Origin: Paenibacillus sp. 481
GTDB lineage: Bacteria > Bacillota > Bacilli > Paenibacillales > Paenibacillaceae
Length of the DNA stretch: 64,000 nt
Reading direction: 5' to 3'
Assembly: GCF_021223605.1 (NCBI RefSeq)
Contig: NZ_CP075175.1
Location: 1,964,001-2,028,000 of the forward strand
In this document: in pieces, positions 1 through 64,000 of the stretch
Layout of the letters: every line of letters starts with the position of its first letter
How positions within the stretch are numbered: position 1 is the first letter of the stretch
The notes under the pieces: model-generated
The model's database searches: none
Told to the model about the DNA's origin: nothing
What the model saw: the letters and a program-made list of their open reading frames with translations, nothing else
Translations under genes and position numbers: made by a program

Positions 1-449
1 TACATCGTGTCTTGTCGGGGTATACAGGTGGACACGTTTCGAATCCAACCTATGAGCAGGTTAAGACACAAACGACCGGCCATTTGGAAGCCGTTCAGAT
101 TACGTTTAATCCGGCCATTATATCTTATGAACAAATAGTCGAATTGTTCTGGGTCCAAATCGATCCTACTGACGATGGGGGCCAATTTCAAGACCGTGGC
201 GAATCGTATACGACGGCTATATTTGTGCATAATGAGGAGCAAAGGAAGATTGCAGAAGCTACTAAGGCAGCTTTGGCAGCGAGCGGACGTTTCGCGGAGC
301 CGATCGTGACGCCAATTCGAGATGCGGCCGTGTTCTACTGCGCCGAAGATTATCATCAAGATTTTTACCGCAAAGAGCCGGAACATTATAAACAGGATAG
401 AGCCCAATCGGGACGGGATGAGTTTATTGCGGAGAACTGGGAAAAATAA
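1..449 (+). CDS. msrA: Peptide methionine-(S)-sulfoxide reductase MsrA, 3' part
   Basis: Reduces methionine-S-sulfoxide in proteins and free methionine in the cytoplasm. The reading frame is already open at the left edge, so the catalytic GCFW region lies outside the window. What remains covers the typical MsrA core: [21 protein letters not shown], the FW.QIDPTD block and [11 protein letters not shown], followed by YHQDFY near the C-terminus. The end at ENWEK matches the normal family end, so only the 5' part is missing. An internal TTG at 12 is not the start, because the frame runs on upstream with MsrA-like residues. A bidirectional terminator follows. Confidence 0.93.
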
Positions 450-503
450 GTGAAGTGATTGAAATGAGTGAAATCATAACCGCCCTTCTATCAGCGTGAT
501 AAT

Positions 504-545
504 AAAAACGCAGAACCGTATGATACACCGGTTCTGCGTTTCGTT
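504..545. terminator. Bidirectional terminator between msrA and ddh
   Basis: Perfect 12-bp stem (AACGCAGAACCG / CGGTTCTGCGTT, 507-518 with 529-540) flanked by A-rich and T-rich runs, between two convergent genes. Confidence 0.85.
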
Positions 546-550
546 TAAGA

Positions 551-1528
551 TTATAATAATTCCTTACGCAATTGCTCTGGTGACTTCGGTGACAATAGTC
601 CAAATGGAATATCGAACACAGTACGTGCGCCAGACTCTCCACGCTGAGCAAGCTTGTACGCTGCACGTGCATAAGCGACAAGAACACTTGCCGTAAATTC
701 AGGATTACTGCCCAAGTTAAGGCCGAATTCCATAATTTGCGATGTTCCTGCACCTGTAGTACCACTGCGGAATACGAGGCCACCATGCGGCATCGCGGAG
801 TGATTCGCCTTCAATTCTGCTTCAGAAATAAAATGTACGATGGTGTCATAGTCTGCGAAGTAATTCGGCATTGATTTAATCTCTTGCTCGATGCTTGCTT
901 GATCAGCGCCTTCTTCAGCCACGACATAACATTCACGCAAATGTTTCTCACGTGTGGACAAGGTAGGATTTTCGCCACCGCGTACTTTTGCGATAGCTTC
1001 GTCAGTAGGAATCGTGTACTGGACTCCATTTTTCACGCCTGCGATGCGGCGAATAGCGTCCGAGTGTCCTTGACTGACACCTTTACCCCAGAATGTATAC
1101 TCATTGCCTTCAGGAAGTACAGCTTCAAACAACAAACGGTTCAGTGAAAACACGCCTGGATCCCAACCTGTTGAAATAACAGCCACCCGATTATTGGCTT
1201 GCGCCGCTTCATTGACTGTCTCAAAGTACTCAGGAATACGAGCATGTGTATCAAAGCTGTCTACTGCATTAAACATACGCGCAAAATAAGGTCCTTGCTC
1301 AGGCAAATCTGTAGCGGAACCTCCGCAAAGAATCATAACGTCTACTTTCTCTTTGTACGCCTCTGCCTCGTCGATGGATACGACTGGAACACCCGCTTGT
1401 ACAGATGATGGATCACGGCGTGTAAATACCGCCACAAGTTCCATATCCTCATTTTGCTGAATAGATTGTTCTACACCTTTGCCTAAATTACCGTAACCAA
1501 CAATACCAATACGAATCGGTGCTGTCAT
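551..1528 (-). CDS. ddh: meso-Diaminopimelate D-dehydrogenase
   Basis: NADPH-dependent enzyme converting L-2-amino-6-oxopimelate plus ammonia directly to meso-DAP, a one-step route to lysine and the peptidoglycan cross-linker. The 325 residues match the family length. A Rossmann motif (GIVGYGNLGKGVE) lies at residues 8-20, followed by FTRRDP, and the central block STGWDPGVFS with WGKGVSQGHSDA is diagnostic of Ddh. The start has a clear GAGGAGG ribosome binding site. It stands as a single gene convergent with msrA. Many Bacillota use other DAP branches; a ddh gene occurs in a subset, including Paenibacillus-like genera. Confidence 0.95.
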   Translation of the reverse strand: MTAPIRIGIVGYGNLGKGVEQSIQQNEDMELVAVFTRRDPSSVQAGVPVVSIDEAEAYKEKVDVMILCGGSATDLPEQGPYFARMFNAVDSFDTHARIPEYFETVNEAAQANNRVAVISTGWDPGVFSLNRLLFEAVLPEGNEYTFWGKGVSQGHSDAIRRIAGVKNGVQYTIPTDEAIAKVRGGENPTLSTREKHLRECYVVAEEGADQASIEQEIKSMPNYFADYDTIVHFISEAELKANHSAMPHGGLVFRSGTTGAGTSQIMEFGLNLGSNPEFTASVLVAYARAAYKLAQRGESGARTVFDIPFGLLSPKSPEQLRKELL

Positions 1529-1632
1529 ATGTCTCTCCTCCTCATTTTCCCAAATTCTACTTTATTATATACGAATCGTCACGATAAGACAGTTAATAGT
1601 CGGTTTTAGTACCTTATATTTTAAGTTGATAC

Positions 1633-2289
1633 TTATGTTCGCTGCTCTAGCGCCACTTTTAATCCAAAACCTATTAAAATGACACCTGTAATACGTTCAA
1701 TAACGAGCTGCACTTGCGGTTTCTGAAACCACGTCTTCATGACATGAATGAACCAGATGAAAACGAGCAGCCAGACGATAAGCAGTACCGCATAAGTGAC
1801 ACCCATAATCATATATGGATAAAATGAAGCTTCGTTCGCGTCCACAAACTGAGGTAAAAAAGTTAGAAAAAATAGAGCTACTTTCGGGTTCAGCACATTT
1901 GTAATGACACCTTGCATATAACATTTGCGCAATTGACTGTAGTCCGTTGAAGGGCGAAGCGCGGTAATCGTTTGCTCTTCTTCATTCTCTTGCTGTTTAT
2001 CAGATGATGGTCTTTTAGACAGGAGAGACGTCACACCAATAAAAATTAAATAGGCCGCACCGATCCATTTTACAATTTCATATAGCAAAGCAGACTGAGC
2101 TAACAAGAGAGATAGTCCTGTTGCCGCCGCAAAAGTATGAACCAATATACCTGTAGCTGTACCGAACACGGTCGCGCTTCCGCCGCCTTTTCCGTATCTG
2201 ATTGTGCTCTTGGTGACTAATGCTGTGTCAGCGCCGGGAGTTAAAATGAGTGCTAATGACATCATAAGAAATAAGGTAAACTGCTCCAT
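1633..2289 (-). CDS. LysE/RhtB-family amino-acid exporter
   Basis: A 218-residue membrane protein with about six hydrophobic segments and the LysE-family N-terminal signature (ALILTPGADTALV, residues 13-25). A charged cytoplasmic loop around residues 92-120 (KRPSSDKQQENEEEQ) precedes the NVLNPKVALFFLTFLPQFVD motif typical of RhtB transporters. The family exports amino acids or related small metabolites; the substrate cannot be read from the sequence. The start follows AAGGAGG. Monocistronic, about 105 bp upstream of ddh on the same strand. Confidence 0.88.
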   Translation of the reverse strand: MEQFTLFLMMSLALILTPGADTALVTKSTIRYGKGGGSATVFGTATGILVHTFAAATGLSLLLAQSALLYEIVKWIGAAYLIFIGVTSLLSKRPSSDKQQENEEEQTITALRPSTDYSQLRKCYMQGVITNVLNPKVALFFLTFLPQFVDANEASFYPYMIMGVTYAVLLIVWLLVFIWFIHVMKTWFQKPQVQLVIERITGVILIGFGLKVALEQRT

Positions 2290-2383
2290 TGATTGGCCTC
2301 CTTATGTAAGTATGTCTAGTTAGTAGAAGATATAGTGGTTTGGAGGTTGGATCGAAGATGAAGAGTATGGACTAAGTGATAGA

Positions 2384-2782
2384 CTAGTTGCTGACTTTCA
2401 CAGGCTGCAACATATAAAGAACGCTCGTCTGCGCTTCAGCGTTGGATGCTGCTTGCTCACGAATACCTTCCAAGCTTGTTTCTAGTCGATCAAAACGGTG
2501 CATCGTCTCGTGCTTGAAGGTGACTAGCTCCACCTTGACATTGTCAAGGTCACTGCGCATATCGGCCATCTCGGATTTCATTTCTGCCATATCTACTTTT
2601 AACACTTCGACATCTTTCTTCAGCACAGCCACATCCGTCTTCAACACAGCGACATCCGTTTTCAGCTCTGCCACGTCCGTCTTAACTTGTTCCAAATCAC
2701 TCTTCACATCTTTAATATCTTTGCTCATATGACCCATCATCGTCATCATTTCAACCAACATAGACTCAACCTTCAAATCCAC
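2384..2782 (-). CDS. Small coiled-coil protein of unknown function
   Basis: A 132-residue protein built almost entirely of heptads. Near-identical 7-residue units (LKTDVAV, LKKDVEV, LKVDMAE, MKSEMAD) occupy roughly residues 25-85, with leucine or methionine at the core positions. No signal peptide or membrane segment is present. The start is GTG (2782) with GAGGAGGG seven bases upstream, and an internal ATG would lose that site. Similar heptad-repeat proteins are common in Bacillaceae and Paenibacillaceae, often annotated only as hypothetical. The repetition at DNA level suggests growth by heptad duplication. Function unknown. Confidence 0.75.
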   Translation of the reverse strand: MDLKVESMLVEMMTMMGHMSKDIKDVKSDLEQVKTDVAELKTDVAVLKTDVAVLKKDVEVLKVDMAEMKSEMADMRSDLDNVKVELVTFKHETMHRFDRLETSLEGIREQAASNAEAQTSVLYMLQPVKVSN

Positions 2783-2869
2783 TTCTATCCCTCCTCATAT
2801 ATAATCATGAACTAGCCTAGCACTATTATATAATGGAATATATATAGAATGAAAATGAGTTGAAACATT

Positions 2870-2912
2870 ACAAAAGGGGATACCCATCACCCTTGATGTT
2901 ATCCCCTTTTGT
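2870..2912 (-). terminator. Terminator of the free-Met-sulfoxide reductase gene
   Basis: 13-bp stem (ACAAAAGGGGATA / TATCCCCTTTTGT) just downstream of the minus-strand gene ending at 2951, giving a U-rich 3' end on the minus strand. Confidence 0.85.
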
Positions 2913-2950
2913 TCTCAAATAGCGCTAAGAAATGCCCCGCGCAACCTTGA

Positions 2951-3436
2951 TTATACTTGCTCTACGATTGCAGCTACCATTTGCTCTAGCCACTGCTGAT
3001 CGATGTCTGAAAAACGATTTAACACAGGGCTATCAATGTCGAGTACCCCGATTAATTTCCCGTTCTTGACCATCGGCACGACGATTTCTGAACGCGACCT
3101 TGCATCGCAAGCGATATGTCCAGGAAAGGCGTGTACATCTGCCACCAACTCAGTCCGTTGTTGTGCAGCAGCCGTACCGCAGACACCTTTGCCTAGCGGG
3201 ATACGCACACAAGCGGGCAATCCTTGAAACGGGCCGAGTACAAGTTGGTTGCGCTCCTCATCCATAAGATAAAAGCCCGCCCAGTTAATATCTTGTAAGC
3301 CTTGCCACAGCAAAGCGGACGCATTTGCCAAGTTTGCTATTAAATTAGGTTCATCTGCGATTAGTGCTTGCAGCTGACGGTTTAGAACAGGATAATCGTC
3401 CTCTGGACGTCCCGTGTACAACTCAGATGTAAACAT
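2951..3436 (-). CDS. Free methionine-(R)-sulfoxide reductase (GAF domain, YtsP/YebR type)
   Basis: Single GAF-domain enzyme that reduces free L-methionine-R-sulfoxide. The three family cysteines are present in their usual motifs: ACVRI, GVCG and GHIACD (Cys81, 91 and 115 counted from the upstream ATG at 3451). The surrounding WAGFYL, LGPFQG and SEIVVP blocks are characteristic. I prefer the ATG at 3436, which gives MFTSELY as in known homologues and has GGGGGCGG in front; the ATG five codons earlier has only a weak site. With msrA and the Mn catalase nearby it adds to a local group of oxidative-damage genes. Confidence 0.9.
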   Translation of the reverse strand: MFTSELYTGRPEDDYPVLNRQLQALIADEPNLIANLANASALLWQGLQDINWAGFYLMDEERNQLVLGPFQGLPACVRIPLGKGVCGTAAAQQRTELVADVHAFPGHIACDARSRSEIVVPMVKNGKLIGVLDIDSPVLNRFSDIDQQWLEQMVAAIVEQV

Positions 3437-3580
3437 GCTTTCCGCCCCCATCTAACTTCCATATTTGTCCCTAATCATAGCATAACACCCCATTCAGCGG
3501 TATGATGAATATATACAAGCAGTATCATCATAATGCTAGCAACATGGAGCGCATATTCTTACTTTTAATGAGGAGGGACA

Positions 3581-4513
3581 ATGATGCAGCAGCACACTTT
3601 TACATTTACAGATCCGCAACATATTCCCATACACGTATACTGCTGGTCACCTGATGATGAACGTTCCATTCGTGGTATCGTACAAATCGCTCACGGCATG
3701 ACCGAGACTGCTGAGCGTTATGAACGTTTTGCCCAAGCCTTGACTGATGCAGGCTATGTCGTATACGGGAACGATCATCGTGGTCACGGCAAGACCGCCG
3801 CACAAGTAGAAAACTTAGGCTACCTCGGTGAAAATGGATTCGAATGGATGGTCCTCAATATGGCCCAGCTGAGCACAATGATAAAGGAGAAACACGAAGG
3901 GCTCCCCCTATTCTTGTTCGGGCACAGCATGGGATCATTCTTATCTCAGCAGTATATTTCACTGCATGCAGACTTAATTGAAGGGGTTATTTTATGCGCG
4001 ACAAATGGTCCCCGTGGCGTGGATATCATCGCCGGTGCCAATCTAGCAAAGCTTATTCGTACCATGCGAGGGGATCGTCATCGCAGCCTCCTTATCGACA
4101 AGCTCGCTTTTGGCAGCTTTAATCGCAAGTTTGAACCAAGCCGCACACCGTTTGACTGGCTCAGTCGTGATCCAGCGGAAGTGGACAAATATGTGGCCGA
4201 TCCGTATTGTGGCTTTTTAAGCACGGTCAGTTTCTATCACGATTTTTTCCGTTTCTTACGTGTCATTCATCAGCCAACGACGATGGCTCGTATCCCTAAG
4301 ACACTGCCTGTTATGTTAATTGCAGGTGATGCAGATCCCGTAGGCATGTACGGTAAAGGCGTGCTCCGTTTAGCGGAAATGTATAAACAGTTAACGATTC
4401 AAGATGTAACATGCAACATATATGCCGGAGCGCGTCATGAGCTATTAAATGAAACGAATCGTGACGAAATAACCACTGACTGTATCCAATGGCTACGTGC
4501 ACACACGAAGTGA
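3581..4513 (+). CDS. Alpha/beta hydrolase, monoacylglycerol-lipase/lysophospholipase-like
   Basis: A 310-residue cytoplasmic serine hydrolase of the S33/PldB-like group, probably acting on monoacylglycerols, lysophospholipids or similar esters. The N-terminal IVQIAHGMTETAERYERFA and the GNDHRGHG block match this group. The nucleophile elbow is GHSMG (Ser116). The likely acid is in LIAGDADPVG (Asp250/252) and the histidine in GARHELLNE (His286). No signal peptide. GAGGAGGG precedes two adjacent ATG codons (3581 and 3584); the second has better spacing. The exact substrate is not evident. Confidence 0.88.
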   Translation: MMQQHTFTFTDPQHIPIHVYCWSPDDERSIRGIVQIAHGMTETAERYERFAQALTDAGYVVYGNDHRGHGKTAAQVENLGYLGENGFEWMVLNMAQLSTMIKEKHEGLPLFLFGHSMGSFLSQQYISLHADLIEGVILCATNGPRGVDIIAGANLAKLIRTMRGDRHRSLLIDKLAFGSFNRKFEPSRTPFDWLSRDPAEVDKYVADPYCGFLSTVSFYHDFFRFLRVIHQPTTMARIPKTLPVMLIAGDADPVGMYGKGVLRLAEMYKQLTIQDVTCNIYAGARHELLNETNRDEITTDCIQWLRAHTK

Positions 4514-4556
4514 TTGAAACAAATCTAACCGGCATCCCTTCCTTAAAGGCTTGTAT

Positions 4557-4586
4557 TTGTCTCCTACTACTGGGTGGGGTTATAAT
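4557..4586 (+). promoter_or_regulatory. Likely sigma-A promoter of namA
   Basis: TTGTCT (4557-4562), 18-bp spacer, TATAAT (4581-4586), about 120 bp before the namA start. Confidence 0.5.
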
Positions 4587-4706
4587 AGTTTGGAAGAATG
4601 ATCTAGTCGTCTGGTCGAAATTCCATCGCATAAGGGAAGTCCTACTTACAAAAATGGAAACGATGTCAATTTTCCAGACTTGCATCATTTAAGTGGAGGG
4701 ATGAAT

Positions 4707-5723
4707 ATGCCGCGTTTATTTGATTCGTTGACGATTCGTGATGTTACTTTACCTAACCGTATCGTAATGTCGCCGATGTGTATGTATGCTTGCCCTAACG
4801 AAGATGGCCAAGTTAACGATTGGCATCTTGTCCATTATACGTCGCGTGCAGTCGGACAAGTTGGACTCATCGTCGTAGAGGCCGCTGCCGTTACACCCAA
4901 CGGCCGAATCAGCGCTCACGATTTAGGCATCTGGAGCGATGAGCATATTGGCGGACTTCGTCGCCTAACCGAAATGGTGCATGCACAGGGCAGCAAGGTT
5001 GCTATCCAATTAGCACATGCCGGCCGCAAGGCTACCGTGCCCCATGCAATAGCTCCGTCCGCACTTCGTTTTAATGAGAGCTATGACTTACCTATAGAAA
5101 TGAATCAAGAAGAAATTCGTCGAACGATCAAAGCCTTTGCTGAAGCCGCTCGTCGCGCTAAAGAGGCAGGCTTCGACATTGTCGAAATTCATGCGGCTCA
5201 CGGCTACTTAATTAATCAGTTTTTGTCGCCGCTAACGAATGAAAGACAGGATGGCTACGGCGGAAGTACGGATGGTCGCTATCGCTTCTTAAGCGAGGTA
5301 ATCGACGCGGTCCGTACGACTTGGAGCAATAGCAATCCACTATTCGTACGCGTATCTGCCCACGAATATGCAAAGGGCGGAAATTCCATCGAAGCGTATA
5401 TTGACTACTCCCGCCGCATGAAGCTGCAAGGCGTCGATCTCGTTGATTGCAGCTCTGGCGCTGTTGTGCCACACCCGATTGATGTATTTCCAGGCTATCA
5501 AGTGCCTTTTGCACAGGCCATTCGGCAATCGACAGGCATCGCTACGGGTGCCGTTGGACTAATTACCGAGCCTGCGCAGGCAGAAGAAATCGTACGCAAT
5601 TATCGCGCCGATCTTGTATTCCTTGGTCGTGAGTTGCTCCGTGATCCGTACTGGCCTATTCGTGCGGCGCGTGAGCTGCAAGCAGACATCCCGATACCCA
5701 AGCCATACGAGCGCGGCTGGTAA
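4707..5723 (+). CDS. namA: NADPH dehydrogenase NamA (YqjM-type old yellow enzyme)
   Basis: FMN-dependent ene-reductase that reduces alpha,beta-unsaturated carbonyls and nitro compounds with NADPH, associated with oxidative stress in Bacillus. The sequence follows YqjM closely: [11 protein letters not shown] (with the flavin-tuning Cys), [49 protein letters not shown] and the C-terminal YERGW that completes the neighbouring active site in the dimer. The start at 4707 has AGTGGAGGG six bases upstream; a frame extension to a TTG at 4680 has no such site. A strong terminator follows. Confidence 0.95.
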
Positions 5724-5757
5724 GTGACTAACCGCAATCATATATGTTCCATTCACA

Positions 5758-5790
5758 CGCCGCATGCAGCACGCATGTCGGCGTTTTTTT
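5758..5790 (+). terminator. Terminator after namA
   Basis: Stem CGCCGCATGC / GCATGTCGGCG (one bulge) followed by seven T. Confidence 0.85.
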
Positions 5791-5931
5791 ATGTTGCGGC
5801 AATTGAACCAAAAAATAAGCATAGGGTCAACCTTCACCCACATAGGTCTAAATTGATGACAAATACCTGAAGCGGAGAAGATTAGCAACGTTTAACCCAC
5901 GTAAGCTGCTCAAGCCAAAGGAGGGAAGCAA

Positions 5932-6825
5932 GTGTTCAAGCGCATCAATAGGCTAGCTATTGAGCTACCTGACCCCAAACATGCCGATCCAAATGCTGCG
6001 GCCGCCGTTCAGGAACTACTTGGCGGACGTTTTGGTGAAATGTCCACACTGAACAACTATATGTTCCAGTCTTTTAACTTCCGGCAGAAAAAAAAGCTAA
6101 AGCCGTTCTATGATATTGTAGCGAGCATTACAGCAGAAGAGTTCGGACACGTGGAGCTTGTGACGAATACGATTAACCTCATCCTAAGCGGCAGCACCCG
6201 GCCTGGCGCGCCCGATACTACGCCGCTGCATGTAGCCAAGGACGTGCGTAATACTTATCATTTTATCGCAAACGCACAGACTGCCGTCGTTGGCGATTCG
6301 ATGGGAAAATCGTGGGCTGGTGATTATGTATTTAACAGTGGCAATTTAGTTGTTGATTTACTGCATAACTTCTTTTTGGAAATTGGAGCCCGCACGCATA
6401 AAATGCGCGTGTACGAGATGACAGACCACCCAACCGCTCGTGAGATGATAGGGTATTTGCTCGTTCGCGGCGGCACTCATATTTTGGCTTATGCCAAAGC
6501 ACTTGAGATGGCGACTGGTGTCGATGTCACGAAGCTGCTGCCGGTACCCAACCTCGATAATCGAGCTTTTCACGCGGCTCGCAAATTTGAAGATTTAGGA
6601 CTAGGACGAATATTGTATACGTGGAGCGATAATGACTATCGTGACATTAATCTGATCTGGCGTGGCAATCATCCTGATGGTAAGCCTTTGGAGGTTATTG
6701 AAGGTACACCAAAGGGAGCCCCCATCCCAGACCTTCCTGATTTACCGGAGGAATTTGCCCCCGGTATATCCCAAGAAGATTTTATGGCTATCGTACGCCG
6801 CTTACAACAATCGGCTGGCATATAG
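5932..6825 (+). CDS. Manganese (non-heme) catalase
   Basis: Ferritin-like dimanganese enzyme that disproportionates hydrogen peroxide. Metal-ligand motifs are visible in order: GRFGEMSTLNNY (first Glu), TAEEFGHVELV (Glu and His), FFLEIGARTHKMRVYEMT (Glu) and RGGTHILAYAKALE (His). The 297 residues agree with the family, and the proline-rich tail (PIPDLPDLPEEFAPG) is also typical. The start is GTG (5932) behind GGAGGGAAGCAA. Monocistronic with its own terminator. Close relatives include spore-coat CotJC and YjqC; the full-length tail favours a YjqC-like catalase. A sporulation role cannot be decided here. Confidence 0.92.
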   Translation: MFKRINRLAIELPDPKHADPNAAAAVQELLGGRFGEMSTLNNYMFQSFNFRQKKKLKPFYDIVASITAEEFGHVELVTNTINLILSGSTRPGAPDTTPLHVAKDVRNTYHFIANAQTAVVGDSMGKSWAGDYVFNSGNLVVDLLHNFFLEIGARTHKMRVYEMTDHPTAREMIGYLLVRGGTHILAYAKALEMATGVDVTKLLPVPNLDNRAFHAARKFEDLGLGRILYTWSDNDYRDINLIWRGNHPDGKPLEVIEGTPKGAPIPDLPDLPEEFAPGISQEDFMAIVRRLQQSAGI

Positions 6826-6845
6826 AGCTTGCCTTAAACTTCCCT

Positions 6846-6870
6846 AAACGCCCCTAACGGGCGTTTTTTT
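6846..6870 (+). terminator. Terminator after Mn catalase
   Basis: AAACGCCC / GGGCGTTT stem with a short loop followed by a T run. Confidence 0.88.
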
Positions 6871-6966
6871 ATGCCTATTCCACGATCTCCCCCATCGCTC
6901 ACTGCAACATAATAACCGATTCTGACGTTAATTACACCGTAAACAGTCTGCTCTGGAGGGAACGCG

Positions 6967-8016
6967 ATGACCGATATATCTTTGCCTGCCGCTTGGCCCG
7001 CACTTGATGATTTTTCAACGATCCAATCCTTTTTTCAGCTGCCATTCCAATCCATTGAACGCATACAAGCCATATCCGAGCCTGAGCAGTCCCGCTGGAT
7101 TTACAAAGTGAGCTCAACAGCAGGACAATGGTACGCCCTCAAAATGTACAGCATCCCCTCCACGACCACTCAAGATTTACAAGCACAGGCTATGCTGTGC
7201 ACTTACTTGGCTCAACATGGCATGAGCGTCCCTGCACGGCTGTACGGGAGTAATAACTGTTCATATATACAGTTGTTGTGGGAAGAGCAAGAGGTCTACG
7301 CGATCATGGAAGCATGGCTGCCTGGCCGTGAGCCCGAGCAGATGAATGCATGTCTTATTCAACAAGCTGGTGAATGGCTTGGACGCATGCATCTATTAGC
7401 GTCCCAGACAGACACCGTCTTCAACTTTAATAGCTATAGTCCGTGGAGTCTTTTTAATGAAGATGAAGAGATGAAGCAAGAAGCCAAACAATTGCATGCG
7501 GCTCTGCTAGACAGCTCCGCTGACACGTCTCTTCGTGAATCGTTGTTTCAACTGTATGAAGAGAAACGGATGCAACTTAAACAGTGTTGGCCATCACTCC
7601 CTTCTGGCGCTGTGCAAGGAGATTTCTCCCTGAACAATTTGCTCATCAATGAGCAGTATCAATTAGAAGGTATTATTGACTTTAACTTAGCTGGAAACGA
7701 TACATTCGTAAGTCATTTGTCTGGCGAAGCAGCTTTTCTCGCCTACGCTGCTGACAGAGAAGACGGGCCTGATGAACAGATCAGCGACTTGTATGTACAA
7801 CGATTTTTAGCGGGGTATATGAAATATCGTTCTTTAACGGCACAAGAATTACATGCCCTTAATCACTTAATCGGGTTAAGACGAGCGTTCGCCTGCTATC
7901 AAGTGGATGCGATGTACGATTTGCTGGACACAGGACAGATTGACGCGATAAATGCGCAGATGTCAGCTATGATCACTTGGATGCAACAAAATGACGTCGC
8001 GCTTAATAAGCAGTAA
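6967..8016 (+). CDS. Phosphotransferase-family (APH-fold) protein
   Basis: A 349-residue member of the aminoglycoside-phosphotransferase/choline-kinase fold, in the subgroup containing homoserine-kinase-like enzymes. The N-lobe lysine lies in QWYALKMYS. The catalytic loop is VQGDFSLNNLL and the metal-binding segment is GIIDFNLAGND, both intact, so an active kinase is likely. The substrate is unknown; family members phosphorylate homoserine, choline, methylthioribose, fructosamines or antibiotics. CTGGAGGG precedes the ATG. Convergent with the VOC gene and in no operon that would hint at its role. Confidence 0.8.
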   Translation: MTDISLPAAWPALDDFSTIQSFFQLPFQSIERIQAISEPEQSRWIYKVSSTAGQWYALKMYSIPSTTTQDLQAQAMLCTYLAQHGMSVPARLYGSNNCSYIQLLWEEQEVYAIMEAWLPGREPEQMNACLIQQAGEWLGRMHLLASQTDTVFNFNSYSPWSLFNEDEEMKQEAKQLHAALLDSSADTSLRESLFQLYEEKRMQLKQCWPSLPSGAVQGDFSLNNLLINEQYQLEGIIDFNLAGNDTFVSHLSGEAAFLAYAADREDGPDEQISDLYVQRFLAGYMKYRSLTAQELHALNHLIGLRRAFACYQVDAMYDLLDTGQIDAINAQMSAMITWMQQNDVALNKQ

Positions 8017-8080
8017 CGAACAATAACGAACAGTAACGAGTTACGGTCAGCGAACGCTCGAATCGCTAATTCACTCTCAA

Positions 8081-8575
8081 TTATTGCGTTGTCTTTCTTC
8101 GATCCAACCATTCACTTAAATAAGGGACGCTGTTGATCTCGCTGGTGTCACACGGTTCTGCTGGGGCGGCGTCCTGTTCCAGCAAAGCAATAAATTCTAA
8201 CAGATTGTGATCGGGATCATAAAAATAAACGCTGGCCGCAGGCATCCATGTAAGCACCATCGGCTCTACAGGCGGTCTATCGAAAGCATCGCACGGTTCA
8301 ATGCCACGTTCACGCAGCCAATCATCAATATTCAGCAGCTCGTCTAGTGCAATATCGAAAGCAATATGTCTTGATGCAATCCTTTGCCCCGCTCCAACTT
8401 CCCATAAGCCAAGCATTTGCTGCCGATCATCGCCAAAATAAAAAAAAGCGCAACGACGATCGTCAATTTTGTGAGCAAATGTAAGGCCTAGCTGTTCATA
8501 AAAAGTGATGGAATGTTCAAGGTTTGATACTTGCAAATGAGTTTCGTATAAACGGATGTTTAGATTCATATGCAT
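8081..8575 (-). CDS. VOC-superfamily (glyoxalase/dioxygenase-like) protein
   Basis: A 164-residue single-module vicinal-oxygen-chelate protein. The typical opening ETHLQVSNLEHSITFYEQLGL is followed by a second half with HIAFDIALDEL and VYFYDPDHNLLEFIALL. His and Glu residues in these strands are the usual metal ligands. The C-terminal extension (residues 135-164) is acidic and unlike the core family. Two nearby ATGs are possible; AAGGGAG lies four bases before the first. Members include metallothiol transferases, dioxygenases and antibiotic-binding proteins; no specific substrate can be claimed. Confidence 0.8.
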   Translation of the reverse strand: MHMNLNIRLYETHLQVSNLEHSITFYEQLGLTFAHKIDDRRCAFFYFGDDRQQMLGLWEVGAGQRIASRHIAFDIALDELLNIDDWLRERGIEPCDAFDRPPVEPMVLTWMPAASVYFYDPDHNLLEFIALLEQDAAPAEPCDTSEINSVPYLSEWLDRRKTTQ

Positions 8576-8757
8576 TGCACTCCCTTATAAAAATGATAGG
8601 TTGGAATATTTATACTACTCTCATTTCAAGCTTATCATATTTTTTATCTGAGAAAATGAACTTCTCATGAGAATGAGGAGTTCATCGTTAGATTCTGTTG
8701 TCTGGGCTGTACAGGGTGGTAGATGTTTGTTAAACTCCCTGAAGTAAGAAACACTTC

Positions 8758-8790
8758 ACCCCCTTAAAATCATCTCTCGTGACGTATTAG
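8758..8790 (+). promoter_or_regulatory. Sigma-I-type promoter of sigI-rsgI
   Basis: ACCCCC (8758-8763), 19-bp spacer, CGTATTAG (8783-8790), 30 bp before the sigI start. The same arrangement recurs at 11590-11622. A C-run at -35 with a CG(A/T)A -10 is the known style of sigma-I promoters, so this is probably autoregulation. Confidence 0.7.
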
Positions 8791-8820
8791 TTTACCAGAG
8801 GGTACAGGATGTGAGAGGAT

Positions 8821-9594
8821 ATGGATGTTACGACAAAAGATGCGGACGCGATGTTGCTGCGAATTCGTGCGGGTGATATGGATACGCGCGAACAATGGCT
8901 GCGCGCCAATCAGGCATTCGTCCTGCGCACAGCCAGCCATATATGCCGCAGGCCGATTCATCGCAGTGACGATGAAGCAAGCATTGCGCTCATCGCCTTT
9001 AATGAAGCAATTGATCGCTATGATTCAGCTGCTGGCAAATCATTTGAACGATATGCAGCGCTTATTATTCGTAATCGACTAATTGATTATTTCCGCAAAC
9101 AAGGAAAAGTACAAGATATTCCATTTAGCAGTGGTGATGATGCAGATGATGCGTCAGGCTATTTGGATGACGTGCCTGAGCTGTCCTACGCGGAAACAGC
9201 AGGTGCACTTGATGTATTTGCTCGCCAGAACGAGGAGCTTGCCCTCGCACAAGAAATTATGCGATATGACGAACAACTGGCTCTATACGGCATCTCGCTG
9301 GAGGAGCTGGCGGACTGCTGCCCCCAGCATCACGATACACGCCAGCAATGTATTGAGATTGCTGAACGAACATGTGCAGCACATGTCATGCTGGAGTCGC
9401 TGCTGCGTACGAGACAGCTACCGCTGAAAGCGCTGCTGGAACACGTTAAAGTAAGCCGCAAAACATTGGAGCGGCATCGAAAATATATTATTGCACTCGT
9501 GCTCGTTATGCATAGCAACGAATTTACGCGCATTCGCAACGCGATTCCTGTACTACAGTCCGGAAAGGAGGGAGCATCATGCACGGAATCGTGA
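8821..9594 (+). CDS. sigI: RNA polymerase sigma factor SigI
   Basis: Alternative sigma-70-family factor held inactive by the membrane anti-sigma RsgI and known in Bacillota for heat and envelope stress or polysaccharide sensing. Region 2 is visible as FVLRTASHICRRPI, SDDEASIALIAFNEAIDRYD and FERYAALIIRNRLIDYFRKQ (residues 40-97). The C-terminal region 4-like helices include LLEHVKVSRKTLERHRKYI (residues 203-221), with the family KTLERHRKYI motif. The last codons overlap rsgI by 16 bp, indicating translational coupling. The 257 residues are normal for SigI. Confidence 0.95.
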   Translation: MDVTTKDADAMLLRIRAGDMDTREQWLRANQAFVLRTASHICRRPIHRSDDEASIALIAFNEAIDRYDSAAGKSFERYAALIIRNRLIDYFRKQGKVQDIPFSSGDDADDASGYLDDVPELSYAETAGALDVFARQNEELALAQEIMRYDEQLALYGISLEELADCCPQHHDTRQQCIEIAERTCAAHVMLESLLRTRQLPLKALLEHVKVSRKTLERHRKYIIALVLVMHSNEFTRIRNAIPVLQSGKEGASCTES

Positions 9595-11402
9595 TGAAAA
9601 TAACGGAGCATGAAGTGGTGCTGCTGTGCGAAGACGGTGCATTTCGCAACGTATCAAAGCCAGCGGTGCTCCCTCGAATTGGGCAACGCATTCCGGTTGC
9701 TCTGGCTATGGAACAAGAACTAGAACAAGTTCAGGAACAGGTACAACGACTGGAACAGACGCAGCAGGTACAGGGGCTGGGACAAGACAAAGAGCAAGCG
9801 AGTACGGCCCACGGCACGCAACATGAGCGACATGCGCAACATACGCAAGATAAGCGACATACGCAAGATGAGCGGCATATGCAACACGAGCAGATCCAAT
9901 CCGTCTATTCTGTTCGTTCAGAAGAAATTCCGCCAGCATCGGCACCAACAAAACGCTCATTATTTCGCAATTATCGCAGCATGATCGCAGCAACCGCTGC
10001 AAGCGTTCTGCTCGTTATCGGGGTCGTGTGGTCGCTATTTGCTTCGACGATCAATGCCGATGCAGTGGCACTCGTTGCAGTGGACGTTAATCCAGGCATT
10101 GAGCTATGGCTTGACGCCAATGAGATTGTGCGCCGCGCAGAGGGAACGAATGACGACGCGAAGCGCTTGCTTAATGCCGCCGACCTGAAAGGGCGTTCGA
10201 TTGGTCACGCCATTCAAGCGCTTGTCGACTCCGCCCAACAGCTAGCGTCTTGGGAGCGCGACGGCATTAATGGCGAGCATTTTGTGTATGTCAGCATTGT
10301 ACCGTTGCAACAAAATGCACCTAAGCTTGATCCTGAACGCTGGCTCCCCAAGAATAGCGTTATTTCCTTAAACGCGTTCTACTTAACGAAAGAGCAGCTT
10401 AACGAAGCGAAGCATGCGGGAATGTCTTTAAACCAATATGCCGTTTATGACGCTGCCAAAAATCAAGGTTTACCCCTGCAAAAAGAACTATTTGAGGGGC
10501 GTACAATTGTTGAAAGCCTGCAATCAGCCGGAATTGATCCACACTCTGTCCGTCCTGATAAGCTGGCGCACACGAACAACAATAAAGCTAAAAATCCTAA
10601 CCATACCGGACCGAAAGTTCCTTCGCATAAGGTAGATGCTGAAGAGCAAAAACCACCGGCATCAAATGATTCAAACTCGGGTCATCTTAACACGCATGAT
10701 CCCGCCTTAAATAAGCAGCACGAGCAACCAGCTACTAAGCCGACACAAGATCCATCTCCTTCTCCGCAGCCGAATAAGGATGCGAATAAAGACAGGACGA
10801 CGGATCAACATAGCCCTGTAGATGATCATAAGCGACATCAAGATCAAGGTAACGATCATAATAAAGACCAGCGCGGACAAGGCAGTGGTAACCGAGAGCA
10901 AGATCAGGATGATCAAGGCGACGAGGATGAACACGATGACAGCGCTGATGAAGATGAAGAACAAAATAAAGAAAAAGATAAAGAAAAAGACATAAATAGA
11001 GACAAAGATAAAAATAAAGATAAAGATCGTGATAATGGCGTTGATAAAGATGACGACAAAGATAAAGACGATGATAAAGATAAAGCCAAGCATAAAGAGC
11101 GTCCTACAAGCCGAGACGATGATCAGGATGAGGATGAAGAAGATGACGAGGATGCAGACGAGCATAATGCCCACAACAAGCATCCAAATAGGCAGAACGA
11201 TGAACTAAAAGATAGGGACAAAACTAAACATCATAAGCATTCAAAGCATAAAGATGACAAAGATCGTGGAGAACGTGAAGATCGGGAAGATAGCGACGAG
11301 GATCAAGAAAATCGCGAGGATCGTAAACATCGTGAGCATCGTGAAAGTCGTGAGCATCGTAAAGAGCTTGAGGACCGAAATGATGATCACGATGAAGACT
11401 AA
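9579..11402 (+). CDS. rsgI: Membrane anti-sigma-I factor RsgI with long charged tail
   Basis: Binds SigI on the cytoplasmic side and releases it on an envelope signal. The N-terminal RsgI domain (residues 1-42) contains GIVMKI.EHEVVLLCEDG, followed by a Gln/His/Arg-rich linker (45-115). One transmembrane helix follows (about 135-156). The conserved extracytoplasmic domain begins with AVDVNPGIELWLDANE; Asn171-Pro172 corresponds to the autocleavage bond reported for RsgI proteins. From about residue 330 to 607 the protein is an extremely polar Asp/Lys/Glu/His/Arg repeat tail (units such as DKDKNKDK and EHRE), with no carbohydrate-binding module visible. This tail is longer than in Bacillus RsgI. 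The DNA of the tail is a degenerate GATAAA-type repeat. Confidence 0.93.
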   Translation: MHGIVMKITEHEVVLLCEDGAFRNVSKPAVLPRIGQRIPVALAMEQELEQVQEQVQRLEQTQQVQGLGQDKEQASTAHGTQHERHAQHTQDKRHTQDERHMQHEQIQSVYSVRSEEIPPASAPTKRSLFRNYRSMIAATAASVLLVIGVVWSLFASTINADAVALVAVDVNPGIELWLDANEIVRRAEGTNDDAKRLLNAADLKGRSIGHAIQALVDSAQQLASWERDGINGEHFVYVSIVPLQQNAPKLDPERWLPKNSVISLNAFYLTKEQLNEAKHAGMSLNQYAVYDAAKNQGLPLQKELFEGRTIVESLQSAGIDPHSVRPDKLAHTNNNKAKNPNHTGPKVPSHKVDAEEQKPPASNDSNSGHLNTHDPALNKQHEQPATKPTQDPSPSPQPNKDANKDRTTDQHSPVDDHKRHQDQGNDHNKDQRGQGSGNREQDQDDQGDEDEHDDSADEDEEQNKEKDKEKDINRDKDKNKDKDRDNGVDKDDDKDKDDDKDKAKHKERPTSRDDDQDEDEEDDEDADEHNAHNKHPNRQNDELKDRDKTKHHKHSKHKDDKDRGEREDREDSDEDQENREDRKHREHRESREHRKELEDRNDDHDED

Positions 11403-11427
11403 TGTAAGCTAGACGGATTACAGTACC

Positions 11428-11490
11428 ACCCATATAGCATGACCTATATAGTCTTACCCTATATAGTATTACCCCATATAGATCTACCCT
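11428..11490 (+). repeat. Degenerate ~15-bp tandem repeat (CCYTATATAGNNNTA)
   Basis: Four imperfect units containing ATATAG with CCC/TACC spacers, just after rsgI. No function evident. Confidence 0.6.
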
Positions 11491-11493
11491 AAT

Positions 11494-11537
11494 ACACGGC
11501 TGTTCACTGAGGAATCCACCCTAGTGACAGCCGTGTT
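11494..11537 (+). terminator. Terminator of sigI-rsgI
   Basis: Long stem ACACGGCTGT-CACT / AGTG-CAGCCGTGT followed by TTTCAT. Confidence 0.75.
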
Positions 11538-11589
11538 TCATATTACTTCTTTTTGTTTATTTTTATTTTGGTGAGAAAAATTTTGTCTG

Positions 11590-11622
11590 ACCCCCACAAA
11601 CCTCACCTAGAGTTCGTAATAG
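11590..11622 (+). promoter_or_regulatory. Sigma-I-type promoter of the SLH gene
   Basis: ACCCCC (11590-11595), 19-bp spacer, CGTAATAG (11615-11622), 265 bp before the start at 11887. The spacer sequence is unrelated to that of the sigI promoter, while both core elements and the spacing are conserved. This suggests the SLH gene is a SigI target. Confidence 0.65.
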
Positions 11623-11886
11623 ATATTAGCGTCCTAATTTTCATCCATATCAAATACTCTTAACACCCTTAAACTACCGAGTGCCTGCGATATTCTTCAC
11701 CCAATATCGCAGGCCATTCACCCCATGACGATTCATTCAACTAGAACTCAAACCAAACAGACTTGACGACCAGATGATACATCCAGAAGCACATACATCT
11801 CGCATTTACATCTTATTCATGCCATTCGTAGTAGCCACTAACCTTTAGTAACCATACGAAGTGAACTAATGAGGAGGAAATGATTA

Positions 11887-13614
11887 ATGAAACGTAGTGC
11901 AAAAATGATGATGGCCCTTATGTCGGTAACACTTGTCTTTGGCGCAGTAGGTTCAACAGCTTTCGCCGCTCCAACTAGCAACGCTATAAACAAAAGCGTC
12001 GCCACGCACAATAAGAATCTAATCGAGATTGATATCGGTCACGAGGATCTGGAAGACCTGTACTTTAAAATTAAAGAAAGATATCCAGACGTAACCGGTC
12101 AAGATTGGAATTGGGCCTACGACTCGATTGGCAACATGACCATTCGCGATGTGTTTGATGGATTTGTTGAAGACCATTTCCGTCCACACGAGTCCGTTAC
12201 ACGTATCGAATCCATCGTAACGGCCGTTCGCTTAATGGGGTTGGAGTCCGCAGCTAAAGCTAAAGCAGCTAATGCGACACTCCATTTCAAAGACGCTAAT
12301 AAGCTCGAAAGCAATTATGCATGGGCAAAAGGCTACGTTCTCGTAGCGCTTGAGCGCGGTTTGTTCGACCCGAACGAAACTGAATTAGCGCCACATCAAC
12401 CTGCAACTCGTGTCTGGGTATCCAGCTTGCTCGTCAGAGCGTTAGGCTTGCAACAGCAAGCTTTACAGCAAATGACGACGATCCCTAATTTTAAAGATAA
12501 AGACTCTATTCCTGCTGGAGCTGTTGGCTACGTAAACGTTGCGGTGCAAAGTGGCATTCTTGTCAACTTAACCGACGGTTCATTCCAGCCACAGAAGCCT
12601 GTCACACGTGCAGAGCTGGCTGTCCTGCTTGATCGCACTAACGACTGCATTAACGATAAAGATAGCATACGTATTGCCGCTAAATTTAAACAGTTTTCAA
12701 CTACAAGCCCTAACGCTTCTACTCCGGTAGATAGCCAGCAACGTCCGCTCGACTCCACCTTGCGTGTGGAAAATGTAAACGGCCAAACGGTATCGTACGC
12801 GGTATCTTCGAAACTGCCGGTACGTGATCAATTGCAATATGTTCCCCTCCACCATTTAAAAGATGGTGATTGGGTTTCGCTAGTCATTAGAAGAAACAAC
12901 GTTGAAGATGTTTCTATTATTAATAGAAGTGATAAGCCTATTGCGACGGAAATAAAGAACTTTTCGGTTAACATTCGCCAAGGCAATGACACTATTTTGC
13001 AAACGCACTATTTCAAAAGAGATGGCTACACATCTGCTTATGTGAACCAACGCGGCACGATCCAAACAGGAGATCAAGCTAAAAACTGGCATGAACAATG
13101 GCTCAATAATTTAGCTTTGAGGTCTAACTTTACGAAACAGCAGTTGATCGACAATGTACTAAGAGCTGCTGGCACAAGTGAGCATCAAGCAACTTCATAT
13201 ACGATTACGGTTGACTTTGCAGACGGGACACAACTGGAAGCCGTTAAGCATCCAACGAATCATCCAAATCCTAACCCGCACCCTAGCTCACACGTCGTAC
13301 AAGAGCTGGATATTGAAATCGAAGGACGCAAAGAGAAGCATGATATTGATGCCGTGTACGAGCGCTCCAATAACGGCACAGCGGAAGCCTACATCGAACG
13401 CGATGATGACGATGAAGTAAAAGGTCAAGAAGCTGTGCGCACGATTGAGAGATGGCTTTCCAGCGCTCAATTAAACGATAGCATGACGAAAACGCAAATC
13501 GCGGATCGCCTGCTTAACGCACTCAATTTAAAACGGGATCAGCTTGAAGCTTATGCCATTGATGTGCGTTTTACAAATGGAAAAACGATCAGCATTGATT
13601 GGGAACGCGACTAA
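11887..13614 (+). CDS. Secreted SLH-domain protein with two C-terminal YusW-like repeats
   Basis: A 575-residue exoprotein probably bound to cell-wall polymers. The signal peptide (residues 1-27) ends at STAFA-AP. Three SLH-type repeats follow (about 50-115, 118-170 and 178-235), the best being FKDKDSIPAGAVGYVNVAVQ with PVTRAELAVLLDR. After a linker domain come two related units of about 60 residues (near 370-450 and 510-575), each with a helix of the form WL..LAL/SSAQL, T..Q..D..L.A and a strand ending in FADGTQLE or FTNGKTISI. These resemble the YusW family. GAGGAGGAAAT precedes the start. The sigma-I-like promoter links it to the upstream sigI-rsgI. Role unknown; a wall-associated stress protein is an inference. 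Confidence 0.82.
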   Translation: MKRSAKMMMALMSVTLVFGAVGSTAFAAPTSNAINKSVATHNKNLIEIDIGHEDLEDLYFKIKERYPDVTGQDWNWAYDSIGNMTIRDVFDGFVEDHFRPHESVTRIESIVTAVRLMGLESAAKAKAANATLHFKDANKLESNYAWAKGYVLVALERGLFDPNETELAPHQPATRVWVSSLLVRALGLQQQALQQMTTIPNFKDKDSIPAGAVGYVNVAVQSGILVNLTDGSFQPQKPVTRAELAVLLDRTNDCINDKDSIRIAAKFKQFSTTSPNASTPVDSQQRPLDSTLRVENVNGQTVSYAVSSKLPVRDQLQYVPLHHLKDGDWVSLVIRRNNVEDVSIINRSDKPIATEIKNFSVNIRQGNDTILQTHYFKRDGYTSAYVNQRGTIQTGDQAKNWHEQWLNNLALRSNFTKQQLIDNVLRAAGTSEHQATSYTITVDFADGTQLEAVKHPTNHPNPNPHPSSHVVQELDIEIEGRKEKHDIDAVYERSNNGTAEAYIERDDDDEVKGQEAVRTIERWLSSAQLNDSMTKTQIADRLLNALNLKRDQLEAYAIDVRFTNGKTISIDWERD

Positions 13615-13638
13615 AGTTCCATTTCCACTAAATATAAG

Positions 13639-13677
13639 TCCCTCCTTTCCGAAGTTTGTCTGGAAAGGGGGGATTTT
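13639..13677 (+). terminator. Terminator of the SLH gene
   Basis: TCCCTCCTTTCC / GGAAAGGGGGGA stem followed by TTTT. Confidence 0.85.
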
Positions 13678-13885
13678 GCATGCTCATTTCATGCCGTGAT
13701 TACAACATTTTGCACCTTATTACAGCATTCGACTTTCCCGTAAATCCTGCCTCTCATCCAAAAAGAGGAACAAAAAAAATTAGGATGTGAACAATACGAA
13801 ACAAAGCTTGTTTATAAGTGGTTTTACCATTAAAATAAGAGGCTGGTACATAAGTAAGGGAACTACTTCTTATCACGAAGGCCTA

Positions 13886-13914
13886 TTTACATACACAATA
13901 TCTTGTAGTATAGT
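13886..13914 (+). promoter_or_regulatory. Sigma-A promoter of the ribonucleotide reductase operon
   Basis: TTTACA (13886-13891), 17-bp spacer, TATAGT (13909-13914). NrdR box 1 lies inside the spacer. Confidence 0.65.
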
Positions 13915-13937
13915 TACTAATGCGCAACAAGATATTG
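13896..13937 (+). promoter_or_regulatory. Twin NrdR boxes
   Basis: CAATATCTTG (13896-13905) and CAAGATATTG (13928-13937) are exact reverse complements and lie 32 bp apart centre to centre. Both fit the NrdR core CWATATATWG with one or two changes, and the three-turn spacing is the one known for NrdR box pairs. They flank the -10 element, which fits ATP/dATP-sensing repression by NrdR. Confidence 0.75.
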
Positions 13938-14407
13938 AATTTTCGCGCATTCTAGCACGTAAAGGCAACGGTTGGAACAAGAGGAAAGAACGTTCAAATA
14001 CGTTGTGTTTCTACCACCGCCACAAGCTAATTTTTCCAGTAAAAATGCACTACAGCTACTTGCTGTGAGATCATTTAGAACCGCAATGACGGTCTCCCAT
14101 CCTATTGGGACATGATAATACTCCGAGGCATGGTAACACCACTGAATGACAGTGCTTTATACCATATTGCTCTATAACAAGAAAAATGTTCAGATTAGCG
14201 TCGCAAGTATTACGTTGAATCGTCTGACTACGGCAGACGGTCGATTTTTTGCGCCCGTTAAACATACATACGGTGCGCATCCGTCGCTGAACAGCCCGTT
14301 GCTCTACAACGCATATCACCATACAATCATGGCCGATTACGCTCAACCTTACAGGTTGTTTTTTATATTTATAACTAATTTTCACAGATGTTCAAGGAGG
14401 AACAAGG
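13938..14407 (+). other. Long leader of the nrd operon with two terminator-like hairpins
   Basis: About 490 nt separate the promoter from the start codon. Hairpins include TCCCA/TGGGA (about 14093-14108) and CACTG/CAGTG (about 14139-14152). Two hairpins with T runs follow: CGTCTG/CAGACG with TTTTTT (14216-14250) and CAACCT/AGGTTG with TTTTTT (14344-14364). The second ends about 30 nt before the AGGAGG site. No long ORF with a ribosome site is convincing here. This looks like an attenuated or riboswitch-type leader; I do not recognise a known class. Confidence 0.5.
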
Positions 14408-16756
14408 ATGCTTACAACTAACACGATTCAAACGGTCTTGAAACCTAACAATCGCTCACTTGCTTTTGATGTAGAGCGCATTACGCGCTACGGTGAACGC
14501 ATCATGGCCTCTTACCCACACCTTGATCGAGAACGTTGGTATCGTGGCGTGTTGGGCAAGCTGCGTCACAGCGCTGTACAAGCAGCGGACATTACACAAG
14601 CTAGCATTATGACAGCTTTGGAGCTCGTCACAAAAGAAGAACCGGATTGGAAATTCGTAGCTGCACGCTCGTTGCTGACGAAGCTGTATAAAGAAGCAGC
14701 ATTGCACCGCAACTACAAAGCATATCCAGATGAGCCTTACGGCGATTTTAATAAATTAATTAAAAAGCTCGTTGACATCGGCGTATACCGTGCAGATTTG
14801 CTTGAGGCATACACACCTGAGCAAATTCGCGACCTTGGTGAAGCGATTAACCCAACTTGCGATGAAACGTTTGACTACATCGGCTTGCTCACACTTGCTG
14901 AGCGCTACTTGGCAACAGACTTTGAGAACCGCACGATGGAGCTTCCGCAAGAGCGTTACATGATTATTGCGATGTACTTGATGCACCGCGAGCCAGCGGA
15001 GCGCCGCGTAGAATTGGCTAAAGAAGCGTACTGGGCGATGAGTAACCTGTACATGACTGCTGCTACGCCAACGATGGCTAACGCAGGTAAGAAAGTCGCT
15101 GGTCAATTGTCCAGCTGCTTTATCGACACGGTCGACGACTCGCTGGAAGGCATTTTCGATTCCAACACGGACATCGCACGTTTGAGCAAAATGGGTGGCG
15201 GTATCGGCGTATACCTCGGTAAAGTACGTGCTCGCGGTTCCGATATTCGTGGCCACAAAAATACAAGCTCTGGCGTTATCCCATGGATTCGCCAATTGAA
15301 CAATACGGCTGTCAGCGTAGACCAACTCGGTACACGTAAAGGCGCAATCGCAGTTTACTTGGACGTATTCCATAAGGACATCTTGTCCTTCTTGGACTTG
15401 AAGTTGAACAACGGTGACGAGCGCATGCGTGCGCATGATATTTTCCACGGTGTAAGCTTCCCTGATTTGTACTTGGAGGCTGTTGAACAACGTGAGGAAT
15501 GGCATTTGTTCTGCCCGCACCAAGTGAAGAAGATTATGGGCTGGAAAGACGCAAAAGGCCGCGCACTCGGTTTGGAAGATTTTTATGACGAGAAGCAAGG
15601 CGCAGGCGAATTCCGTGAAAAATATGCAGAGGCAGTTGCTAACCCAGATCTGCCGCGCATTACATTGCCAGCTATCGACATTATGAAGCGCATTATGAAA
15701 TCGCAGTTGGAAACAGGTACACCGTACATGTTCTACAAAGACGCAGCAAACCGTGCGAACCCGAACAAAGGCCACGGCATGATCTACTGCTCAAACTTGT
15801 GTACGGAAATTTTCCAGAACCAATCGGCGACTGTAATTGAGCATGAAGAACTAGTCGACAAAGATGGCGAAACACGTATTATCATTACGAAAACACCTGG
15901 TGATTTCGTTGTATGTAACTTGAACTCCATCCACTTGGCTCGCGCAGTACGTGCAAACGTATTGGAGCGCCTCGTGCCGATTCAAGTACGCATGCTCGAC
16001 AACGTTATCGACATTAACAATATTGAAGTTCTACAAGCGCAACACACGAACCGTCGCTACCGTGCAATCGGTCTAGGCACGTTCGGCTTGCACCACCTCC
16101 TTGCTTTGGAAGGTATTGCTTGGGAGTCCGAAGAGGCAGTTACGTTTAACGACAATCTTTACGAGCATATTAACTATTTAGCGGTTAAATCGAGCATGGG
16201 CTTAGCACAGGAAAAAGGCTCATACTCACGCTTCAAAGGCTCTGAGTGGGAAAATGGTCGCTACTTCGAGGATCGCGATTACACGACAGGCAACCGCCCT
16301 GGTAAATTTGTTACGACAGAGCAATGGCAAGAACTTGCTGAAGCTGTACGCGTCAACGGTATGCGTAACGGTTGGTTGATGGCTGTAGCACCTAACGGCT
16401 CGACATCGATTATCGCAGGCTCGACAGCAAGTATCGACCCTGTGTACGAGCTTCTCAGCTACGAAGAGAAGACGACGTACAAAATTGCTAATCCGGCACC
16501 AGATTTGTCCGAGAAGACGATTTGGTACTACAAAACAGCGTTCCGTCTTGATCAGAACTGGTCGATCCGTATGGCGTCCGCACGTCAGCGTCATATTGAC
16601 CAAGGCCAAAGCTTTAACTTGTACGTGCGCCCTGATATTCGCGCTGTTGACTTCTTGAACTTGCACCTGCACGCATGGAAAGCAGGCATGAAATCGACTT
16701 ACTACGTGCGTAGCCAAGCGCTCACTGTTGAAGAATGTGAATCTTGCAGCTCCTAA
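14408..16756 (+). CDS. nrdA: Class I ribonucleoside-diphosphate reductase, alpha subunit (NrdA/NrdE)
   Basis: Catalytic subunit that makes deoxyribonucleoside diphosphates. The 782 residues are slightly longer than Bacillus NrdE. Residues 1-95 resemble an incomplete or divergent ATP cone. Catalytic features: GQLSSCF (first redox Cys), SNLCTEI (Asn, thiyl Cys and Glu), VCNLNSI (second redox Cys), STYYVRS (the paired radical-transfer tyrosines) and a C-terminal ECESCSS pair that accepts electrons from thioredoxin or glutaredoxin. AAGGAGG precedes the ATG. No nrdI is adjacent, and the YCSNLCTEI block looks more class Ia than Ib. Regulated by the NrdR boxes upstream. Confidence 0.93.
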   Translation: MLTTNTIQTVLKPNNRSLAFDVERITRYGERIMASYPHLDRERWYRGVLGKLRHSAVQAADITQASIMTALELVTKEEPDWKFVAARSLLTKLYKEAALHRNYKAYPDEPYGDFNKLIKKLVDIGVYRADLLEAYTPEQIRDLGEAINPTCDETFDYIGLLTLAERYLATDFENRTMELPQERYMIIAMYLMHREPAERRVELAKEAYWAMSNLYMTAATPTMANAGKKVAGQLSSCFIDTVDDSLEGIFDSNTDIARLSKMGGGIGVYLGKVRARGSDIRGHKNTSSGVIPWIRQLNNTAVSVDQLGTRKGAIAVYLDVFHKDILSFLDLKLNNGDERMRAHDIFHGVSFPDLYLEAVEQREEWHLFCPHQVKKIMGWKDAKGRALGLEDFYDEKQGAGEFREKYAEAVANPDLPRITLPAIDIMKRIMKSQLETGTPYMFYKDAANRANPNKGHGMIYCSNLCTEIFQNQSATVIEHEELVDKDGETRIIITKTPGDFVVCNLNSIHLARAVRANVLERLVPIQVRMLDNVIDINNIEVLQAQHTNRRYRAIGLGTFGLHHLLALEGIAWESEEAVTFNDNLYEHINYLAVKSSMGLAQEKGSYSRFKGSEWENGRYFEDRDYTTGNRPGKFVTTEQWQELAEAVRVNGMRNGWLMAVAPNGSTSIIAGSTASIDPVYELLSYEEKTTYKIANPAPDLSEKTIWYYKTAFRLDQNWSIRMASARQRHIDQGQSFNLYVRPDIRAVDFLNLHLHAWKAGMKSTYYVRSQALTVEECESCSS

Positions 16757-16770
16757 GCTGCAAGATTTTC
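16740..16770 (+). terminator. Perfect hairpin spanning the nrdA stop codon
   Basis: 11-bp perfect stem (16740-16750 with 16757-16767), 6-nt loop containing the TAA stop, then TTTC. It could partially terminate or protect the alpha-subunit message before nrdB. Confidence 0.6.
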
Positions 16771-16775
16771 CCTCG

Positions 16776-16863
16776 ACGCGTTCGACATGTTCGACACGTT
16801 CAACATGCTCAAGCACTTTCGGCACGTTAGTATGACTTCGTACATGCATATCGTACATGCATA
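16776..16863 (+). repeat. Short tandem repeats between nrdA and nrdB
   Basis: A degenerate 9-bp repeat (TTCGACAYG, TTCAACATG and variants, about 16776-16827) is followed by two copies of a 13-bp unit CGTACATGCATAK (about 16839-16863). Confidence 0.6.
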
Positions 16864-16908
16864 GCAAGGGCTAAATACGGCCATTTTAAATCGAAAGGGA
16901 GATAAACG

Positions 16909-17961
16909 ATGACATTGATGGACCGTCAATTGGAACGCCAGCTTATTTTTAATACCAATGCACCGAATAAATCAACACGCATCATCCTTGGAGAATGCTC
17001 AGGCATTTTGAACTGGGATGATATCCGCATGCCTCATATGTATAAATTGTACAAAGTGCTTCTCTTGAACCATTGGATTGCAGATGAAATTCCGATGTCA
17101 AAAGATGCACAGCAATTCCAGCTCTTGGATGATGAAGAGCGCAGAACGTTCAAGATCAACATTGGCTTGCTCGCTGTCCTCGACTCGATGCAAACAATGT
17201 TCGTAGGCGACGTCAAACAATACTTCACTGACTCTTCACTTGAAGCAGTAGCAGCGATTATTGGACAGCAAGAAGTTGTACACAATCAGTCCTATTCTTA
17301 CGTTCTGTCTTCTTTGGTGTCGCTTGAAGAGCAAAAAGAAATCTTCGAGTATTGGAAGCACGACGAAGTACTGTTGGAGCGTAACCGCTTTATCGCAGAC
17401 GTGTATCAAAACTTCCGTGACAACCCTACGCCGCAGACGTTCTTTGAAACGCTTGTAGCGGATTTAATCCTTGAAGGCATCTTCTTCTACAGTACGTTCG
17501 CGTTCTTCTACAACTTGGCGCGTGACCAGAAGATGATGGCGACAAGCCAAATGATTTCTTACATTCAGCGTGATGAGAATCACCACTGCTTCTTCTTCGC
17601 AGAAGTGTTCAAGCAGCTATTGGTTGACTTCCCTGAGTTGAACACAAAAGAAAACATGGATTTCTTGTACAAAATGATCGACCGTGCGGTTGAACTCGAA
17701 ACGAACTGGGCACACTACACGTTGCACAGCGTAAAAGGTATCGACTTGAAAGAGCTGGGCGATTACATCAAGTACATCGCAAACCGCCGCCTCGTGATGC
17801 TCGGTATGGAAAAGGCATACGAAGGCGTAGACGTAAACTGCATGCCTTGGATTAAGCCGTTCTCCGATGATGCGCTGAACTCGACGAAGACAGACTTCTT
17901 CGAAGCGAAATCACGCAACTACGGTAAGGTTGGCGAAGACAACGGATTTGACGAATTGTAA
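16909..17961 (+). CDS. nrdB: Class I ribonucleoside-diphosphate reductase, beta subunit (NrdB/NrdF)
   Basis: Ferritin-like radical subunit (350 residues) that generates the cofactor for the alpha subunit. Ligands are all visible: the Asp in LLAVLDSMQ, QQEVVHNQSYSY (Glu, His and a Tyr four residues after His, the expected radical tyrosine), the Glu in LILEGIFF, and RDENHHCFF (Glu and His). AAGGGAG precedes the start. It lies 152 bp after nrdA in the same orientation and shares the operon, though the hairpin at the nrdA stop could tune the ratio. Metal (Fe or Mn) cannot be told from sequence. Confidence 0.93.
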   Translation: MTLMDRQLERQLIFNTNAPNKSTRIILGECSGILNWDDIRMPHMYKLYKVLLLNHWIADEIPMSKDAQQFQLLDDEERRTFKINIGLLAVLDSMQTMFVGDVKQYFTDSSLEAVAAIIGQQEVVHNQSYSYVLSSLVSLEEQKEIFEYWKHDEVLLERNRFIADVYQNFRDNPTPQTFFETLVADLILEGIFFYSTFAFFYNLARDQKMMATSQMISYIQRDENHHCFFFAEVFKQLLVDFPELNTKENMDFLYKMIDRAVELETNWAHYTLHSVKGIDLKELGDYIKYIANRRLVMLGMEKAYEGVDVNCMPWIKPFSDDALNSTKTDFFEAKSRNYGKVGEDNGFDEL

Positions 17962-17990
17962 AATGTAATTATACTTTTATATAAAAATAT

Positions 17991-18039
17991 GCCTGTTACT
18001 CTTATTGTATTCAATACATCGAGAGCAACAGGCTTTTTT
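17991..18039 (+). terminator. Terminator of nrdA-nrdB
   Basis: GCCTGTT ... AACAGGC outer stem with an inner CTCT/GAGAG stem, then TTTTTT. Confidence 0.88.
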
Positions 18040-18217
18040 GCGTATTTACGCGCTTCTATCGTCATGATTTAATATGAATATATGAACACTTATGTTATAA
18101 GTTGGTTTGATATGGTATTATTATTTCATACATAAATTTTTCTTCTACTACTATTTATATGAACGATTAAACAAATAAGTAGTATAAAAGAGCTACATAA
18201 GGAGATGAAATATTTAA

Positions 18218-21178
18218 ATGATCATGAATAAGAGGAAAATTTCACGCTTGAAATGGTTAGTGGCAGTTCTTTGTATCAGCACTTTATTGATGCCGCAAAC
18301 TTTATTGGCAAGTAAATGGTCAGAAGCACCGCAGTCCTATATGGTGGGAGCATATCCTGACGAAATCGTAAGAACAGATACTAATAAAGATGGAAATGAT
18401 GATTTAATTGTATTTTCCTTTCACGATCTAAAGGCTTACTTTTTTGAGGGTACACCAACTGGGAATTTTTATTTAAATTATACTATAAAGCTAGACGACC
18501 CCGTTAATTCTGCAGCCGTAGGAGACTATAACAAAGATGGAAACGTAGATATCGCAATCAGCAAAAACTATAGAAAAGAAATTGGAATTTTATTAGGAAG
18601 CGGAAATGGCCAATTTCAATATGGAAATCCAGTAATAAATGATGAGAATGCCGACACTATAACTACAGCAGACTTCAATAATGACGGCAATTGGGATTTA
18701 GTCGTAACTGACGACAGTAAACGTTCTTGGTCTCTCTTCTTAGGTAGGAGCGATGGAAATTTTGATACCGCTATCAAAAGTAATTTAGGCGTAGGTCATA
18801 CTACAGCTCGGAATGTGCGTACAGCCGATTTCAACAACGATGGTAATCAAGATCTTGTTTTTGGAGCATTTGGAGACAGAATTGGCATCTTGCTTGGAAA
18901 TGGCGACGGAAGCTTTATAGAAAAGCCTTATTTCAATACAGACCGGGCTCCACGTGGTATCGCAATTGAGGATTTTAATAAAGATGGAAATCTTGATATT
19001 GCAGTTAACAATTACGTTGGTAAGAGTATTAACGTATTTCTTGGCTTAGGGAACGGAGAATTTCAATCAAGCGATGTTATCCCATTAAACTTTGAGCAAT
19101 ATCAACTGGAAACAGGCGATTTTAATGGTGACCAAATCGTTGATATCGTTGCTGCAAATGGCCCCTCCTCCATTACGGTCCTGAAGGGCGATGGTAGCGG
19201 AAAATTCCAAAGTGATGCTAGCGGTAATTTATACGGAAAAGCCCTCTCATTTGCAACGGGAGACTTTGATAAGGATGGAATTTCTGATATCGCCGTTGGA
19301 ACACATCAGAGCAGCACACTTACGGTATTTAACAGTACCGGACGAGCTATATCAACTGACACCGAGGCACCAATCTGGCCGAATAATGAGCAGCCATCTG
19401 TAACTAACCTTAAGCCAACATCAGCAACTATTAGCTGGCCTAAAGCCACAGATAACGTGGGTGTTGAAAGATACAAAATTTTTGGAAGCTGGGCTCCTTA
19501 TCCATTATTAACGGTAAGCGGCAATGTGCATTCATACGACCTTACTGGACTTAGCCCAGATAACCGATATGATTTGATCATTAGAGCAGTAGATGCAGCT
19601 AATAATATGAGTGGGGAAATCTATTTATCTGTGGTTACACCCGATAAAAATCAAATCCCTGATGTTAATACGCCAACTTGGCCTGAAAAAAGCATGTTGG
19701 AGGTAACTAATGTAACGCAAACAGAGGTTGTACTAAATTGGCCTAAAGCAAATGCTGCTAGCGGAATAACACAATATGTAATCGAGCAAACGGGAGCAAC
19801 ATCAAATACGATTACTGTTGATGGAAACTTGAATACGCACACGATTACCGGATTAGATGCAAATTCAGATTACTCGTTATCTGTTAAAGCGATTAGTGTT
19901 GACGGAAAAAGTAGCAGTGTTCTTTCGACGACAGTAAAGACATTACCAAACTTAACAGCAGATGCAGAAGCTCCAATTTGGCCGAATATGGGGACGTTAA
20001 AGATCAGTAATGTAACGCAGACCAGTGCAATGTTAAACTGGCCAGCAGCTTCAGATAACGTAAACGTAAAGCAATACAATGTTTATGAAGCAAGACAGAT
20101 AACGCCGATTACAACAGTCACTAGCAGCGTATATTCACACCTCGTGACAGGGCTCAATCCTAACTCGAACTATATTTTTACGGTAAAAGCTGTTGATGAT
20201 ACGAATAATATGAGTGCGGAATTAAGCAGCTCTATGTGGACTCTGCCTACGCCAAGCTCAAACAATAATGATTATGTTTCCAGTTCTTCAGATTCATCTT
20301 GGTCATCTGGCACATCATCTTCTATCGAAAATAAGTCTAGTAACTCAAACCTGCGTACATTATCTGTTCGTGCACTGGATAAAGAATTATTGCTTTCACC
20401 TAATTTTTCGCCGCAAATCACATCCTACACGATCGAATCGTTAAGCGATGAGATTGAGCTTCGTATGGCTGTCGAGCAAACGAATGCAACTGTTTCACAT
20501 GAAGGTAAATTGATTAGTGAGCCGGAAAAAGTCAAATTGAAACCTGGGATGAATGTAATCTCATTAGAAGTAAAAGCGCAAAGTGGAAGTGCAAAAATAT
20601 ACACTTTGAATATTAACGTTAAAGCAGATACATGTTTTAAGGATACGAAAGGAAACTGGGCGGAAAAAAACATTTGCGAAGCCTTCTCCTTGAACATGGT
20701 CGAAGGTATGGCGAATCAGCTGTTCTATCCAGATGCAGAGGTGACACGAGCACAGTTCGTAAAAATGCTGCTGCAAACATTGAATGTTCCTACCCAGCAG
20801 CTAAGCTCGTACTTCCCATTTAAAGATGCCGACCAAATTCCAAGTTGGGCTACAGCGGCCGTACATACTGCTGTGCAACAAGGAATGATTCAAGGCTATC
20901 TTGACGGCACGTTCCGTCCGAACGATACGATTAGTCGGGCCGAAATGGCTATCATCATTGCGAAGGCGATGAAATGGGATACAACTCAGATTCAACAACA
21001 AATTGGCTTTGCTGATGATCCAAAAATTCCATTTTGGGGTAGATCGTATATACAAGCTGTCGTCCAAAAAGGTGTTATGCAAGGCAAGTCCGGCCACATG
21101 TTTAAGCCACAGGACAACACAACGCGTGCTGAAGCCACCACAGCATTGCTGCGATTAAAGAAAATAGCAACACCATAA
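18218..21178 (+). CDS. Large SLH-anchored surface protein with FG-GAP, FnIII and cadherin-like domains
   Basis: A 986-residue exoprotein. The signal peptide (residues 1-31) ends at LLA-SK. About seven FG-GAP/VCBS-type repeats follow (about 45-370), with Ca-binding loops such as DYNKDGNVD, DFNNDGNQD and DFDKDGISD, probably a beta-propeller. Three fibronectin type III modules (about 390-680) share the pattern V.N..QT.A.L.WP.A. A Ser-rich linker leads to a cadherin-like beta-sandwich (about 720-815, LRTLSVRALDKELLLSP). Three C-terminal SLH repeats (820-985) bear FRPNDTISRAEMA-like motifs. The architecture suggests an adhesin or polymer-binding protein on the wall; ligand unknown. The ATG at 18218 is chosen because AAGGAGATG lies in front. 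Own terminator. Confidence 0.85.
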   Translation: MIMNKRKISRLKWLVAVLCISTLLMPQTLLASKWSEAPQSYMVGAYPDEIVRTDTNKDGNDDLIVFSFHDLKAYFFEGTPTGNFYLNYTIKLDDPVNSAAVGDYNKDGNVDIAISKNYRKEIGILLGSGNGQFQYGNPVINDENADTITTADFNNDGNWDLVVTDDSKRSWSLFLGRSDGNFDTAIKSNLGVGHTTARNVRTADFNNDGNQDLVFGAFGDRIGILLGNGDGSFIEKPYFNTDRAPRGIAIEDFNKDGNLDIAVNNYVGKSINVFLGLGNGEFQSSDVIPLNFEQYQLETGDFNGDQIVDIVAANGPSSITVLKGDGSGKFQSDASGNLYGKALSFATGDFDKDGISDIAVGTHQSSTLTVFNSTGRAISTDTEAPIWPNNEQPSVTNLKPTSATISWPKATDNVGVERYKIFGSWAPYPLLTVSGNVHSYDLTGLSPDNRYDLIIRAVDAANNMSGEIYLSVVTPDKNQIPDVNTPTWPEKSMLEVTNVTQTEVVLNWPKANAASGITQYVIEQTGATSNTITVDGNLNTHTITGLDANSDYSLSVKAISVDGKSSSVLSTTVKTLPNLTADAEAPIWPNMGTLKISNVTQTSAMLNWPAASDNVNVKQYNVYEARQITPITTVTSSVYSHLVTGLNPNSNYIFTVKAVDDTNNMSAELSSSMWTLPTPSSNNNDYVSSSSDSSWSSGTSSSIENKSSNSNLRTLSVRALDKELLLSPNFSPQITSYTIESLSDEIELRMAVEQTNATVSHEGKLISEPEKVKLKPGMNVISLEVKAQSGSAKIYTLNINVKADTCFKDTKGNWAEKNICEAFSLNMVEGMANQLFYPDAEVTRAQFVKMLLQTLNVPTQQLSSYFPFKDADQIPSWATAAVHTAVQQGMIQGYLDGTFRPNDTISRAEMAIIIAKAMKWDTTQIQQQIGFADDPKIPFWGRSYIQAVVQKGVMQGKSGHMFKPQDNTTRAEATTALLRLKKIATP

Positions 21179-21185
21179 GTGAAGA

Positions 21186-21219
21186 AGCCCCTGAACACAC
21201 TTGCTGTTCAGGGGCTTTT
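21186..21219 (+). terminator. Terminator of the surface-protein gene
   Basis: 12-bp perfect stem AGCCCCTGAACA / TGTTCAGGGGCT followed by TTTTAT. Confidence 0.9.
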
Positions 21220-21364
21220 ATATGCGAGTGGCGTGTTACGTGTAGAACTTGAACTTGTTGAACACTCAAACTCCTAGTACTGCTATGACTTCTACGAGTT
21301 CCTTGACTTTGACTTCCACGTCTTCCTAGACGCTTACTTCCGTTATCCCTTAGCTGCAAAGAGG

Positions 21365-21787
21365 TCATATAACGCGGAATGTTCCTGTACCAATCGTTCC
21401 TAATGTACCACTGCTGCTTTCCACCCTGCCCGTGCAAGTGAGCGTACGGCGCGACTGATGAATAACCTCCACGGTCACGATAAGTTCATCCGCCTTCAAT
21501 GGTGCGACAAAATTAATATTTAAATTCGATGTAACCGTACTCTCATTAGGTCGGAGCAGCATCGTAGCTAACCCCATAGCATTATCGAGTAACGAGGCGA
21601 GCACACCGCCGTGGACGATGCCGATTACGTTCAAATGGTGCGGCTGTGCATCAAGTTTAAGCACAACCTTAGCAGGAGAAGCTTCGACAATTTTACAGCC
21701 GATATAATCCCAGAACGTGCCACGCGCACGTTCCTGCAAAGTGTCCAGCCACCCCTCTTGTCCTTCCACATCTGGCTTCGAACTCAT
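21365..21787 (-). CDS. PaaI-family acyl-CoA thioesterase (hotdog fold)
   Basis: A 140-residue hotdog protein. The motif GIVHGGVLASLLDNAMGLA (about residues 56-74) holds the conserved HGG and the acidic Asp used by PaaI-type thioesterases. SNLNINFVAPLKADELIV is the usual central strand. It sits last in the run of minus-strand fatty-acid genes, 125 bp after lcfA, so hydrolysis of acyl- or aryl-CoA during fat catabolism is plausible. The exact substrate is not visible. The family acts as a tetramer in the cytoplasm. Confidence 0.85.
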   Translation of the reverse strand: MSSKPDVEGQEGWLDTLQERARGTFWDYIGCKIVEASPAKVVLKLDAQPHHLNVIGIVHGGVLASLLDNAMGLATMLLRPNESTVTSNLNINFVAPLKADELIVTVEVIHQSRRTLTCTGRVESSSGTLGTIGTGTFRVI

Positions 21788-21912
21788 CGTACCGATTCCT
21801 CCTGATTTGTACTACACGTACCTGCTCTTATACAACAAAGGCACTATAAAGGCACAACAAGAGCACAACTCCACCACGCTCACCATACTCATGCTCATAC
21901 CCATGCCCGCTC

Positions 21913-23592
21913 TTATTGCTTCAATGTGGTCGTCTCTTCCTCCAGCAGGGCCCGCTTTAGTACTTTGCCTGCAATCGTCTTCGGCAGCTCTGACCGAATT
22001 TCGTATTGGCGCGGCACCTTGTAGCTGGCTAACCGAGAGCGACACCAGTCATTAAGCTCTTGTTCGGTTACATGCTTGCCAGCACGCAGTACAATGTATG
22101 CTTTGACGGTTTCACCCCGATAGTCATCTGGAACACCGATGACACTAGCTTCTTGGATGTGAGGATGCTCAAATAGCACCTCTTCAATTTCACGCGGATA
22201 AATATTGAATCCGCCCGCGATAATGAGGTCTTTTTTCCGATCCACGACCGTAAAAAATCCTTCCTCATCCATTCGGGCCATATCGCCCGTATAGAGCCAA
22301 CCATCGCGCAACATCTTACTCGTCTCGTCAGGGCGCTTCCAATACCCTTTCATCACCTGCGGCCCCTGAACGACTAACTCACCAATCTCGCCAACAGGCA
22401 TCTCTACGCCAGTCTCAGGGTCAACCACCTTCGCATCCGTATCCGGAAACGGAATGCCGATCGTCCCATTTTTCCGCTTCCCCCACAATAAATTAGCATG
22501 GGTTACCGGTGAACTCTCAGACAGCCCATAACCTTCAATTAGCTTGCAGCCGCTCAATTTCTCGAACTTCGTCTGCACCTCAAGCGGCAGCGAAGACGCT
22601 CCACTAATGCACATTTGAATAGAAGATAAATCATATTCAGCAATCTTGGGGTGATTAATGAGCGCAATATACATCGTTGGCGCCCCGGGGAACATCGTCG
22701 GCTTGAGCCGATGGATCGTTCCTAGTATTTCTTCGGCATCAAACTTAGGAATAAGCACATTCGTGCCGGCACTCACGATCGATAAGTTCATTAATATCGT
22801 CATCCCGAACACATGGAAAAAAGGAAGCGCTCCCAAAAATACATGCTCGCCTCTCTTCGCCTTATAAAACCAGCGGGAAGCTTGCAACGTATTCGCAATT
22901 AGGTTCGTGTGCGTCAGCATTACGCCTTTGGCGACACCAGTCGTGCCGCCCGTATATTGCAGTAGCGCAAGCTCATTGTCGACATCGACATCGACGCATA
23001 CTGCCTCCTGCGAGGCGTGCTGTAGCAAAGCGCGAAAGGAGAGGACGCCCTTGCCGTAAGGGACGTCCAGATTCGCTCCACTGCGCCTAGCTTTGAACGG
23101 ATAAAGCACATTTTTAGGAAACGGCAAATAATCTTTAATGGAAGTTACGATAATATGCTCAAGCTCGGTCTGACGCTTAATCGCATGTACACGTGGGAAC
23201 AGCAGATCGAGCGTAACGATGAGTTTCGCTTCGGCATCGTTAAGCTGATGCTCCAATTCCCGCTCCTTGTACAGCGGGTTGGTGAGCACAGCGACAGCGC
23301 CAATCATCAGCGTGCCGTAGTAAGCAATTACCGTCTGCGGACAGTTCGGTAGCATAATGGCAACGCGGTCGCCGCGCTTAACGCCGAGGCTAGTCAACAC
23401 GTTTGCAAAGCGATACGAAGCGTCCAACAGTTGCTCGTAATTTATTTTTTTACCCATAAAGTACAGGGCAGTACGGACCGGATAGTCACGTGCCGCATGA
23501 ATGAGAAACCGTGCTAAGTTGTGTTGTGGATACTCGTAAGTTGAGGCGATCTCACTAGGATAATGACAGAGCCATGGCTTCTCCAATGGCAT
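21913..23592 (-). CDS. lcfA: Long-chain fatty-acid-CoA ligase
   Basis: Activates free fatty acids to acyl-CoA with ATP (559 residues, Bacillus LcfA length). The AMP-binding loop is LLQYTGGTTGVAKGVMLTH. ISGASSLP, GYGLSESSP, YTGDMARMDEEGFF and DRKKDLIIAGGFNIYPREIEE are the adenylate-forming A-motifs, and TIAGKVLKR near the end contains the C-terminal catalytic Lys. AAGGGATG precedes the start. It follows fadE by 84 bp on the same strand and supplies substrate to the neighbouring beta-oxidation enzymes. Confidence 0.94.
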   Translation of the reverse strand: MPLEKPWLCHYPSEIASTYEYPQHNLARFLIHAARDYPVRTALYFMGKKINYEQLLDASYRFANVLTSLGVKRGDRVAIMLPNCPQTVIAYYGTLMIGAVAVLTNPLYKERELEHQLNDAEAKLIVTLDLLFPRVHAIKRQTELEHIIVTSIKDYLPFPKNVLYPFKARRSGANLDVPYGKGVLSFRALLQHASQEAVCVDVDVDNELALLQYTGGTTGVAKGVMLTHTNLIANTLQASRWFYKAKRGEHVFLGALPFFHVFGMTILMNLSIVSAGTNVLIPKFDAEEILGTIHRLKPTMFPGAPTMYIALINHPKIAEYDLSSIQMCISGASSLPLEVQTKFEKLSGCKLIEGYGLSESSPVTHANLLWGKRKNGTIGIPFPDTDAKVVDPETGVEMPVGEIGELVVQGPQVMKGYWKRPDETSKMLRDGWLYTGDMARMDEEGFFTVVDRKKDLIIAGGFNIYPREIEEVLFEHPHIQEASVIGVPDDYRGETVKAYIVLRAGKHVTEQELNDWCRSRLASYKVPRQYEIRSELPKTIAGKVLKRALLEEETTTLKQ

Positions 23593-23676
23593 ACAAGCTC
23601 ATCCCTTTCCCCAGGTTCACGCCGTCAATAGGCGTTGTTGGTTAGCGTGTAGCCGTTCTCTCGACGATAACAACCA

Positions 23677-25452
23677 TTAGACGACGTATTTTTCTGCGTC
23701 AATCACACGCGCCGCAATGCCGCGCTTCAAAGCTACAGCATCAATCGGTGTGTTGCGGGTCAGCTTTTTCAAGATAGACAGCTGTGTCCGCAATAGGTCA
23801 CCACTTTCCATCGTCGCAAGGGCCTCTTTCGCAAAACGTTCAATATCATCGAATGCTTCATGCACGTATACCTTCGTCATTTCAATCGCATTCGTTGCTT
23901 TTTCTTCGCCGATTTTATCAATCATTTTACGCGTACGAAGCATCGCACTCTCCATCGCATAGACGAGAATCATCACGTCCGCCAAGTTGCTGAGCACTTC
24001 CTGCTGCTTCTCAAGCGCCATGCCGTACTTTTGTACCGCCAAGCCGCCGATCATCAGGAAGATCTTTTTCGCCATCGACTGCAAATGAGCTTCATGCTCT
24101 AACGTGCCGTCAAACGTCTGCCCAGGTACGATCTGCATCAGCTCCGCTTGCAGGCCTTGTGCTTTTTGCATCAAAGGCAACTCGCCTTTCATCGCCTTTT
24201 TCACGAGTGTGCCAGGAATGAGCATGCGGTTAATTTCGTTCGTGCCTTCAAAAATGCGGTTAATGCGCGCATCGCGATAAATCCGCTCGATTTTATATTC
24301 CTGCGTAAAACCGTAGCCGCCATGAATCTGGACGCCTTCATCTGCGACGAAGTCCAGCACTTCCGACGCAAACACTTTATTAATGGAGCATTCCAACGCG
24401 TATTCTGCAATGCTCTTCGCCAGCAATTGACCGGAATCCGGTTGATTTTGGTCAATGTCCTTCATGCTTGCATCGATCAAGCCCGACGTACGATACACCA
24501 TGCTTTCCGTTACGTACGTACGGATGTTCATGTCCGCCAGCTTTTTGCCGATTAACGGGAACGCGGACAATGGCTTGCCGAACTGCGTACGCGTATTCGC
24601 GTATTTAGAGCTGAGATCGATCGACTCTTTCGCTGCTCCAAGACAGCCGGCACCCAATTTAAATCGACCAATGTTCAAAATGTTAAATGCAATAACGTGA
24701 CCACGGCCAATTTCACCGAGCACATTTTCAACAGGCACCTTCACATCCTCGAAAAATAGCGGACACGTAGATGATCCTTTGATGCCCATCTTCTTCTCTT
24801 CAGGCCCGATCGTAAAGCCCTCCATATCACGTTCTACGATAAAGGTCGTAAAGTCTTTGCCGTCCACCTTCGCATACACGATGAAAATGTCCGCAAAGCC
24901 CGCGTTCGTAATAAATATTTTGGAACCGTTCAAAATGTAATGTTGGCCGTCGTCAGACAGCTTCGCTGTCGACTTCGCTCCCAGCGCGTCCGAGCCGGAA
25001 GTAGGCTCTGTTAAGCAGTAAGCTGCTATTTTTTCGCCTGTAGCCAGAGTAGGCAAATATTTGCGCTTCTGCTCCGGCGTTCCGAAAAACACGATCGGCA
25101 GCGTTCCGATGCCGACATGTGCACCGATGGACAGCGCAAGCGATGAAGCTCTGGCTAACGTCTCATTAATGAGCGTAGAGCTGACTTTGTCGAGGCCAAT
25201 ACCGCCATACTCCTCTGGCACATCGGAGCCAAGCAAGCCAATCTCTCCCGCTTTACGAATCAGCTTAACGGTCAGCTCATAATCGAGCTTCTCAATTTCC
25301 TCATCGTGAGGTACGACTTCACCGTCCACAAAGTCACGCGTCGTCTCCATCATCATGCGCTGCTCTTCAACAAAATCCTCCGGTGTAACGACTGTGCTCG
25401 CCTCAACATCATCAATAATGAAACTGCCGCCTTTCACTTTCGTGTCCAACAT
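23677..25452 (-). CDS. fadE: Acyl-CoA dehydrogenase FadE (YusJ-like)
   Basis: FAD enzyme that makes the trans-2 double bond in acyl-CoA and passes electrons to EtfAB. The 591 residues match the Bacillus FadE/YusJ type, which carries a C-terminal extra domain (about 400-591) beyond the classic dehydrogenase core. Motifs: YCLTEPTSGSDALGAKSTA (flavin/substrate), NGSKIFITNAGFADIF, RTQFGKPLSAFPLIG and GVQIHGGYGFTQEYKIERIYRDARI. GGAGAG precedes the ATG, with a cre-like site 26 bp upstream. It follows fadA by 94 bp. Confidence 0.93.
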   Translation of the reverse strand: MLDTKVKGGSFIIDDVEASTVVTPEDFVEEQRMMMETTRDFVDGEVVPHDEEIEKLDYELTVKLIRKAGEIGLLGSDVPEEYGGIGLDKVSSTLINETLARASSLALSIGAHVGIGTLPIVFFGTPEQKRKYLPTLATGEKIAAYCLTEPTSGSDALGAKSTAKLSDDGQHYILNGSKIFITNAGFADIFIVYAKVDGKDFTTFIVERDMEGFTIGPEEKKMGIKGSSTCPLFFEDVKVPVENVLGEIGRGHVIAFNILNIGRFKLGAGCLGAAKESIDLSSKYANTRTQFGKPLSAFPLIGKKLADMNIRTYVTESMVYRTSGLIDASMKDIDQNQPDSGQLLAKSIAEYALECSINKVFASEVLDFVADEGVQIHGGYGFTQEYKIERIYRDARINRIFEGTNEINRMLIPGTLVKKAMKGELPLMQKAQGLQAELMQIVPGQTFDGTLEHEAHLQSMAKKIFLMIGGLAVQKYGMALEKQQEVLSNLADVMILVYAMESAMLRTRKMIDKIGEEKATNAIEMTKVYVHEAFDDIERFAKEALATMESGDLLRTQLSILKKLTRNTPIDAVALKRGIAARVIDAEKYVV

Positions 25453-25477
25453 ATTCTATCTCTCCTTTATATTATAA

Positions 25478-25491
25478 TGATTACGTTTACA
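25478..25491 (-). promoter_or_regulatory. cre-like site (CcpA) before fadE
   Basis: On the minus strand TGTAAACGTAATCA fits the consensus TGWAANCGNTNWCA with one mismatch. A TATAAT lies just downstream (25471-25476 in plus coordinates), so an internal glucose-repressed promoter is possible. A -35 element is not clear. Confidence 0.45.
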
Positions 25492-25546
25492 TTTGGGATA
25501 AATTTCATCTAAAAATTAATTGCCGTAAGGCGCTTAATAAGCGCCT

Positions 25547-26731
25547 TTACTCTCCGTACACCTCAAACACTCCCGCTGCTCCCATGCCACCACCAATACA
25601 CATCGACACGACACCGAATCCTCCACCACGACGACGCAGCTCATGAATGAGCGATGCAGTCAGCTTCGTGCCTGTGCAGCCGAGTGGATGGCCAAGGGCA
25701 ATAGCTCCCCCGTTCACGTTCACCTTGCTTTCATCCAGCTCCAGCTGACGAATAATAGCCAAGCATTGCGAAGCAAACGCTTCGTTCAGCTCAAAGGCTG
25801 CCACTTGCTCCTTCGTAATGCCCGCCATTTTCAACGCCTTCGGAATCGCTTCGATCGGGCCGATCCCCATTACTTCCGGATCAACGCCCGCTAGTGCAAA
25901 GGAGCGGAAGGCCGCGATCGGCTTCAGGCCGAGCGCTTCTGCGCGTTCTCTGCTCATCAGCACAGCAGCAGCAGCACCGTCACTCATTTGCGAGGCGTTG
26001 CCCGCTGTTACCGAGCCTTTAGTCGAGAACGACGCCTTCAGCTTGGCTAAGCCTTCTACTGACGTGTCGGAGCGAACACCTTCGTCCGTATCGAAGACGA
26101 TATTTTTCTCCCACGGGAGCCCATCTGCACCAATGCCCTTCACACTCGTCGGAACAGGCACGATCTCATCCTTGAATTTGCCTTCCGCGATGGCCGCAGC
26201 CGCTTTGCGGTGGCTGTCATAAGCAAATTGGTCTTGTGCTTCACGGCTAATGTCAAAGCGGTTCGCCACATTTTCCGCTGTGTGGCCCATACCCATGTAC
26301 ACTTGCGGCATATCAGCCACAAGCTGTGGGTGTGGTGCAAGCTTGAAGCCTGTCATCGGGACGTGGCTCATGCTTTCAACACCGCCCGCTACGATGACAT
26401 CCGCGTGCCCGAGCATAATGCGTTCAGCGGCATAAGCTAGCGACTGAAGGCCTGATGCGCAGAAACGGTTGACGGTCACCGCTGGTACGGTCGTCGGAAA
26501 GTCAGCATACAGCGACATGATGCGGGCAAAGTTAAGGCCTTGCTCTCCTTCCGGCATCGCACAGCCGATAATGACGTCTTCGACGTCCTCTTTGCGCAGG
26601 CCCGGCGCCCGGCGAATCGCTTCATCTAACACGATGCGTCCCAAATCCTCGGCACGTGTATGCGCTAGACTGCCGCGCTTTGCTTTGCCAATCGGTGTAC
26701 GCACGATGGACACTATGACTGCTTCTTTCAT
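25547..26731 (-). CDS. fadA: Acetyl-CoA C-acyltransferase FadA (thiolase)
   Basis: Cleaves 3-ketoacyl-CoA with CoA to give acetyl-CoA in the last step of beta-oxidation. The nucleophile is in [12 protein letters not shown] (about Cys91). [15 protein letters not shown] supplies the His, and [12 protein letters not shown] carries the second active-site Cys. The 394-residue length is typical. The gene lies in the order fadN-fadA-fadE, as in the Bacillus yusLKJ operon. A 298-bp gap to fadN carries short tandem repeats and no gene. Confidence 0.95.
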
Positions 26732-26880
26732 CGTAATCTCCCCTCACCTGTATCTGATTTCCATTTATTTAATCCCATTACTTATTCACATCGCTAACCA
26801 ATGTTACATAACGTATCGCTACGAATTGTATCAATACAAGGTAACTGTTATATGACAGCCCAATATGCAACTCCTTATAG

Positions 26881-26930
26881 GGCTCGTTACACGGCTCGTT
26901 ATACAGTTCGATTTACAACTCGCTTTACAA
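26881..26930. repeat. Degenerate 12-13-bp tandem repeat between fadN and fadA
   Basis: Four units of the form GGCTCGTTACAC / GGCTCGTTATACA / GTTCGATTTACAA / CTCGCTTTACAA. Confidence 0.6.
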
Positions 26931-26978
26931 CCACCCTTTGAACAGTAGCCCCTATCGCATTGCACGGCAGCTCCCATC

Positions 26979-27012
26979 GAAGCCACTTTGAAGCCACTTT
27001 GAAGCCAGAAGC
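26979..27012. repeat. 12-bp tandem repeat GAAGCCACTTTG
   Basis: Two exact copies plus a partial third, just downstream of the fadN stop codon. Confidence 0.65.
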
Positions 27013-27029
27013 CTCTCACATTCCAGCCC

Positions 27030-29426
27030 CTAGTTACGCAACGGCTTACCTGTCGTTAAAATATGCTGCATCCGCTGCTGTGTCTTCGGCTCACCTGTTA
27101 AGCTCAAGAACGCCTCGCGCTCCAAATCGAGCATATATTGCTCGCTCACATAACTGTTCGCTGGCACATTTCCGCCCGCCAACACATGCGCAAGCTTGTT
27201 GACAATGAGCTGGTCGTGCTCGCTGATGAAGCCACCTTGGCGCATCGTGTACGCACCAAGCTGCATAACCGCTTTGCCTGACTCACCAACAACGCGAATG
27301 CGCTCTTCAACGGGCGCAACATAGCCCGCGCGATCCATATCCAGCACCGCCATTTTCGCTTCATAAATGCGGTGGTCTTGGTTAATAACGACCGAATCTT
27401 GCGGTGCCATATAGCCAAGCCGCTTCGTGTCATGACCGCTTGTCGACACTTTAGCCATACCAATCGTTTCGAAGTAGCTATTCATAAATGGCTGTAAATC
27501 GACCTCCGGATTGCTTGCCAAACGGCTCGTGCGCAGTGCTACCTCTTTGCAACCTCCACCCGCTGGAATAAGACCAACCCCAACTTCAACGAGCCCATAA
27601 TACGTTTCAGCTGAGAAAATGACCTTATCCGCTGGCATACACGCCTCGACTCCGCCACCGAGCGTCATCTGGTGTGGTGCAGCAACGACTGGCTTCGCTA
27701 AACGTTTTAGCGCCATCATGCTGTTCTGGAATAAGCGAATAATGCCGTCTACTTCATCCCATTCGCCGTCCTGCGCTTCCATTAATAGAAGCATCAAGTT
27801 AGCGCCGACGCAGAAGTGGCGTCCTTCATTTGCAATGACGAGACCGCGATAGTTGTTCCGCACTTCTTCCGCGCTCTTTTGAATCATCGCTAAAATGTCC
27901 CCGCCAATCGCGTTATTTGGCGAGCTGAACTCCAGACACGCTACATCGTCGCCGATGTCAATTAAGTTCGCACCCGAATTGGACAACACAATTCGGCTCT
28001 GCTCTTTCAACGCACACAGCGAAATATGCTCCGGACGAGCTTCAACGGTCGTTAATGCACCGTCATAATAGAACGCGCTGCTTCCCGCTTGCTTCACGTA
28101 GAAGCTGGTATTGCCCGCTTCGATCCAAGCTTTCACCCATTGTGGCAGCACATCTCCTTCTGCCTCCATGCGCTGTGCGCTTTTTACAAGACCGATGGCA
28201 TCCCACACTTCAAACGGACCGAGGTCCCAATTGAAGCCCCACTTCATCGCATTGTCGATGTCGGCAATGGTGTCCGCGATTTCGCCCAATTTATGAGCGG
28301 AATAGAGCAGTACAGGCTTCAGCACGTTCCACGCCAGCTCCGAATAGCGGTCACCTGCTCCGAGGAGCGCCTTCATTTTGCCTGCTGTACCTTTGGCAGC
28401 CTTGGCCGCTTCAAGGGAAGCTCCCTTCACCTTTTGCGAAGGCGCATACTCCATCGTTTCTAACTTCAGCGCCTGAATCTCTTTTCCGGCTGCTGTTTTT
28501 ACTTTTTTGTAGAAGCCTTGACCCTGCTTCTCTCCGATCCAACCTTGCTCAACCATGCGACGCAGCACGCTCGGAACATCAAAAATAGCTTTTTCCGACT
28601 CATCCGTCGTCGTGCTGTGCACATTCCCCGCCACATGGACGAAGGTGTCGAGACCGACAAGGTCCAGCGTACGGAATGTCGCGCTTTTCGGGCGGCCCAT
28701 AGCAGGCCCTGTAACGGCGTCGATTTCTTCGACGGTGTATCCTTTTTGCAGCATCTCACGCAGCGTAACGAGCAAGCCGTACGTACCGATGCGGTTCGCA
28801 ATAAAGTTCGGTGTATCCTTAGCTGCCACAACACCTTTGCCGAGGCGCTTCTCACCGAAGGCAGTCATGTATTTCACGATTTCAGGGTCAGTCGTGTGCC
28901 CTGGAATCACTTCAAGCAGCTTCATATAGCGTGGCGGATTAAAGAAATGAGTGCCTAAAAAATGTCGTTTAAACTCTGCCCCACACGGCTCGATCATCTC
29001 GTTAATCGAGATACCTGACGTGTTCGAGGACACGATTGTACCTGGCGTCCATACTTGCTCGATGCGTTGCAGTAGCTGCCGCTTCACGTCGAGACGCTCC
29101 ACGATGACTTCAATCACCCAGTCCACCTTGGACAATTTATGCAAGTCGTCCTCTAAGTTGCCTGGTGTGATGCGCGCTGCAAAGGCTTCGCTGTACAACG
29201 GCGCTGGATTCGTCTTCTTCAGCCGCTCAATGGCGGTCGTCGCGAACTTGCTGCGCACCTTAGGGTGCTCTAGCGTAAGCCCTGCTTTTTCCTCATCTTC
29301 GGTAAGCTTTGTTGGGACCATATCAAGCAGTAGACAGGGGATACCTGCACCCGCTAAATGTGCGGCAATCGCCGCTCCCATAACACCTGAGCCAATAACG
29401 GCGGCTTGCTGAATCGGTTTGACCAT
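27030..29426 (-). CDS. fadN: 3-Hydroxyacyl-CoA dehydrogenase/enoyl-CoA hydratase FadN
   Basis: Bifunctional beta-oxidation enzyme of 798 residues (Bacillus FadN is about 790). The N-terminal NAD-binding domain opens with AAVIGSGVMGAAIAAHLAGAG. SSNTSGISI and HFFNPPRYMKLLEVI follow, and a second hydroxyacyl-CoA domain contains KDTPNFIANRIG. The crotonase-type hydratase half (about 480-680) has RGLVIANEGRHFCVGANL as oxyanion region and AAPHQMTLGGGVEACMPADK. AGGAGGG precedes the ATG. It lies first among the fadN-fadA-fadE genes, 348 bp downstream of fadF. Confidence 0.95.
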   Translation of the reverse strand: MVKPIQQAAVIGSGVMGAAIAAHLAGAGIPCLLLDMVPTKLTEDEEKAGLTLEHPKVRSKFATTAIERLKKTNPAPLYSEAFAARITPGNLEDDLHKLSKVDWVIEVIVERLDVKRQLLQRIEQVWTPGTIVSSNTSGISINEMIEPCGAEFKRHFLGTHFFNPPRYMKLLEVIPGHTTDPEIVKYMTAFGEKRLGKGVVAAKDTPNFIANRIGTYGLLVTLREMLQKGYTVEEIDAVTGPAMGRPKSATFRTLDLVGLDTFVHVAGNVHSTTTDESEKAIFDVPSVLRRMVEQGWIGEKQGQGFYKKVKTAAGKEIQALKLETMEYAPSQKVKGASLEAAKAAKGTAGKMKALLGAGDRYSELAWNVLKPVLLYSAHKLGEIADTIADIDNAMKWGFNWDLGPFEVWDAIGLVKSAQRMEAEGDVLPQWVKAWIEAGNTSFYVKQAGSSAFYYDGALTTVEARPEHISLCALKEQSRIVLSNSGANLIDIGDDVACLEFSSPNNAIGGDILAMIQKSAEEVRNNYRGLVIANEGRHFCVGANLMLLLMEAQDGEWDEVDGIIRLFQNSMMALKRLAKPVVAAPHQMTLGGGVEACMPADKVIFSAETYYGLVEVGVGLIPAGGGCKEVALRTSRLASNPEVDLQPFMNSYFETIGMAKVSTSGHDTKRLGYMAPQDSVVINQDHRIYEAKMAVLDMDRAGYVAPVEERIRVVGESGKAVMQLGAYTMRQGGFISEHDQLIVNKLAHVLAGGNVPANSYVSEQYMLDLEREAFLSLTGEPKTQQRMQHILTTGKPLRN

Positions 29427-29774
29427 GTTCGGAAACCCTCCTGTGCGGAAAATGGCGAACTTTATATCGTTAAATATGTTGTAACCGTATGAAAGATGAT
29501 GGGTGGTCTAAGTTGTCACATGTAGAGTTGCGATAGATGAAGTTAACATGATGCTGCTCGGCCTTGGTGCGAAATCGTGATGTGGGATCGTGATGTGCGG
29601 TGATGCTTCATGTGCGATGGTGCTTGATGTGAACGCTCAAGATGTAAGGTAGAGTGTCGTTAATCGTAGGTGTAGTGAAGACTCGTAGATGTCCTTTTTT
29701 CTCGTAGATATGCCTTGTTGTGGATACAGCTTGTTGTAGATATGCCTTGTGAAAATGAAAGGTTTGTATTCCAG
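29427..29774. other. 348-bp gap between fadN and fadF with simple repeats
   Basis: No gene seen. About 29570-29635 is rich in GATGTG/GTGATG words. About 29700-29752 holds three imperfect ~17-bp units of the form GTAGATATGCCTTGTTGT. A fadN promoter may lie close to 29460-29500, but no strong consensus is visible. Confidence 0.5.
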
Positions 29775-31958
29775 CTACACCGTTACAGCTTCTTTATCCC
29801 CCGACGAGACGGGGCCAAATACAGCAAGCTCCAACAGCTCCGCAATATCCCTTGTTTGCACGCTTTCCTCCGTGTTCAGCAGCTTCGTGCCATCTTCCAT
29901 CATCGTTAGACAGAATGGACATGCCGATGAAATCACGGTTGGCTTCACTTCAAGCGCCTGCTCTGTGCGGGCTAAGTTCACCCTTTTCCCTGCTGTTTCT
30001 TCCATCCACATCATGCCGCCGCCAGCCCCGCAGCACATGCCATTTTCCCGTGTACGCTCCATCTCCAACAGCTCTACGCCTTGAATCGCACGCAACACGT
30101 TGCGCGGCTGGTCGTACACGTTGTTATAGCGCCCCAAGTAGCAAGAATCGTGATACGTTACACGCTCACTTACCGTATGCTTAGGCACGATGCGACTATG
30201 ACGAACAAGTTCATCAAGCAGCTCACTATGGTGCAGCACTTCGGCTTCAAGGCCGAATTCGGGGTACTCATTCTTGAGCGTGTTGTACGTGTGCGGACAA
30301 GTCGTGACGATTTTACGCACATTGTATTTCTGGAAAGTGCGAATATTTTCTTCGCACAGCTGTTGGAATAGGAATTCATTGCCCATGCGCCGCGGCGTGT
30401 CGCCGGAATTTTTCTCCTCGTTGCCGAGGATAGCGAAATTGACGCCCGCTTCATTCATTAAGCGGACGAACGCCCGCGTCACTTTGCGGCTGCGGTTGTC
30501 ATAGGAACCCATCGAGCCGACGAAGAACAACACGTCGAAATTCGGGTTATCCTTGACCGTTGGGACGTTCAGAACGCCCTCTGGGTCAACCTCTTGCACC
30601 CATTTGATGCGGTCGTTACGACTGATGCCCCATGGGTTGCTTTGGCGCTCAATATTTTGCAGCGCACGCTGTCCATCATGCGGCATACTGCCTTGCGTAA
30701 GGACGAGGAAACGGCGCATATCAATAATTTTATCGACATGCTCGTTGCCGACGGGACACTGGTCTTCACAGTTGCGACACGTCGTACAAGCCCATATTTC
30801 CGACTCACTCATCACGTCGCCGACAAGTTCCAGTTCGCCTGGCGCTCGCCCGTCTGCCACAGGCAACCAAGACTGAGTCTGTGCTTGCATCGTCGCGCCA
30901 ATATCAGTGATGCCTGCCCCGTTCCATGCTCCAAGATCCTGCCCTTCCAGTTGCATCGCATGCGTTTGCACGCCTGAGAACGCAAATGCAGGAGCCCAAG
31001 GGGACTTCGAGGTGACAGCCGCACCCTTTTCGGTTAAATGGTCACGCATCTTCGTAATCATATGCATCGGCGACAGCCATTTCCCTGTGCTCGCGGCTGG
31101 GCATACATTCGTACAACGGCCGCATTCCACGCATGCATATAAGTCAACCAGTTGCTTCTGCGTCAAGTCCTCGATTTTGCCGACGCCGAACGATTCCGCT
31201 TCTTCGTCTTCGAGATCCAGCTTGCGAAGCCGCCCTACAGGCTCTGTACGCCGCAAAATGATGTTAAGCGGTGCCGTAATAAGATGAAAGTGCTTGGACT
31301 GCGGCACATACACCAGAAAGGCAAGCAAAATGAGCAAGTGAGCCCACCAGCTAATGACATACAGCACGGTCGCTGCCCCTGTCGACATGCCTAACCATTC
31401 GAACGGCATTGCAATTAGCGATGAAAATGGAGCATGCCATGACGGCTCCAACCCTTCACGTAAACGACTAAATGCTTGGGTAAACAAGACAGACAGCATC
31501 AAGCTATAGATGAAGAAAAGAACTAGGCTCGGCTTCCAGCCTCTTTTCAGTCGCTTCAGCTTCTCTCCGTAACGGCGGTAAGCAGCATAGCCCATCGCGA
31601 TTAGAATAGAAGCAACTGTCACCTCTTGCAGCAGTTCGAAGGCAGCAAATCCCGGAATGGGCAACGAGTAACCTGCCAGTCCTTTGAAAATAATATCAAT
31701 TGCGCCCAGCTGCAAAATGAGGAATCCATAAAAGATTACCAAGTGCATGATTCCACTTTTGCGGTCCTTCATCAGCTTCGTCTGCCCGAATACTTGCCCC
31801 ATAAATTCGCGCAAATTGTGCTTAACTCGCCCGTTCCAATCAACTGGCTGCCCTAACTTGACGTACAAGTAACGATGGTAAACCGCTTTGGCGAACCAAT
31901 AGACGCCGAGTCCAGTGACGCCCAAAAACAGCAACAGCTGTACGAACGCTCCTGGCAT
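29775..31958 (-). CDS. fadF: Fe-S membrane oxidoreductase FadF (YwjF-like)
   Basis: Heterodisulfide-reductase-like protein of the fad regulon, probably taking electrons from EtfAB to the quinone pool. The N-terminal membrane part has about six helices (residues 5-240, NarI-like). Two 4Fe-4S motifs follow (CVECGRCTNVCP and CTTCRNCEDQCP), then two CCG-type domains including GMCCGAGGGMMW and SSACPFCLTMM. The ATG at 31958 is chosen because AAAGGAG lies nine bases upstream; the frame extends to a TTG directly abutting that site. Its promoter region carries a FadR operator and a cre-like site and diverges from fadR. Confidence 0.92.
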   Translation of the reverse strand: MPGAFVQLLLFLGVTGLGVYWFAKAVYHRYLYVKLGQPVDWNGRVKHNLREFMGQVFGQTKLMKDRKSGIMHLVIFYGFLILQLGAIDIIFKGLAGYSLPIPGFAAFELLQEVTVASILIAMGYAAYRRYGEKLKRLKRGWKPSLVLFFIYSLMLSVLFTQAFSRLREGLEPSWHAPFSSLIAMPFEWLGMSTGAATVLYVISWWAHLLILLAFLVYVPQSKHFHLITAPLNIILRRTEPVGRLRKLDLEDEEAESFGVGKIEDLTQKQLVDLYACVECGRCTNVCPAASTGKWLSPMHMITKMRDHLTEKGAAVTSKSPWAPAFAFSGVQTHAMQLEGQDLGAWNGAGITDIGATMQAQTQSWLPVADGRAPGELELVGDVMSESEIWACTTCRNCEDQCPVGNEHVDKIIDMRRFLVLTQGSMPHDGQRALQNIERQSNPWGISRNDRIKWVQEVDPEGVLNVPTVKDNPNFDVLFFVGSMGSYDNRSRKVTRAFVRLMNEAGVNFAILGNEEKNSGDTPRRMGNEFLFQQLCEENIRTFQKYNVRKIVTTCPHTYNTLKNEYPEFGLEAEVLHHSELLDELVRHSRIVPKHTVSERVTYHDSCYLGRYNNVYDQPRNVLRAIQGVELLEMERTRENGMCCGAGGGMMWMEETAGKRVNLARTEQALEVKPTVISSACPFCLTMMEDGTKLLNTEESVQTRDIAELLELAVFGPVSSGDKEAVTV

Positions 31959-32016
31959 CAAAACCAACTCCTTTCTGAGATGTCCATGGCTTAATTATCG
32001 AGTGAATGATAGAAAA

Positions 32017-32034
32017 CGAATGAACATTCATTCA
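32017..32034. promoter_or_regulatory. FadR operator of fadF
   Basis: CGAATGAACATTCATTCA fits the Bacillus FadR box TGAATGAMTANTCATTCA with few changes. It lies just upstream of fadF, with an extra half site TGAATGA at 32003-32009. Confidence 0.75.
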
Positions 32035-32041
32035 TTTTATA

Positions 32042-32055
32042 ATAAAGCGCTTTCA
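32042..32055. promoter_or_regulatory. cre-like site near the fadF promoter
   Basis: ATAAAGCGCTTTCA fits the cre consensus with two end mismatches and has the perfect core AAAGCGCTTT. This suggests CcpA control of fadF, as known for fad genes in Bacillus. Confidence 0.5.
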
Positions 32056-32178
32056 ATTGCTCCTTCATAACGAAGATACAAACTCGACTCCCCCTACACG
32101 ATCAGACAATAGCTTAGTAGACCACTCTACACGCCCCGACAGTTGCACGATTTCATCGCATAGAAGTCGCAAATGTCA

Positions 32179-32207
32179 TTGACAAGGAAATGTTTGTATT
32201 TTATGAT
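32179..32207 (+). promoter_or_regulatory. Sigma-A promoter of fadR-etfBA
   Basis: TTGACA (32179-32184), 17-bp spacer, TATGAT (32202-32207); the FadR operator begins 10 bp downstream. Confidence 0.75.
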
Positions 32208-32216
32208 AGCAGCAAC

Positions 32217-32234
32217 TGAATGAGTATTCATTCA
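32217..32234 (+). promoter_or_regulatory. FadR operator of fadR-etfBA
   Basis: TGAATGAGTATTCATTCA is a palindrome with perfect 7-bp arms, one base off the Bacillus FadR consensus, placed at the predicted transcription start. It implies autoregulation. Confidence 0.85.
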
Positions 32235-32268
32235 TCGGTTAGCCATATTTTAACACCGAGGTGATTCC

Positions 32269-32856
32269 ATGACAAGTAATAAAAAAGAAAAATATACCCA
32301 AATTCTCGAAGCCGCCTTAAAAGTGTTTGCCGAGCACGGGTATCACCGCTCTCAAGTTGCTCGGATTGCTAAAGAGGCTGGGGTCGCTGACGGTACTATT
32401 TATTTGTATTTCAAGCGGAAGGAGGATATTCTTATCTCGCTATTTCAGGAGAAGCTGGGCGAGCTTGTGAGTAAATTCCACGCAACCATCGAGCAGACGA
32501 CCAGCGCGAAGGAAGCGCTGCGTAAGGTGTGTGAGATTCATTATACGGAGCTGGAGGGCAATGTTGACCTTGCCTTCGTGACTCAAATTGAGCTGCGTCA
32601 AAGCTCGCTAGATCTGCGCAAAGAAATAGGTAAAGCGATCAAACCATATATTACCTTAATTGAGCAGCTGCTGCAAAAAGGGATCGAAGAGGGCCTATTC
32701 CGCCCCGATCTAGATGTGAAGCTGACACGATTGCTCTTGTTTGGAGCGATGGATGAGGTCGTAACTTCTTGGTTGATTTCCGGCCGAAAATATTCGCTGT
32801 CCGCGCAAGTTGATGGGACGGTTAACTTCTTTTTCAAGGGTATTGAAGCACCTTAG
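32269..32856 (+). CDS. fadR: TetR-family fatty-acid degradation regulator FadR
   Basis: Represses the fad genes until long-chain acyl-CoA binds. The N-terminal HTH covers roughly residues 10-55 (AALKVFAEHGYHRSQVARIA, then GVADGTIYLYFKRKEDIL) as in Bacillus FadR/YsiA. The 195-residue C-terminal ligand domain is standard. Location between fadF and etfBA, with near-consensus FadR operators on both sides of the intergenic region, supports the name. It is followed by etfB after 158 bp on the same strand. Confidence 0.93.
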   Translation: MTSNKKEKYTQILEAALKVFAEHGYHRSQVARIAKEAGVADGTIYLYFKRKEDILISLFQEKLGELVSKFHATIEQTTSAKEALRKVCEIHYTELEGNVDLAFVTQIELRQSSLDLRKEIGKAIKPYITLIEQLLQKGIEEGLFRPDLDVKLTRLLLFGAMDEVVTSWLISGRKYSLSAQVDGTVNFFFKGIEAP

Positions 32857-33014
32857 CAAGCTGTAACGTTTAACGTTGTCGAAGATCACTCTTTTGAGTT
32901 TTAGCCTAATGTTGGCCTGTGTAACTGTATGTTACTCTCCTTAGATGCATTTGCTGCGAGGTTACTCGGCATTCTCTTACTTCATCCATTTATGAACGAA
33001 AGGGGTAGTGCAAG

Positions 33015-33782
33015 ATGAACATTATCGTCTTAGTAAAGCAAACGTTTGATACGGAGGAAAAAATCGTTGTCGAGCAAGGTACGGTAAACGAAGACGGCGT
33101 TAAATTCGTCATTAATCCTTATGACGAGTATGCGGTTGAGCAAGCTATCCAAATTCGCGACGATGCAGGCGGAAAAGTAACGGTCGTGTCGGTCGGCCCT
33201 GAACGAGCGGCAGAAGCGCTGCGTACCGCGCTGGCCATGGGGGCAGACGAAGCTGTGCTTATTCATGACGACCGCATCGGCCATGATGAGCAAGCTGTAG
33301 CGGCGGCGCTGCACGCCTTTATCGCGCAGGAGCAGTACGATATCATTCTCGGCGGCAATTTCTCCGTCGATAACGGAGCAGGTCAAGTTGCTGTCCGATT
33401 GGCAAAAATGCTTGGCATTCCGCACACTTCTTCCATTACGAAGCTGGACATCGCCGCTGGCAAAGCAGTCGTTCACCGCGACGCTGAGGGCGATCTCGAA
33501 GTGGTTGAACTGCCGCTTCCCGCTTTGTTTACAGCACAGCAAGGCTTGAACGAGCCGCGCTATCCTTCCTTGCAAGGCATTATGAAGGCAAAGAAAAAGC
33601 CGTTCCGCGAGCTATCGCTTGACGATTTGAATCTTGATGTTGGAGCTGTTGCTGCGCGTACAGCACGCACAGAGCTACAGCTCCCCCCTGCCCGCCAAGC
33701 TGGAAAAATCATTTCCGGCGAGCCGGCAGCGCAGGCACAAGAGTTGTTCCGTCTGCTGCGTACAGAAGCGAAGGTCATTTAA
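33015..33782 (+). CDS. etfB: Electron-transfer flavoprotein beta subunit
   Basis: Partner of EtfA, binds AMP, and takes electrons from FadE. The N-terminus MNIIVLVKQTFDTEEKIVV, NPYDEYAVEQAIQIRD and the GGNFSVDNGAGQVAVRLA block are standard EtfB motifs. The recognition loop near residues 185-200 (EPRYPSLQGIMKAKKKP) is conserved. AAAGGGG lies before the start. 255 residues, 38 bp from etfA. Confidence 0.95.
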   Translation: MNIIVLVKQTFDTEEKIVVEQGTVNEDGVKFVINPYDEYAVEQAIQIRDDAGGKVTVVSVGPERAAEALRTALAMGADEAVLIHDDRIGHDEQAVAAALHAFIAQEQYDIILGGNFSVDNGAGQVAVRLAKMLGIPHTSSITKLDIAAGKAVVHRDAEGDLEVVELPLPALFTAQQGLNEPRYPSLQGIMKAKKKPFRELSLDDLNLDVGAVAARTARTELQLPPARQAGKIISGEPAAQAQELFRLLRTEAKVI

Positions 33783-33820
33783 TTCCTATTTCTTTGCATT
33801 CATAAGGAGGCGACTTTATC

Positions 33821-34801
33821 ATGTCCAAAACATTTCTTGTTGTAGCTGAAACGAGAGGCGGATCTTTACGCCAAGTATCCTATGAAACGATTAGCGCAGC
33901 ACGCACAGCTGGCGGAACCGATACGGCTGTAGCAGCCGTGCTGCTTGGGGCTGGCGCAAGCGCATTGGCGAACGAGTTGGCGCAGTACGGCGCTGATCGC
34001 GTATATACAGTCGAGCATGCCGACTTAGAACATTACAACCCGCAAGCTTATTTTGCTGCTCTACATGCGGTCGTGCAATCGGCACAGCCCGATGCCATTT
34101 TCTTCGGGCATACCGCCATCGGCAAAGATTTGGCGCCACAGTTGGCCGCCGAGCTTGGCACTGGTCAGATTTCGGATGTTACTGCGATTGAAGTGGACGG
34201 TAGCGGCGAGACGTTATTTACACGTCCTATTTATGCTGGCAAAGCGTTGGAGAAAAAAGCGTTCACCGCTTTCCCTTGGATCGTGACGGTGCGCCCGAAC
34301 AATATCACGCCTTTGGCGCCTAATGCAACGCGCACGGCAGACACGGAGGCGATTGCTTATCCAGAGCCTACGCTGCACACGATTATCCGTGACGTGGTAC
34401 GAAACACGTCAGGCAAAATCGACTTGAGCGAAGCCAAAGTCGTCATCTCAGGCGGCCGTGGCGTACGCAGCGCAGACGGCTTTAAGCCGCTGGAAGAGCT
34501 GGCCGCCGTATTGGGCGGCGCGGTTGGCGCTTCACGCGGAGCATGTGACGCGGGGTATTGCGACTACGCGCTGCAAATTGGGCAGACGGGCAAAGTCGTC
34601 ACGCCGGAGCTGTACATCGCCGCAGGCATTAGCGGCGCTATCCAACACGTCGCGGGTATGAGCTCATCACGGGTCATTATCGCCATTAACAAAGACCCCG
34701 AGGCACCTATCTTTAAAATTGCCGACTATGGTATCGTAGGCGACTTATTTGAAGTAGTCCCCCTGCTTACGGAGCAGTTTAAGCAAGCGTTGCAACCTTA
34801 A
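33821..34801 (+). CDS. etfA: Electron-transfer flavoprotein alpha subunit
   Basis: FAD-carrying subunit (326 residues). The C-terminal FAD domain shows [48 protein letters not shown] and [10 protein letters not shown], ending with [27 protein letters not shown] precedes the ATG. Together with EtfB it should pass electrons from FadE to FadF and the quinone pool. A strong terminator closes the fadR-etfB-etfA unit. Confidence 0.96.
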
Positions 34802-34852
34802 TGCTGAATTGAAATGAAGGGATAACACGGAACTTATCTTATCTTTCCTTAC

Positions 34853-34890
34853 AAAAAGCTGACATCTAGTAAATGAGATGTCAGCTTTTT
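34853..34890 (+). terminator. Terminator of fadR-etfBA
   Basis: Perfect 15-bp stem AAAAAGCTGACATCT / AGATGTCAGCTTTTT. Confidence 0.92.
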
Positions 34891-34973
34891 AAATCTAGGA
34901 TATTAGACAGTATGCTATTGTGATTTCATCAGCTTGTGTCCCTAAAAATAGTTTAATTGCCCAGTCCCCCTGA

Positions 34974-35432
34974 AAATTCAGGCGCATACGATGTGTCAAA
35001 AATAAGAGAAAAGAGGGGCGCACAACCGGATTCGTTACAGGAACGGTTGAGTCCATAAGTACCGACATTAATGTCGATTATGGAACATATGCAAATCTCG
35101 GTGTCATCCAGTTCCGCAATCAAACCATTGTCCTAGGTACAACTCCCGTGTCGTTGCCAGGTGACTCCGGCTCTGTATGGCTGCGCAATAGCGACAATTT
35201 TGTTGCCGCCGTAAACTTTGCATCGACTTCAAATGGACTACGTTCGATTAGCTATCCTTTTAGTTGGCTTGCACAAATATTCGATGTGGATGTAGCTAAA
35301 CCTAATGTCGTGTCTGGAACTGGACGTGTAAAAAACAAGCGCAAACACAGCTACGCCTATGTGAAGCCTCTCACTAGCAAACAACTTGCTTCTATAAAAG
35401 TCATTGCGGTAAGACGTAAAAAGAAAAGCTAA
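34974..35432 (+). pseudogene. Remnant of a trypsin-like serine protease (C-terminal half)
   Basis: The frame is open from 34974 (after a TGA) to 35432. It encodes TTGFVTGTVESISTD, a NLGVIQFRNQTIV strand and the serine-nucleophile motif LPGDSGSVW, then a basic tail (VRRKKKS). There is no ATG in frame before the catalytic Ser motif; the first usable start is a GTG at 35148, which would leave only a fragment lacking the His and Asp of the triad. No ribosome site or signal peptide is present. A 5'-deleted exoprotease gene is the simplest reading; an unrecognised upstream exon-like join can be excluded in bacteria. Confidence 0.6.
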
Positions 35433-35836
35433 TCTGCATACGAATATGGCGACTCCAACCCTTGGCAGGCGCCTGATTTCATTCGTGGACGAGCCCACAC
35501 CCGCTTCACCTAACATGGAAGCAATCTTGCGCGGTAACTCATGGCCGCTAACATCATTTTTTTTACAGGCCAACGCAAATTCCAGTCGTCATTTTCAACC
35601 TACTTGCAGCACATATTTCAAAATAAATAAAATTTTCAGAAAATGCCATATCCATTTCAATTTCAATTGAAGAAAAAGTAAACAATATATGTGATCGATT
35701 TACAATAGAGGATTATTTTGAACTGCTTTTCCTTAAAAAACTTTTATTTTCCCTCTTGTTGAGATGTCGAACATGTCCTACGATGGTATTAGTACCATAC
35801 TACTATTAATGATACACAGATGGCGGAGGGGTCATA
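35433..35836. other. Non-coding gap before the 5'-nucleotidase gene
   Basis: About 400 bp, AT-rich in the second half (35640-35760), with a small palindrome GGTATTAGTACC near 35783. No ORF with a ribosome site. Short open frames on either strand look random. Confidence 0.5.
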
Positions 35837-37708
35837 ATGAAACGCACGAAATTAGGGGTAGCCGTTTCTTTAACGGCGATTTTAGCTTCAGTACTTGCAA
35901 GTCCAGCTTATGGTGCACCACTTAAACCGATTAATCATATCGATTGGATGCAGAACAAGCAATACATTTCTGGTTCTACAGACGGTTTGGCGTTAGAGCG
36001 CCCTGTCACAATGGCAGAAGTTGTTGTTATGTTGGCACGTGTACAAGATAAAGAGAGATCGGTAACTCAAGTTGACGCATCTATCCGTCACTGGGCTGGC
36101 AAGGCTTTGACATGGGCGAAGCAAGAGAACGTTGTCACTTCCGAGCAGTTGAAGCAACTGAATACTCCAGCTTCTGCATCGTTCGTGCAGCAAGCAGCTA
36201 AAGCAGCAGGCGTTGAACTTGAATTGACAGGTGAAACAATTTCCCGTGAAGCGTTCTTTAAAGCTTTGGGCGATTCCATCACAATGCATTTGACAATCGG
36301 ACACACGAATGATGTGCACGGTCACATTACTGAAGATACTCGCGGCAAAGAAATGGGTTACGCTAAATTGGCGACACTCATGAAAGCGCTTCGCGAAGAA
36401 AATAAAAATACGCTGCTTATTGATGCAGGCGATATGATTCAAGGTACAATCTACGTTAACTTGTCCAAAGGCGAGTCCGTTACAGACGTGGTGTACCCAC
36501 TCGGCTATGACATGATGGTCGCTGGTAACCATGAATTTGATTTCGGTCATGAACAATTAACGAAATTAACAAAAATGTTCAAGTTCCCAGTATTGGGTGC
36601 AAACGTATTTGATGCACAAGGCAAACCAATGTTGAAGCCTTACGTAATTAAAGAAATCGAAGGCAAGAAGTTTGCTTTCCTTGGCCTCGTAACAGATGAA
36701 ACGCCAATTACGACGCATCCTGACAACGTAAAAGGCTTGAAGTTCGAAGATACAGTGGAAACAGCGAAGCAATGGGTTCCTAAATTGCAAAAAGAAGCGG
36801 ACCACGTTATTCTCGTGTCCCACTCCGGCTTGGCACAAGATCGCAAAATTGCACAAGAAGTTAAAGGTGTAGACCTGATTATCGGTGGTCACTCCCATAC
36901 GCAACTTAATGAGCCAGAGCTTGTAAATGGCGTGTACATCGTACAAGACTGGGAGTACAGCAAATCCCTTGGCCGCGTAGATATGTTCTACCACAAGGAT
37001 GAGCTTGTTCACTTCTCCGGCGGCTTGATCGAGTACAACAAAGATACGAAGCCAGACGAAGAAGTTGCGAAGCTTGTCGATAAAGTGAAAAAAGACGCTG
37101 ACGGACTGTTGAGCGAGAAAATTGCTAAAGCAAGCGTTGCTTTGGACGGTGGCCGTGATAAAATCCGCTCCGAAGAAACGAACTTGGGTAACATGATCGC
37201 TGACGCAATGTTGGAGCGCACACGCTCGATGCCAGGCTTCGAAGCAGATGTTGCTTTGACAAATGGCGGCGGTATCCGTACGTCTATCCCAGCCGGCGAA
37301 GTTACAAAACGCCACTTGTATGACGTGCTTCCGTTCCCTAACACGTTAGCCGTTGTAGAAGTTACGGGCACTGATTTGAAAGCTGCGCTTGAAAATGGCG
37401 TTAGCGATATCGAAGCTGGTGGCGGACGCTTCCCACAAGTTGGCGGCATGTCCTTTACATTTGACGTGAAGCAACCTGCTGGCAGCCGTGTTACTGACGT
37501 AAAAGTTGGCGGCAAAGCGCTTGAAGAAGCTAAAACGTACCGTGTAGCTACGAATGACTTCCTGATCGCAGGCGGCGACGGCTACGAGTCGTTCAAAGGC
37601 AAAAAAGCGCTGAACACAGGCGTTACTTTGTACGAAACTGTTGAAGATTACATCATCAACAAAAAAGAGTTGTCCCCTAAAGTGGACAACCGTATGGTAA
37701 AAAAATAA
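35837..37708 (+). CDS. Secreted 5'-nucleotidase/2',3'-cyclic phosphodiesterase with SLH-like N-terminus
   Basis: UshA/YfkN-type exoenzyme for scavenging nucleosides and phosphate. The signal peptide (residues 1-27) ends at AYGA-P. Residues 30-145 contain a degenerate SLH-like segment (GSTDGLALERPVTMAEVVVMLARV and HWAGKALTWAKQENVV). The metallophosphoesterase domain (about 152-370) shows TNDVHGH, LLIDAGDMIQGT, AGNHEFDFG and IIGGHSHTQL. The 5'-nucleotidase C-domain (about 400-590) has TNLGNMIADA-like ETNLGNMIADAM, LTNGGGIRTSIPAG and the substrate Phe/Tyr region GGDGYESF. GGCGGAGGGG precedes the ATG. Confidence 0.9.
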   Translation: MKRTKLGVAVSLTAILASVLASPAYGAPLKPINHIDWMQNKQYISGSTDGLALERPVTMAEVVVMLARVQDKERSVTQVDASIRHWAGKALTWAKQENVVTSEQLKQLNTPASASFVQQAAKAAGVELELTGETISREAFFKALGDSITMHLTIGHTNDVHGHITEDTRGKEMGYAKLATLMKALREENKNTLLIDAGDMIQGTIYVNLSKGESVTDVVYPLGYDMMVAGNHEFDFGHEQLTKLTKMFKFPVLGANVFDAQGKPMLKPYVIKEIEGKKFAFLGLVTDETPITTHPDNVKGLKFEDTVETAKQWVPKLQKEADHVILVSHSGLAQDRKIAQEVKGVDLIIGGHSHTQLNEPELVNGVYIVQDWEYSKSLGRVDMFYHKDELVHFSGGLIEYNKDTKPDEEVAKLVDKVKKDADGLLSEKIAKASVALDGGRDKIRSEETNLGNMIADAMLERTRSMPGFEADVALTNGGGIRTSIPAGEVTKRHLYDVLPFPNTLAVVEVTGTDLKAALENGVSDIEAGGGRFPQVGGMSFTFDVKQPAGSRVTDVKVGGKALEEAKTYRVATNDFLIAGGDGYESFKGKKALNTGVTLYETVEDYIINKKELSPKVDNRMVKK

Positions 37709-37751
37709 GTTAGTCTGGTTCTTCCAAGTGAAGTAGACCCGAATAACATGC

Positions 37752-37791
37752 AGCGACCGTTTCCCAATAGCTCCACTGGGAAACGGTCGCT
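37752..37791. terminator. Bidirectional terminator
   Basis: Perfect 15-bp stem AGCGACCGTTTCCCA / TGGGAAACGGTCGCT between convergent genes; the T run is weak on both sides. Confidence 0.75.
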
Positions 37792-37804
37792 ACTCTTTAT
37801 ACGA

Positions 37805-38476
37805 TTAATGCGGCAACAAAGGTTGCTCCCATTTCACTTTGTTAAACAGTAAAGAGCTGCCGCTCATCAAATCAAACATCGCGGTAATACGCACATAGTT
37901 CTTAATGCCTTCGTGAGCAGAGAAATATTGATTCCCCACTAAAAATGCTATGTAAAAGTCATCCCAGCTGCTATACGATTGCTGAATTAATCGGGCCGCT
38001 CTGATCTTGTTTTCCCAAGCCTCTTCCTCCGTAATGTACTTCTTGGCCACACCGATTCGGCTCAAATAAATTGCCCAAGCACATCCAAACGCGGTAATGT
38101 TACCGGAAGGTAGCTGGTATAAACATTTATGAACGACATCCAGCTTGGCATGATCACTCTTTTCATCGCCAACCTCCACATACTTGTTGCGTGCCTGTTC
38201 GGAGAGCGCAAATAAATGAGCATGCAAACTTCGATACTCTTCACGACACCCATCGTCCAGCAGCCAAGCAATCTGTTTCTTCAAATCGTCATCATCTTTG
38301 AGTTCCCATAGTTTAAACGCGTCTAAAAACGGCCATTTCCACCATAGCTTATTAATGAGCTTAAACTCATAGGCTACATAGTAGTTCCTCATCCAACCAT
38401 GGATACAGCCGGATGTAAGACAGCGAAAATAAAGCTCTAGTGATTTTTTTTGTTTCTTTGAGTATTGACTGAGCAT
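37805..38476 (-). CDS. DUF1266 protein of the HscC operon
   Basis: A 223-residue cytoplasmic protein. The family core is visible at about residues 130-205: GNITAFGCAWAIYLSRIGVAKKYITEEEAWENKIRAARLIQQ followed by YSSWDDFYIAFLVGNQYFS. The N-terminal part (residues 10-70) is rich in Trp, Tyr and Lys and is not assigned. DUF1266 genes (ybeR and ybeU in E. coli) sit beside hscC and J-protein genes, and the same association is seen here: it follows the J-protein by 17 bp with AGGAGG. A client-adaptor or substrate of the chaperone pair is an inference. Confidence 0.82.
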   Translation of the reverse strand: MLSQYSKKQKKSLELYFRCLTSGCIHGWMRNYYVAYEFKLINKLWWKWPFLDAFKLWELKDDDDLKKQIAWLLDDGCREEYRSLHAHLFALSEQARNKYVEVGDEKSDHAKLDVVHKCLYQLPSGNITAFGCAWAIYLSRIGVAKKYITEEEAWENKIRAARLIQQSYSSWDDFYIAFLVGNQYFSAHEGIKNYVRITAMFDLMSGSSLLFNKVKWEQPLLPH

Positions 38477-38493
38477 GCAGCATCCTCCTGATG

Positions 38494-39918
38494 TTAGGTT
38501 GAGAACAAATACGCTGTCTTACACGTCTTCCACAAGTTCTTGAGTACAATAAACAGGACTACAATCGTCCAGACGTAAGATAGATCTACGAACAATTCGC
38601 ATACCCCATACACCAACAAAGTCATCCAGCTTAAATTTAAAAATACAACAAAATGGTTAAGTAAATCGTACCATGCCGTTTTTCGCCTTATTTCGGGGCT
38701 AAAGTTGTTATATTTTTGTGAATGTAAGTTCTTATTTCGCAAACGCAACATCTGTACACCATGGCGAAAATGATAGAAGCGATTTAATGCGACCATTTTC
38801 TGCTCCGTCTGCTGCCATGCCGCTTCCACATTCCCCACTGCGACATGACATTGCAAGGACAAGCATATGACATCTTGCTGCTCAGGATAACCCTCTAACA
38901 GCGATTCGCATTCTACCCATGCTTCCTCGTAGCGTCGCTCGTCATATAGTAGTTGTGCACGCAGCAAATACGCTTCCATTTGAACAGGTTGCAACGCGAT
39001 GGCGTGATTGAGGCATACTAGCGCTTCGTCCACTTTTTCAAGCTGAATAAAATTTTTCGCTCTTATCAGTTGCAAGTCTGGATCATCTTGATATAAGTCA
39101 TTAGCCTCTGCTAACGTGCTTTCAAGAAATCCCCTCATATCGGGGTCATCTTTCATGAGCATAAACTGCGCGGATTGACGCAAGTTTAAATATTCTTCAA
39201 CATGAGCAGCATCTGGCTCCTTAATCGCAAAACAGATATAGCCAAGCGCCATGACTCCTTCTACTTGCTGCAACACATACGTAACTAGCCCTTCTTCGTA
39301 GCATTCCAGCATTTCTTCCCTATTTTCACGAAGATCAAATGTATCATCTAACAATTTCCACACTTCATGCGGCAAATGACTGTTCCGTCCCAAGAACTCC
39401 ATTAGCTCATCCAGTCTCGCTTCGTGTTCCCCGATATCCCATGTGAAGTCTTCGTTAAACAGCGCTTGCCATTGGTGTAGATTCACACGCAGCGAAATAT
39501 CTTCATACAACTTCTCAAGTTGGCGATAAAATGGGCTGTTGCCATCTTCCTCTGTATCATCTTCGTCAGATTCAGCTATGTATGTTTCCATCCACGTCTC
39601 TTGTCTGAACTCGACTTGCACAGTCTCCATAGAATGCTTGGTCTGTTCGATCTGTTCGACCTGTTCAGTTAGTTCAGTTAGTTCAGTCAGTTCAGCTGAT
39701 TCATTGTAGGAGTCATCTAATTCATCCAATTCGCTAAATGCGGCTTGTGCCGCTTGTTGTCTAGACTGCCTCAGAGCAGTATCATAAGCTTCCCTCAGCT
39801 GCTGGTAGCCACTCGGGTCTGACTCCGGATGATGTATTTTGAGCTTTGCCGCATACGCCTTTTTAATAACGGACATATCCTTCGTAGGCTCTATACCTAG
39901 TACATCCCATATTCTCAC
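38494..39918 (-). CDS. J-domain/TPR protein, partner of HscC
   Basis: A short J-domain is at the N-terminus ([20 protein letters not shown], then [20 protein letters not shown]). The signature is HPE rather than HPD. Residues about 85-115 are an acidic Glu/Thr/Leu repeat ([11 protein letters not shown]). The middle is helical, with TPR-like units (about 290-400, [20 protein letters not shown]). The last 60 residues have two hydrophobic segments ([30 protein letters not shown]), so it may be membrane-anchored at the C-terminus. I choose the GTG at 39918, whose GTGA overlaps the hscC stop; an in-frame ATG at 39933 is the alternative. Confidence 0.85.
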
Positions 39919-41606
39919 GTGAAATATTCCCATCCTTCCATATGAGCCAACTGCTGCTTGTACAATTCAGCAGCTTTTTCAATGATTCGGCTATTTTGCG
40001 TCTGCAAGGCTTGTTCAAATTCTCGTATGCAGCGAGCTATCATTTCACGCTTCTCTCCCAGCGCCTCTTCATACATGCGCTCCCCACTAGCAAGCAGCAA
40101 CCTGTTCTCCGCGCGGTCGCGAGGATGAATCTTAATGTTGCTTATCTCTAGCAAACGGGCTTCAATCTGCTCGTTCGTCAGCTTGCCGGGATTTTGCTCA
40201 ATCACGATTCGCTCTTTCTTGCCGGTCGTTACACTAATGACTTCGACTTCAAGAATGCCGTTAATGTCGTATGTATACCTTACGTCTATGCTCTGATCCC
40301 CTGCCGGAGCCGGCGGGACATTAATCTCAACCTCACCAAGCTTTAGGTTGTTATCGACCCGTCTACTCTCCCCTTGGTATACATCGACCAAGATCATTTT
40401 CTGGTTGTCCTTTATCGTGTACAATCGTTCCACTCGGCTAACAGGTATCGGGGTATTTCGCTCAATAATCGGAAAGTAATGTCCACTGGATAACTGCCCG
40501 TTGTCCAATCTCTTCATTACACCCGTTCCAAGCGTATACGGGCATACATCCGTCAGTATCATTTCCTCCAACGCTTCATCTCTTTGCTTCAAGGCAGCCT
40601 GAACCGCTGCCCCCAAAGCTACAGTCTCATCCGGATGAATACTCGCATAAGGCACCTTGCCGAACATTCGTCCGATCGTATGCTTAATAAGCGGCATTCT
40701 GGTGGTGCCTCCAATCATGACAACTCCATCAAGATCAGTAGGTTGAAGGGAAGCATCCCGCAACGCTCGGATCACAGGCTGACGCAAACGAACAAGCAGC
40801 GGCAGCGCCAACTGCTCCAACTCTGCTCTACTTACTTGCAGCTTATATTCTTGCCCATGCACCGTCAGGCTCATTGTGGCAACAGGCTCCTCGCCAAGCG
40901 TGCGCTTGCACTGCTCCGCTTGCTTGTACAGAGCAGACTTTGCCTTCGGATCAGTCAACTCAATCTGCTTCTGCTCGATAAAATGAGTAACGAGCAGTTC
41001 GGTAAAGTCTTCGCCACCCAAATAGTTATCGCCAGCAATGGATTTGACCTCCATGACTCCTTCGAACATTTCTAGGATGGACACATCATACGTTCCACCG
41101 CCAAGATCGAACACGAGAAAGCTCGTATCCTGTCCTTTTTGGTGCAGCCCATAAGCAAGTGCAGCCGCTGTTGGCTCGCTAATAAGCCGCTCTACGGTTA
41201 ATCCCGCCATTTCGGCCGCATACTTGGTCGCTTTGCGTTGCACATCGTTAAAATACGCGGGCACACTAATGACCGCTTCTGTGACTGGCTTACCCAAATA
41301 AGCTTCCGCATCCTCTTTGAGCGATCGAAGGATGAACGATGATAGCTCCTCCGACGTGAGAGTCAGCTGGCCCAAATGATACTTTTTATCCGTCCCCATA
41401 AATCGCTTGAAGGTGGAGGCCGTCAAATGGGGATGAGTAATTTGCCTTTCCTGTGCAACTCTACCTACTAAAATATCTCCGTTGTCATCAACACTTACTA
41501 TAGAAGGAGTCAAATGCTCCCCTAGCACATTCGGTATGATAACTGCCTGAGCGCCATCCCAGCAGGCAACTAAACTATTGGTCGTTCCAAGATCAATTCC
41601 TATCAT
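39915..41606 (-). CDS. hscC: HscC-type Hsp70 chaperone
   Basis: DnaK-family ATPase of 563 residues, shorter than DnaK and lacking most of the C-terminal lid, as in HscC. Motifs: [14 protein letters not shown] (phosphate 1), [13 protein letters not shown] (phosphate 2), [14 protein letters not shown] and [14 protein letters not shown] (adenosine). The substrate-binding part includes CPYTLGTGV and [22 protein letters not shown]. The ATG at 41606 has AGGGAG nine bases upstream; a TTG two codons earlier is less likely. It heads an operon with the J-protein (4-bp overlap) and DUF1266. This specialised chaperone probably serves a narrow client set; the client is unknown. Confidence 0.92.
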
Positions 41607-41868
41607 TCTCAAAGACTCCCTCTGCTACCATTTGATATCCATACAATCTAATATCCATATAATCTAGCTTGTGTTATCGATATCATTTCATTATTTCAAA
41701 ATTTTAGACAACAGTAAACTTAGGAAAAGTCACGAAAGCCAAAATAACAAAGAAACAGGTCACTCGGTGTGCGTCTCGATTGGAGGCACTTCTCTAGCGT
41801 GCTATTATACTTTTTTGCAAGAGAGCCAGTACCTTGTGGAGGTGGTTGAATGCGTTAGGAAAAAGTTC

Positions 41869-41989
41869 AGGAGAAGTTCAGAAGAAACTCAGAAGAAACT
41901 CAGAAGACGCTCAGAAGACACTCAGAAGACGCTCAGAAGACGCTCAGAAGACGCTCAGAAGATGCACAGAAGATGCTCAAAAGAAGTTC
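41869..41989 (+). repeat. Tandem 11-bp repeat, 11 units (AGAAGACGCTC)
   Basis: Eleven contiguous 11-bp units: 41880-41901 AGAAGAAACTC x2, then AGAAGACGCTC and variants to 41989. The period is not a multiple of 3, and every frame gives a similar Arg/Lys/Glu-rich 11-residue repeat, so coding is not implied. Confidence 0.85.
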
Positions 41990-42728
41990 GGGAACGATCC
42001 CCTGACGAGTAGGTAGTTTGCGAAGCGCTACGTTCTCATGCAAAAGATGGCATCCGCCGCTAACGGATCTCACGAAGCTTATTTCACCCATATTCATCGA
42101 TGTTGATTTCTAACGGTTATCAGCGCGCTTAATTAACGTTTTTTGTTGCATCTTCAGCTATTTTCATTAGAATAAGCGCTACCTGAACCGTTAGATTTTA
42201 AAATTGCGTTTATTCGTAAGAATAACGACAATTGTAACCGTTAGAGGTAAAAGATAAGAGATAAGGGGCGTTTCATAGCCAAAGTACGTTCGCCATGGAT
42301 CGGTGTCAGGTGCACTCCATTCTACAAACACCATTAACCTCTCTTGGACACTATTTCTGTTTGCTTCAAGTCTCCTCTAGGTTTCCTCCAGTCAATAAGC
42401 AGTTTCGGACCTCTAGCGTTTCTATCAGCTTGTATGATTTACAAGTTACCCAAGTCATTTCGAGCACTTACGTTTAATTGGATAACATACATACGAAAAA
42501 ATTTTTAGCACAGCGGAAAGATCGAAGCTAGAAGCCCCTGAAATCCGAGTAAGCTTTAACACGATCTATCGCTGGCTATACGCGGTTTTGCTCGCACAAG
42601 ATGTTGTCACCGCTGTCCACTGTCCACTGCCTGCTGTCCACTGTCCTCGTCCGGCAAGCAACGCTAACCTATAGTTGCAAAGCTGGTGCAAAAAGGTCGC
42701 TAAGCCAATGACTAGCGTAATCGCTCAA
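41990..42728. other. Gene-free stretch holding dispersed element copy A
   Basis: Between hscC and the LacI gene (1.2 kb in all) I see no credible gene. The contents are the 11-bp repeat, the 184-bp element at 42061-42244, and a region at 42600-42660 with small CTGTCCAC repeats. Confidence 0.5.
42061..42244. repeat. 184-bp dispersed palindromic element, copy A
   Basis: Boxes TAACGG at offsets 0 and 50 and inverted AACCGTTA at offsets 125 and 175. Ends are CTAACGG...CCGTTAG. The inner arms (42111-42131 and 42173-42193) can pair as TAACGGTT..GCGCTTA. It aligns without gaps to 50900-51083. Confidence 0.8.
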
Positions 42729-42765
42729 CTTTACATTTGTAAAAAATGTAAAGCTCCCTTATACT
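42729..42765 (+). promoter_or_regulatory. Perfect 25-bp palindrome over the LacI-gene promoter
   Basis: CTTTACATTT (42729-42738), centre GTAAA, AAATGTAAAG (42744-42753). A promoter TTGTAA-17-TATACT (42737-42765) overlaps it. It is a likely operator of the adjacent regulator, i.e. autorepression. Confidence 0.65.
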
Positions 42766-42794
42766 GTTGCTAACACCAGTATGGAGCGTGCACA

Positions 42795-43970
42795 ATGAGC
42801 CAAAAAGTTACGCAGCAGCAAATTGCCGATGCCTTACACCTTTCGCGCAACACGGTTTCGAAAGCGCTGAACAATGAGCCGGGTATGAAGCCTGCAACGC
42901 GGCAGCGCATTGTTCAAAAGGCGCTTGAGCTTGGTTATTCCAAGCTCCATTTTGATCTACATCCCAGCATCGAGCTGAATGTCAGTCGTGAAGCGAGTAC
43001 AACATGGAGCGGATCAGCACACGACTTGGCATACGGATCGGCCAAGCAATCAGCAAATCGATTAACCCATGGATTTGCAAGCGAAGCAGCGCAAACTGCA
43101 AAAACAGCGAGTAAAAACAATTACCTTGTTTCCTTAATCACCCATTCCGATTATATGGGCAATCATTTTTGGTCACCGTTTATAAAAGGGTTAAACCTCT
43201 CCTTAAAAGAAGCTGGCTATACGCTAGCCATGACGCTTGTTGATATGGAAGACGAGAGCGAGCTGCGCTTGCCTCAACTATTTATGCAACAACCTCCCGC
43301 AGGCGTTGTTACAATCGGCCCATTTTTACGCCAATATTATGAACGCATTGCCGCAACAAGTATTCCTGCCTTATTCGTAGATACGTATGCTGATTTTGAC
43401 ATGCATCTGCTGAAATGCGATACGCTGCTTGTCGACAACAAGCGCAGTACCACTGAACTGACACGCCACCTGATAGCGCAAGGGCATCGCGACATTGGCT
43501 TTGTCGGGGACATAGGCTCATGCCTAAGCTACGCCGAGCGCTGGCAAGGATATGTTCAGGCGATGCGCGAATTCGGGCTGCCCGTAAGATCAGAGCAATG
43601 CATTACGAACATGCTCCCGCGTCACTATTATATGGAGGCTGAGCTGGAAGGAGCTTTTGCGCGAATGGCGAACAAGCCTAGCGCTTTCGTCTGTGCCAAT
43701 GACACAATAGCACTTGATATGAAGCGGATCGCTCGGCGAGCCGGACTGCGCGTACCAGAGGATATCGCACTGACCGGATTCGATAATCTTGCTGAATCCG
43801 CTACCGCCCATCCCCCATTAACGACCGTGCATATCCCTAAAGAACAAATGGGGATGCGGGCCGGAGAACAGATTGCATGGCGAATGGCACACCCCGAACG
43901 CTCACAAGAGCTTATTCGTGTCGCTGTGCAGCCCATATGGCGACAATCGTCGACATATCAGCGTCAATAA
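42795..43970 (+). CDS. LacI-family transcriptional regulator
   Basis: Sugar-responsive repressor. The HTH at residues 5-27 (TQQQIADALHLSRNTVSKAL) includes the standard recognition helix, followed by a hinge. Residues about 55-100 are an unusual Ala/Ser-rich insert before the ligand domain begins at NYLVSLITHSDYMGNHFWSP. The effector domain ends with IALTGFDNLAESATAHPPLTTV, which is typical. The start has only a modest GGAG. The neighbouring GH130 remnant suggests that the original regulon concerned manno- or glucosyl-oligosaccharides, but no intact sugar gene is present. Confidence 0.88.
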   Translation: MSQKVTQQQIADALHLSRNTVSKALNNEPGMKPATRQRIVQKALELGYSKLHFDLHPSIELNVSREASTTWSGSAHDLAYGSAKQSANRLTHGFASEAAQTAKTASKNNYLVSLITHSDYMGNHFWSPFIKGLNLSLKEAGYTLAMTLVDMEDESELRLPQLFMQQPPAGVVTIGPFLRQYYERIAATSIPALFVDTYADFDMHLLKCDTLLVDNKRSTTELTRHLIAQGHRDIGFVGDIGSCLSYAERWQGYVQAMREFGLPVRSEQCITNMLPRHYYMEAELEGAFARMANKPSAFVCANDTIALDMKRIARRAGLRVPEDIALTGFDNLAESATAHPPLTTVHIPKEQMGMRAGEQIAWRMAHPERSQELIRVAVQPIWRQSSTYQRQ

Positions 43971-44024
43971 TGGTTCCCGTTACATAGCTATATCACCATG
44001 ACAAATGCAAAGTGAGATTTATGT

Positions 44025-44291
44025 ATGAGCCAAAGCCAAAACCAGAATCAGACCCAGAACCAGGACCAGAACCAAAATCAAAATCAAAATCAAAATCAAA
44101 TCCAGAGCGAGAATCAAATCAAGATCGTCGGCGACGTACCAAACGTAGCTTTCCCTTGTGCATCGCTGGTCGACGCCCCTACTGGACGAATCGCCATTTA
44201 TTATGGTGCGGCCGGCACGGTTACCGCATTGGCTTTTGGTTATGTGGCTGATATTATTCATTTTGTAAAAAATAACTCCCGTGTAAAGTAG
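44025..44291 (+). pseudogene. GH130 glycoside phosphorylase remnant joined to an Asn-Gln repeat
   Basis: The 88-codon frame has two unlike halves. Residues 1-30 are an Asn/Gln simple repeat encoded by 6-bp units (AAAATC/CAGAAC). Residues 34-85 (VGDVPNVAFPCASLVD, TGRIAIYYGAAGTVTALAFG, then helix DIIHFVKNNS) match the C-terminal end of GH130 mannoside phosphorylases, whose usual YYGAADT reads YYGAAGT here. All catalytic parts are missing. No good ribosome site is present. The frame may be a relic created by deletion plus repeat growth; translation is doubtful. Confidence 0.65.
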
Positions 44292-44371
44292 CCCCGTTTC
44301 ACTCGGCAACCTACTTACCACGCATTATTGTGCATTTGTAAACTAAATAACAAAATATGACAACTCAAAAC

Positions 44372-44400
44372 TTGACATATTGTGCATCTCATTTTACACT
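44372..44400 (+). promoter_or_regulatory. Promoter of a short transcript before pnuC
   Basis: TTGACA (44372-44377), 17-bp spacer, TACACT (44395-44400). A direct repeat TATTGTGCAT occurs at 44326-44335 and again at 44378-44387 inside the spacer, which could be an operator. Confidence 0.55.
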
Positions 44401-44406
44401 CAAAGT

Positions 44407-44524
44407 ATATTACATCAGTAATTTGCAAAGATGCTTACAACCCATGTATATATGCTTTCTTTGTAACCCCGAACAGGGCCTCTAACCTCGCGGCAATCGC
44501 GAAGCTAGGGGCCTTGTTTTTTTA
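44407..44524 (+). ncRNA. Candidate ~118-nt small RNA
   Basis: Lies between a promoter (44372-44400) and a strong terminator (44473-44524), with no ORF. An internal pairing TTACAA/TTGTAA is possible. pnuC has its own promoter after the terminator, so this need not be its leader. Confidence 0.45.
44473..44524 (+). terminator. Strong terminator of the short transcript
   Basis: Long stem around AGGGCCTCTA...TAGGGGCCT with an inner CGCG stem, followed by a T run. Confidence 0.85.
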
Positions 44525-44544
44525 TGTATGCACCTGTATTTTCC

Positions 44545-44573
44545 TTGACAGTCCCACCTGAAGAGCGTAACAT
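44545..44573 (+). promoter_or_regulatory. Sigma-A promoter of pnuC
   Basis: TTGACA (44545-44550), 17-bp spacer, TAACAT (44568-44573), 63 bp before the start codon. Confidence 0.65.
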
Positions 44574-44635
44574 TTTTCACGTTATACCAGCTGGAATTAC
44601 ATCCTAATTAGAAGACACAAAGGGGAGAATAAGTC

Positions 44636-45280
44636 GTGTTCAGAAGTCCGATATTTGTCCTTATTGCGAGCATCATCTGCCTTGTTGTCGGCCTCACGAT
44701 GAAGTCGAGTTACATCGAGATTTTCGCTTCTGTTACAGGCATCATTAATGTATGGCTGTTAGCGCGTGAGAGAGTGCTAAACTTCGCGTTCGGCATTATG
44801 GCCGTATCCGCCTTTATTTACATTTTCTATACGCAAGGACTTTATGCCATGGTCGTGTTAACAGCGGTTCAGCTCGTGCTGAACGTATACGGCTGGTATT
44901 ATTGGAAAACGAGCAGCGGTACGGAAGATGTACGTTCTACGGTTCGTTTAGATGCAAAAGGTTGGACGATCTACAGCATCATCATTGTCATGGCATGGCT
45001 TGCTTGGAGCTGGTATCAAATTCAATACTTAGGTTCCGAGTTCCCTTACTTGGACGCTCTGACAGCTGTTCTTGGATTAATAGCGCAATATATGCTTAGT
45101 AAAAAGATTTTGGAAACATGGCATTTATGGATTGTGTACAACATCGTTACGATCGTGGTGTTCCTGTCGACAGAATTGTACGTCATGATTATTTTGGCTG
45201 TTATTAACCTTGCACTTTGTGTCGACGGCTTGCTGGACTGGAAGCGCAATTATGACCGCAAACGTACAGCAAGTGCGTAA
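44636..45280 (+). CDS. pnuC: PnuC-family nicotinamide riboside transporter
   Basis: A 214-residue membrane protein with seven hydrophobic segments, the PnuC/SWEET-like topology. Motifs are ASVTGIINVWLLAR, LNFAFGIMAVSAFIYIFY and LNVYGWYYWKT, the last holding the conserved WxxW-like Trp/Tyr cluster. It imports nicotinamide riboside (or a related vitamin) by facilitated diffusion with trapping by phosphorylation. GTG start behind AAAGGGGAG. Thiamine and riboflavin transporters PnuT and PnuX are relatives; the NR assignment is the default, not proven. Confidence 0.85.
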   Translation: MFRSPIFVLIASIICLVVGLTMKSSYIEIFASVTGIINVWLLARERVLNFAFGIMAVSAFIYIFYTQGLYAMVVLTAVQLVLNVYGWYYWKTSSGTEDVRSTVRLDAKGWTIYSIIIVMAWLAWSWYQIQYLGSEFPYLDALTAVLGLIAQYMLSKKILETWHLWIVYNIVTIVVFLSTELYVMIILAVINLALCVDGLLDWKRNYDRKRTASA

Positions 45281-45330
45281 GCAACTACGCAAGCAACGGC
45301 GCTAACCAAAACCGAACATTTAACGACTAC

Positions 45331-45364
45331 AAGAGGAGCTTCATTAAGAAGCTTCTCTTTTTTA
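45331..45364 (+). terminator. Terminator of pnuC
   Basis: AAGAGGAGCTTC / GAAGCTTCTCTT stem followed by TTTTT. Confidence 0.9.
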
Positions 45365-45429
45365 TTCACAAACACATAAAAATATGGTAATTTAAACGGG
45401 TAATGAATATAAATCGGAAGGTGACGCCC

Positions 45430-46731
45430 ATGAAGCTTAACATGCCACCAGAAACATTACTCCGAGAAATAGGCAGTGTAATGAAACAGAAGCGACAAGA
45501 ATTGCAATTAAGCATAGTCGAGTTGGCAGAGCTTTCGGGTGTACATCAAGATATTGTATTACAACTAGAAGAAGGTTTAGGTACGGAGCTTGATCTAGCA
45601 ACCATTTTTCCCATTATGACAAGCTTGAAGCTGCCCCCTACCATGATCATTAGCATCTTTAATGACACGAAGCAGCAACCTGAACAGTGGTTTTCCCTAC
45701 TAATCGCAACGATCCCACTTCATGAGTATGAGTTAACGGCATCAATCGCCGCACAATTGCTAGAGTCCCCTAATCTGTATAACATTTTCAATGTGAAACG
45801 TTTATACGATATGATCACGACCACGTCATGGGACGACAGACTTCAATTGTGTTTATACGAGACCATTATTCAATACTGCACGACACATCACATCCGAATA
45901 TTTATCGCGAAGAGCCTGCTTCAGCAATATTTAATCAAATGTAAAGATGACACTCAACTAGATATAGCATTCGAGTTCGGCCAACAAGTGCTTGAGCACG
46001 TGAAGTCACTTTCTGCTCCAGAAAAGATATTATTATATGCCAAAATGAGCATACACGCTTTCAAGCGATTGCAATTTAATGACTGTATCGCTCTATGTTC
46101 ACACGTCATTAATAGCAAGGAAAAAAATGAGCTCCACCAAATGGAAGCTATTTATGCCGCATGCCGATCTTTTTACTTTTTAGGTAAATATAAATTCGCG
46201 AAACGATTCCTGCACATGTACAATACATCCTCTTCACCAGACGCCGAACAAAACAAGAACATCATGACCGCCATGCTATACGGCAAAACAGGACAAACCA
46301 AAACAGCCATAATCGAACTAGAAACTTGCTTAGCAACTACTTCACCGTCTAACTACGTCCATCTTGCAACGGAATTATTGGAATTATATTTGAAGCAAAA
46401 TGACCTCCAAGCCGCAGCCGATCTGATCCAAGATGAGGACCGCATTATGGAATACCCAATAAGCTCACCCCTACAAGATTATCGGACAGCACATTTTCAT
46501 AAACTTAAAGGTGACTTTTTTATACGCAAAAAAATGGCTCGCGAAGCTGTTCCCGCATACATCTACAGCTCGTTACATTATTCAAAAATAAATATGTACG
46601 GTAAAGTGTTCGAAATTGTGAACATGACGATGAAATACATGATAGAGTTTAAGTTGGTAGAGGACCCGAAGGAAAAAGCAAAGCAGCCGCCTCCGCCACC
46701 ACATATGTGTTTCCCTTCACCCGAATGGTAA
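45430..46731 (+). CDS. HTH-TPR regulator 1 (RRNPP/arbitrium-like) with a peptide-like C-terminus
   Basis: A 433-residue regulator. An XRE-type HTH is at residues 8-60 (MKQKRQELQLSIVELAELSG, followed by VHQDIVLQLEEGL), though its recognition helix is less canonical than in the two paralogues. An all-helical TPR-like domain (about 75-400) shares the LYDI.TT..(A/D)..LQL.L(Y/F)..I(I/T).Y spacing with the regulators at 47761 and 52568. The last residues are PPPPPHMCFPSPEW, absent from the paralogues but similar to the pro-peptide end VPGPEW at 52452. The ATG at 45430 has GGAAGGTGA in front. A signal-peptide receptor role is inferred from fold and context. Confidence 0.75.
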   Translation: MKLNMPPETLLREIGSVMKQKRQELQLSIVELAELSGVHQDIVLQLEEGLGTELDLATIFPIMTSLKLPPTMIISIFNDTKQQPEQWFSLLIATIPLHEYELTASIAAQLLESPNLYNIFNVKRLYDMITTTSWDDRLQLCLYETIIQYCTTHHIRIFIAKSLLQQYLIKCKDDTQLDIAFEFGQQVLEHVKSLSAPEKILLYAKMSIHAFKRLQFNDCIALCSHVINSKEKNELHQMEAIYAACRSFYFLGKYKFAKRFLHMYNTSSSPDAEQNKNIMTAMLYGKTGQTKTAIIELETCLATTSPSNYVHLATELLELYLKQNDLQAAADLIQDEDRIMEYPISSPLQDYRTAHFHKLKGDFFIRKKMAREAVPAYIYSSLHYSKINMYGKVFEIVNMTMKYMIEFKLVEDPKEKAKQPPPPPHMCFPSPEW

Positions 46732-46764
46732 AATGGATTCTGATACAACAGGAGGATTTTCAGC

Positions 46765-47454
46765 GTGGAGCCAATTATAGAACATCCTTGGAATTTAAGC
46801 GAAACCGACGCCATCAAGCTACAACAGCAATTAGCGACTAAAGTAAGTAAGATCGACCAACTGAATCATGTGCGATATGTGGCAGGTGTTGATGTCGCGT
46901 ACAGTGAACATTCTGATCGGCTTATTGCGGCCGTGGCGGTATTGGATGCAAGTACGCTTGAGCTTGTCGAGGCAGTTATAGCGGAAGATGTTGTCCAGTT
47001 CCCGTATATTCCAGGCTTGTTCTCATTTCGAGAATTGCCGCCGATCGTGAAAGCACTGAAAGGGCTAGCCACAGCACCTGATTTAATCGTGTGTGATGGA
47101 CAAGGGCTTGCCCATCCTAGAAGATTTGGGTTAGCAAGTCATTTGGGAGTCTTATTCGATGTGCCTACTATCGGATGTGGGAAAACAAAGTTACTCGGAG
47201 ATGCACAAGAGCCAGACGCTGCACGAGGTTCTGTTGCCCCTATGCTTGATCAGGATGAGGTTATTGGTCACGTACTGCGGACCCAGCACAACATTAAGCC
47301 GATTTATGTGTCCATCGGCCATCGTATTTCGGTACGTACGGCGTGCGATTGGATATTACAATTGACGCCGCATTATCGGCTGCCAGAGACAACGCGTCAG
47401 GCCGATCAGCTCGTCCGCAAGGCTTTAACGATTGCGAAGAACTCCGCCTTATAA
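46765..47454 (+). CDS. nfi: Endonuclease V (Nfi)
   Basis: Cuts DNA next to deoxyinosine and some other lesions. A 229-residue protein with the RNase H-like catalytic residues: Asp in VAGVDVAYS, Glu in LFSFRELPPI and Asp in IVCDGQGLAHPRRFGLASHLG. The wedge region FPYIPGLFSFRE is conserved. The GTG start lies eight bases after AGGAGG. It is 33 bp downstream of regulator 1 and may be co-transcribed; no functional link is evident. Confidence 0.93.
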   Translation: MEPIIEHPWNLSETDAIKLQQQLATKVSKIDQLNHVRYVAGVDVAYSEHSDRLIAAVAVLDASTLELVEAVIAEDVVQFPYIPGLFSFRELPPIVKALKGLATAPDLIVCDGQGLAHPRRFGLASHLGVLFDVPTIGCGKTKLLGDAQEPDAARGSVAPMLDQDEVIGHVLRTQHNIKPIYVSIGHRISVRTACDWILQLTPHYRLPETTRQADQLVRKALTIAKNSAL

Positions 47455-47462
47455 AAAGGATA

Positions 47463-47503
47463 AATAAGAACAGGGCGGCTGACGAATCTGCTCTGTTCTT
47501 ATT
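47463..47503 (+). terminator. Probable terminator of nfi
   Basis: 11-bp stem AATAAGAACAG / CTGTTCTTATT with an inner GC-rich stem; no long T run. Confidence 0.5.
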
Positions 47504-47620
47504 GGGACGGGCGTCGTTGAGCAGGCGTTGCTGGACGGACGTTATTGGGACAGACGTTGTTGGGACAGGCGTTGCTGGAATAAACGTTACTGGGCGAACG
47601 TTATTGGGCAGAGCGTTATG
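47504..47620 (+). repeat. Degenerate ~15-bp tandem repeat (GGACAGRCGTTRYTG), about 8 units
   Basis: Repeated GGACRGRCGTTRTTG-like units between nfi and regulator 2. Confidence 0.75.
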
Positions 47621-47760
47621 CACGAAATCGCAAACAAAAAAATGGTGAAAAAGTGCGTTCAGCATTATAATATCAATTTACAGAAAAGGTCTATGATGGT
47701 AATATAGTGTCAAAAGCTGTAACAAGCTGTAACCCATCAATTACTCGAAAGGGTGATGAG

Positions 47761-49065
47761 ATGAAGACCGTGTCGCTGCATTACACCACGATCGGCGACC
47801 TTATTCGACAACGAAGACAAGAAATAAAGCTCTCACTAAGGCGACTGTCACAATTGTCAGGCGTCGACAAAGCAGGCTTGTCCCGTATCGAAAACGGAGG
47901 AACAAAACGCCCCGAATTTCGAACGCTGCAAGCGTTAGCTGCCATTTTGCACATCCCGCATGAAGAACTGATTCACCATTACGTTCAGGTTGAAGACCGA
48001 CCCGACGTGCTACACGAATTAATGCTGGAAGCTATTCAAGCATCCGACCCTACCTCCATGATTAAGCTTGCCACCGGATTGTTACAATCTCCGCGCGAAG
48101 ACAGCTATGATCTTGTCGCACAATTGTACCAGACAGCGACGAGTGTAACAGATGTTCAGCTGCAACTGATGTTATACCAAATCATTACGGATTACTCGCG
48201 AAGCCACGGTATCCAACAATATTTTACTAGAGGACTTCTTCAACGATACTACATTGAGAAAAATGACCCCTGCAAGTATGAATCTGCCTACAAACTTGGC
48301 CAAGAAGTGGTCTATTACGCTGAATTTTTATGCCCACAAGATCGCGTAGAGCTTCACTACATATTGGGCGTCCAAGCCTACAATATGATGCTGTACGAGG
48401 ACGCTATCCAGTTATGCACTTACGTGCTCGAACAGCATCGAATCTCTCCCAGCATGAACATGTACGCTCGCTTGACCATTTGTGGCGCGTACTATGAGCT
48501 AGGCCTATATGCCGAAGGACAGCATTTGTTAAGCATGTCCAATCGCCCGCATACTACGGCAGCGTCCGAAGTTACTAACATTACAGCCGCGCTAATCAAC
48601 GGAAAGCTAGGGCATATAGAGGACGCTATCGAACAACTCTATACATGTTTAGATGACTGTCTGCAACAAGGCTCACACGCCAGTCTTCTTTATATCATTA
48701 CTGGATTAATGGAGTTGCTTTTAGCCAACAACGATACTAGCACCGCTTTGCAACTGCTAGCTTACGAAGACATCATTTTAAATCTGCCGATGAATACACC
48801 TCTGCAACAGTCAAAACGAGCCTATTATTTTAGGCTTAAAGGGGATCTATTTTGCCGAATCGAGCAATATGATGCTGCTTTTGACCATTTTTTTATTAGT
48901 GCGCTCGAATATGCCAAGATTCATCTCTTTAGCAAAGCCTTTCAAACGCTAGGCTTAATCACGAAAGTGCTATTAAAGGTTGAGCTTGTCTATAGCAAAG
49001 CAATCGTACGTAAAATTGACCTTATGTACGATATGTTATGCTGTCATATGAACGGCCGCAGTTAA
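47761..49065 (+). CDS. HTH-TPR regulator 2 (RRNPP/arbitrium-like)
   Basis: A 434-residue paralogue of the other two regulators. The canonical XRE HTH (IGDLIRQRRQEIKLSLRRLS, then GVDKAGLSRIENG) is at residues 9-45. The TPR-like region runs from about 80 to 425, with the shared LYQTATSV.DVQLQLMLYQII and YFTRGLLQRYYIEKND segments. Start ATG 47761 has AAAGGGTGATGAG; a GTG frame extension to 47707 has no site. I find no small exported ORF directly after it. The convergent secreted PepSY-like gene lies 91 bp beyond its stop. Confidence 0.78.
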   Translation: MKTVSLHYTTIGDLIRQRRQEIKLSLRRLSQLSGVDKAGLSRIENGGTKRPEFRTLQALAAILHIPHEELIHHYVQVEDRPDVLHELMLEAIQASDPTSMIKLATGLLQSPREDSYDLVAQLYQTATSVTDVQLQLMLYQIITDYSRSHGIQQYFTRGLLQRYYIEKNDPCKYESAYKLGQEVVYYAEFLCPQDRVELHYILGVQAYNMMLYEDAIQLCTYVLEQHRISPSMNMYARLTICGAYYELGLYAEGQHLLSMSNRPHTTAASEVTNITAALINGKLGHIEDAIEQLYTCLDDCLQQGSHASLLYIITGLMELLLANNDTSTALQLLAYEDIILNLPMNTPLQQSKRAYYFRLKGDLFCRIEQYDAAFDHFFISALEYAKIHLFSKAFQTLGLITKVLLKVELVYSKAIVRKIDLMYDMLCCHMNGRS

Positions 49066-49079
49066 CGCAACGATGAATA

Positions 49080-49112
49080 AGCGACACCTTGTCGGAATAC
49101 CGAGGTGTCGCT
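49080..49112. terminator. Probable bidirectional terminator
   Basis: AGCGACACCT..CGG / CCG..AGGTGTCGCT stem between convergent regulator 2 and the secreted gene; T runs are weak. Confidence 0.5.
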
Positions 49113-49156
49113 TCGCAAACCATGGATCATCTCATCACCTGACAAGGTTCTCTCCT

Positions 49157-50251
49157 TTATTTACTAGAGCTGTTATCAACGCTAAAAGAAATAAACTGCC
49201 CTTTGGCATCTACCATCCCCACAATATCAGGCTTCCCTTTTTTACTGAAAATGTAAAGTTCCAAATCCCCACTCACGACGTAGTCTTTGCTTATATCGAC
49301 TGCAAATATTTTTTTCACCATAGGAGCTGCCACTGCGATCGCCTTCTTGTTCGTATAATAACGCTTGGCAGACGGCTTCGGCGGCTGTTCTCCCGCTTTA
49401 TAATATACTGGCTTGCTATTTTTCACTATGTGCATAACTAGGCCTGACTTCGCATCAATCGCCACCTGAAATCCTGTCTTCTCGTCTTCAAGCGACCAGT
49501 AATTGTCCTCTTTGTCTATAATCCGCGAAGCTCCCGTAAAAGTTACCTTTTTGCCGATAAAGCTCTCACTCGCTTGCTGCGCAACCTTGAGCGTCTTGTA
49601 ATCTACCTGCCCAGCTTTGAATGTTACATTTACATTCGTTACTTTATTCGTGTTAACATCAACCGTAATATGCACATCATGCCCTGACAGATTGACACTC
49701 TGTCCTGATTCATCATGTAAGCGACTGGCCCTCTCGAACGTAAATGAGCGATTGCCATCTAGCTTGTTCAAATACTGCTTCGCGGCATCCAACACCTTTG
49801 CGCCAGCGTCTGCGACTTCGATTTCGATATGCAGGAAGAGGAGAGTCCCTTTTTGATCTAACGTAACGTTCGCTTCATCGTTTTTGGTGTAAAAATCAAT
49901 ATAGGGTCCGGTAACAACTGCTCTTTCTAGCTTCACATCCTTGCCTTTCCAGTATGGCTTAATCGCCTTAAGCGCTGCGTCTACGAACTTTTTATCCATC
50001 TCCGATATGTGTTTGTTCTTACTCACATAGTTATGTTTACCGCTCTCGTCGAAATAAATCTTCACCGTATCGGATGAAAATTCAGGAATAGTTATAATTT
50101 CATTGAAAGATATAGATTCGGGAAAATATATATCTTTGGTCGAAGATGTAGGTTCGGCATGTAACGGTGTTGCTGTGGCTAGTAGCCCGGTAATAGCAAG
50201 TAAAGCAGTAATGGATTTAAGCGACTTCGATTCCAGCTTATTTACATGCAT
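49157..50251 (-). CDS. Secreted PepSY-like protein, paralogue 1
   Basis: A 364-residue exported protein. A hydrophobic N-terminus (residues 10-31, SITALLAITGLLATATPLHA) looks like a signal peptide. The rest consists of repeating alpha/beta units of PepSY/YcdB character (VDAALKAIKPYWKGKDV, VLDAAKQYLNKLDGNRSFTF, VAQQASESFIGKKVTF), each a helix followed by strands such as VTNVNVTFKAG. The C-terminus VGMVDAKGQFISF corresponds to the KGEFYQF end of the paralogues at 51218 and 55498. Start at 50251: AAGGAGG lies eight bases upstream and inside the longer open frame. Function unknown. A leader hairpin with a T run lies just upstream. Confidence 0.72.
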   Translation of the reverse strand: MHVNKLESKSLKSITALLAITGLLATATPLHAEPTSSTKDIYFPESISFNEIITIPEFSSDTVKIYFDESGKHNYVSKNKHISEMDKKFVDAALKAIKPYWKGKDVKLERAVVTGPYIDFYTKNDEANVTLDQKGTLLFLHIEIEVADAGAKVLDAAKQYLNKLDGNRSFTFERASRLHDESGQSVNLSGHDVHITVDVNTNKVTNVNVTFKAGQVDYKTLKVAQQASESFIGKKVTFTGASRIIDKEDNYWSLEDEKTGFQVAIDAKSGLVMHIVKNSKPVYYKAGEQPPKPSAKRYYTNKKAIAVAAPMVKKIFAVDISKDYVVSGDLELYIFSKKGKPDIVGMVDAKGQFISFSVDNSSSK

Positions 50252-50276
50252 TGAAAGTGCCTCCTTAAGCTCATTC

Positions 50277-50325
50277 ATTTAAAAAAGGTGACTATTTCTT
50301 GATGCACTCATCAAGAAACGATCAC
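50277..50325 (-). terminator. Terminator-like hairpin in the leader of paralogue 1
   Basis: On the minus strand GGTGA..TTTCTTGATG / CATCAAGAAA..TCACC is followed by TTTTTT and lies just upstream of the AAGGAGG site of the gene starting at 50251. It may attenuate that gene, or end an upstream transcript. Confidence 0.65.
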
Positions 50326-50660
50326 CGTCTTCATCCTAATTAAGAGCGAATGTGCTGTGCCTTTATGACTACGACTATGAAACAACAACGCCTAGTATAA
50401 TTAACTTCGATATGATTATAGGACTTATAGGTAAATAAATCCATAATTAGTTTTGTAAGTTTATACTTTAAAAATATTAACTACCATTTTTAAATTTAAA
50501 ATCCTTTATTGTGTTTCATAAGGAAACAAATATTTTTAAGTAATTAATATAAAATTTTTCTATTTGGTCTGGATAAAAATCGATCGGCAGGCATTCGAGG
50601 CAAAAAAAGACCACAATGCCGTTAGAAAATGACTTCCACGCATTGTGGTCCGAACTATTT
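50326..50660. other. AT-rich gap upstream of paralogue 1
   Basis: Mostly A/T (50400-50570). Promoter-like TATAAT words occur on the minus strand near 50395 and 50415. A short hairpin ACCACAATGC / GCATTGTGGT (about 50610-50651) lies at the end of the pseudogene. Confidence 0.45.
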
Positions 50661-50849
50661 TTATTCGACGCGTTCTAACAACTCCACGTATTGCATGGCA
50701 ATGGTCAGTTCATAGAACTCACCTTTTGTATTAATACACGTATCCTTCTTTAATTCATATGTAAGCTGAGGATTATATTTCTTAAGCTGTGCCAATACCT
50801 TTTCCTTCAGTACGCTATCTATTTCGGCTAATGGAAAAGAGATATGCAC
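50661..50849 (-). pseudogene. Internally deleted copy of the secreted PepSY-like family
   Basis: A 62-codon frame. Its first half (EIDSVLKEKVLAQLKKYNPQ, then LTYELKK) matches the segment EVDPAIMENVLDQLKRYDSE with LEFEL of the paralogue at 51218. Its second half (INTKGEFYELTIAMQ) matches the extreme C-terminus (INDKGEFYQFWID). The middle ~200 residues and the signal peptide are missing. It has no good ribosome site. Best explained as a decayed duplicate. Confidence 0.65.
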
Positions 50850-50899
50850 TTTAATAAGTGCATATCTCTTCAGGCTGTCGAGAAAGCAAAGTTAGTTCT

Positions 50900-51083
50900 T
50901 AACGGTTGCCATAGTGGCTATATCGCCAAATTTATCTCGTTTTGATTTCTAACGGTTATAGGTGAGCTTACTTCTCCAATTTCATTCAAAATCCAGCTGT
51001 TTTCATCGTAATAAGCGCCATCATAACCGTTAAATGTTGAATGGGTTCATATTCGCTGAAATAACAACTGTGGCGACCGTTAG
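50900..51083. repeat. 184-bp dispersed palindromic element, copy B
   Basis: TAACGG boxes at offsets 0 and 50, AACCGTTA at 125, GACCGTTAG at 175. The shared TTTTCAT, AATAAGCGC, TATTCG and AATAAC blocks are at the same offsets as in copy A. By hand count about 64% identical to copy A, without gaps. Confidence 0.8.
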
Positions 51084-51217
51084 GAGCGGAGGCACAGTGA
51101 ATCAGCTGACTACCAACCGATAAATGCGAAGCTGCTTATGAGGAGTCCAATCCCTAATTTTTTGTACCATTTCATGCTACGCGTTCCCCCAAGATAAATA
51201 CAATTCAACCTAACCTG

Positions 51218-52198
51218 CTAATTAAAAATAGCTTCGCCCGTATCAATCCAAAACTGATAGAATTCACCTTTATCATTGATGTATCCACCTACTTCAGGAT
51301 GACTTATCGTAGGCTTACTACCTTTTTTAAAAGCATATGCATAAATAGGCTTTGGTACCGTGTAATCTTTTAAATCAATATTAAATAGTTTTTTAACGAG
51401 CGGTGTTGCTGTTTTTTTCACTTTAGCGCTTGTAAATGATGTGGAAGCAGAGCCTTTATCCTTTTCCTTCAAGTAGACAACGTATACCTTATGGGTTCTA
51501 CCATCCACTTTAACCCTATTTCCATTAGCAAACGTAATCGTAAAAAAGTCATAATTATATCGCTTAGCCGTATGACGCTCAACATGCTTGACCGCTCCTG
51601 ATTTCCCCTTCATATCCACTAAGGCTTTTTTTGCTACTTGTACTAATTTAGGATTTAGCTTAGAAATACGATAGTCTGTCTGAACCTCGATTAGATTCCC
51701 TGTCTTGTTATCCATAACAAGATGATTCGCATATGATTTTTTGTCATAAAAAATCCACTCATCTCGCTTATCTTCTACTTCCTTGAGGCGCGTAGCATGA
51801 CTGAGTTCAAATTCAAGCTCGCTATCATACCGTTTTAGCTGGTCAAGCACATTTTCCATTATCGCAGGATCAACTTCTTCACCCGTAAATGGGATATACG
51901 CCGAAATGAGCTGCTTACTCTTTTTATTTACTAACACTCTTGAAGATTCATCACTTAATTCAAATTCTATGATTTGAACCCCAAAATCGTTTTTATATTC
52001 AGAAACGGCTACAGGTTCTAGATTATGATTAGGTACTAACTCCTTTATGGTCTGATTAACAACGGAAATGATTTGTTTATCCACATTTGCAAGGCTGACT
52101 TCTTTTGTATATGCGGTTACTACAGTCGTAAAAGGCGAAACGGATAGAAGTAATGCGGCTACACTCAAGCCGATTAAACCTTTTTTGTACCATTTCAT
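51218..52198 (-). CDS. Secreted PepSY-like protein, paralogue 2
   Basis: A 326-residue exported protein. The signal peptide (MKWYKKGLIGLSVAALLLSV, then SPFTTVVTA) is followed by repeated helix-strand units (IISVVNQTIKELVPNHNLEP, VDPAIMENVLDQLKRYDSEL, LVQVAKKALVDMKGKSGAVK). The end GGYINDKGEFYQFWIDTGE is the family signature. The ATG at 52198 has AGGGGG ten bases upstream; the frame extends 13 codons further without a better site. The small palindrome GTATAC-N7-GTATAC (52236-52254) lies upstream. Directly downstream of the peptide/regulator 3 cassette on the same strand, but separated by a terminator. Function unknown. Confidence 0.72.
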   Translation of the reverse strand: MKWYKKGLIGLSVAALLLSVSPFTTVVTAYTKEVSLANVDKQIISVVNQTIKELVPNHNLEPVAVSEYKNDFGVQIIEFELSDESSRVLVNKKSKQLISAYIPFTGEEVDPAIMENVLDQLKRYDSELEFELSHATRLKEVEDKRDEWIFYDKKSYANHLVMDNKTGNLIEVQTDYRISKLNPKLVQVAKKALVDMKGKSGAVKHVERHTAKRYNYDFFTITFANGNRVKVDGRTHKVYVVYLKEKDKGSASTSFTSAKVKKTATPLVKKLFNIDLKDYTVPKPIYAYAFKKGSKPTISHPEVGGYINDKGEFYQFWIDTGEAIFN

Positions 52199-52235
52199 GA
52201 TGTGTTTACCCCCTAAAATGATTTCTCTGATGTAC

Positions 52236-52254
52236 ATTGGTATACATACATCGT
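52236..52254. promoter_or_regulatory. Small inverted repeat upstream of paralogue 2
   Basis: GTATAC-ATACATC-GTATAC, 40-55 bp before the start codon; possible operator. Confidence 0.35.
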
Positions 52255-52337
52255 ATACGCCGATCGGGCATCTTAGTTAAGTGTATAATCACTTGGTTAA
52301 TTAATCCACGGGGAAATATGGAGGTATTTCGACACTC

Positions 52338-52364
52338 AAAAAGGCCAGTCTGAAACTGACCTTT
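52338..52364 (-). terminator. Terminator of the regulator 3/pro-peptide operon
   Basis: On the minus strand AAAGGTCAGT / ACTGGCCTTT followed by a T run, about 90 bp after the pro-peptide stop. Confidence 0.85.
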
Positions 52365-52451
52365 ACGTGAGTTCTTCTTATAGTCGATGAGGCCAGCTAT
52401 TTCCCAAATCCTCATGTGGTTTACTTATGGTTACCTGCTCTAACAATTAAA

Positions 52452-52571
52452 TTACCATGGCTTCCATTCAGGGCCTGGCACACTCATTGGTGTAATAGCG
52501 GATGGGTCTATTACTGGTACCACAATAATTAATACCACTAAACAAATGAATCCGATTATCTTTGTTTTCAT
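52452..52571 (-). CDS. Exported 39-residue pro-peptide, putative quorum-sensing signal
   Basis: Short ORF whose ATG overlaps the TGA of regulator 3 (ATGA at 52571-52568), so it is translationally coupled. Residues 1-4 (MKTK) are basic. Residues 5-21 are strongly hydrophobic (IIGFICLVVLIIVVPVI), i.e. a secretion signal. The remaining 18 residues (DPSAITPMSVPGPEWKPW) would be the exported part, ending in a Pro/Trp-rich segment from which a short mature peptide could be cut. A terminator follows. The arrangement mirrors receptor-signal pairs of the RRNPP type (PlcR-PapR, Rap-Phr) and especially phage AimR-AimP and the Alo systems of Paenibacillus polymyxa. Signalling is inferred, not shown. Confidence 0.72.
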   Translation of the reverse strand: MKTKIIGFICLVVLIIVVPVIDPSAITPMSVPGPEWKPW

Positions 52572-53746
52572 ATTAACTCTTCTTTTTTTCGTAGAGCAGC
52601 ACACACGGAGTTGATTTTGCGAATAGTCTCAACGCCAATCAGTTCGTTGTTGTTAAGGAGTAATTCCGTTACGTGGTGGAAGCTATCGAACGCTTCTTCA
52701 CGTTTTGAAATGTAGGTATACTTCTCTACGCTCGTCAAGTAGGCGTCAACTGCGCAATCAAACTCTGCTAAAGCCGATAATACATGCCCTTTTATTCTAT
52801 AATAGCGAGCAATTTCAGCTCCTACCATCGGCGTTAAAAAAACGATCCCCTGTATCTTATCATCGTAGGAAAACAATTTTTGAGCTGCGGCAATGTCATC
52901 ATTTTGCAGATGAATTTCAAGCAGCCCCGTTACAATGTGAATAAAATTATTGTCCGCTGCATCTTGCAAACAGGCAGTTAGCTCAATCTTTGCAAAGGCA
53001 GTGTTACCAACTTTACTTTCAACTAAGGCGTTAGCCACTCGGTGTTTTTCAGCACTTCCGGCAAATTTGAAAGTGATATATTTGTTGTAATAATGTTTGC
53101 ACTCATCATAACGTGTCAAACTGTAAGCATGAACCGCCAGCTTGTAGTACAGCAAAATTTTTTCGTCGTGTGAAAGGAAATTTTTATAATTTAAGATGTG
53201 TTTCCCATATTGATACGTGGACTCCAATCGAGTAAAGTCGTTTCGTTCTATGAAGTACGATTGCAATTGTCCCTTCGCTAGATACAGCATGACTCCGTGA
53301 TCACGGGAATAATCAATAATGGTTTGAAACAACAAATATTTTAGTGCTGGCTCGGCTTTACAGGTGGTTGTTATATCGTAAAGTTTCTCGATTGCGTCAA
53401 AGCTATCTTCGTTTGGGGACTCTAAATATTTGATGGCTATTTTTGAAGCTAGTGAAGCGCTGCCTAATGATATAACTTCTTCTAAAATCGAAAGCAGTAT
53501 ATCAATTCTTGGAACGACACAGATGTAGTGTTCGACAGTCACTTCATATGGAGTGTTCAAGGATTTGGCAATGTTTTGAATAGTGGCGTACTCTGATCGC
53601 TTAATCTCCCCATTTTCAATTCTTGCAATCGTTGTGCGATGAACTCCTGACAGTTCTTGTAGTTGGGGGACAGACAAATCTGCGTCTATTCTGTGCTGTC
53701 TAAGGAGATCGCCTATAGTTAAATATAGTTGCGAACCCGTGGACAT
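52568..53746 (-). CDS. HTH-TPR regulator 3, putative peptide receptor
   Basis: A 392-residue paralogue of regulators 1 and 2. The XRE HTH (IGDLLRQHRIDADLSVPQLQ, then GVHRTTIARIENG) is at residues 11-47. The helical TPR-like domain (about 75-385) holds LYDITTTCKAEPALKYLLFQ, then TIIDYSRDHG, YLAKGQLQSYFIERND and the typical TPR spacing. Length and layout match AimR- and PlcR-like receptors (about 380-400 residues). GGAGGG precedes the ATG. Its stop codon overlaps the pro-peptide start, and both end at one terminator. The regulated target is not known; adjacent secreted paralogues are candidates. Confidence 0.83.
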   Translation of the reverse strand: MSTGSQLYLTIGDLLRQHRIDADLSVPQLQELSGVHRTTIARIENGEIKRSEYATIQNIAKSLNTPYEVTVEHYICVVPRIDILLSILEEVISLGSASLASKIAIKYLESPNEDSFDAIEKLYDITTTCKAEPALKYLLFQTIIDYSRDHGVMLYLAKGQLQSYFIERNDFTRLESTYQYGKHILNYKNFLSHDEKILLYYKLAVHAYSLTRYDECKHYYNKYITFKFAGSAEKHRVANALVESKVGNTAFAKIELTACLQDAADNNFIHIVTGLLEIHLQNDDIAAAQKLFSYDDKIQGIVFLTPMVGAEIARYYRIKGHVLSALAEFDCAVDAYLTSVEKYTYISKREEAFDSFHHVTELLLNNNELIGVETIRKINSVCAALRKKEELI

Positions 53747-53816
53747 ATGCGTGCCCTCCTTTTGACATGAAATAATGGTATATAGTTCACCGTGTTTTAC
53801 CTATCTCGTAAATCGA

Positions 53817-53848
53817 AAACAAAAAGGCACCGCTATAAAAGCAGTGCC
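53817..53848 (-). terminator. Terminator of the amidohydrolase gene
   Basis: On the minus strand GGCACTGC / GCGGTGCC followed by TTTTTGTTTT. Confidence 0.85.
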
Positions 53849-53905
53849 TAGTGCGGGTAATTTAAAGTTCCTCCATCGATAAACATATTTATCACATGCA
53901 GTCTC

Positions 53906-55375
53906 TTATTTCTTCTTACGAGAACGCGAGAATTCCTCAATGACAGGATACGTCTTCACCATGTTAGTGAGCGCTGTCTTATCGAGCAAATGCCCATTCA
54001 TCACAACCGCATGAATACGAGTTGTGTTGCGAATATCCGTCAGCGGATTAGCGTCTAGTAAGACGAGATCCGCCTGTTTCCCTGCCTCAACCGTGCCTTG
54101 CTGATCCTCATTTTCCAAGTAGCGTGCTGGGTTGATCGTAGCGGACTGCAGAGCTTGCAGCGGGCTAAGCCCCGCTTTAACTAGCAGCTGTAATTCCTCA
54201 TGTAAACTAAAGCCGTAATATAAATTTTGCATGCCATACGTCACGTCAGAACCAGCCATAATCGGAACACCCGCCTGATTCATTTTGCGAACTAAATCCA
54301 AATTAATCTGCTCCATTTTCTTAAGAAGAACACCCGCTTTTTTATCTTTTAGCGACTGTTTGATGATCTGAGCCCATTGCTGTTGAATAGCTGGCTGAAT
54401 AAATCGAATACGCTCATCCGGAGCCAATGTATTTAAACTTGTCATCGTGACAAGCGTGGGAACTTGATACGTCTCGTTCTTTTTAAAAATTTCAAACAGT
54501 TTCCCAGCTTCCACAGCATCATACTGTGCTGCTGCTTGAAGTTCATATTCATAGTAAAGCAAATGATCTTTGTCGAGAGCGCCTTGTTCTGCTTGCTTCA
54601 CAAATCGATTGAATAGGCCTGATTGTTTAGAAGCCGTAGCTATGTGCATACCGTGCAAATGCTCAAAGCTTCTCATACCGTCATTAGAAGCTACTCCTGC
54701 TCCTACGGTAAAAGGTAAATGACCGCTAATCGGTAGCTGCTGCTTGTTTGCTTCGTCAACAACAGCCTTATACATGTTCTCCGAAATGTGAGAGTAAATT
54801 TTAACATGATCCACCTTGTATGATTTCAACTGCCGCACCGCTTTACGGGCTTCTGCTTCAGTTTGCAAATTGTATTGATGCGGTGGCACCTGATTATTCG
54901 GAAATTTATTAACGACTTTGCCGGAATACACGATGCGGGGAGTTAACGTGCCTTTTTGATTTAGTTTGTGTGTTATTTGAACATGATGGAGACTAGAGCC
55001 CATATCTCTAACGCCCGTCACTCCATTTGCCAAAAAGTGAGGCACGGCGCTATCCATATAATTATCCATATGCACGTGCATATCCCACAAGCCTGGAATG
55101 AGATACTTCCCCGAGGCTTTAATAATACGAGCTTTATCAGGAACATCGATATCACTCGTATCATCAATGCGTGCGATTTGGTTGTCTGTGACTACAACCG
55201 ATTGATTCGGCTTAAGCTTCCCTGTCTTCACATCTACTATAGTAACATCCTGCACAATAAGGCTGGTGTTCTCGGTCGGCTTCGGCGGCACAATCATAGC
55301 ATGACTCGTTTGCGCCAACATTCCCGATAGCATGATTACAATCAACATTTTTACACTGTTCTTAAACAAATACAT
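53906..55375 (-). CDS. Secreted amidohydrolase-family protein
   Basis: A 489-residue exported metal-dependent hydrolase. The signal segment (residues 8-27, VKMLIVIMLSGMLAQTSHA) leads to a composite beta-domain (VTIVDVKTGKLKPNQSVVV) and the metal motif LIPGLWDMHVHMDN. Other metal residues are expected in KIYSHIS, ISGHLPFTV and AGSDVTYGM. The end domain has ATINPARYLENEDQQGTVEAGKQADLVLLDANPL. Relatives include exported imidazolonepropionase- and prolidase-like enzymes. The substrate is unknown; peptide or amide hydrolysis outside the cell would be compatible with the neighbouring peptide cassette, but this is speculation. Confidence 0.85.
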   Translation of the reverse strand: MYLFKNSVKMLIVIMLSGMLAQTSHAMIVPPKPTENTSLIVQDVTIVDVKTGKLKPNQSVVVTDNQIARIDDTSDIDVPDKARIIKASGKYLIPGLWDMHVHMDNYMDSAVPHFLANGVTGVRDMGSSLHHVQITHKLNQKGTLTPRIVYSGKVVNKFPNNQVPPHQYNLQTEAEARKAVRQLKSYKVDHVKIYSHISENMYKAVVDEANKQQLPISGHLPFTVGAGVASNDGMRSFEHLHGMHIATASKQSGLFNRFVKQAEQGALDKDHLLYYEYELQAAAQYDAVEAGKLFEIFKKNETYQVPTLVTMTSLNTLAPDERIRFIQPAIQQQWAQIIKQSLKDKKAGVLLKKMEQINLDLVRKMNQAGVPIMAGSDVTYGMQNLYYGFSLHEELQLLVKAGLSPLQALQSATINPARYLENEDQQGTVEAGKQADLVLLDANPLTDIRNTTRIHAVVMNGHLLDKTALTNMVKTYPVIEEFSRSRKKK

Positions 55376-55438
55376 TCACCCTTTTCCCTAATATGTGTTC
55401 ACACCAATCAGATGTCTAAGGGTGAATATACCTGCTCA

Positions 55439-55484
55439 TTTGTCATATGGCATAGTGACAAACTGTCATAAGACGAATATGACA
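55439..55484. promoter_or_regulatory. Two adjacent inverted repeats upstream of the amidohydrolase
   Basis: TTTGTCA-N10-TGACAAA (55439-55462) and TGTCATA-N7-TATGACA (55464-55484) give four TGTCA half sites in 46 bp. They look like a double operator. Confidence 0.5.
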
Positions 55485-55497
55485 CGATATGTAGCTG

Positions 55498-56514
55498 TTA
55501 TCTCGTCTCCAACATTTTAAACTGCCAGAACTCTCCCTTACTATTAATCACTCCGCGAATGGAAGGCTGCCCTTGCTTCGTGAACGTGTACATATCTAAC
55601 TTCACATCTACGCTAGTTCCACTTAACTGAACATTAAATAGCTGTTGAACCATGGAATTTGCCGCATTTATCGCCTGCTCACTTGAATAGAAAGGAACAG
55701 CAAACACGTCTTTTTTCGTTTGCCCTTGCTTAGGTGCGATGTACTTATTTTTGGCCAAAATAGATACGACATTGCCCATGTTTGCCTCAATATTGACGAC
55801 ATAATCCGCCTTTAGATCATATAGCTTCCATAGGTCAACACTACCGACTTGCACGCGCAGCGCCTTATCAAAAGCCACATCTTTGCCCGAAAACTGCTTT
55901 ATCGCCGTTTTTGCCGTATCCAGTGCACTCTTCTCGACACCGTTTACCGCATATTCAGTCGACACATACGTAATCAGATTACTCTTTGCATTCACTTCCA
56001 CAAACAATTTATTATTGCCCATAAAGGAATACCTATCTGTATTTGAAAAATGAGCTTTACTGCGCGTTATCTTATCGAACGTATACGTTCGCTTAGCATC
56101 CATTTGTTGCAAATGACCTTTTACCATATCCATTAAAGAAGGGTCTACTTCGTGCAGCTTAAACTGCACATTAACCGAACGTACCTTGCCAGACTGCTCG
56201 ACTGTGACATCGACATCTTTTTCCTTCGAATAAATCACATACCGATTATCTGGCAATAACACGACCTCATTCAGCTCTACTACCTTATTAGGTGCAATTT
56301 CTCTTATTGCTTGTAATGCAGCATCCTTAACATGGGCATCTATATGAGATATGGTCAGCTCATTATGCTCAGACTCGCGTTCAGTCATCGTTTCCACTTC
56401 TTGTGAAGCTGTTTGTTTCGATGCAGCTGACACGTTAGTTGCATACAAAGGAACTGTTGACAGCAATAAGCCTGTGACCGTTAGTGTGGTAAGAAACAAC
56501 CGATAAGATTTCAT
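55498..56514 (-). CDS. Secreted PepSY-like protein, paralogue 3
   Basis: A 338-residue exported protein. The signal peptide (residues 1-31, MKSYRLFLTTLTVTGLLLST onward to NVSAA) is followed by a Glu-rich linker and the family helix-strand repeats (KDAALQAIREIAPNKVVELN, VDPSLMDMVKGHLQQMDAKR, LDTAKTAIKQFSGKDVAFDK). It ends with IRGVINSKGEFWQF, the same signature as paralogue 2. No terminator is seen between it and the amidohydrolase 122 bp downstream, so the two may be co-transcribed. Function unknown. The similarity among the three copies is modest, so duplication is not recent. Confidence 0.72.
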   Translation of the reverse strand: MKSYRLFLTTLTVTGLLLSTVPLYATNVSAASKQTASQEVETMTERESEHNELTISHIDAHVKDAALQAIREIAPNKVVELNEVVLLPDNRYVIYSKEKDVDVTVEQSGKVRSVNVQFKLHEVDPSLMDMVKGHLQQMDAKRTYTFDKITRSKAHFSNTDRYSFMGNNKLFVEVNAKSNLITYVSTEYAVNGVEKSALDTAKTAIKQFSGKDVAFDKALRVQVGSVDLWKLYDLKADYVVNIEANMGNVVSILAKNKYIAPKQGQTKKDVFAVPFYSSEQAINAANSMVQQLFNVQLSGTSVDVKLDMYTFTKQGQPSIRGVINSKGEFWQFKMLETR

Positions 56515-56692
56515 ATTTGCTATCCTCCTGAATTCGTTATACCGTTAAATCGTTGAATCGTGAAACCGCGAAAATATTAACTCGTTATACGTTTAAGCCA
56601 TACTTCTAATAACGAAGTATCCTACCATAACTTTCATACCATTTCATCCCAACATTTGCAACAGTGTTGAATCATTCCCATCTGTACATGGA
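56515..56692. other. Gap upstream of paralogue 3
   Basis: No gene. AT-rich, with CGTTATACCGTTAAATCGTTGAATCG-like short repeats near 56536-56570. Confidence 0.4.
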
Positions 56693-56755
56693 AAATAAAA
56701 AACACTTGCTCCTTTTACTGACTAACTGATTAGCAGTAAAAACAAGCAAGTGTTT
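56693..56755 (-). terminator. Terminator of the YxeA-family gene
   Basis: Long stem AAACACTTGCT / AGCAAGTGTTT with an inner CAGTAAAA/TTTTACTG stem and a T run on the minus strand. Confidence 0.85.
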
Positions 56756-56834
56756 ATGAATGAGCATGTACGATCTAGAATGAGCTAGAGTGAGCTATAG
56801 TAAGATAGGATAAGCTGGGCTTATTTGAAATGAG

Positions 56835-57239
56835 TTAGTTCGTCATTTGTACTGTGTTGTCCATCTTCTCTTTAGCCTTTTGCGGTATTTCCTCAGATTG
56901 AATTTCTTCATAGGTGGCTACTTCGTGATTTCCTCTATCATCTGTATACTCCCTTACATGCACAAGGAGATAAGCATTTTGTTTCAAGTTTTTATGCGCG
57001 CTAAATGTAATTGGCGTCTCTGTGCCATCTTTATCATACGCTTTTAGTTGATAGTAATAACGTGACGAGTCCTCGTCCGCACCTTGCTTATCCCCATTGT
57101 TCGTAATTTGAACGTACATTTTCGTGGCACCCCATTGCTGCTTCACCTTTGCGAGGTCTACTCCCGAGAGCACCAATCCAGCACCCAGCACGACACCAAA
57201 TACGACAACAACCATCAATGCAATCGCGACTTTTTTCAA
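56835..57239 (-). CDS. YxeA-family secreted or membrane-anchored protein
   Basis: A 134-residue member of the DUF1093/YxeA family. A hydrophobic N-terminus (residues 3-26, VAIALMVVVVFGVVLGAGLV) is followed by the OB-fold-like core with MYVQITNNGDKQ, YYYQLKAYDKDGTETPITFS, KNLKQNAYLLVHV and the C-terminal YEEIQSEEIPQKAKEKM. YxeA genes often accompany ABC transporters for antimicrobial peptides; none is adjacent here. I choose a TTG at 57239 because AAGGTGA lies five bases before it; a GTG at 57248 overlaps that site. Confidence 0.8.
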   Translation of the reverse strand: MKKVAIALMVVVVFGVVLGAGLVLSGVDLAKVKQQWGATKMYVQITNNGDKQGADEDSSRYYYQLKAYDKDGTETPITFSAHKNLKQNAYLLVHVREYTDDRGNHEVATYEEIQSEEIPQKAKEKMDNTVQMTN

Positions 57240-57555
57240 TTGGTTCACCTTCTATATATTGTGATATTTCGTATATTAGCACAGCCCCTCCGATCTACAC
57301 ATTTATTTGCATGACAACATCCTTTCATTAATGTCACGATACGTGTTTAAAAAATGCATAACCGCAAAATGTAAGGGTTTACATAAAGCTTTTGTATTAA
57401 AAACATATTTTTTTGGATAAAAATACGCAAAAAAGATCGCGTTATCATATAAATATTACCATTTATTGTTTGGTTTTCTATATTCAAATCCGTACGTTGT
57501 ATTTATAATGTTTGAAAAGCATTCCTATTTTCCAGTTGAAAGGAAGTTGATATCT
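57240..57555. other. Intergenic region between YxeA and glutamate dehydrogenase genes
   Basis: Divergent promoters expected. A palindrome ATGTAA-GGGT-TTACAT (57369-57384) is cre-like but lacks the central CG. The region 57390-57470 is very AT-rich. Confidence 0.45.
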
Positions 57556-58821
57556 ATGAAAACCGCACAAATCGAGCAGACAGAAACGCTAAATCCGTAC
57601 GAAATCGCGAAACAGCAAATTGATGCAGCAGCGACTAAGCTACAACTCCCTCTGCATATTACAGAATTGCTCAAACGACCAAAGCGCGTACTCACTGTCA
57701 ACTTTCCCGTACAAATGGATGATGGCACGGTACGCATTTTTGAAGGCTACCGTTCCCAGCATAACGATGCTATCGGGCCAACAAAAGGTGGCATTCGCTT
57801 CCACCCCGATGTAACGCTGGATGAAGTTAAAGCGCTATCCATGTGGATGACATTCAAATGTGGCGTTGTCGGCTTGCCTTACGGCGGCGGTAAAGGTGGC
57901 GTTATATGCGACCCGCGCACATTGAGCAAGCGCGAACTCGAGCGTTTGAGCCGTGCTTTTATGGAAGCAATTGCTGACATTGTCGGCCCTGAACGTGATA
58001 TCCCCGCACCAGACGTATATACGACACCAGAAATTATGGGCTGGATGATGGATACGTACAGCCGCCTTAAAGGACATTATTCTCCAGGCGTCATTACAGG
58101 GAAGCCGATTATCGTAGGCGGCTCTCAAGGACGTACGAACGCTACGGCGCAAGGTTGCGTATACGCGATTCGCTCCGCACTGCAAGACATCGGCCTACCG
58201 ATTGAACAAGCGACTGTCGCGGTTCAAGGCTTCGGCAACGCGGGACGCATTGCAGCACGGCTGTTAGCTGAACTTGGTTGTAAAATCATCGCCGTAAGTG
58301 ATTCACGTGGCGGTATCTACGATCCAAACGGATTGCAAATTGACCGTGTGGAACAATTGAAAGACGAATCATCTATCGCTAATTATGGCCCATCGTGTCA
58401 TATCACGAACGAGCAATTGCTAGAGCTTGATGTAGATATCCTTATTCCAGCTGCGCTTGAGAACGTAATTACGCAGGAAAATGCAGCACGCATCAAGGCA
58501 CGTATCGTGGCAGAGGCAGCAAATGGCCCTACGACGCCAGAAGCAGACAGCATCTTGAGCAAAAAGGGTACCATCGTCATTCCGGATATTTTGGCGAATG
58601 CTGGTGGAGTTACGGTGTCGTACTTTGAATGGGTACAGAACTTAATGAACTACTACTGGAGCGAAGCCGAAGTATTGGAGAAGCTAGAAACGACGATCGT
58701 ACAGTCGTACGAAGCGGTTCGTGATTTAGCGAAGACGTACGATACGGATCTTCGTACGGCAGCGTATATGATTTCGCTTAAGCGCGTTACCGAGGCAATG
58801 CAAGCTCGCGGTTGGGTGTAA
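57556..58821 (+). CDS. gudB: NAD-dependent glutamate dehydrogenase
   Basis: Catabolic oxidative deamination of glutamate to 2-oxoglutarate. The 421 residues match the RocG/GudB class of Bacillota. Substrate and catalytic motifs: IGPTKGGIRFHPDV, MTFKCGVVGLPYGGGKGGV (catalytic Lys) and DIPAPDVYTT (catalytic Asp). The NAD domain has VAVQGFGNAGRIAARLLAEL. Then AEAANGPTTPEAD and ILANAGGVTVSYFEWVQN follow. The ATG at 57556 is preceded by AAAGGAAG; the open frame extends 30 codons upstream without homology. Whether it is GudB or RocG cannot be told without arginine-catabolism neighbours. Confidence 0.93.
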   Translation: MKTAQIEQTETLNPYEIAKQQIDAAATKLQLPLHITELLKRPKRVLTVNFPVQMDDGTVRIFEGYRSQHNDAIGPTKGGIRFHPDVTLDEVKALSMWMTFKCGVVGLPYGGGKGGVICDPRTLSKRELERLSRAFMEAIADIVGPERDIPAPDVYTTPEIMGWMMDTYSRLKGHYSPGVITGKPIIVGGSQGRTNATAQGCVYAIRSALQDIGLPIEQATVAVQGFGNAGRIAARLLAELGCKIIAVSDSRGGIYDPNGLQIDRVEQLKDESSIANYGPSCHITNEQLLELDVDILIPAALENVITQENAARIKARIVAEAANGPTTPEADSILSKKGTIVIPDILANAGGVTVSYFEWVQNLMNYYWSEAEVLEKLETTIVQSYEAVRDLAKTYDTDLRTAAYMISLKRVTEAMQARGWV

Positions 58822-58884
58822 ATTGAGGATTGAATTTTTATAAATTTTCATAGTAGATACAATAGCTTGGATCAAGCCGTTTCG

Positions 58885-58944
58885 TGAGAAGAGGGATGTC
58901 TCGAAAGTCGTTGAACATGACGACAGGGCATCTCTCTTCTCATT
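58885..58944 (+). terminator. Terminator of glutamate dehydrogenase
   Basis: GAGAAGAGGGATG / CATCTCTCTTCTC stem with inner TCGT/ACGA, followed by ATTTTG. Confidence 0.8.
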
Positions 58945-58950
58945 TTGCGG

Positions 58951-59199
58951 CTAATGACTATCGTTGCGGACACAGTGAGCCTCTATTAAGTAAGTAGACA
59001 CAGTCTTTAATTGGTCACCAGTAAACGTATAATCCCTCTCAAAGAATAGATACCAATTAAATCTCGAAACTTTACCAATACGCATGGCTACAGGAGTGCT
59101 AGATGTACGCCCTCCCGTCTCAATTTTGAAGTATGAGCTTCGATTATTACATGCTGATTTTGCAACAACTTTTTGCGTTTTAGACCCTCGGTACTGCAT
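58951..59199 (-). CDS. Hypothetical small protein, doubtful
   Basis: An 82-codon frame with balanced composition (SRFNWYLFFERDYTFTGDQL), no signal peptide, no membrane helix and no convincing ribosome site (GACCT directly before ATG). It could be the degraded end of a larger gene. I do not recognise the family. Confidence 0.3.
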   Translation of the reverse strand: MQYRGSKTQKVVAKSACNNRSSYFKIETGGRTSSTPVAMRIGKVSRFNWYLFFERDYTFTGDQLKTVSTYLIEAHCVRNDSH

Positions 59200-60051
59200 A
59201 GGTCATTTGCGAGGCTGCTTCATTATAGGACCTTCCTTTTCGTAATTATAGACCGGACATTCTTTTTATTCCTTTATCGCATTATCTAGCTGCACTTTTT
59301 AAGACTCTCTTTATAAGGAGCAGTAGTTCATCGTTGCTGCACATCATTTCCCTACACCACTTGTGCACAAATTATCTGATTGAGAGTATACAGCAATGCG
59401 CAAAGCTATCCTTTTTTTTGATTACCTTGCGACATATAAAAATAAAAAACGCCTGCAATAGCAGAACGTTATACCTAGTACTTTATCTATTTAACAGGGG
59501 AATTCAAACTCAATGTTATGGTTATGATGTAGATAAATACTTATATGCACCGTTAAAATGGCCCTTGATGTTGGCGTTTAAAAAAACCTTCAATTTTATC
59601 GAGTGTTATAGTATCCATGATGTGGTTTTTTTCTTGTGTTTTCTTAGTCCTTAGATACGGCGTGAAAATTTATGCAGGATGGATGTAATGGCTTGTACTA
59701 ACTCTTCTTGTGAAGAAAAGCTTTCGTTTTAACGACGATAATTTCAACGCCGAATTTATTTAGAAACCTCATTGCAACGACAACTCTCCTTCATCACCAT
59801 ATTGAAAATTACATGAAATTATATAAATATTGGGTATTCGACAACAACCTAGGTCTTCCTCCTTATTTTCAGAGCTAGTTACGACTTTAATCCCCTTTTC
59901 TTCATACAATAACGTGATGACAATCATTTACTAGCGAATATACGTTCCATTTTGTAGTTATATTTTTCTAGGAAAAAGCCTTATAATGTGAAGTAGTACA
60001 TATGTAAAATGTCGTCATACACTTAGCTCCACTTAGAAAGAAGTTGAATAT
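59200..60051. other. 850-bp stretch without a supported gene
   Basis: AT-rich and without ribosome-site-preceded ORFs. On the minus strand a 21-codon frame near 59557-59622 (MDTITLDKIEGFFKRQHQGP, then F) looks gene-like and may be a gene scrap. No clear repeats. Confidence 0.45.
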
Positions 60052-61890
60052 ATGGGATTATTCAATCGAATCAATCAAAAAAAAGAACGCTTATTATCGT
60101 TTCAAAATACACGAGCCATCATTCAAGTGTGGAAACATGCCTATCGTCCATTTTTACTATTCGAACTTGTATATAAGCTGCTTACACTTGGATTGTTTAT
60201 TCCGTTTATGTCGCTCATTTTTAATAAAATGCTCGATCTTGGCGGGTATAACACCGTAGCCAATCACGATTTACTACGCTTCATATTCAGTAAATACGGG
60301 CTGCTCAGCCTTATCTTAATGGCACCTGTCGCCGTGATGCTCATCTACGTCGAGTTTGCCGTCCTCATTTATATCGCCTATTACGGCGCTAAAGGTCAAA
60401 CCGTTCGCATCCGCCCTGTATTGCTAAAGGCTATGTCACGTCTGTCTGGGTTATGGCGTATCGGTGTATTCGGCTTAACGATGTACTTGCTGCTGTTGTT
60501 CCCGATGCTTAGCGCAGGCTTTGGCTCATCGCTGCTACCTAACATTGTTATTCCGAACTTTATTACAGGCGAATTAATGAAGTCTGGCTTAGGTACAGCC
60601 ATATTTATATTGTTTGCGACATTCGTGTTCGTCTTAAATTTGTTATGTGTATACTCTTTACCTATTCTCGTATTGGAACATACAAACCATTTCTGGTATG
60701 CCGCTCGAAAAAGCATGAAGCTGTTCTGGAAGAGCAAATGGTCCCTGTTCAAAATGATCATCGAGTGGGTCATGCTTTTTGTTGGCTTTTTGCTGTTCGT
60801 GTTTATTCTATTCATCGTCGCACTTAGCTTTCTAGGCGGTAGGGAAATTCCCGAGATGGTCATATTGGGCGGCAGTTGGCTGATTAGTGTGCTCGCCTAT
60901 ACGCTTACGCTTGTGATGACGCCTCTATTTATTACCGTCATTACGAGACTATATTTGCGCTATGCAGGCGAAGGCAGCATTAAGCTCCATTCGGACGACT
61001 TGGATTTGACCGTATGGGAGAAAGGCGAGCAGCGTCGTTATTTTGTAAAGCAGCACCGGACTAAATTTGCAACGTTTGGCCTGCTTATTATGATCGCTGT
61101 CGGCTGGGGTGTAACCGCCCAACTAACTCATTTCGGAGAAGCACCGGATAAGTTCACGATTATGGCTCATCGTGGCGATGTCCAATCTGGCGTTGAAAAT
61201 ACGATGCAAGCATTCGATGCTGCTATCGTTGCAGGCGCTGACTACATTGAGCTTGACGTATTGCAAACGAAGGACGGGAAATTAGCCGTTATTCACGATA
61301 TTAATTTAAAGCGGTTGTCTGGGCATAACGTCAATGTATACGATTTGACACTCTCGCAGCTGCAACAATTTCCGCTGCACCAAAATGGGTTTGAAGGTTA
61401 TGTATCTTCGCTTGATGAAGTGCTGACAGCGATGAAGGGACGGGTCAAGCTCAATGTCGAGTTAAAAACTCACGGTTATGAACATGACTTAGTAGGTACG
61501 TTTGTAGACACGATACGACGCCATAAGGCAGAATCGTGGGTTGTCGCGCAGGCCATTGAATACGAGCTCGTTCAGGACTTAAAAAAGGCAGCACCTGAGC
61601 TGAAAGTAGGTTATGTTATTTTCGCCACGTTTGCACGAGACGTGGACTTCAACGCCGACTTTTTCGTGTTAGAAGAGTCATGGGTGAATGCGCGCATTAT
61701 TACTTCGGCTAAATTAAAAGGTAAGCCGCTATACGTCTGGACCGTCAACGATCCAGCAGGCGTGGAGAAATGTTATACGTTAGGTGTGGACGGCATTATT
61801 ACAGATATCACAGCCGAGGCCAAGGAAACGGTCGACCTGCTGCAAGAGCCGTATATCAAGACCGTACTCTCTATTCCTCAGATTCCATAA
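60052..61890 (+). CDS. Membrane-anchored glycerophosphodiester phosphodiesterase
   Basis: A 612-residue protein. The N-terminal half (about 1-350) has eight or so hydrophobic helices, the pattern of the glycerophosphoryl-diester-phosphodiesterase membrane domain. The C-terminal GDPD TIM-barrel (about 368-600) has the catalytic set IMAHRGDVQSGVENTMQAF, YIELDVLQTKDGKLAVIHD and LNVELKTHG, ending with LYVWTVNDP and GVDGIITD. It hydrolyses glycerophosphodiesters from phospholipids or teichoic acid outside the membrane. The ribosome site is weak (AAAGAAG). Monocistronic with a terminator. Confidence 0.92.
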   Translation: MGLFNRINQKKERLLSFQNTRAIIQVWKHAYRPFLLFELVYKLLTLGLFIPFMSLIFNKMLDLGGYNTVANHDLLRFIFSKYGLLSLILMAPVAVMLIYVEFAVLIYIAYYGAKGQTVRIRPVLLKAMSRLSGLWRIGVFGLTMYLLLLFPMLSAGFGSSLLPNIVIPNFITGELMKSGLGTAIFILFATFVFVLNLLCVYSLPILVLEHTNHFWYAARKSMKLFWKSKWSLFKMIIEWVMLFVGFLLFVFILFIVALSFLGGREIPEMVILGGSWLISVLAYTLTLVMTPLFITVITRLYLRYAGEGSIKLHSDDLDLTVWEKGEQRRYFVKQHRTKFATFGLLIMIAVGWGVTAQLTHFGEAPDKFTIMAHRGDVQSGVENTMQAFDAAIVAGADYIELDVLQTKDGKLAVIHDINLKRLSGHNVNVYDLTLSQLQQFPLHQNGFEGYVSSLDEVLTAMKGRVKLNVELKTHGYEHDLVGTFVDTIRRHKAESWVVAQAIEYELVQDLKKAAPELKVGYVIFATFARDVDFNADFFVLEESWVNARIITSAKLKGKPLYVWTVNDPAGVEKCYTLGVDGIITDITAEAKETVDLLQEPYIKTVLSIPQIP

Positions 61891-61893
61891 AAC

Positions 61894-61940
61894 AAACCCG
61901 GCGCTGTATACGGACATTCCATCCGCAACAGACCGGGTTT
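61894..61940. terminator. Bidirectional terminator
   Basis: AAACCCGG / CCGGGTTT stem with an inner CGGA/TCCG pairing, between convergent genes. Confidence 0.8.
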
Positions 61941-61956
61941 ATATATAAGCTATGAA

Positions 61957-62571
61957 TTACTTTTTGAAAATGCCGAAAGGCTTACCGATTGGCAAGAATG
62001 TGCGTCCAAAGTGGATGTTAAGCACAGATGCTGCACAACCGTAGAAGCTAAGCATGGAAATAACAAATTCAGAGTAAGCCGCCAACATGTGCATCGCGTG
62101 CGCCATAATTCCAAATGCGTTACCTGCCAAACCGATAAACAAGAAATCAATCGCTACAAATGTATAGAACAATACTTTGTTCGTTTCCATTGCGCCAATT
62201 GTCATGAACAAGCAGAAGATCAAATAACCGACATAAGCAACGCCCAATTGACGAGGATCAGCTTGTGCAGCAAGTGCTTCACCGAATACGCCATTTTGAA
62301 TCATCCACGACATACCGACTGCAAGCCAGAAGAACGTGAAGGCACCGAATGCTGTTGCACCGAACGTGTTACCTTTTTTCGCGTCGTGAATACAAGCGAA
62401 TAATTGTGCAAATGCACCAAGGAAAATAGCCCAAGGCAGTACAAATGCAATCCCGTCCGTCCAACCAAGCTTGGAGGACGAAGCTACTAGTGTGATAATC
62501 GCAAGACCGAACAATCCAAGTGCACTTGGATCAATGGTCGCCACTCTTACTTGTTGTGTTTCTTTGCTCAT
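61957..62571 (-). CDS. Acetate uptake transporter (GPR1/FUN34/SatP family)
   Basis: A 204-residue protein with six transmembrane helices. The signature NPxxxGLFGL appears as DPSALGLFGLAI (first helix), followed by the WAIFLGAFAQLFACIHDAKK and FTFFWLAVG segments of the AceTr family. It takes up acetate or succinate with protons. Start at 62571: AGGGGAG lies nine bases upstream; the frame extends 27 codons further without homology. Confidence 0.9.
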   Translation of the reverse strand: MSKETQQVRVATIDPSALGLFGLAIITLVASSSKLGWTDGIAFVLPWAIFLGAFAQLFACIHDAKKGNTFGATAFGAFTFFWLAVGMSWMIQNGVFGEALAAQADPRQLGVAYVGYLIFCLFMTIGAMETNKVLFYTFVAIDFLFIGLAGNAFGIMAHAMHMLAAYSEFVISMLSFYGCAASVLNIHFGRTFLPIGKPFGIFKK

Positions 62572-62738
62572 TACAATAAGCTCCCCTTTTTGTACAATAG
62601 CAATACCATGTTGTGTTAGGTTGTCAAAAACCAACAGCCAATATTCTATCATAGGGAGCGGTATGCATGTAACATTTAGTTCATATGTAATTTATGGTAA
62701 AGTTGGATTTCCCATTGACAATGCTTCTAACGACCTAT

Positions 62739-63044
62739 TTATTGATTCAATTTGTCCCGTACAGATTGCAGCTTTTGCTCACTCGAAGCCACCTTATCAC
62801 GGCGATCATCAATCTTAACTGCAGTAGACACGCGCTGTGCCCCTGCTTGAAACGGGCTCTCATGCAGCGCTTGAATCGCTGCAAATATCCGGTCCAGCGG
62901 CCCCTCCACAATGGTACCCATTGATGTTAGCTCATAACGAATGCCTTCTACTTGCTCCAGCGCATGCTGCATGCCCACGACATACTCACTCAGACTCGTT
63001 GTGGCTGTCCCAATTGGAATCACTGTAATTTCGGCAATGGCCAT
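62739..63044 (-). CDS. MTH1187-family thiamine-binding protein (YqgV-like)
   Basis: A 101-residue ferredoxin-like protein of the DUF77/MTH1187 family. The opening AIAEITVIPIGTATTSLSEY and the block YELTSMGTIVEGPLDRIFAA are diagnostic. Family members bind thiamine or its pyrimidine in the cytoplasm and form tetramers; a role in thiamine handling is known but not detailed. GGAGG precedes the ATG. Single gene. Confidence 0.9.
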   Translation of the reverse strand: MAIAEITVIPIGTATTSLSEYVVGMQHALEQVEGIRYELTSMGTIVEGPLDRIFAAIQALHESPFQAGAQRVSTAVKIDDRRDKVASSEQKLQSVRDKLNQ

Positions 63045-63189
63045 GAATGTAACCTCCCAAACAATTGTCGTCCAACTTGTTAACTGTTAAGTGTTAAGGA
63101 TCGTTCCTATAATCCTTAGTATATTCAACTATTATAATTTAACCATTGTATCTTTGTAACTCCTTCTAATAATAGCTATAAAGCGCTCA

Positions 63190-63225
63190 ATAAAAAAACC
63201 AACTTCTACCGTTCGTAGAAGTTGG
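63190..63225 (-). terminator. Terminator of the small secreted protein gene
   Basis: 12-bp stem CCAACTTCTAC / GTAGAAGTTGG with a T run on the minus strand. Confidence 0.9.
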
Positions 63226-63242
63226 CTGAGTCGAGTCCATTT

Positions 63243-63638
63243 TTAATTCGCGTTGTTGATGTCTAGTATGTAAGATGATTTATTATTTTTATCCATACCA
63301 ATTACTTTGATATAGTACTTTGTATTGGCCTCCAAGTAATGAACAATTTCTTCATTTGCGGTGCCTGGGTTGTTTGACTTAGCTATGCTCTTCTCGTTTT
63401 TATCATAAAGACGCAAAGCAGCATCTGCCGTTAAGCCAATCAATCTAATGCTGTAATTACGACTTGATTTAGGGATGAAGTAAAAATAATCATCATCCGT
63501 CCAGGTTACACTTCCTTCTTCAGCCACCTTCTTGATCTCGCTAGCTTTAGCGAAAGAATTACCATGAGCAAACACCGAACCTGCCGAAGCACCCGTAATC
63601 AACGCTGCACCGACCAAGCTTAATAGCACTTTTTTCAT
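63243..63638 (-). CDS. Small secreted protein with a PPC-like domain
   Basis: A 131-residue protein. A signal peptide (MKKVLLSLVGAALITGASAG, then SVFA-HG) is followed by a beta-sandwich resembling bacterial pre-peptidase C-terminal domains: SVTWTDDDYFYFIPKSSRNY, DAALRLYDKNEKSIAKSNN, IVHYLEANTKYYIKVIG. In other proteins this domain is removed from secreted proteases; here it stands alone. AAGGAGG lies eight bases before ATG 63638. Own terminator. Confidence 0.78.
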   Translation of the reverse strand: MKKVLLSLVGAALITGASAGSVFAHGNSFAKASEIKKVAEEGSVTWTDDDYFYFIPKSSRNYSIRLIGLTADAALRLYDKNEKSIAKSNNPGTANEEIVHYLEANTKYYIKVIGMDKNNKSSYILDINNAN

Positions 63639-63832
63639 GTTCAAAACCTCCTTGACCTTCTTAAATTTAAGGATTTCTCCTTGGCTCTATCGTAGTATAA
63701 ATCTAGCTCAACGATTAGTAGACTACGATGACTTTAAGTGGTACTTTCATTACTTTTTCAAAATTAGATACGCTAAAATCGTTTTCGACTTTACACTTTA
63801 CTACAACTAAATTTCGCGTTTGATTTCAAAAA

Positions 63833-63869
63833 AAGGCCTTTAAAACCACTACGTGGAATTAAAGGCCTT
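63833..63869 (-). terminator. Terminator of the chemotaxis-receptor gene
   Basis: AAGGCCTTTAA / TTAAAGGCCTT stem with a T run on the minus strand. Confidence 0.9.
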
Positions 63870-63909
63870 CTATTTATTCTAAGTTACCGTCAAATCGATT
63901 TGACGAATT

Positions 63910-64000
63910 CTACACCTTGAACTGACGCACATGCAACTGCAAATCTTCCGCCATCTTCGCCAATGACGTCGCCGAGGAGCTAACCTGCTCCATTGCAGCC
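63910..64000 (-). CDS. Methyl-accepting chemotaxis protein, 3' end
   Basis: The last 29 codons of a gene continuing past the right edge. The frame reads AAMEQVSSSATSLAKMAEDL and then QLHVRQFKV, the usual end of MCP signalling domains (E-V..SA..L..MA..L...V..FK). The sensor part lies outside the window, so its ligand is unknown. Confidence 0.8.
   Translation of the reverse strand, partial: AAMEQVSSSATSLAKMAEDLQLHVRQFKV

Follow-up and report, generated by a model that had tools for sequence, protein, structure and literature searches.

The cassette analysed here, a regulator gene followed by a 39-codon peptide gene, is a genuine member of a predicted RRNPP subfamily; it is ordinary in kind, and unusual in the loss of a repeat from its receptor and in its missing target. 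It lies in the window, by which we mean the whole stretch of 64,000 nucleotides of Paenibacillus sp. 481 DNA that was analysed. In our judgement the cassette is likely to be an RRNPP peptide-pheromone/receptor pair, of a subfamily separate from Alo, whose specificity and target have probably been altered.

Results

Layout of the cassette

The cassette is on the minus strand, and consists of a 392-residue HTH regulator followed by a 39-codon peptide frame of the exported type (Table 1). The TGA stop codon of the receptor sits inside an ATGA (52571-52568), whose ATG opens the short frame. The translation of this frame is MKTKIIGFICLVVLIIVVPVIDPSAITPMSVPGPEWKPW, with the stop codon at 52454-52452. 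About 90 nt past this stop, a hairpin, AAAGGTCAG-loop-CTGGCCTTT, is followed by TT (region z = -2.2 upon folding). A scan for consensus terminators did not pick up this hairpin (52364-52338), though folding supports it. Every element of the preliminary description, i.e. the regulator, the ATGA overlap, the 39 codons with their basic head, hydrophobic stretch and Pro/Trp-rich end, and the terminator, was found.

Upstream of the receptor gene (53747-53824, minus strand), a TTTACA...TG-TAAAWT-like promoter is common to the clade relatives presented below, and the spacing between the matching elements looks, by eye, a few bases shorter in the window than in these relatives. A shared operator was sought in the upstream regions of the eight clade members, by eye and through short dyads, and no common palindrome was found.

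Table 1. Positions in the window of the features of the cassette and its borders.
Feature	Coordinates	Strand	Basis
Receptor gene, 392 aa, ATG start	52568..53746	-	ORF; XRE-type HTH and TPR-like superhelix, RRNPP-type
Pro-peptide gene, 39 aa, start overlapping the receptor stop (ATGA)	52452..52571	-	ORF
Hydrophobic segment of the pro-peptide, predicted to serve export, residues 5-21, IIGFICLVVLIIVVPVI	52509..52559	-	sequence; clade relatives arranged likewise
MSVPGPEWKPW, presumed signal region, containing the clade motif P-[ED]-W	52455..52487	-	7/7 clade peptides, 0/74 others
HTH DNA-binding domain, residues 11-67	53546..53716	-	Pfam HTH_31 1.5e-8, HTH_3 8.5e-7
Shine-Dalgarno-like sequence of the receptor gene, AAAGGAGG	53753..53763	-	sequence
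Terminator-like hairpin 3' of the pro-peptide gene	52338..52364	-	folding
Terminator-like hairpin of the upstream amidohydrolase gene, setting the cassette apart from it	53825..53849	-	terminator scan
Deletion junction Cys216/Lys217 in the receptor	53098..53099	-	alignment; TPR hairpin of 36-42 residues absent

The short frame is coding throughout a family of receptors

A contig search with the single receptor protein gave no matches; relatives were found by an alignment-based search. Query searches of the genome from which the window comes (5.69 Mb) matched about 23 full-length receptors, and homologues are spread through 19 genomes of the genus (P. alvei / apiarius / profundus / dendritiformis / assamensis group). 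One scan of viral contigs returned no relative of the window receptor. The family set comprises 103 receptors of at least 380 residues, read together with their downstream DNA.

A frame of the exported type (basic head and hydrophobic stretch) follows 78.6% of the 103 receptors, compared to 15.3% in a null made of Markov-shuffled downstream DNA (10 rounds). When a Trp among the last ten residues is also required, the proportions become 75.7% and 2.2%, respectively. Such a Trp is present in 79 of the 81 family peptides, and behind 22 of the 103 receptors a peptide frame was not found. The ATGA overlap (offset -4) is seen in 21/81 cases, more often than any other arrangement. When 26 independent pairs of related loci were pooled (1018 codons), the peptides yielded a dN/dS of 0.32, against 0.87 one frame off (+1; 560 codons, equal-length pairs only), and the receptors of related loci yielded 0.19. 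Compared to its nearest relatives, the window peptide itself is saturated (pS 0.69, pN 0.54). Judging from these ratios, the family peptides are coding and under purifying selection. The receptor/pro-peptide architecture with a coding short frame, as first proposed from the window alone, is borne out by the two contrasts, in frame occurrence and in dN/dS; the frame is conserved beside orthologous regulators, where its lack of conservation had been named as the evidence that would speak against it. Of the relatives' peptides, those of phage Sundance and plasmid pBRLA33 carry the annotation 'hypothetical protein', and that of phage SecTim467 has none.

A signal motif restricted to one receptor clade

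With the deleted columns left out, the receptor tree places the window receptor in an eight-member clade (SH-aLRT 99), together with a receptor of the same genome (contig positions 3066255-3067547), one of P. alvei, and one from each of five other genomes. It pairs with the receptor at 3066255-3067547 as its sister (SH-aLRT 99). The closest named relative is found on the P. alvei DSM 29 plasmid pPAV16. This is a 16-kb plasmid record, and the location of so close a relative hints that these cassettes may be mobile.

The C-terminus carries a conserved motif, P-[E/D]-W, present near the end of 7/7 clade peptides and of 0/74 other family peptides. The clade peptides end in GPEWKPW, GNPEWTPF, GGNPEWKPN, GGNPEWRPN, GNPEWSPH and, twice, GNPDWTSH. 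Since the motif is restricted to the clade, the signal region follows the receptor tree, a pattern that pheromones and their receptors should show. The window peptide is the sole P[ED]W peptide found in its own genome, and a literature text search for PEWKPW found no paper.

RRNPP type and predicted fold

The AF2 model of the window receptor (pLDDT 87.8) is all-helical, the HTH domain leading into helices arranged in pairs. Among PDB structures, Foldseek ranks PlcR-PapR7-DNA first; ComR, AimR and NprR appear lower in the list, interspersed with generic TPR proteins. The RRNPP structures match with low TM-scores (0.33 for PlcR), and unrelated TPR superhelices are mixed in with them. The family profile matches consensus TPR proteins; a sequence search of the PDB with the single receptor returned HTH proteins only. 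The HTH domain and C-terminal TPR-like superhelix of RRNPP receptors are both recognised in the window receptor, through the Pfam HTH matches, the AF2 model, the PlcR match and the TPR profile, and the adjacent gene has the sequence features and the conservation of a pro-peptide gene whose product is predicted to be exported. By architecture and predicted fold, the cassette is RRNPP-type, which agrees with the gene order recognised at the outset.

The window receptor has lost one TPR repeat

Alignment places the window receptor 38 residues (114 bp) short of its family, with one internal TPR repeat missing between Cys216 and Lys217. The 102 other full-length homologues (102/102) hold 36-42 residues at this junction, and the loss is unique among the 103. 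The missing segment falls in the best consensus-TPR match of the family profile (profile positions about 198-277), and the helix lists of two AF2 models, of the window receptor and of a paralogue without the loss, fit the loss of one helix pair; pTM is 0.68 for the former versus 0.82 for the latter. The junction is preceded by YDEC, and in the sister the next repeat has an AEC-like stretch at the corresponding position. These flanks suggest that the repeat was lost by recombination between neighbouring repeats. The 38-residue gap may also be an assembly error. If real, the missing repeat may have destroyed peptide binding. Departures from conserved columns amount to 14% in the window receptor, versus a median of 6% (rank 8 of 103).

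A spo0E-like gene is missing at the window locus

A spo0E-like ORF is located downstream of 65/103 family receptors, and of 6/6 clade relatives with enough sequence to assess. None was found within 1.5 kb at the window locus. Eleven of the 16 spo0E-like genes of the same genome are directly downstream of full-length receptors of the window family, one more lies ∼1.8 kb behind a receptor fragment, and one lies behind an AloR13-type receptor. The sister receptor at 3066255-3067547 has kept all repeats and is followed by a spo0E-like gene (at 3065903), with no peptide frame of its own. In alo13, spo0E is switched on by AloR and turned off by the peptide (PMC7425212). By analogy with this system, spo0E would most likely be the regulated gene in the clade of the window receptor.

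Genomic surroundings

The genes inspected, from 42.8 to 58.8 kb of the window, look chromosomal (amidohydrolase, Glu/Leu/Phe/Val dehydrogenase, endonuclease V, NMN transporter), and no phage genes were seen among them. The next gene past the cassette hairpin encodes a predicted secreted protein with no Pfam match. It is situated directly 3' of the cassette on the same strand (51218-52237, minus), and is one of three predicted secreted proteins around the cassette (49157-50278, 51218-52237 and 55498-56514 (-)), alike by eye and all without a Pfam match.

Three family receptors are gathered in an 8.4-kb part of the window. The one at 45403-46731 (plus strand) has no peptide and no room for one, endonuclease V being next; it is the most divergent of the 103, with 40% of conserved columns violated and the longest end branch of the tree. 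The one at 47707-49065 (plus strand), devoid of both peptide and spo0E, is the second most divergent (24% of conserved columns violated). The C-terminus of the receptor at 45403-46731, PPPPPHMCFPSPEW, resembles the signal of the window receptor's clade. A tethered ligand, with PPPPPHMCFPSPEW as a fused signal, was considered and rejected as unsupported, the tail being disordered in the AF2 model (pLDDT about 35-56); the divergence of this receptor, and the fact that a close orthologue was not found, count further against it.

Relation to Alo and to cluster 8

AloR13 was recovered from P. polymyxa-group genomes through the primer printed in PMC7425212. It matches the window receptor with a BLAST E of 0.26 (27% over 100 residues), and profile-profile comparison (14% identity, prob 94%, E 1.1e-7) indicates remote homology only. 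A search of nine alo13-bearing P. polymyxa-group genomes with the window receptor gave nothing at 1e-5; the identical query finds its family readily in the window's own genus. RRNPP_Detector assigns to Alo the receptors with 30% identity to AloR13 over 80% mutual coverage. The window receptor shows neither this level of homology nor, in the nine genomes searched, a presence in the P. polymyxa lineage, and Alo membership was rejected. An identification with the Alo systems of P. polymyxa, to whose gene order the preliminary description had likened the cassette, is therefore not supported, and of its interpretation as a whole the RRNPP receptor/pro-peptide pair stands. In the Alo study, a three-round iterative search gave 1,050 AloR-like hits (PMC7425212); some relatives of the window family may have been swept into that number.

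The window's genome also contains a row of four AloR13-type receptors (1304307-1310199), and a further two that are more distantly related. A spo0E-like gene adjoins the row, and both RRNPP subfamilies are present in one genome. The AloR13-type peptides found here end in HGIGG, HGMG, HGVGG or NGVGGYQ. At 1763860-1770003, two distant AloR-like receptors are followed by short hydrophobic frames ending in GSGWSKQ and GGGWQKQ; these receptors possibly form a third subfamily.

A plasmid of B. laterosporus LMG 15441 is reported to carry one AloR-AloP system and one system of the novel cluster 8 (PMC10075063). On pBRLA33, RS22620 is an AloR-type receptor (45% to AloR13), and RS22615, which the 44-aa RS25105 directly follows, is a homologue of the window receptor (27% over 412 aligned columns, 6.6e-58). 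Since RS22620 takes the AloR slot, RS22615 and RS25105, and hence the window family, should by elimination be the 'cluster 8' of RRNPP_Detector; the window receptor is homologous to the non-AloR receptor of pBRLA33. Later work on cluster 8 was not found among open-licence papers, and cluster 8 is apparently so far a computer prediction only, as far as the searchable literature shows.

Discussion

The genes, the coding family peptides, the clade motif, the predicted fold, the loss of a TPR repeat and the absence of spo0E were all computed. For export, processing, import, binding and regulation, the general RRNPP pattern served as a guide, and suggests the following sequence of events. In the clade from which the cassette would have descended, members immediately precede a gene for a spo0E-like phosphatase. 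The hydrophobic segment would direct export of the 39-residue pro-peptide, trimming would leave a short piece of the C-terminus that includes P-E-W, and an oligopeptide permease would bring this peptide back into the cell. There it would be bound in the TPR superhelix of an HTH regulator, whose DNA binding would change. Because the receptor lost one TPR repeat and the usual target gene, the present specificity and target of the window pair probably differ from those of its relatives. Repeat loss and missing spo0E together make the current function uncertain: the cassette may be an altered pair, a signal donor, or a locus in decay.

Two readings would deny that the peptide is a pheromone at all. 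Shuffled downstream sequences contain a frame similar to the 39-codon one in 15% of cases, so that it could be a chance open frame beside an ordinary regulator, an idea which deserves hardly any credence, as it is contradicted by family-wide conservation, by selection, and by a clade motif found in 7/7 against 0/74 peptides. Small hydrophobic peptides can be toxins, and the upstream regulator might control a frame that encodes a toxin, or else a bacteriocin or a small membrane peptide. This is most improbable, given that the family peptides share a pro-pheromone layout and a C-terminal Trp motif tracking receptor phylogeny, and that the receptors have RRNPP-like predicted folds.

The other readings concern the present state of the locus. 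Under decay, the receptor would have been inactivated by losing a TPR repeat in frame, spo0E would have disappeared, and the peptide frame would be a remnant that has yet to erode. This reading has in its favour that the 38-residue loss is unique among 103 homologues, that there is no spo0E within 1.5 kb, that departures from conserved columns are at 14% (median 6%, rank 8 of 103), and that the two other receptors of the window are peptide-less and far more divergent (40% and 24%). However, both frames are open, with the start, overlap, hydrophobic segment and clade motif intact, and the deletion removed exactly one repeat, in frame, leaving an AF2 model that is still well ordered. Departures of 14% are also seen in paralogues with peptides, and the count is inflated by the distance of this genome from most others. 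We regard decay as doubtful, though a serious contender. A role as signal donor in trans, the window peptide signalling to the peptide-less sister receptor at 3066255-3067547, appears rather unlikely. The two receptors are sisters (SH-aLRT 99), the sister has spo0E and no peptide frame, no P[ED]W peptide besides that of the window was found in the genome, and cross-regulation between Alo systems has been reported (PMC7425212). Nevertheless, sister receptors so diverged may differ in specificity, and it is common for family receptors to have no peptide that could be found (22/103). A split circuit after duplication can also be imagined: the window copy would have kept the signal while its receptor lost the repeat and spo0E, the sister would have lost the signal and kept a full receptor and spo0E, one locus would signal to the other, and the short receptor may have acquired a new specificity. 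We hold this to be unlikely.

The cassette is of value for the pattern seen across its family and for its natural deletion, more than as a new kind of system. This genome has about 23 receptors of the cluster 8 type as well as at least four of the AloR13 type, and most of its spo0E-like genes directly follow the former, which makes it a test bed for how peptide signals connect with the control of sporulation in the P. alvei group. The conserved C-termini of the Pro/Trp type, which sort with the receptor clades, are ready candidates for synthetic peptides. The natural one-repeat deletion bears on the number of TPR repeats needed by a peptide receptor, and on the relation of repeat loss to specificity.

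Comparison with known systems

PlcR-PapR consists of an HTH-TPR regulator and a small downstream pro-peptide gene, and PlcR is the best Foldseek match of the predicted window receptor, but a sequence relation was not found beyond the fold, and PlcR is shorter and has no spo0E link. AimR-AimP likewise has the receptor followed by the peptide and a downstream gene as target, and AimR is in the Foldseek list; the structural match is weak, however, and the peptide is of another type. Its temperate-phage location and aimX-type downstream target are not seen at the window cassette, where the genes inspected (42.8-58.8 kb) look chromosomal rather than phage-derived. The Brevibacillus phages Sundance and SecTim467 have a homologous receptor, 30-32% identical to that of the window, a peptide ending in YTDNPGY/YTDDPGY directly downstream, and a spo0E-like gene next; they differ in being phage-borne, in the PGY end in place of the Trp motif, and in the presence of spo0E. 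In SecTim467, an AloR13-type receptor is also nearby, and the peptide beside the first receptor is unannotated.

Alo (Voichek et al. 2020, PMC7425212) resembles the window family in its receptor-peptide operon, its many copies per genome, the spo0E-like gene often downstream and its occurrence in Paenibacillaceae, but the receptors form a separate subfamily, and AloP13 ends in SHGRGG, which is not of the P-x-W type. Cluster 8 of RRNPP_Detector (Bernard et al. 2023, PMC10075063) combines a receptor with a downstream exported peptide, on chromosomes, plasmids and phages of Paenibacillaceae. The cluster 8 relatives keep all TPR repeats, a feature of 102 homologues and no published criterion, whereas the window receptor has one repeat fewer.
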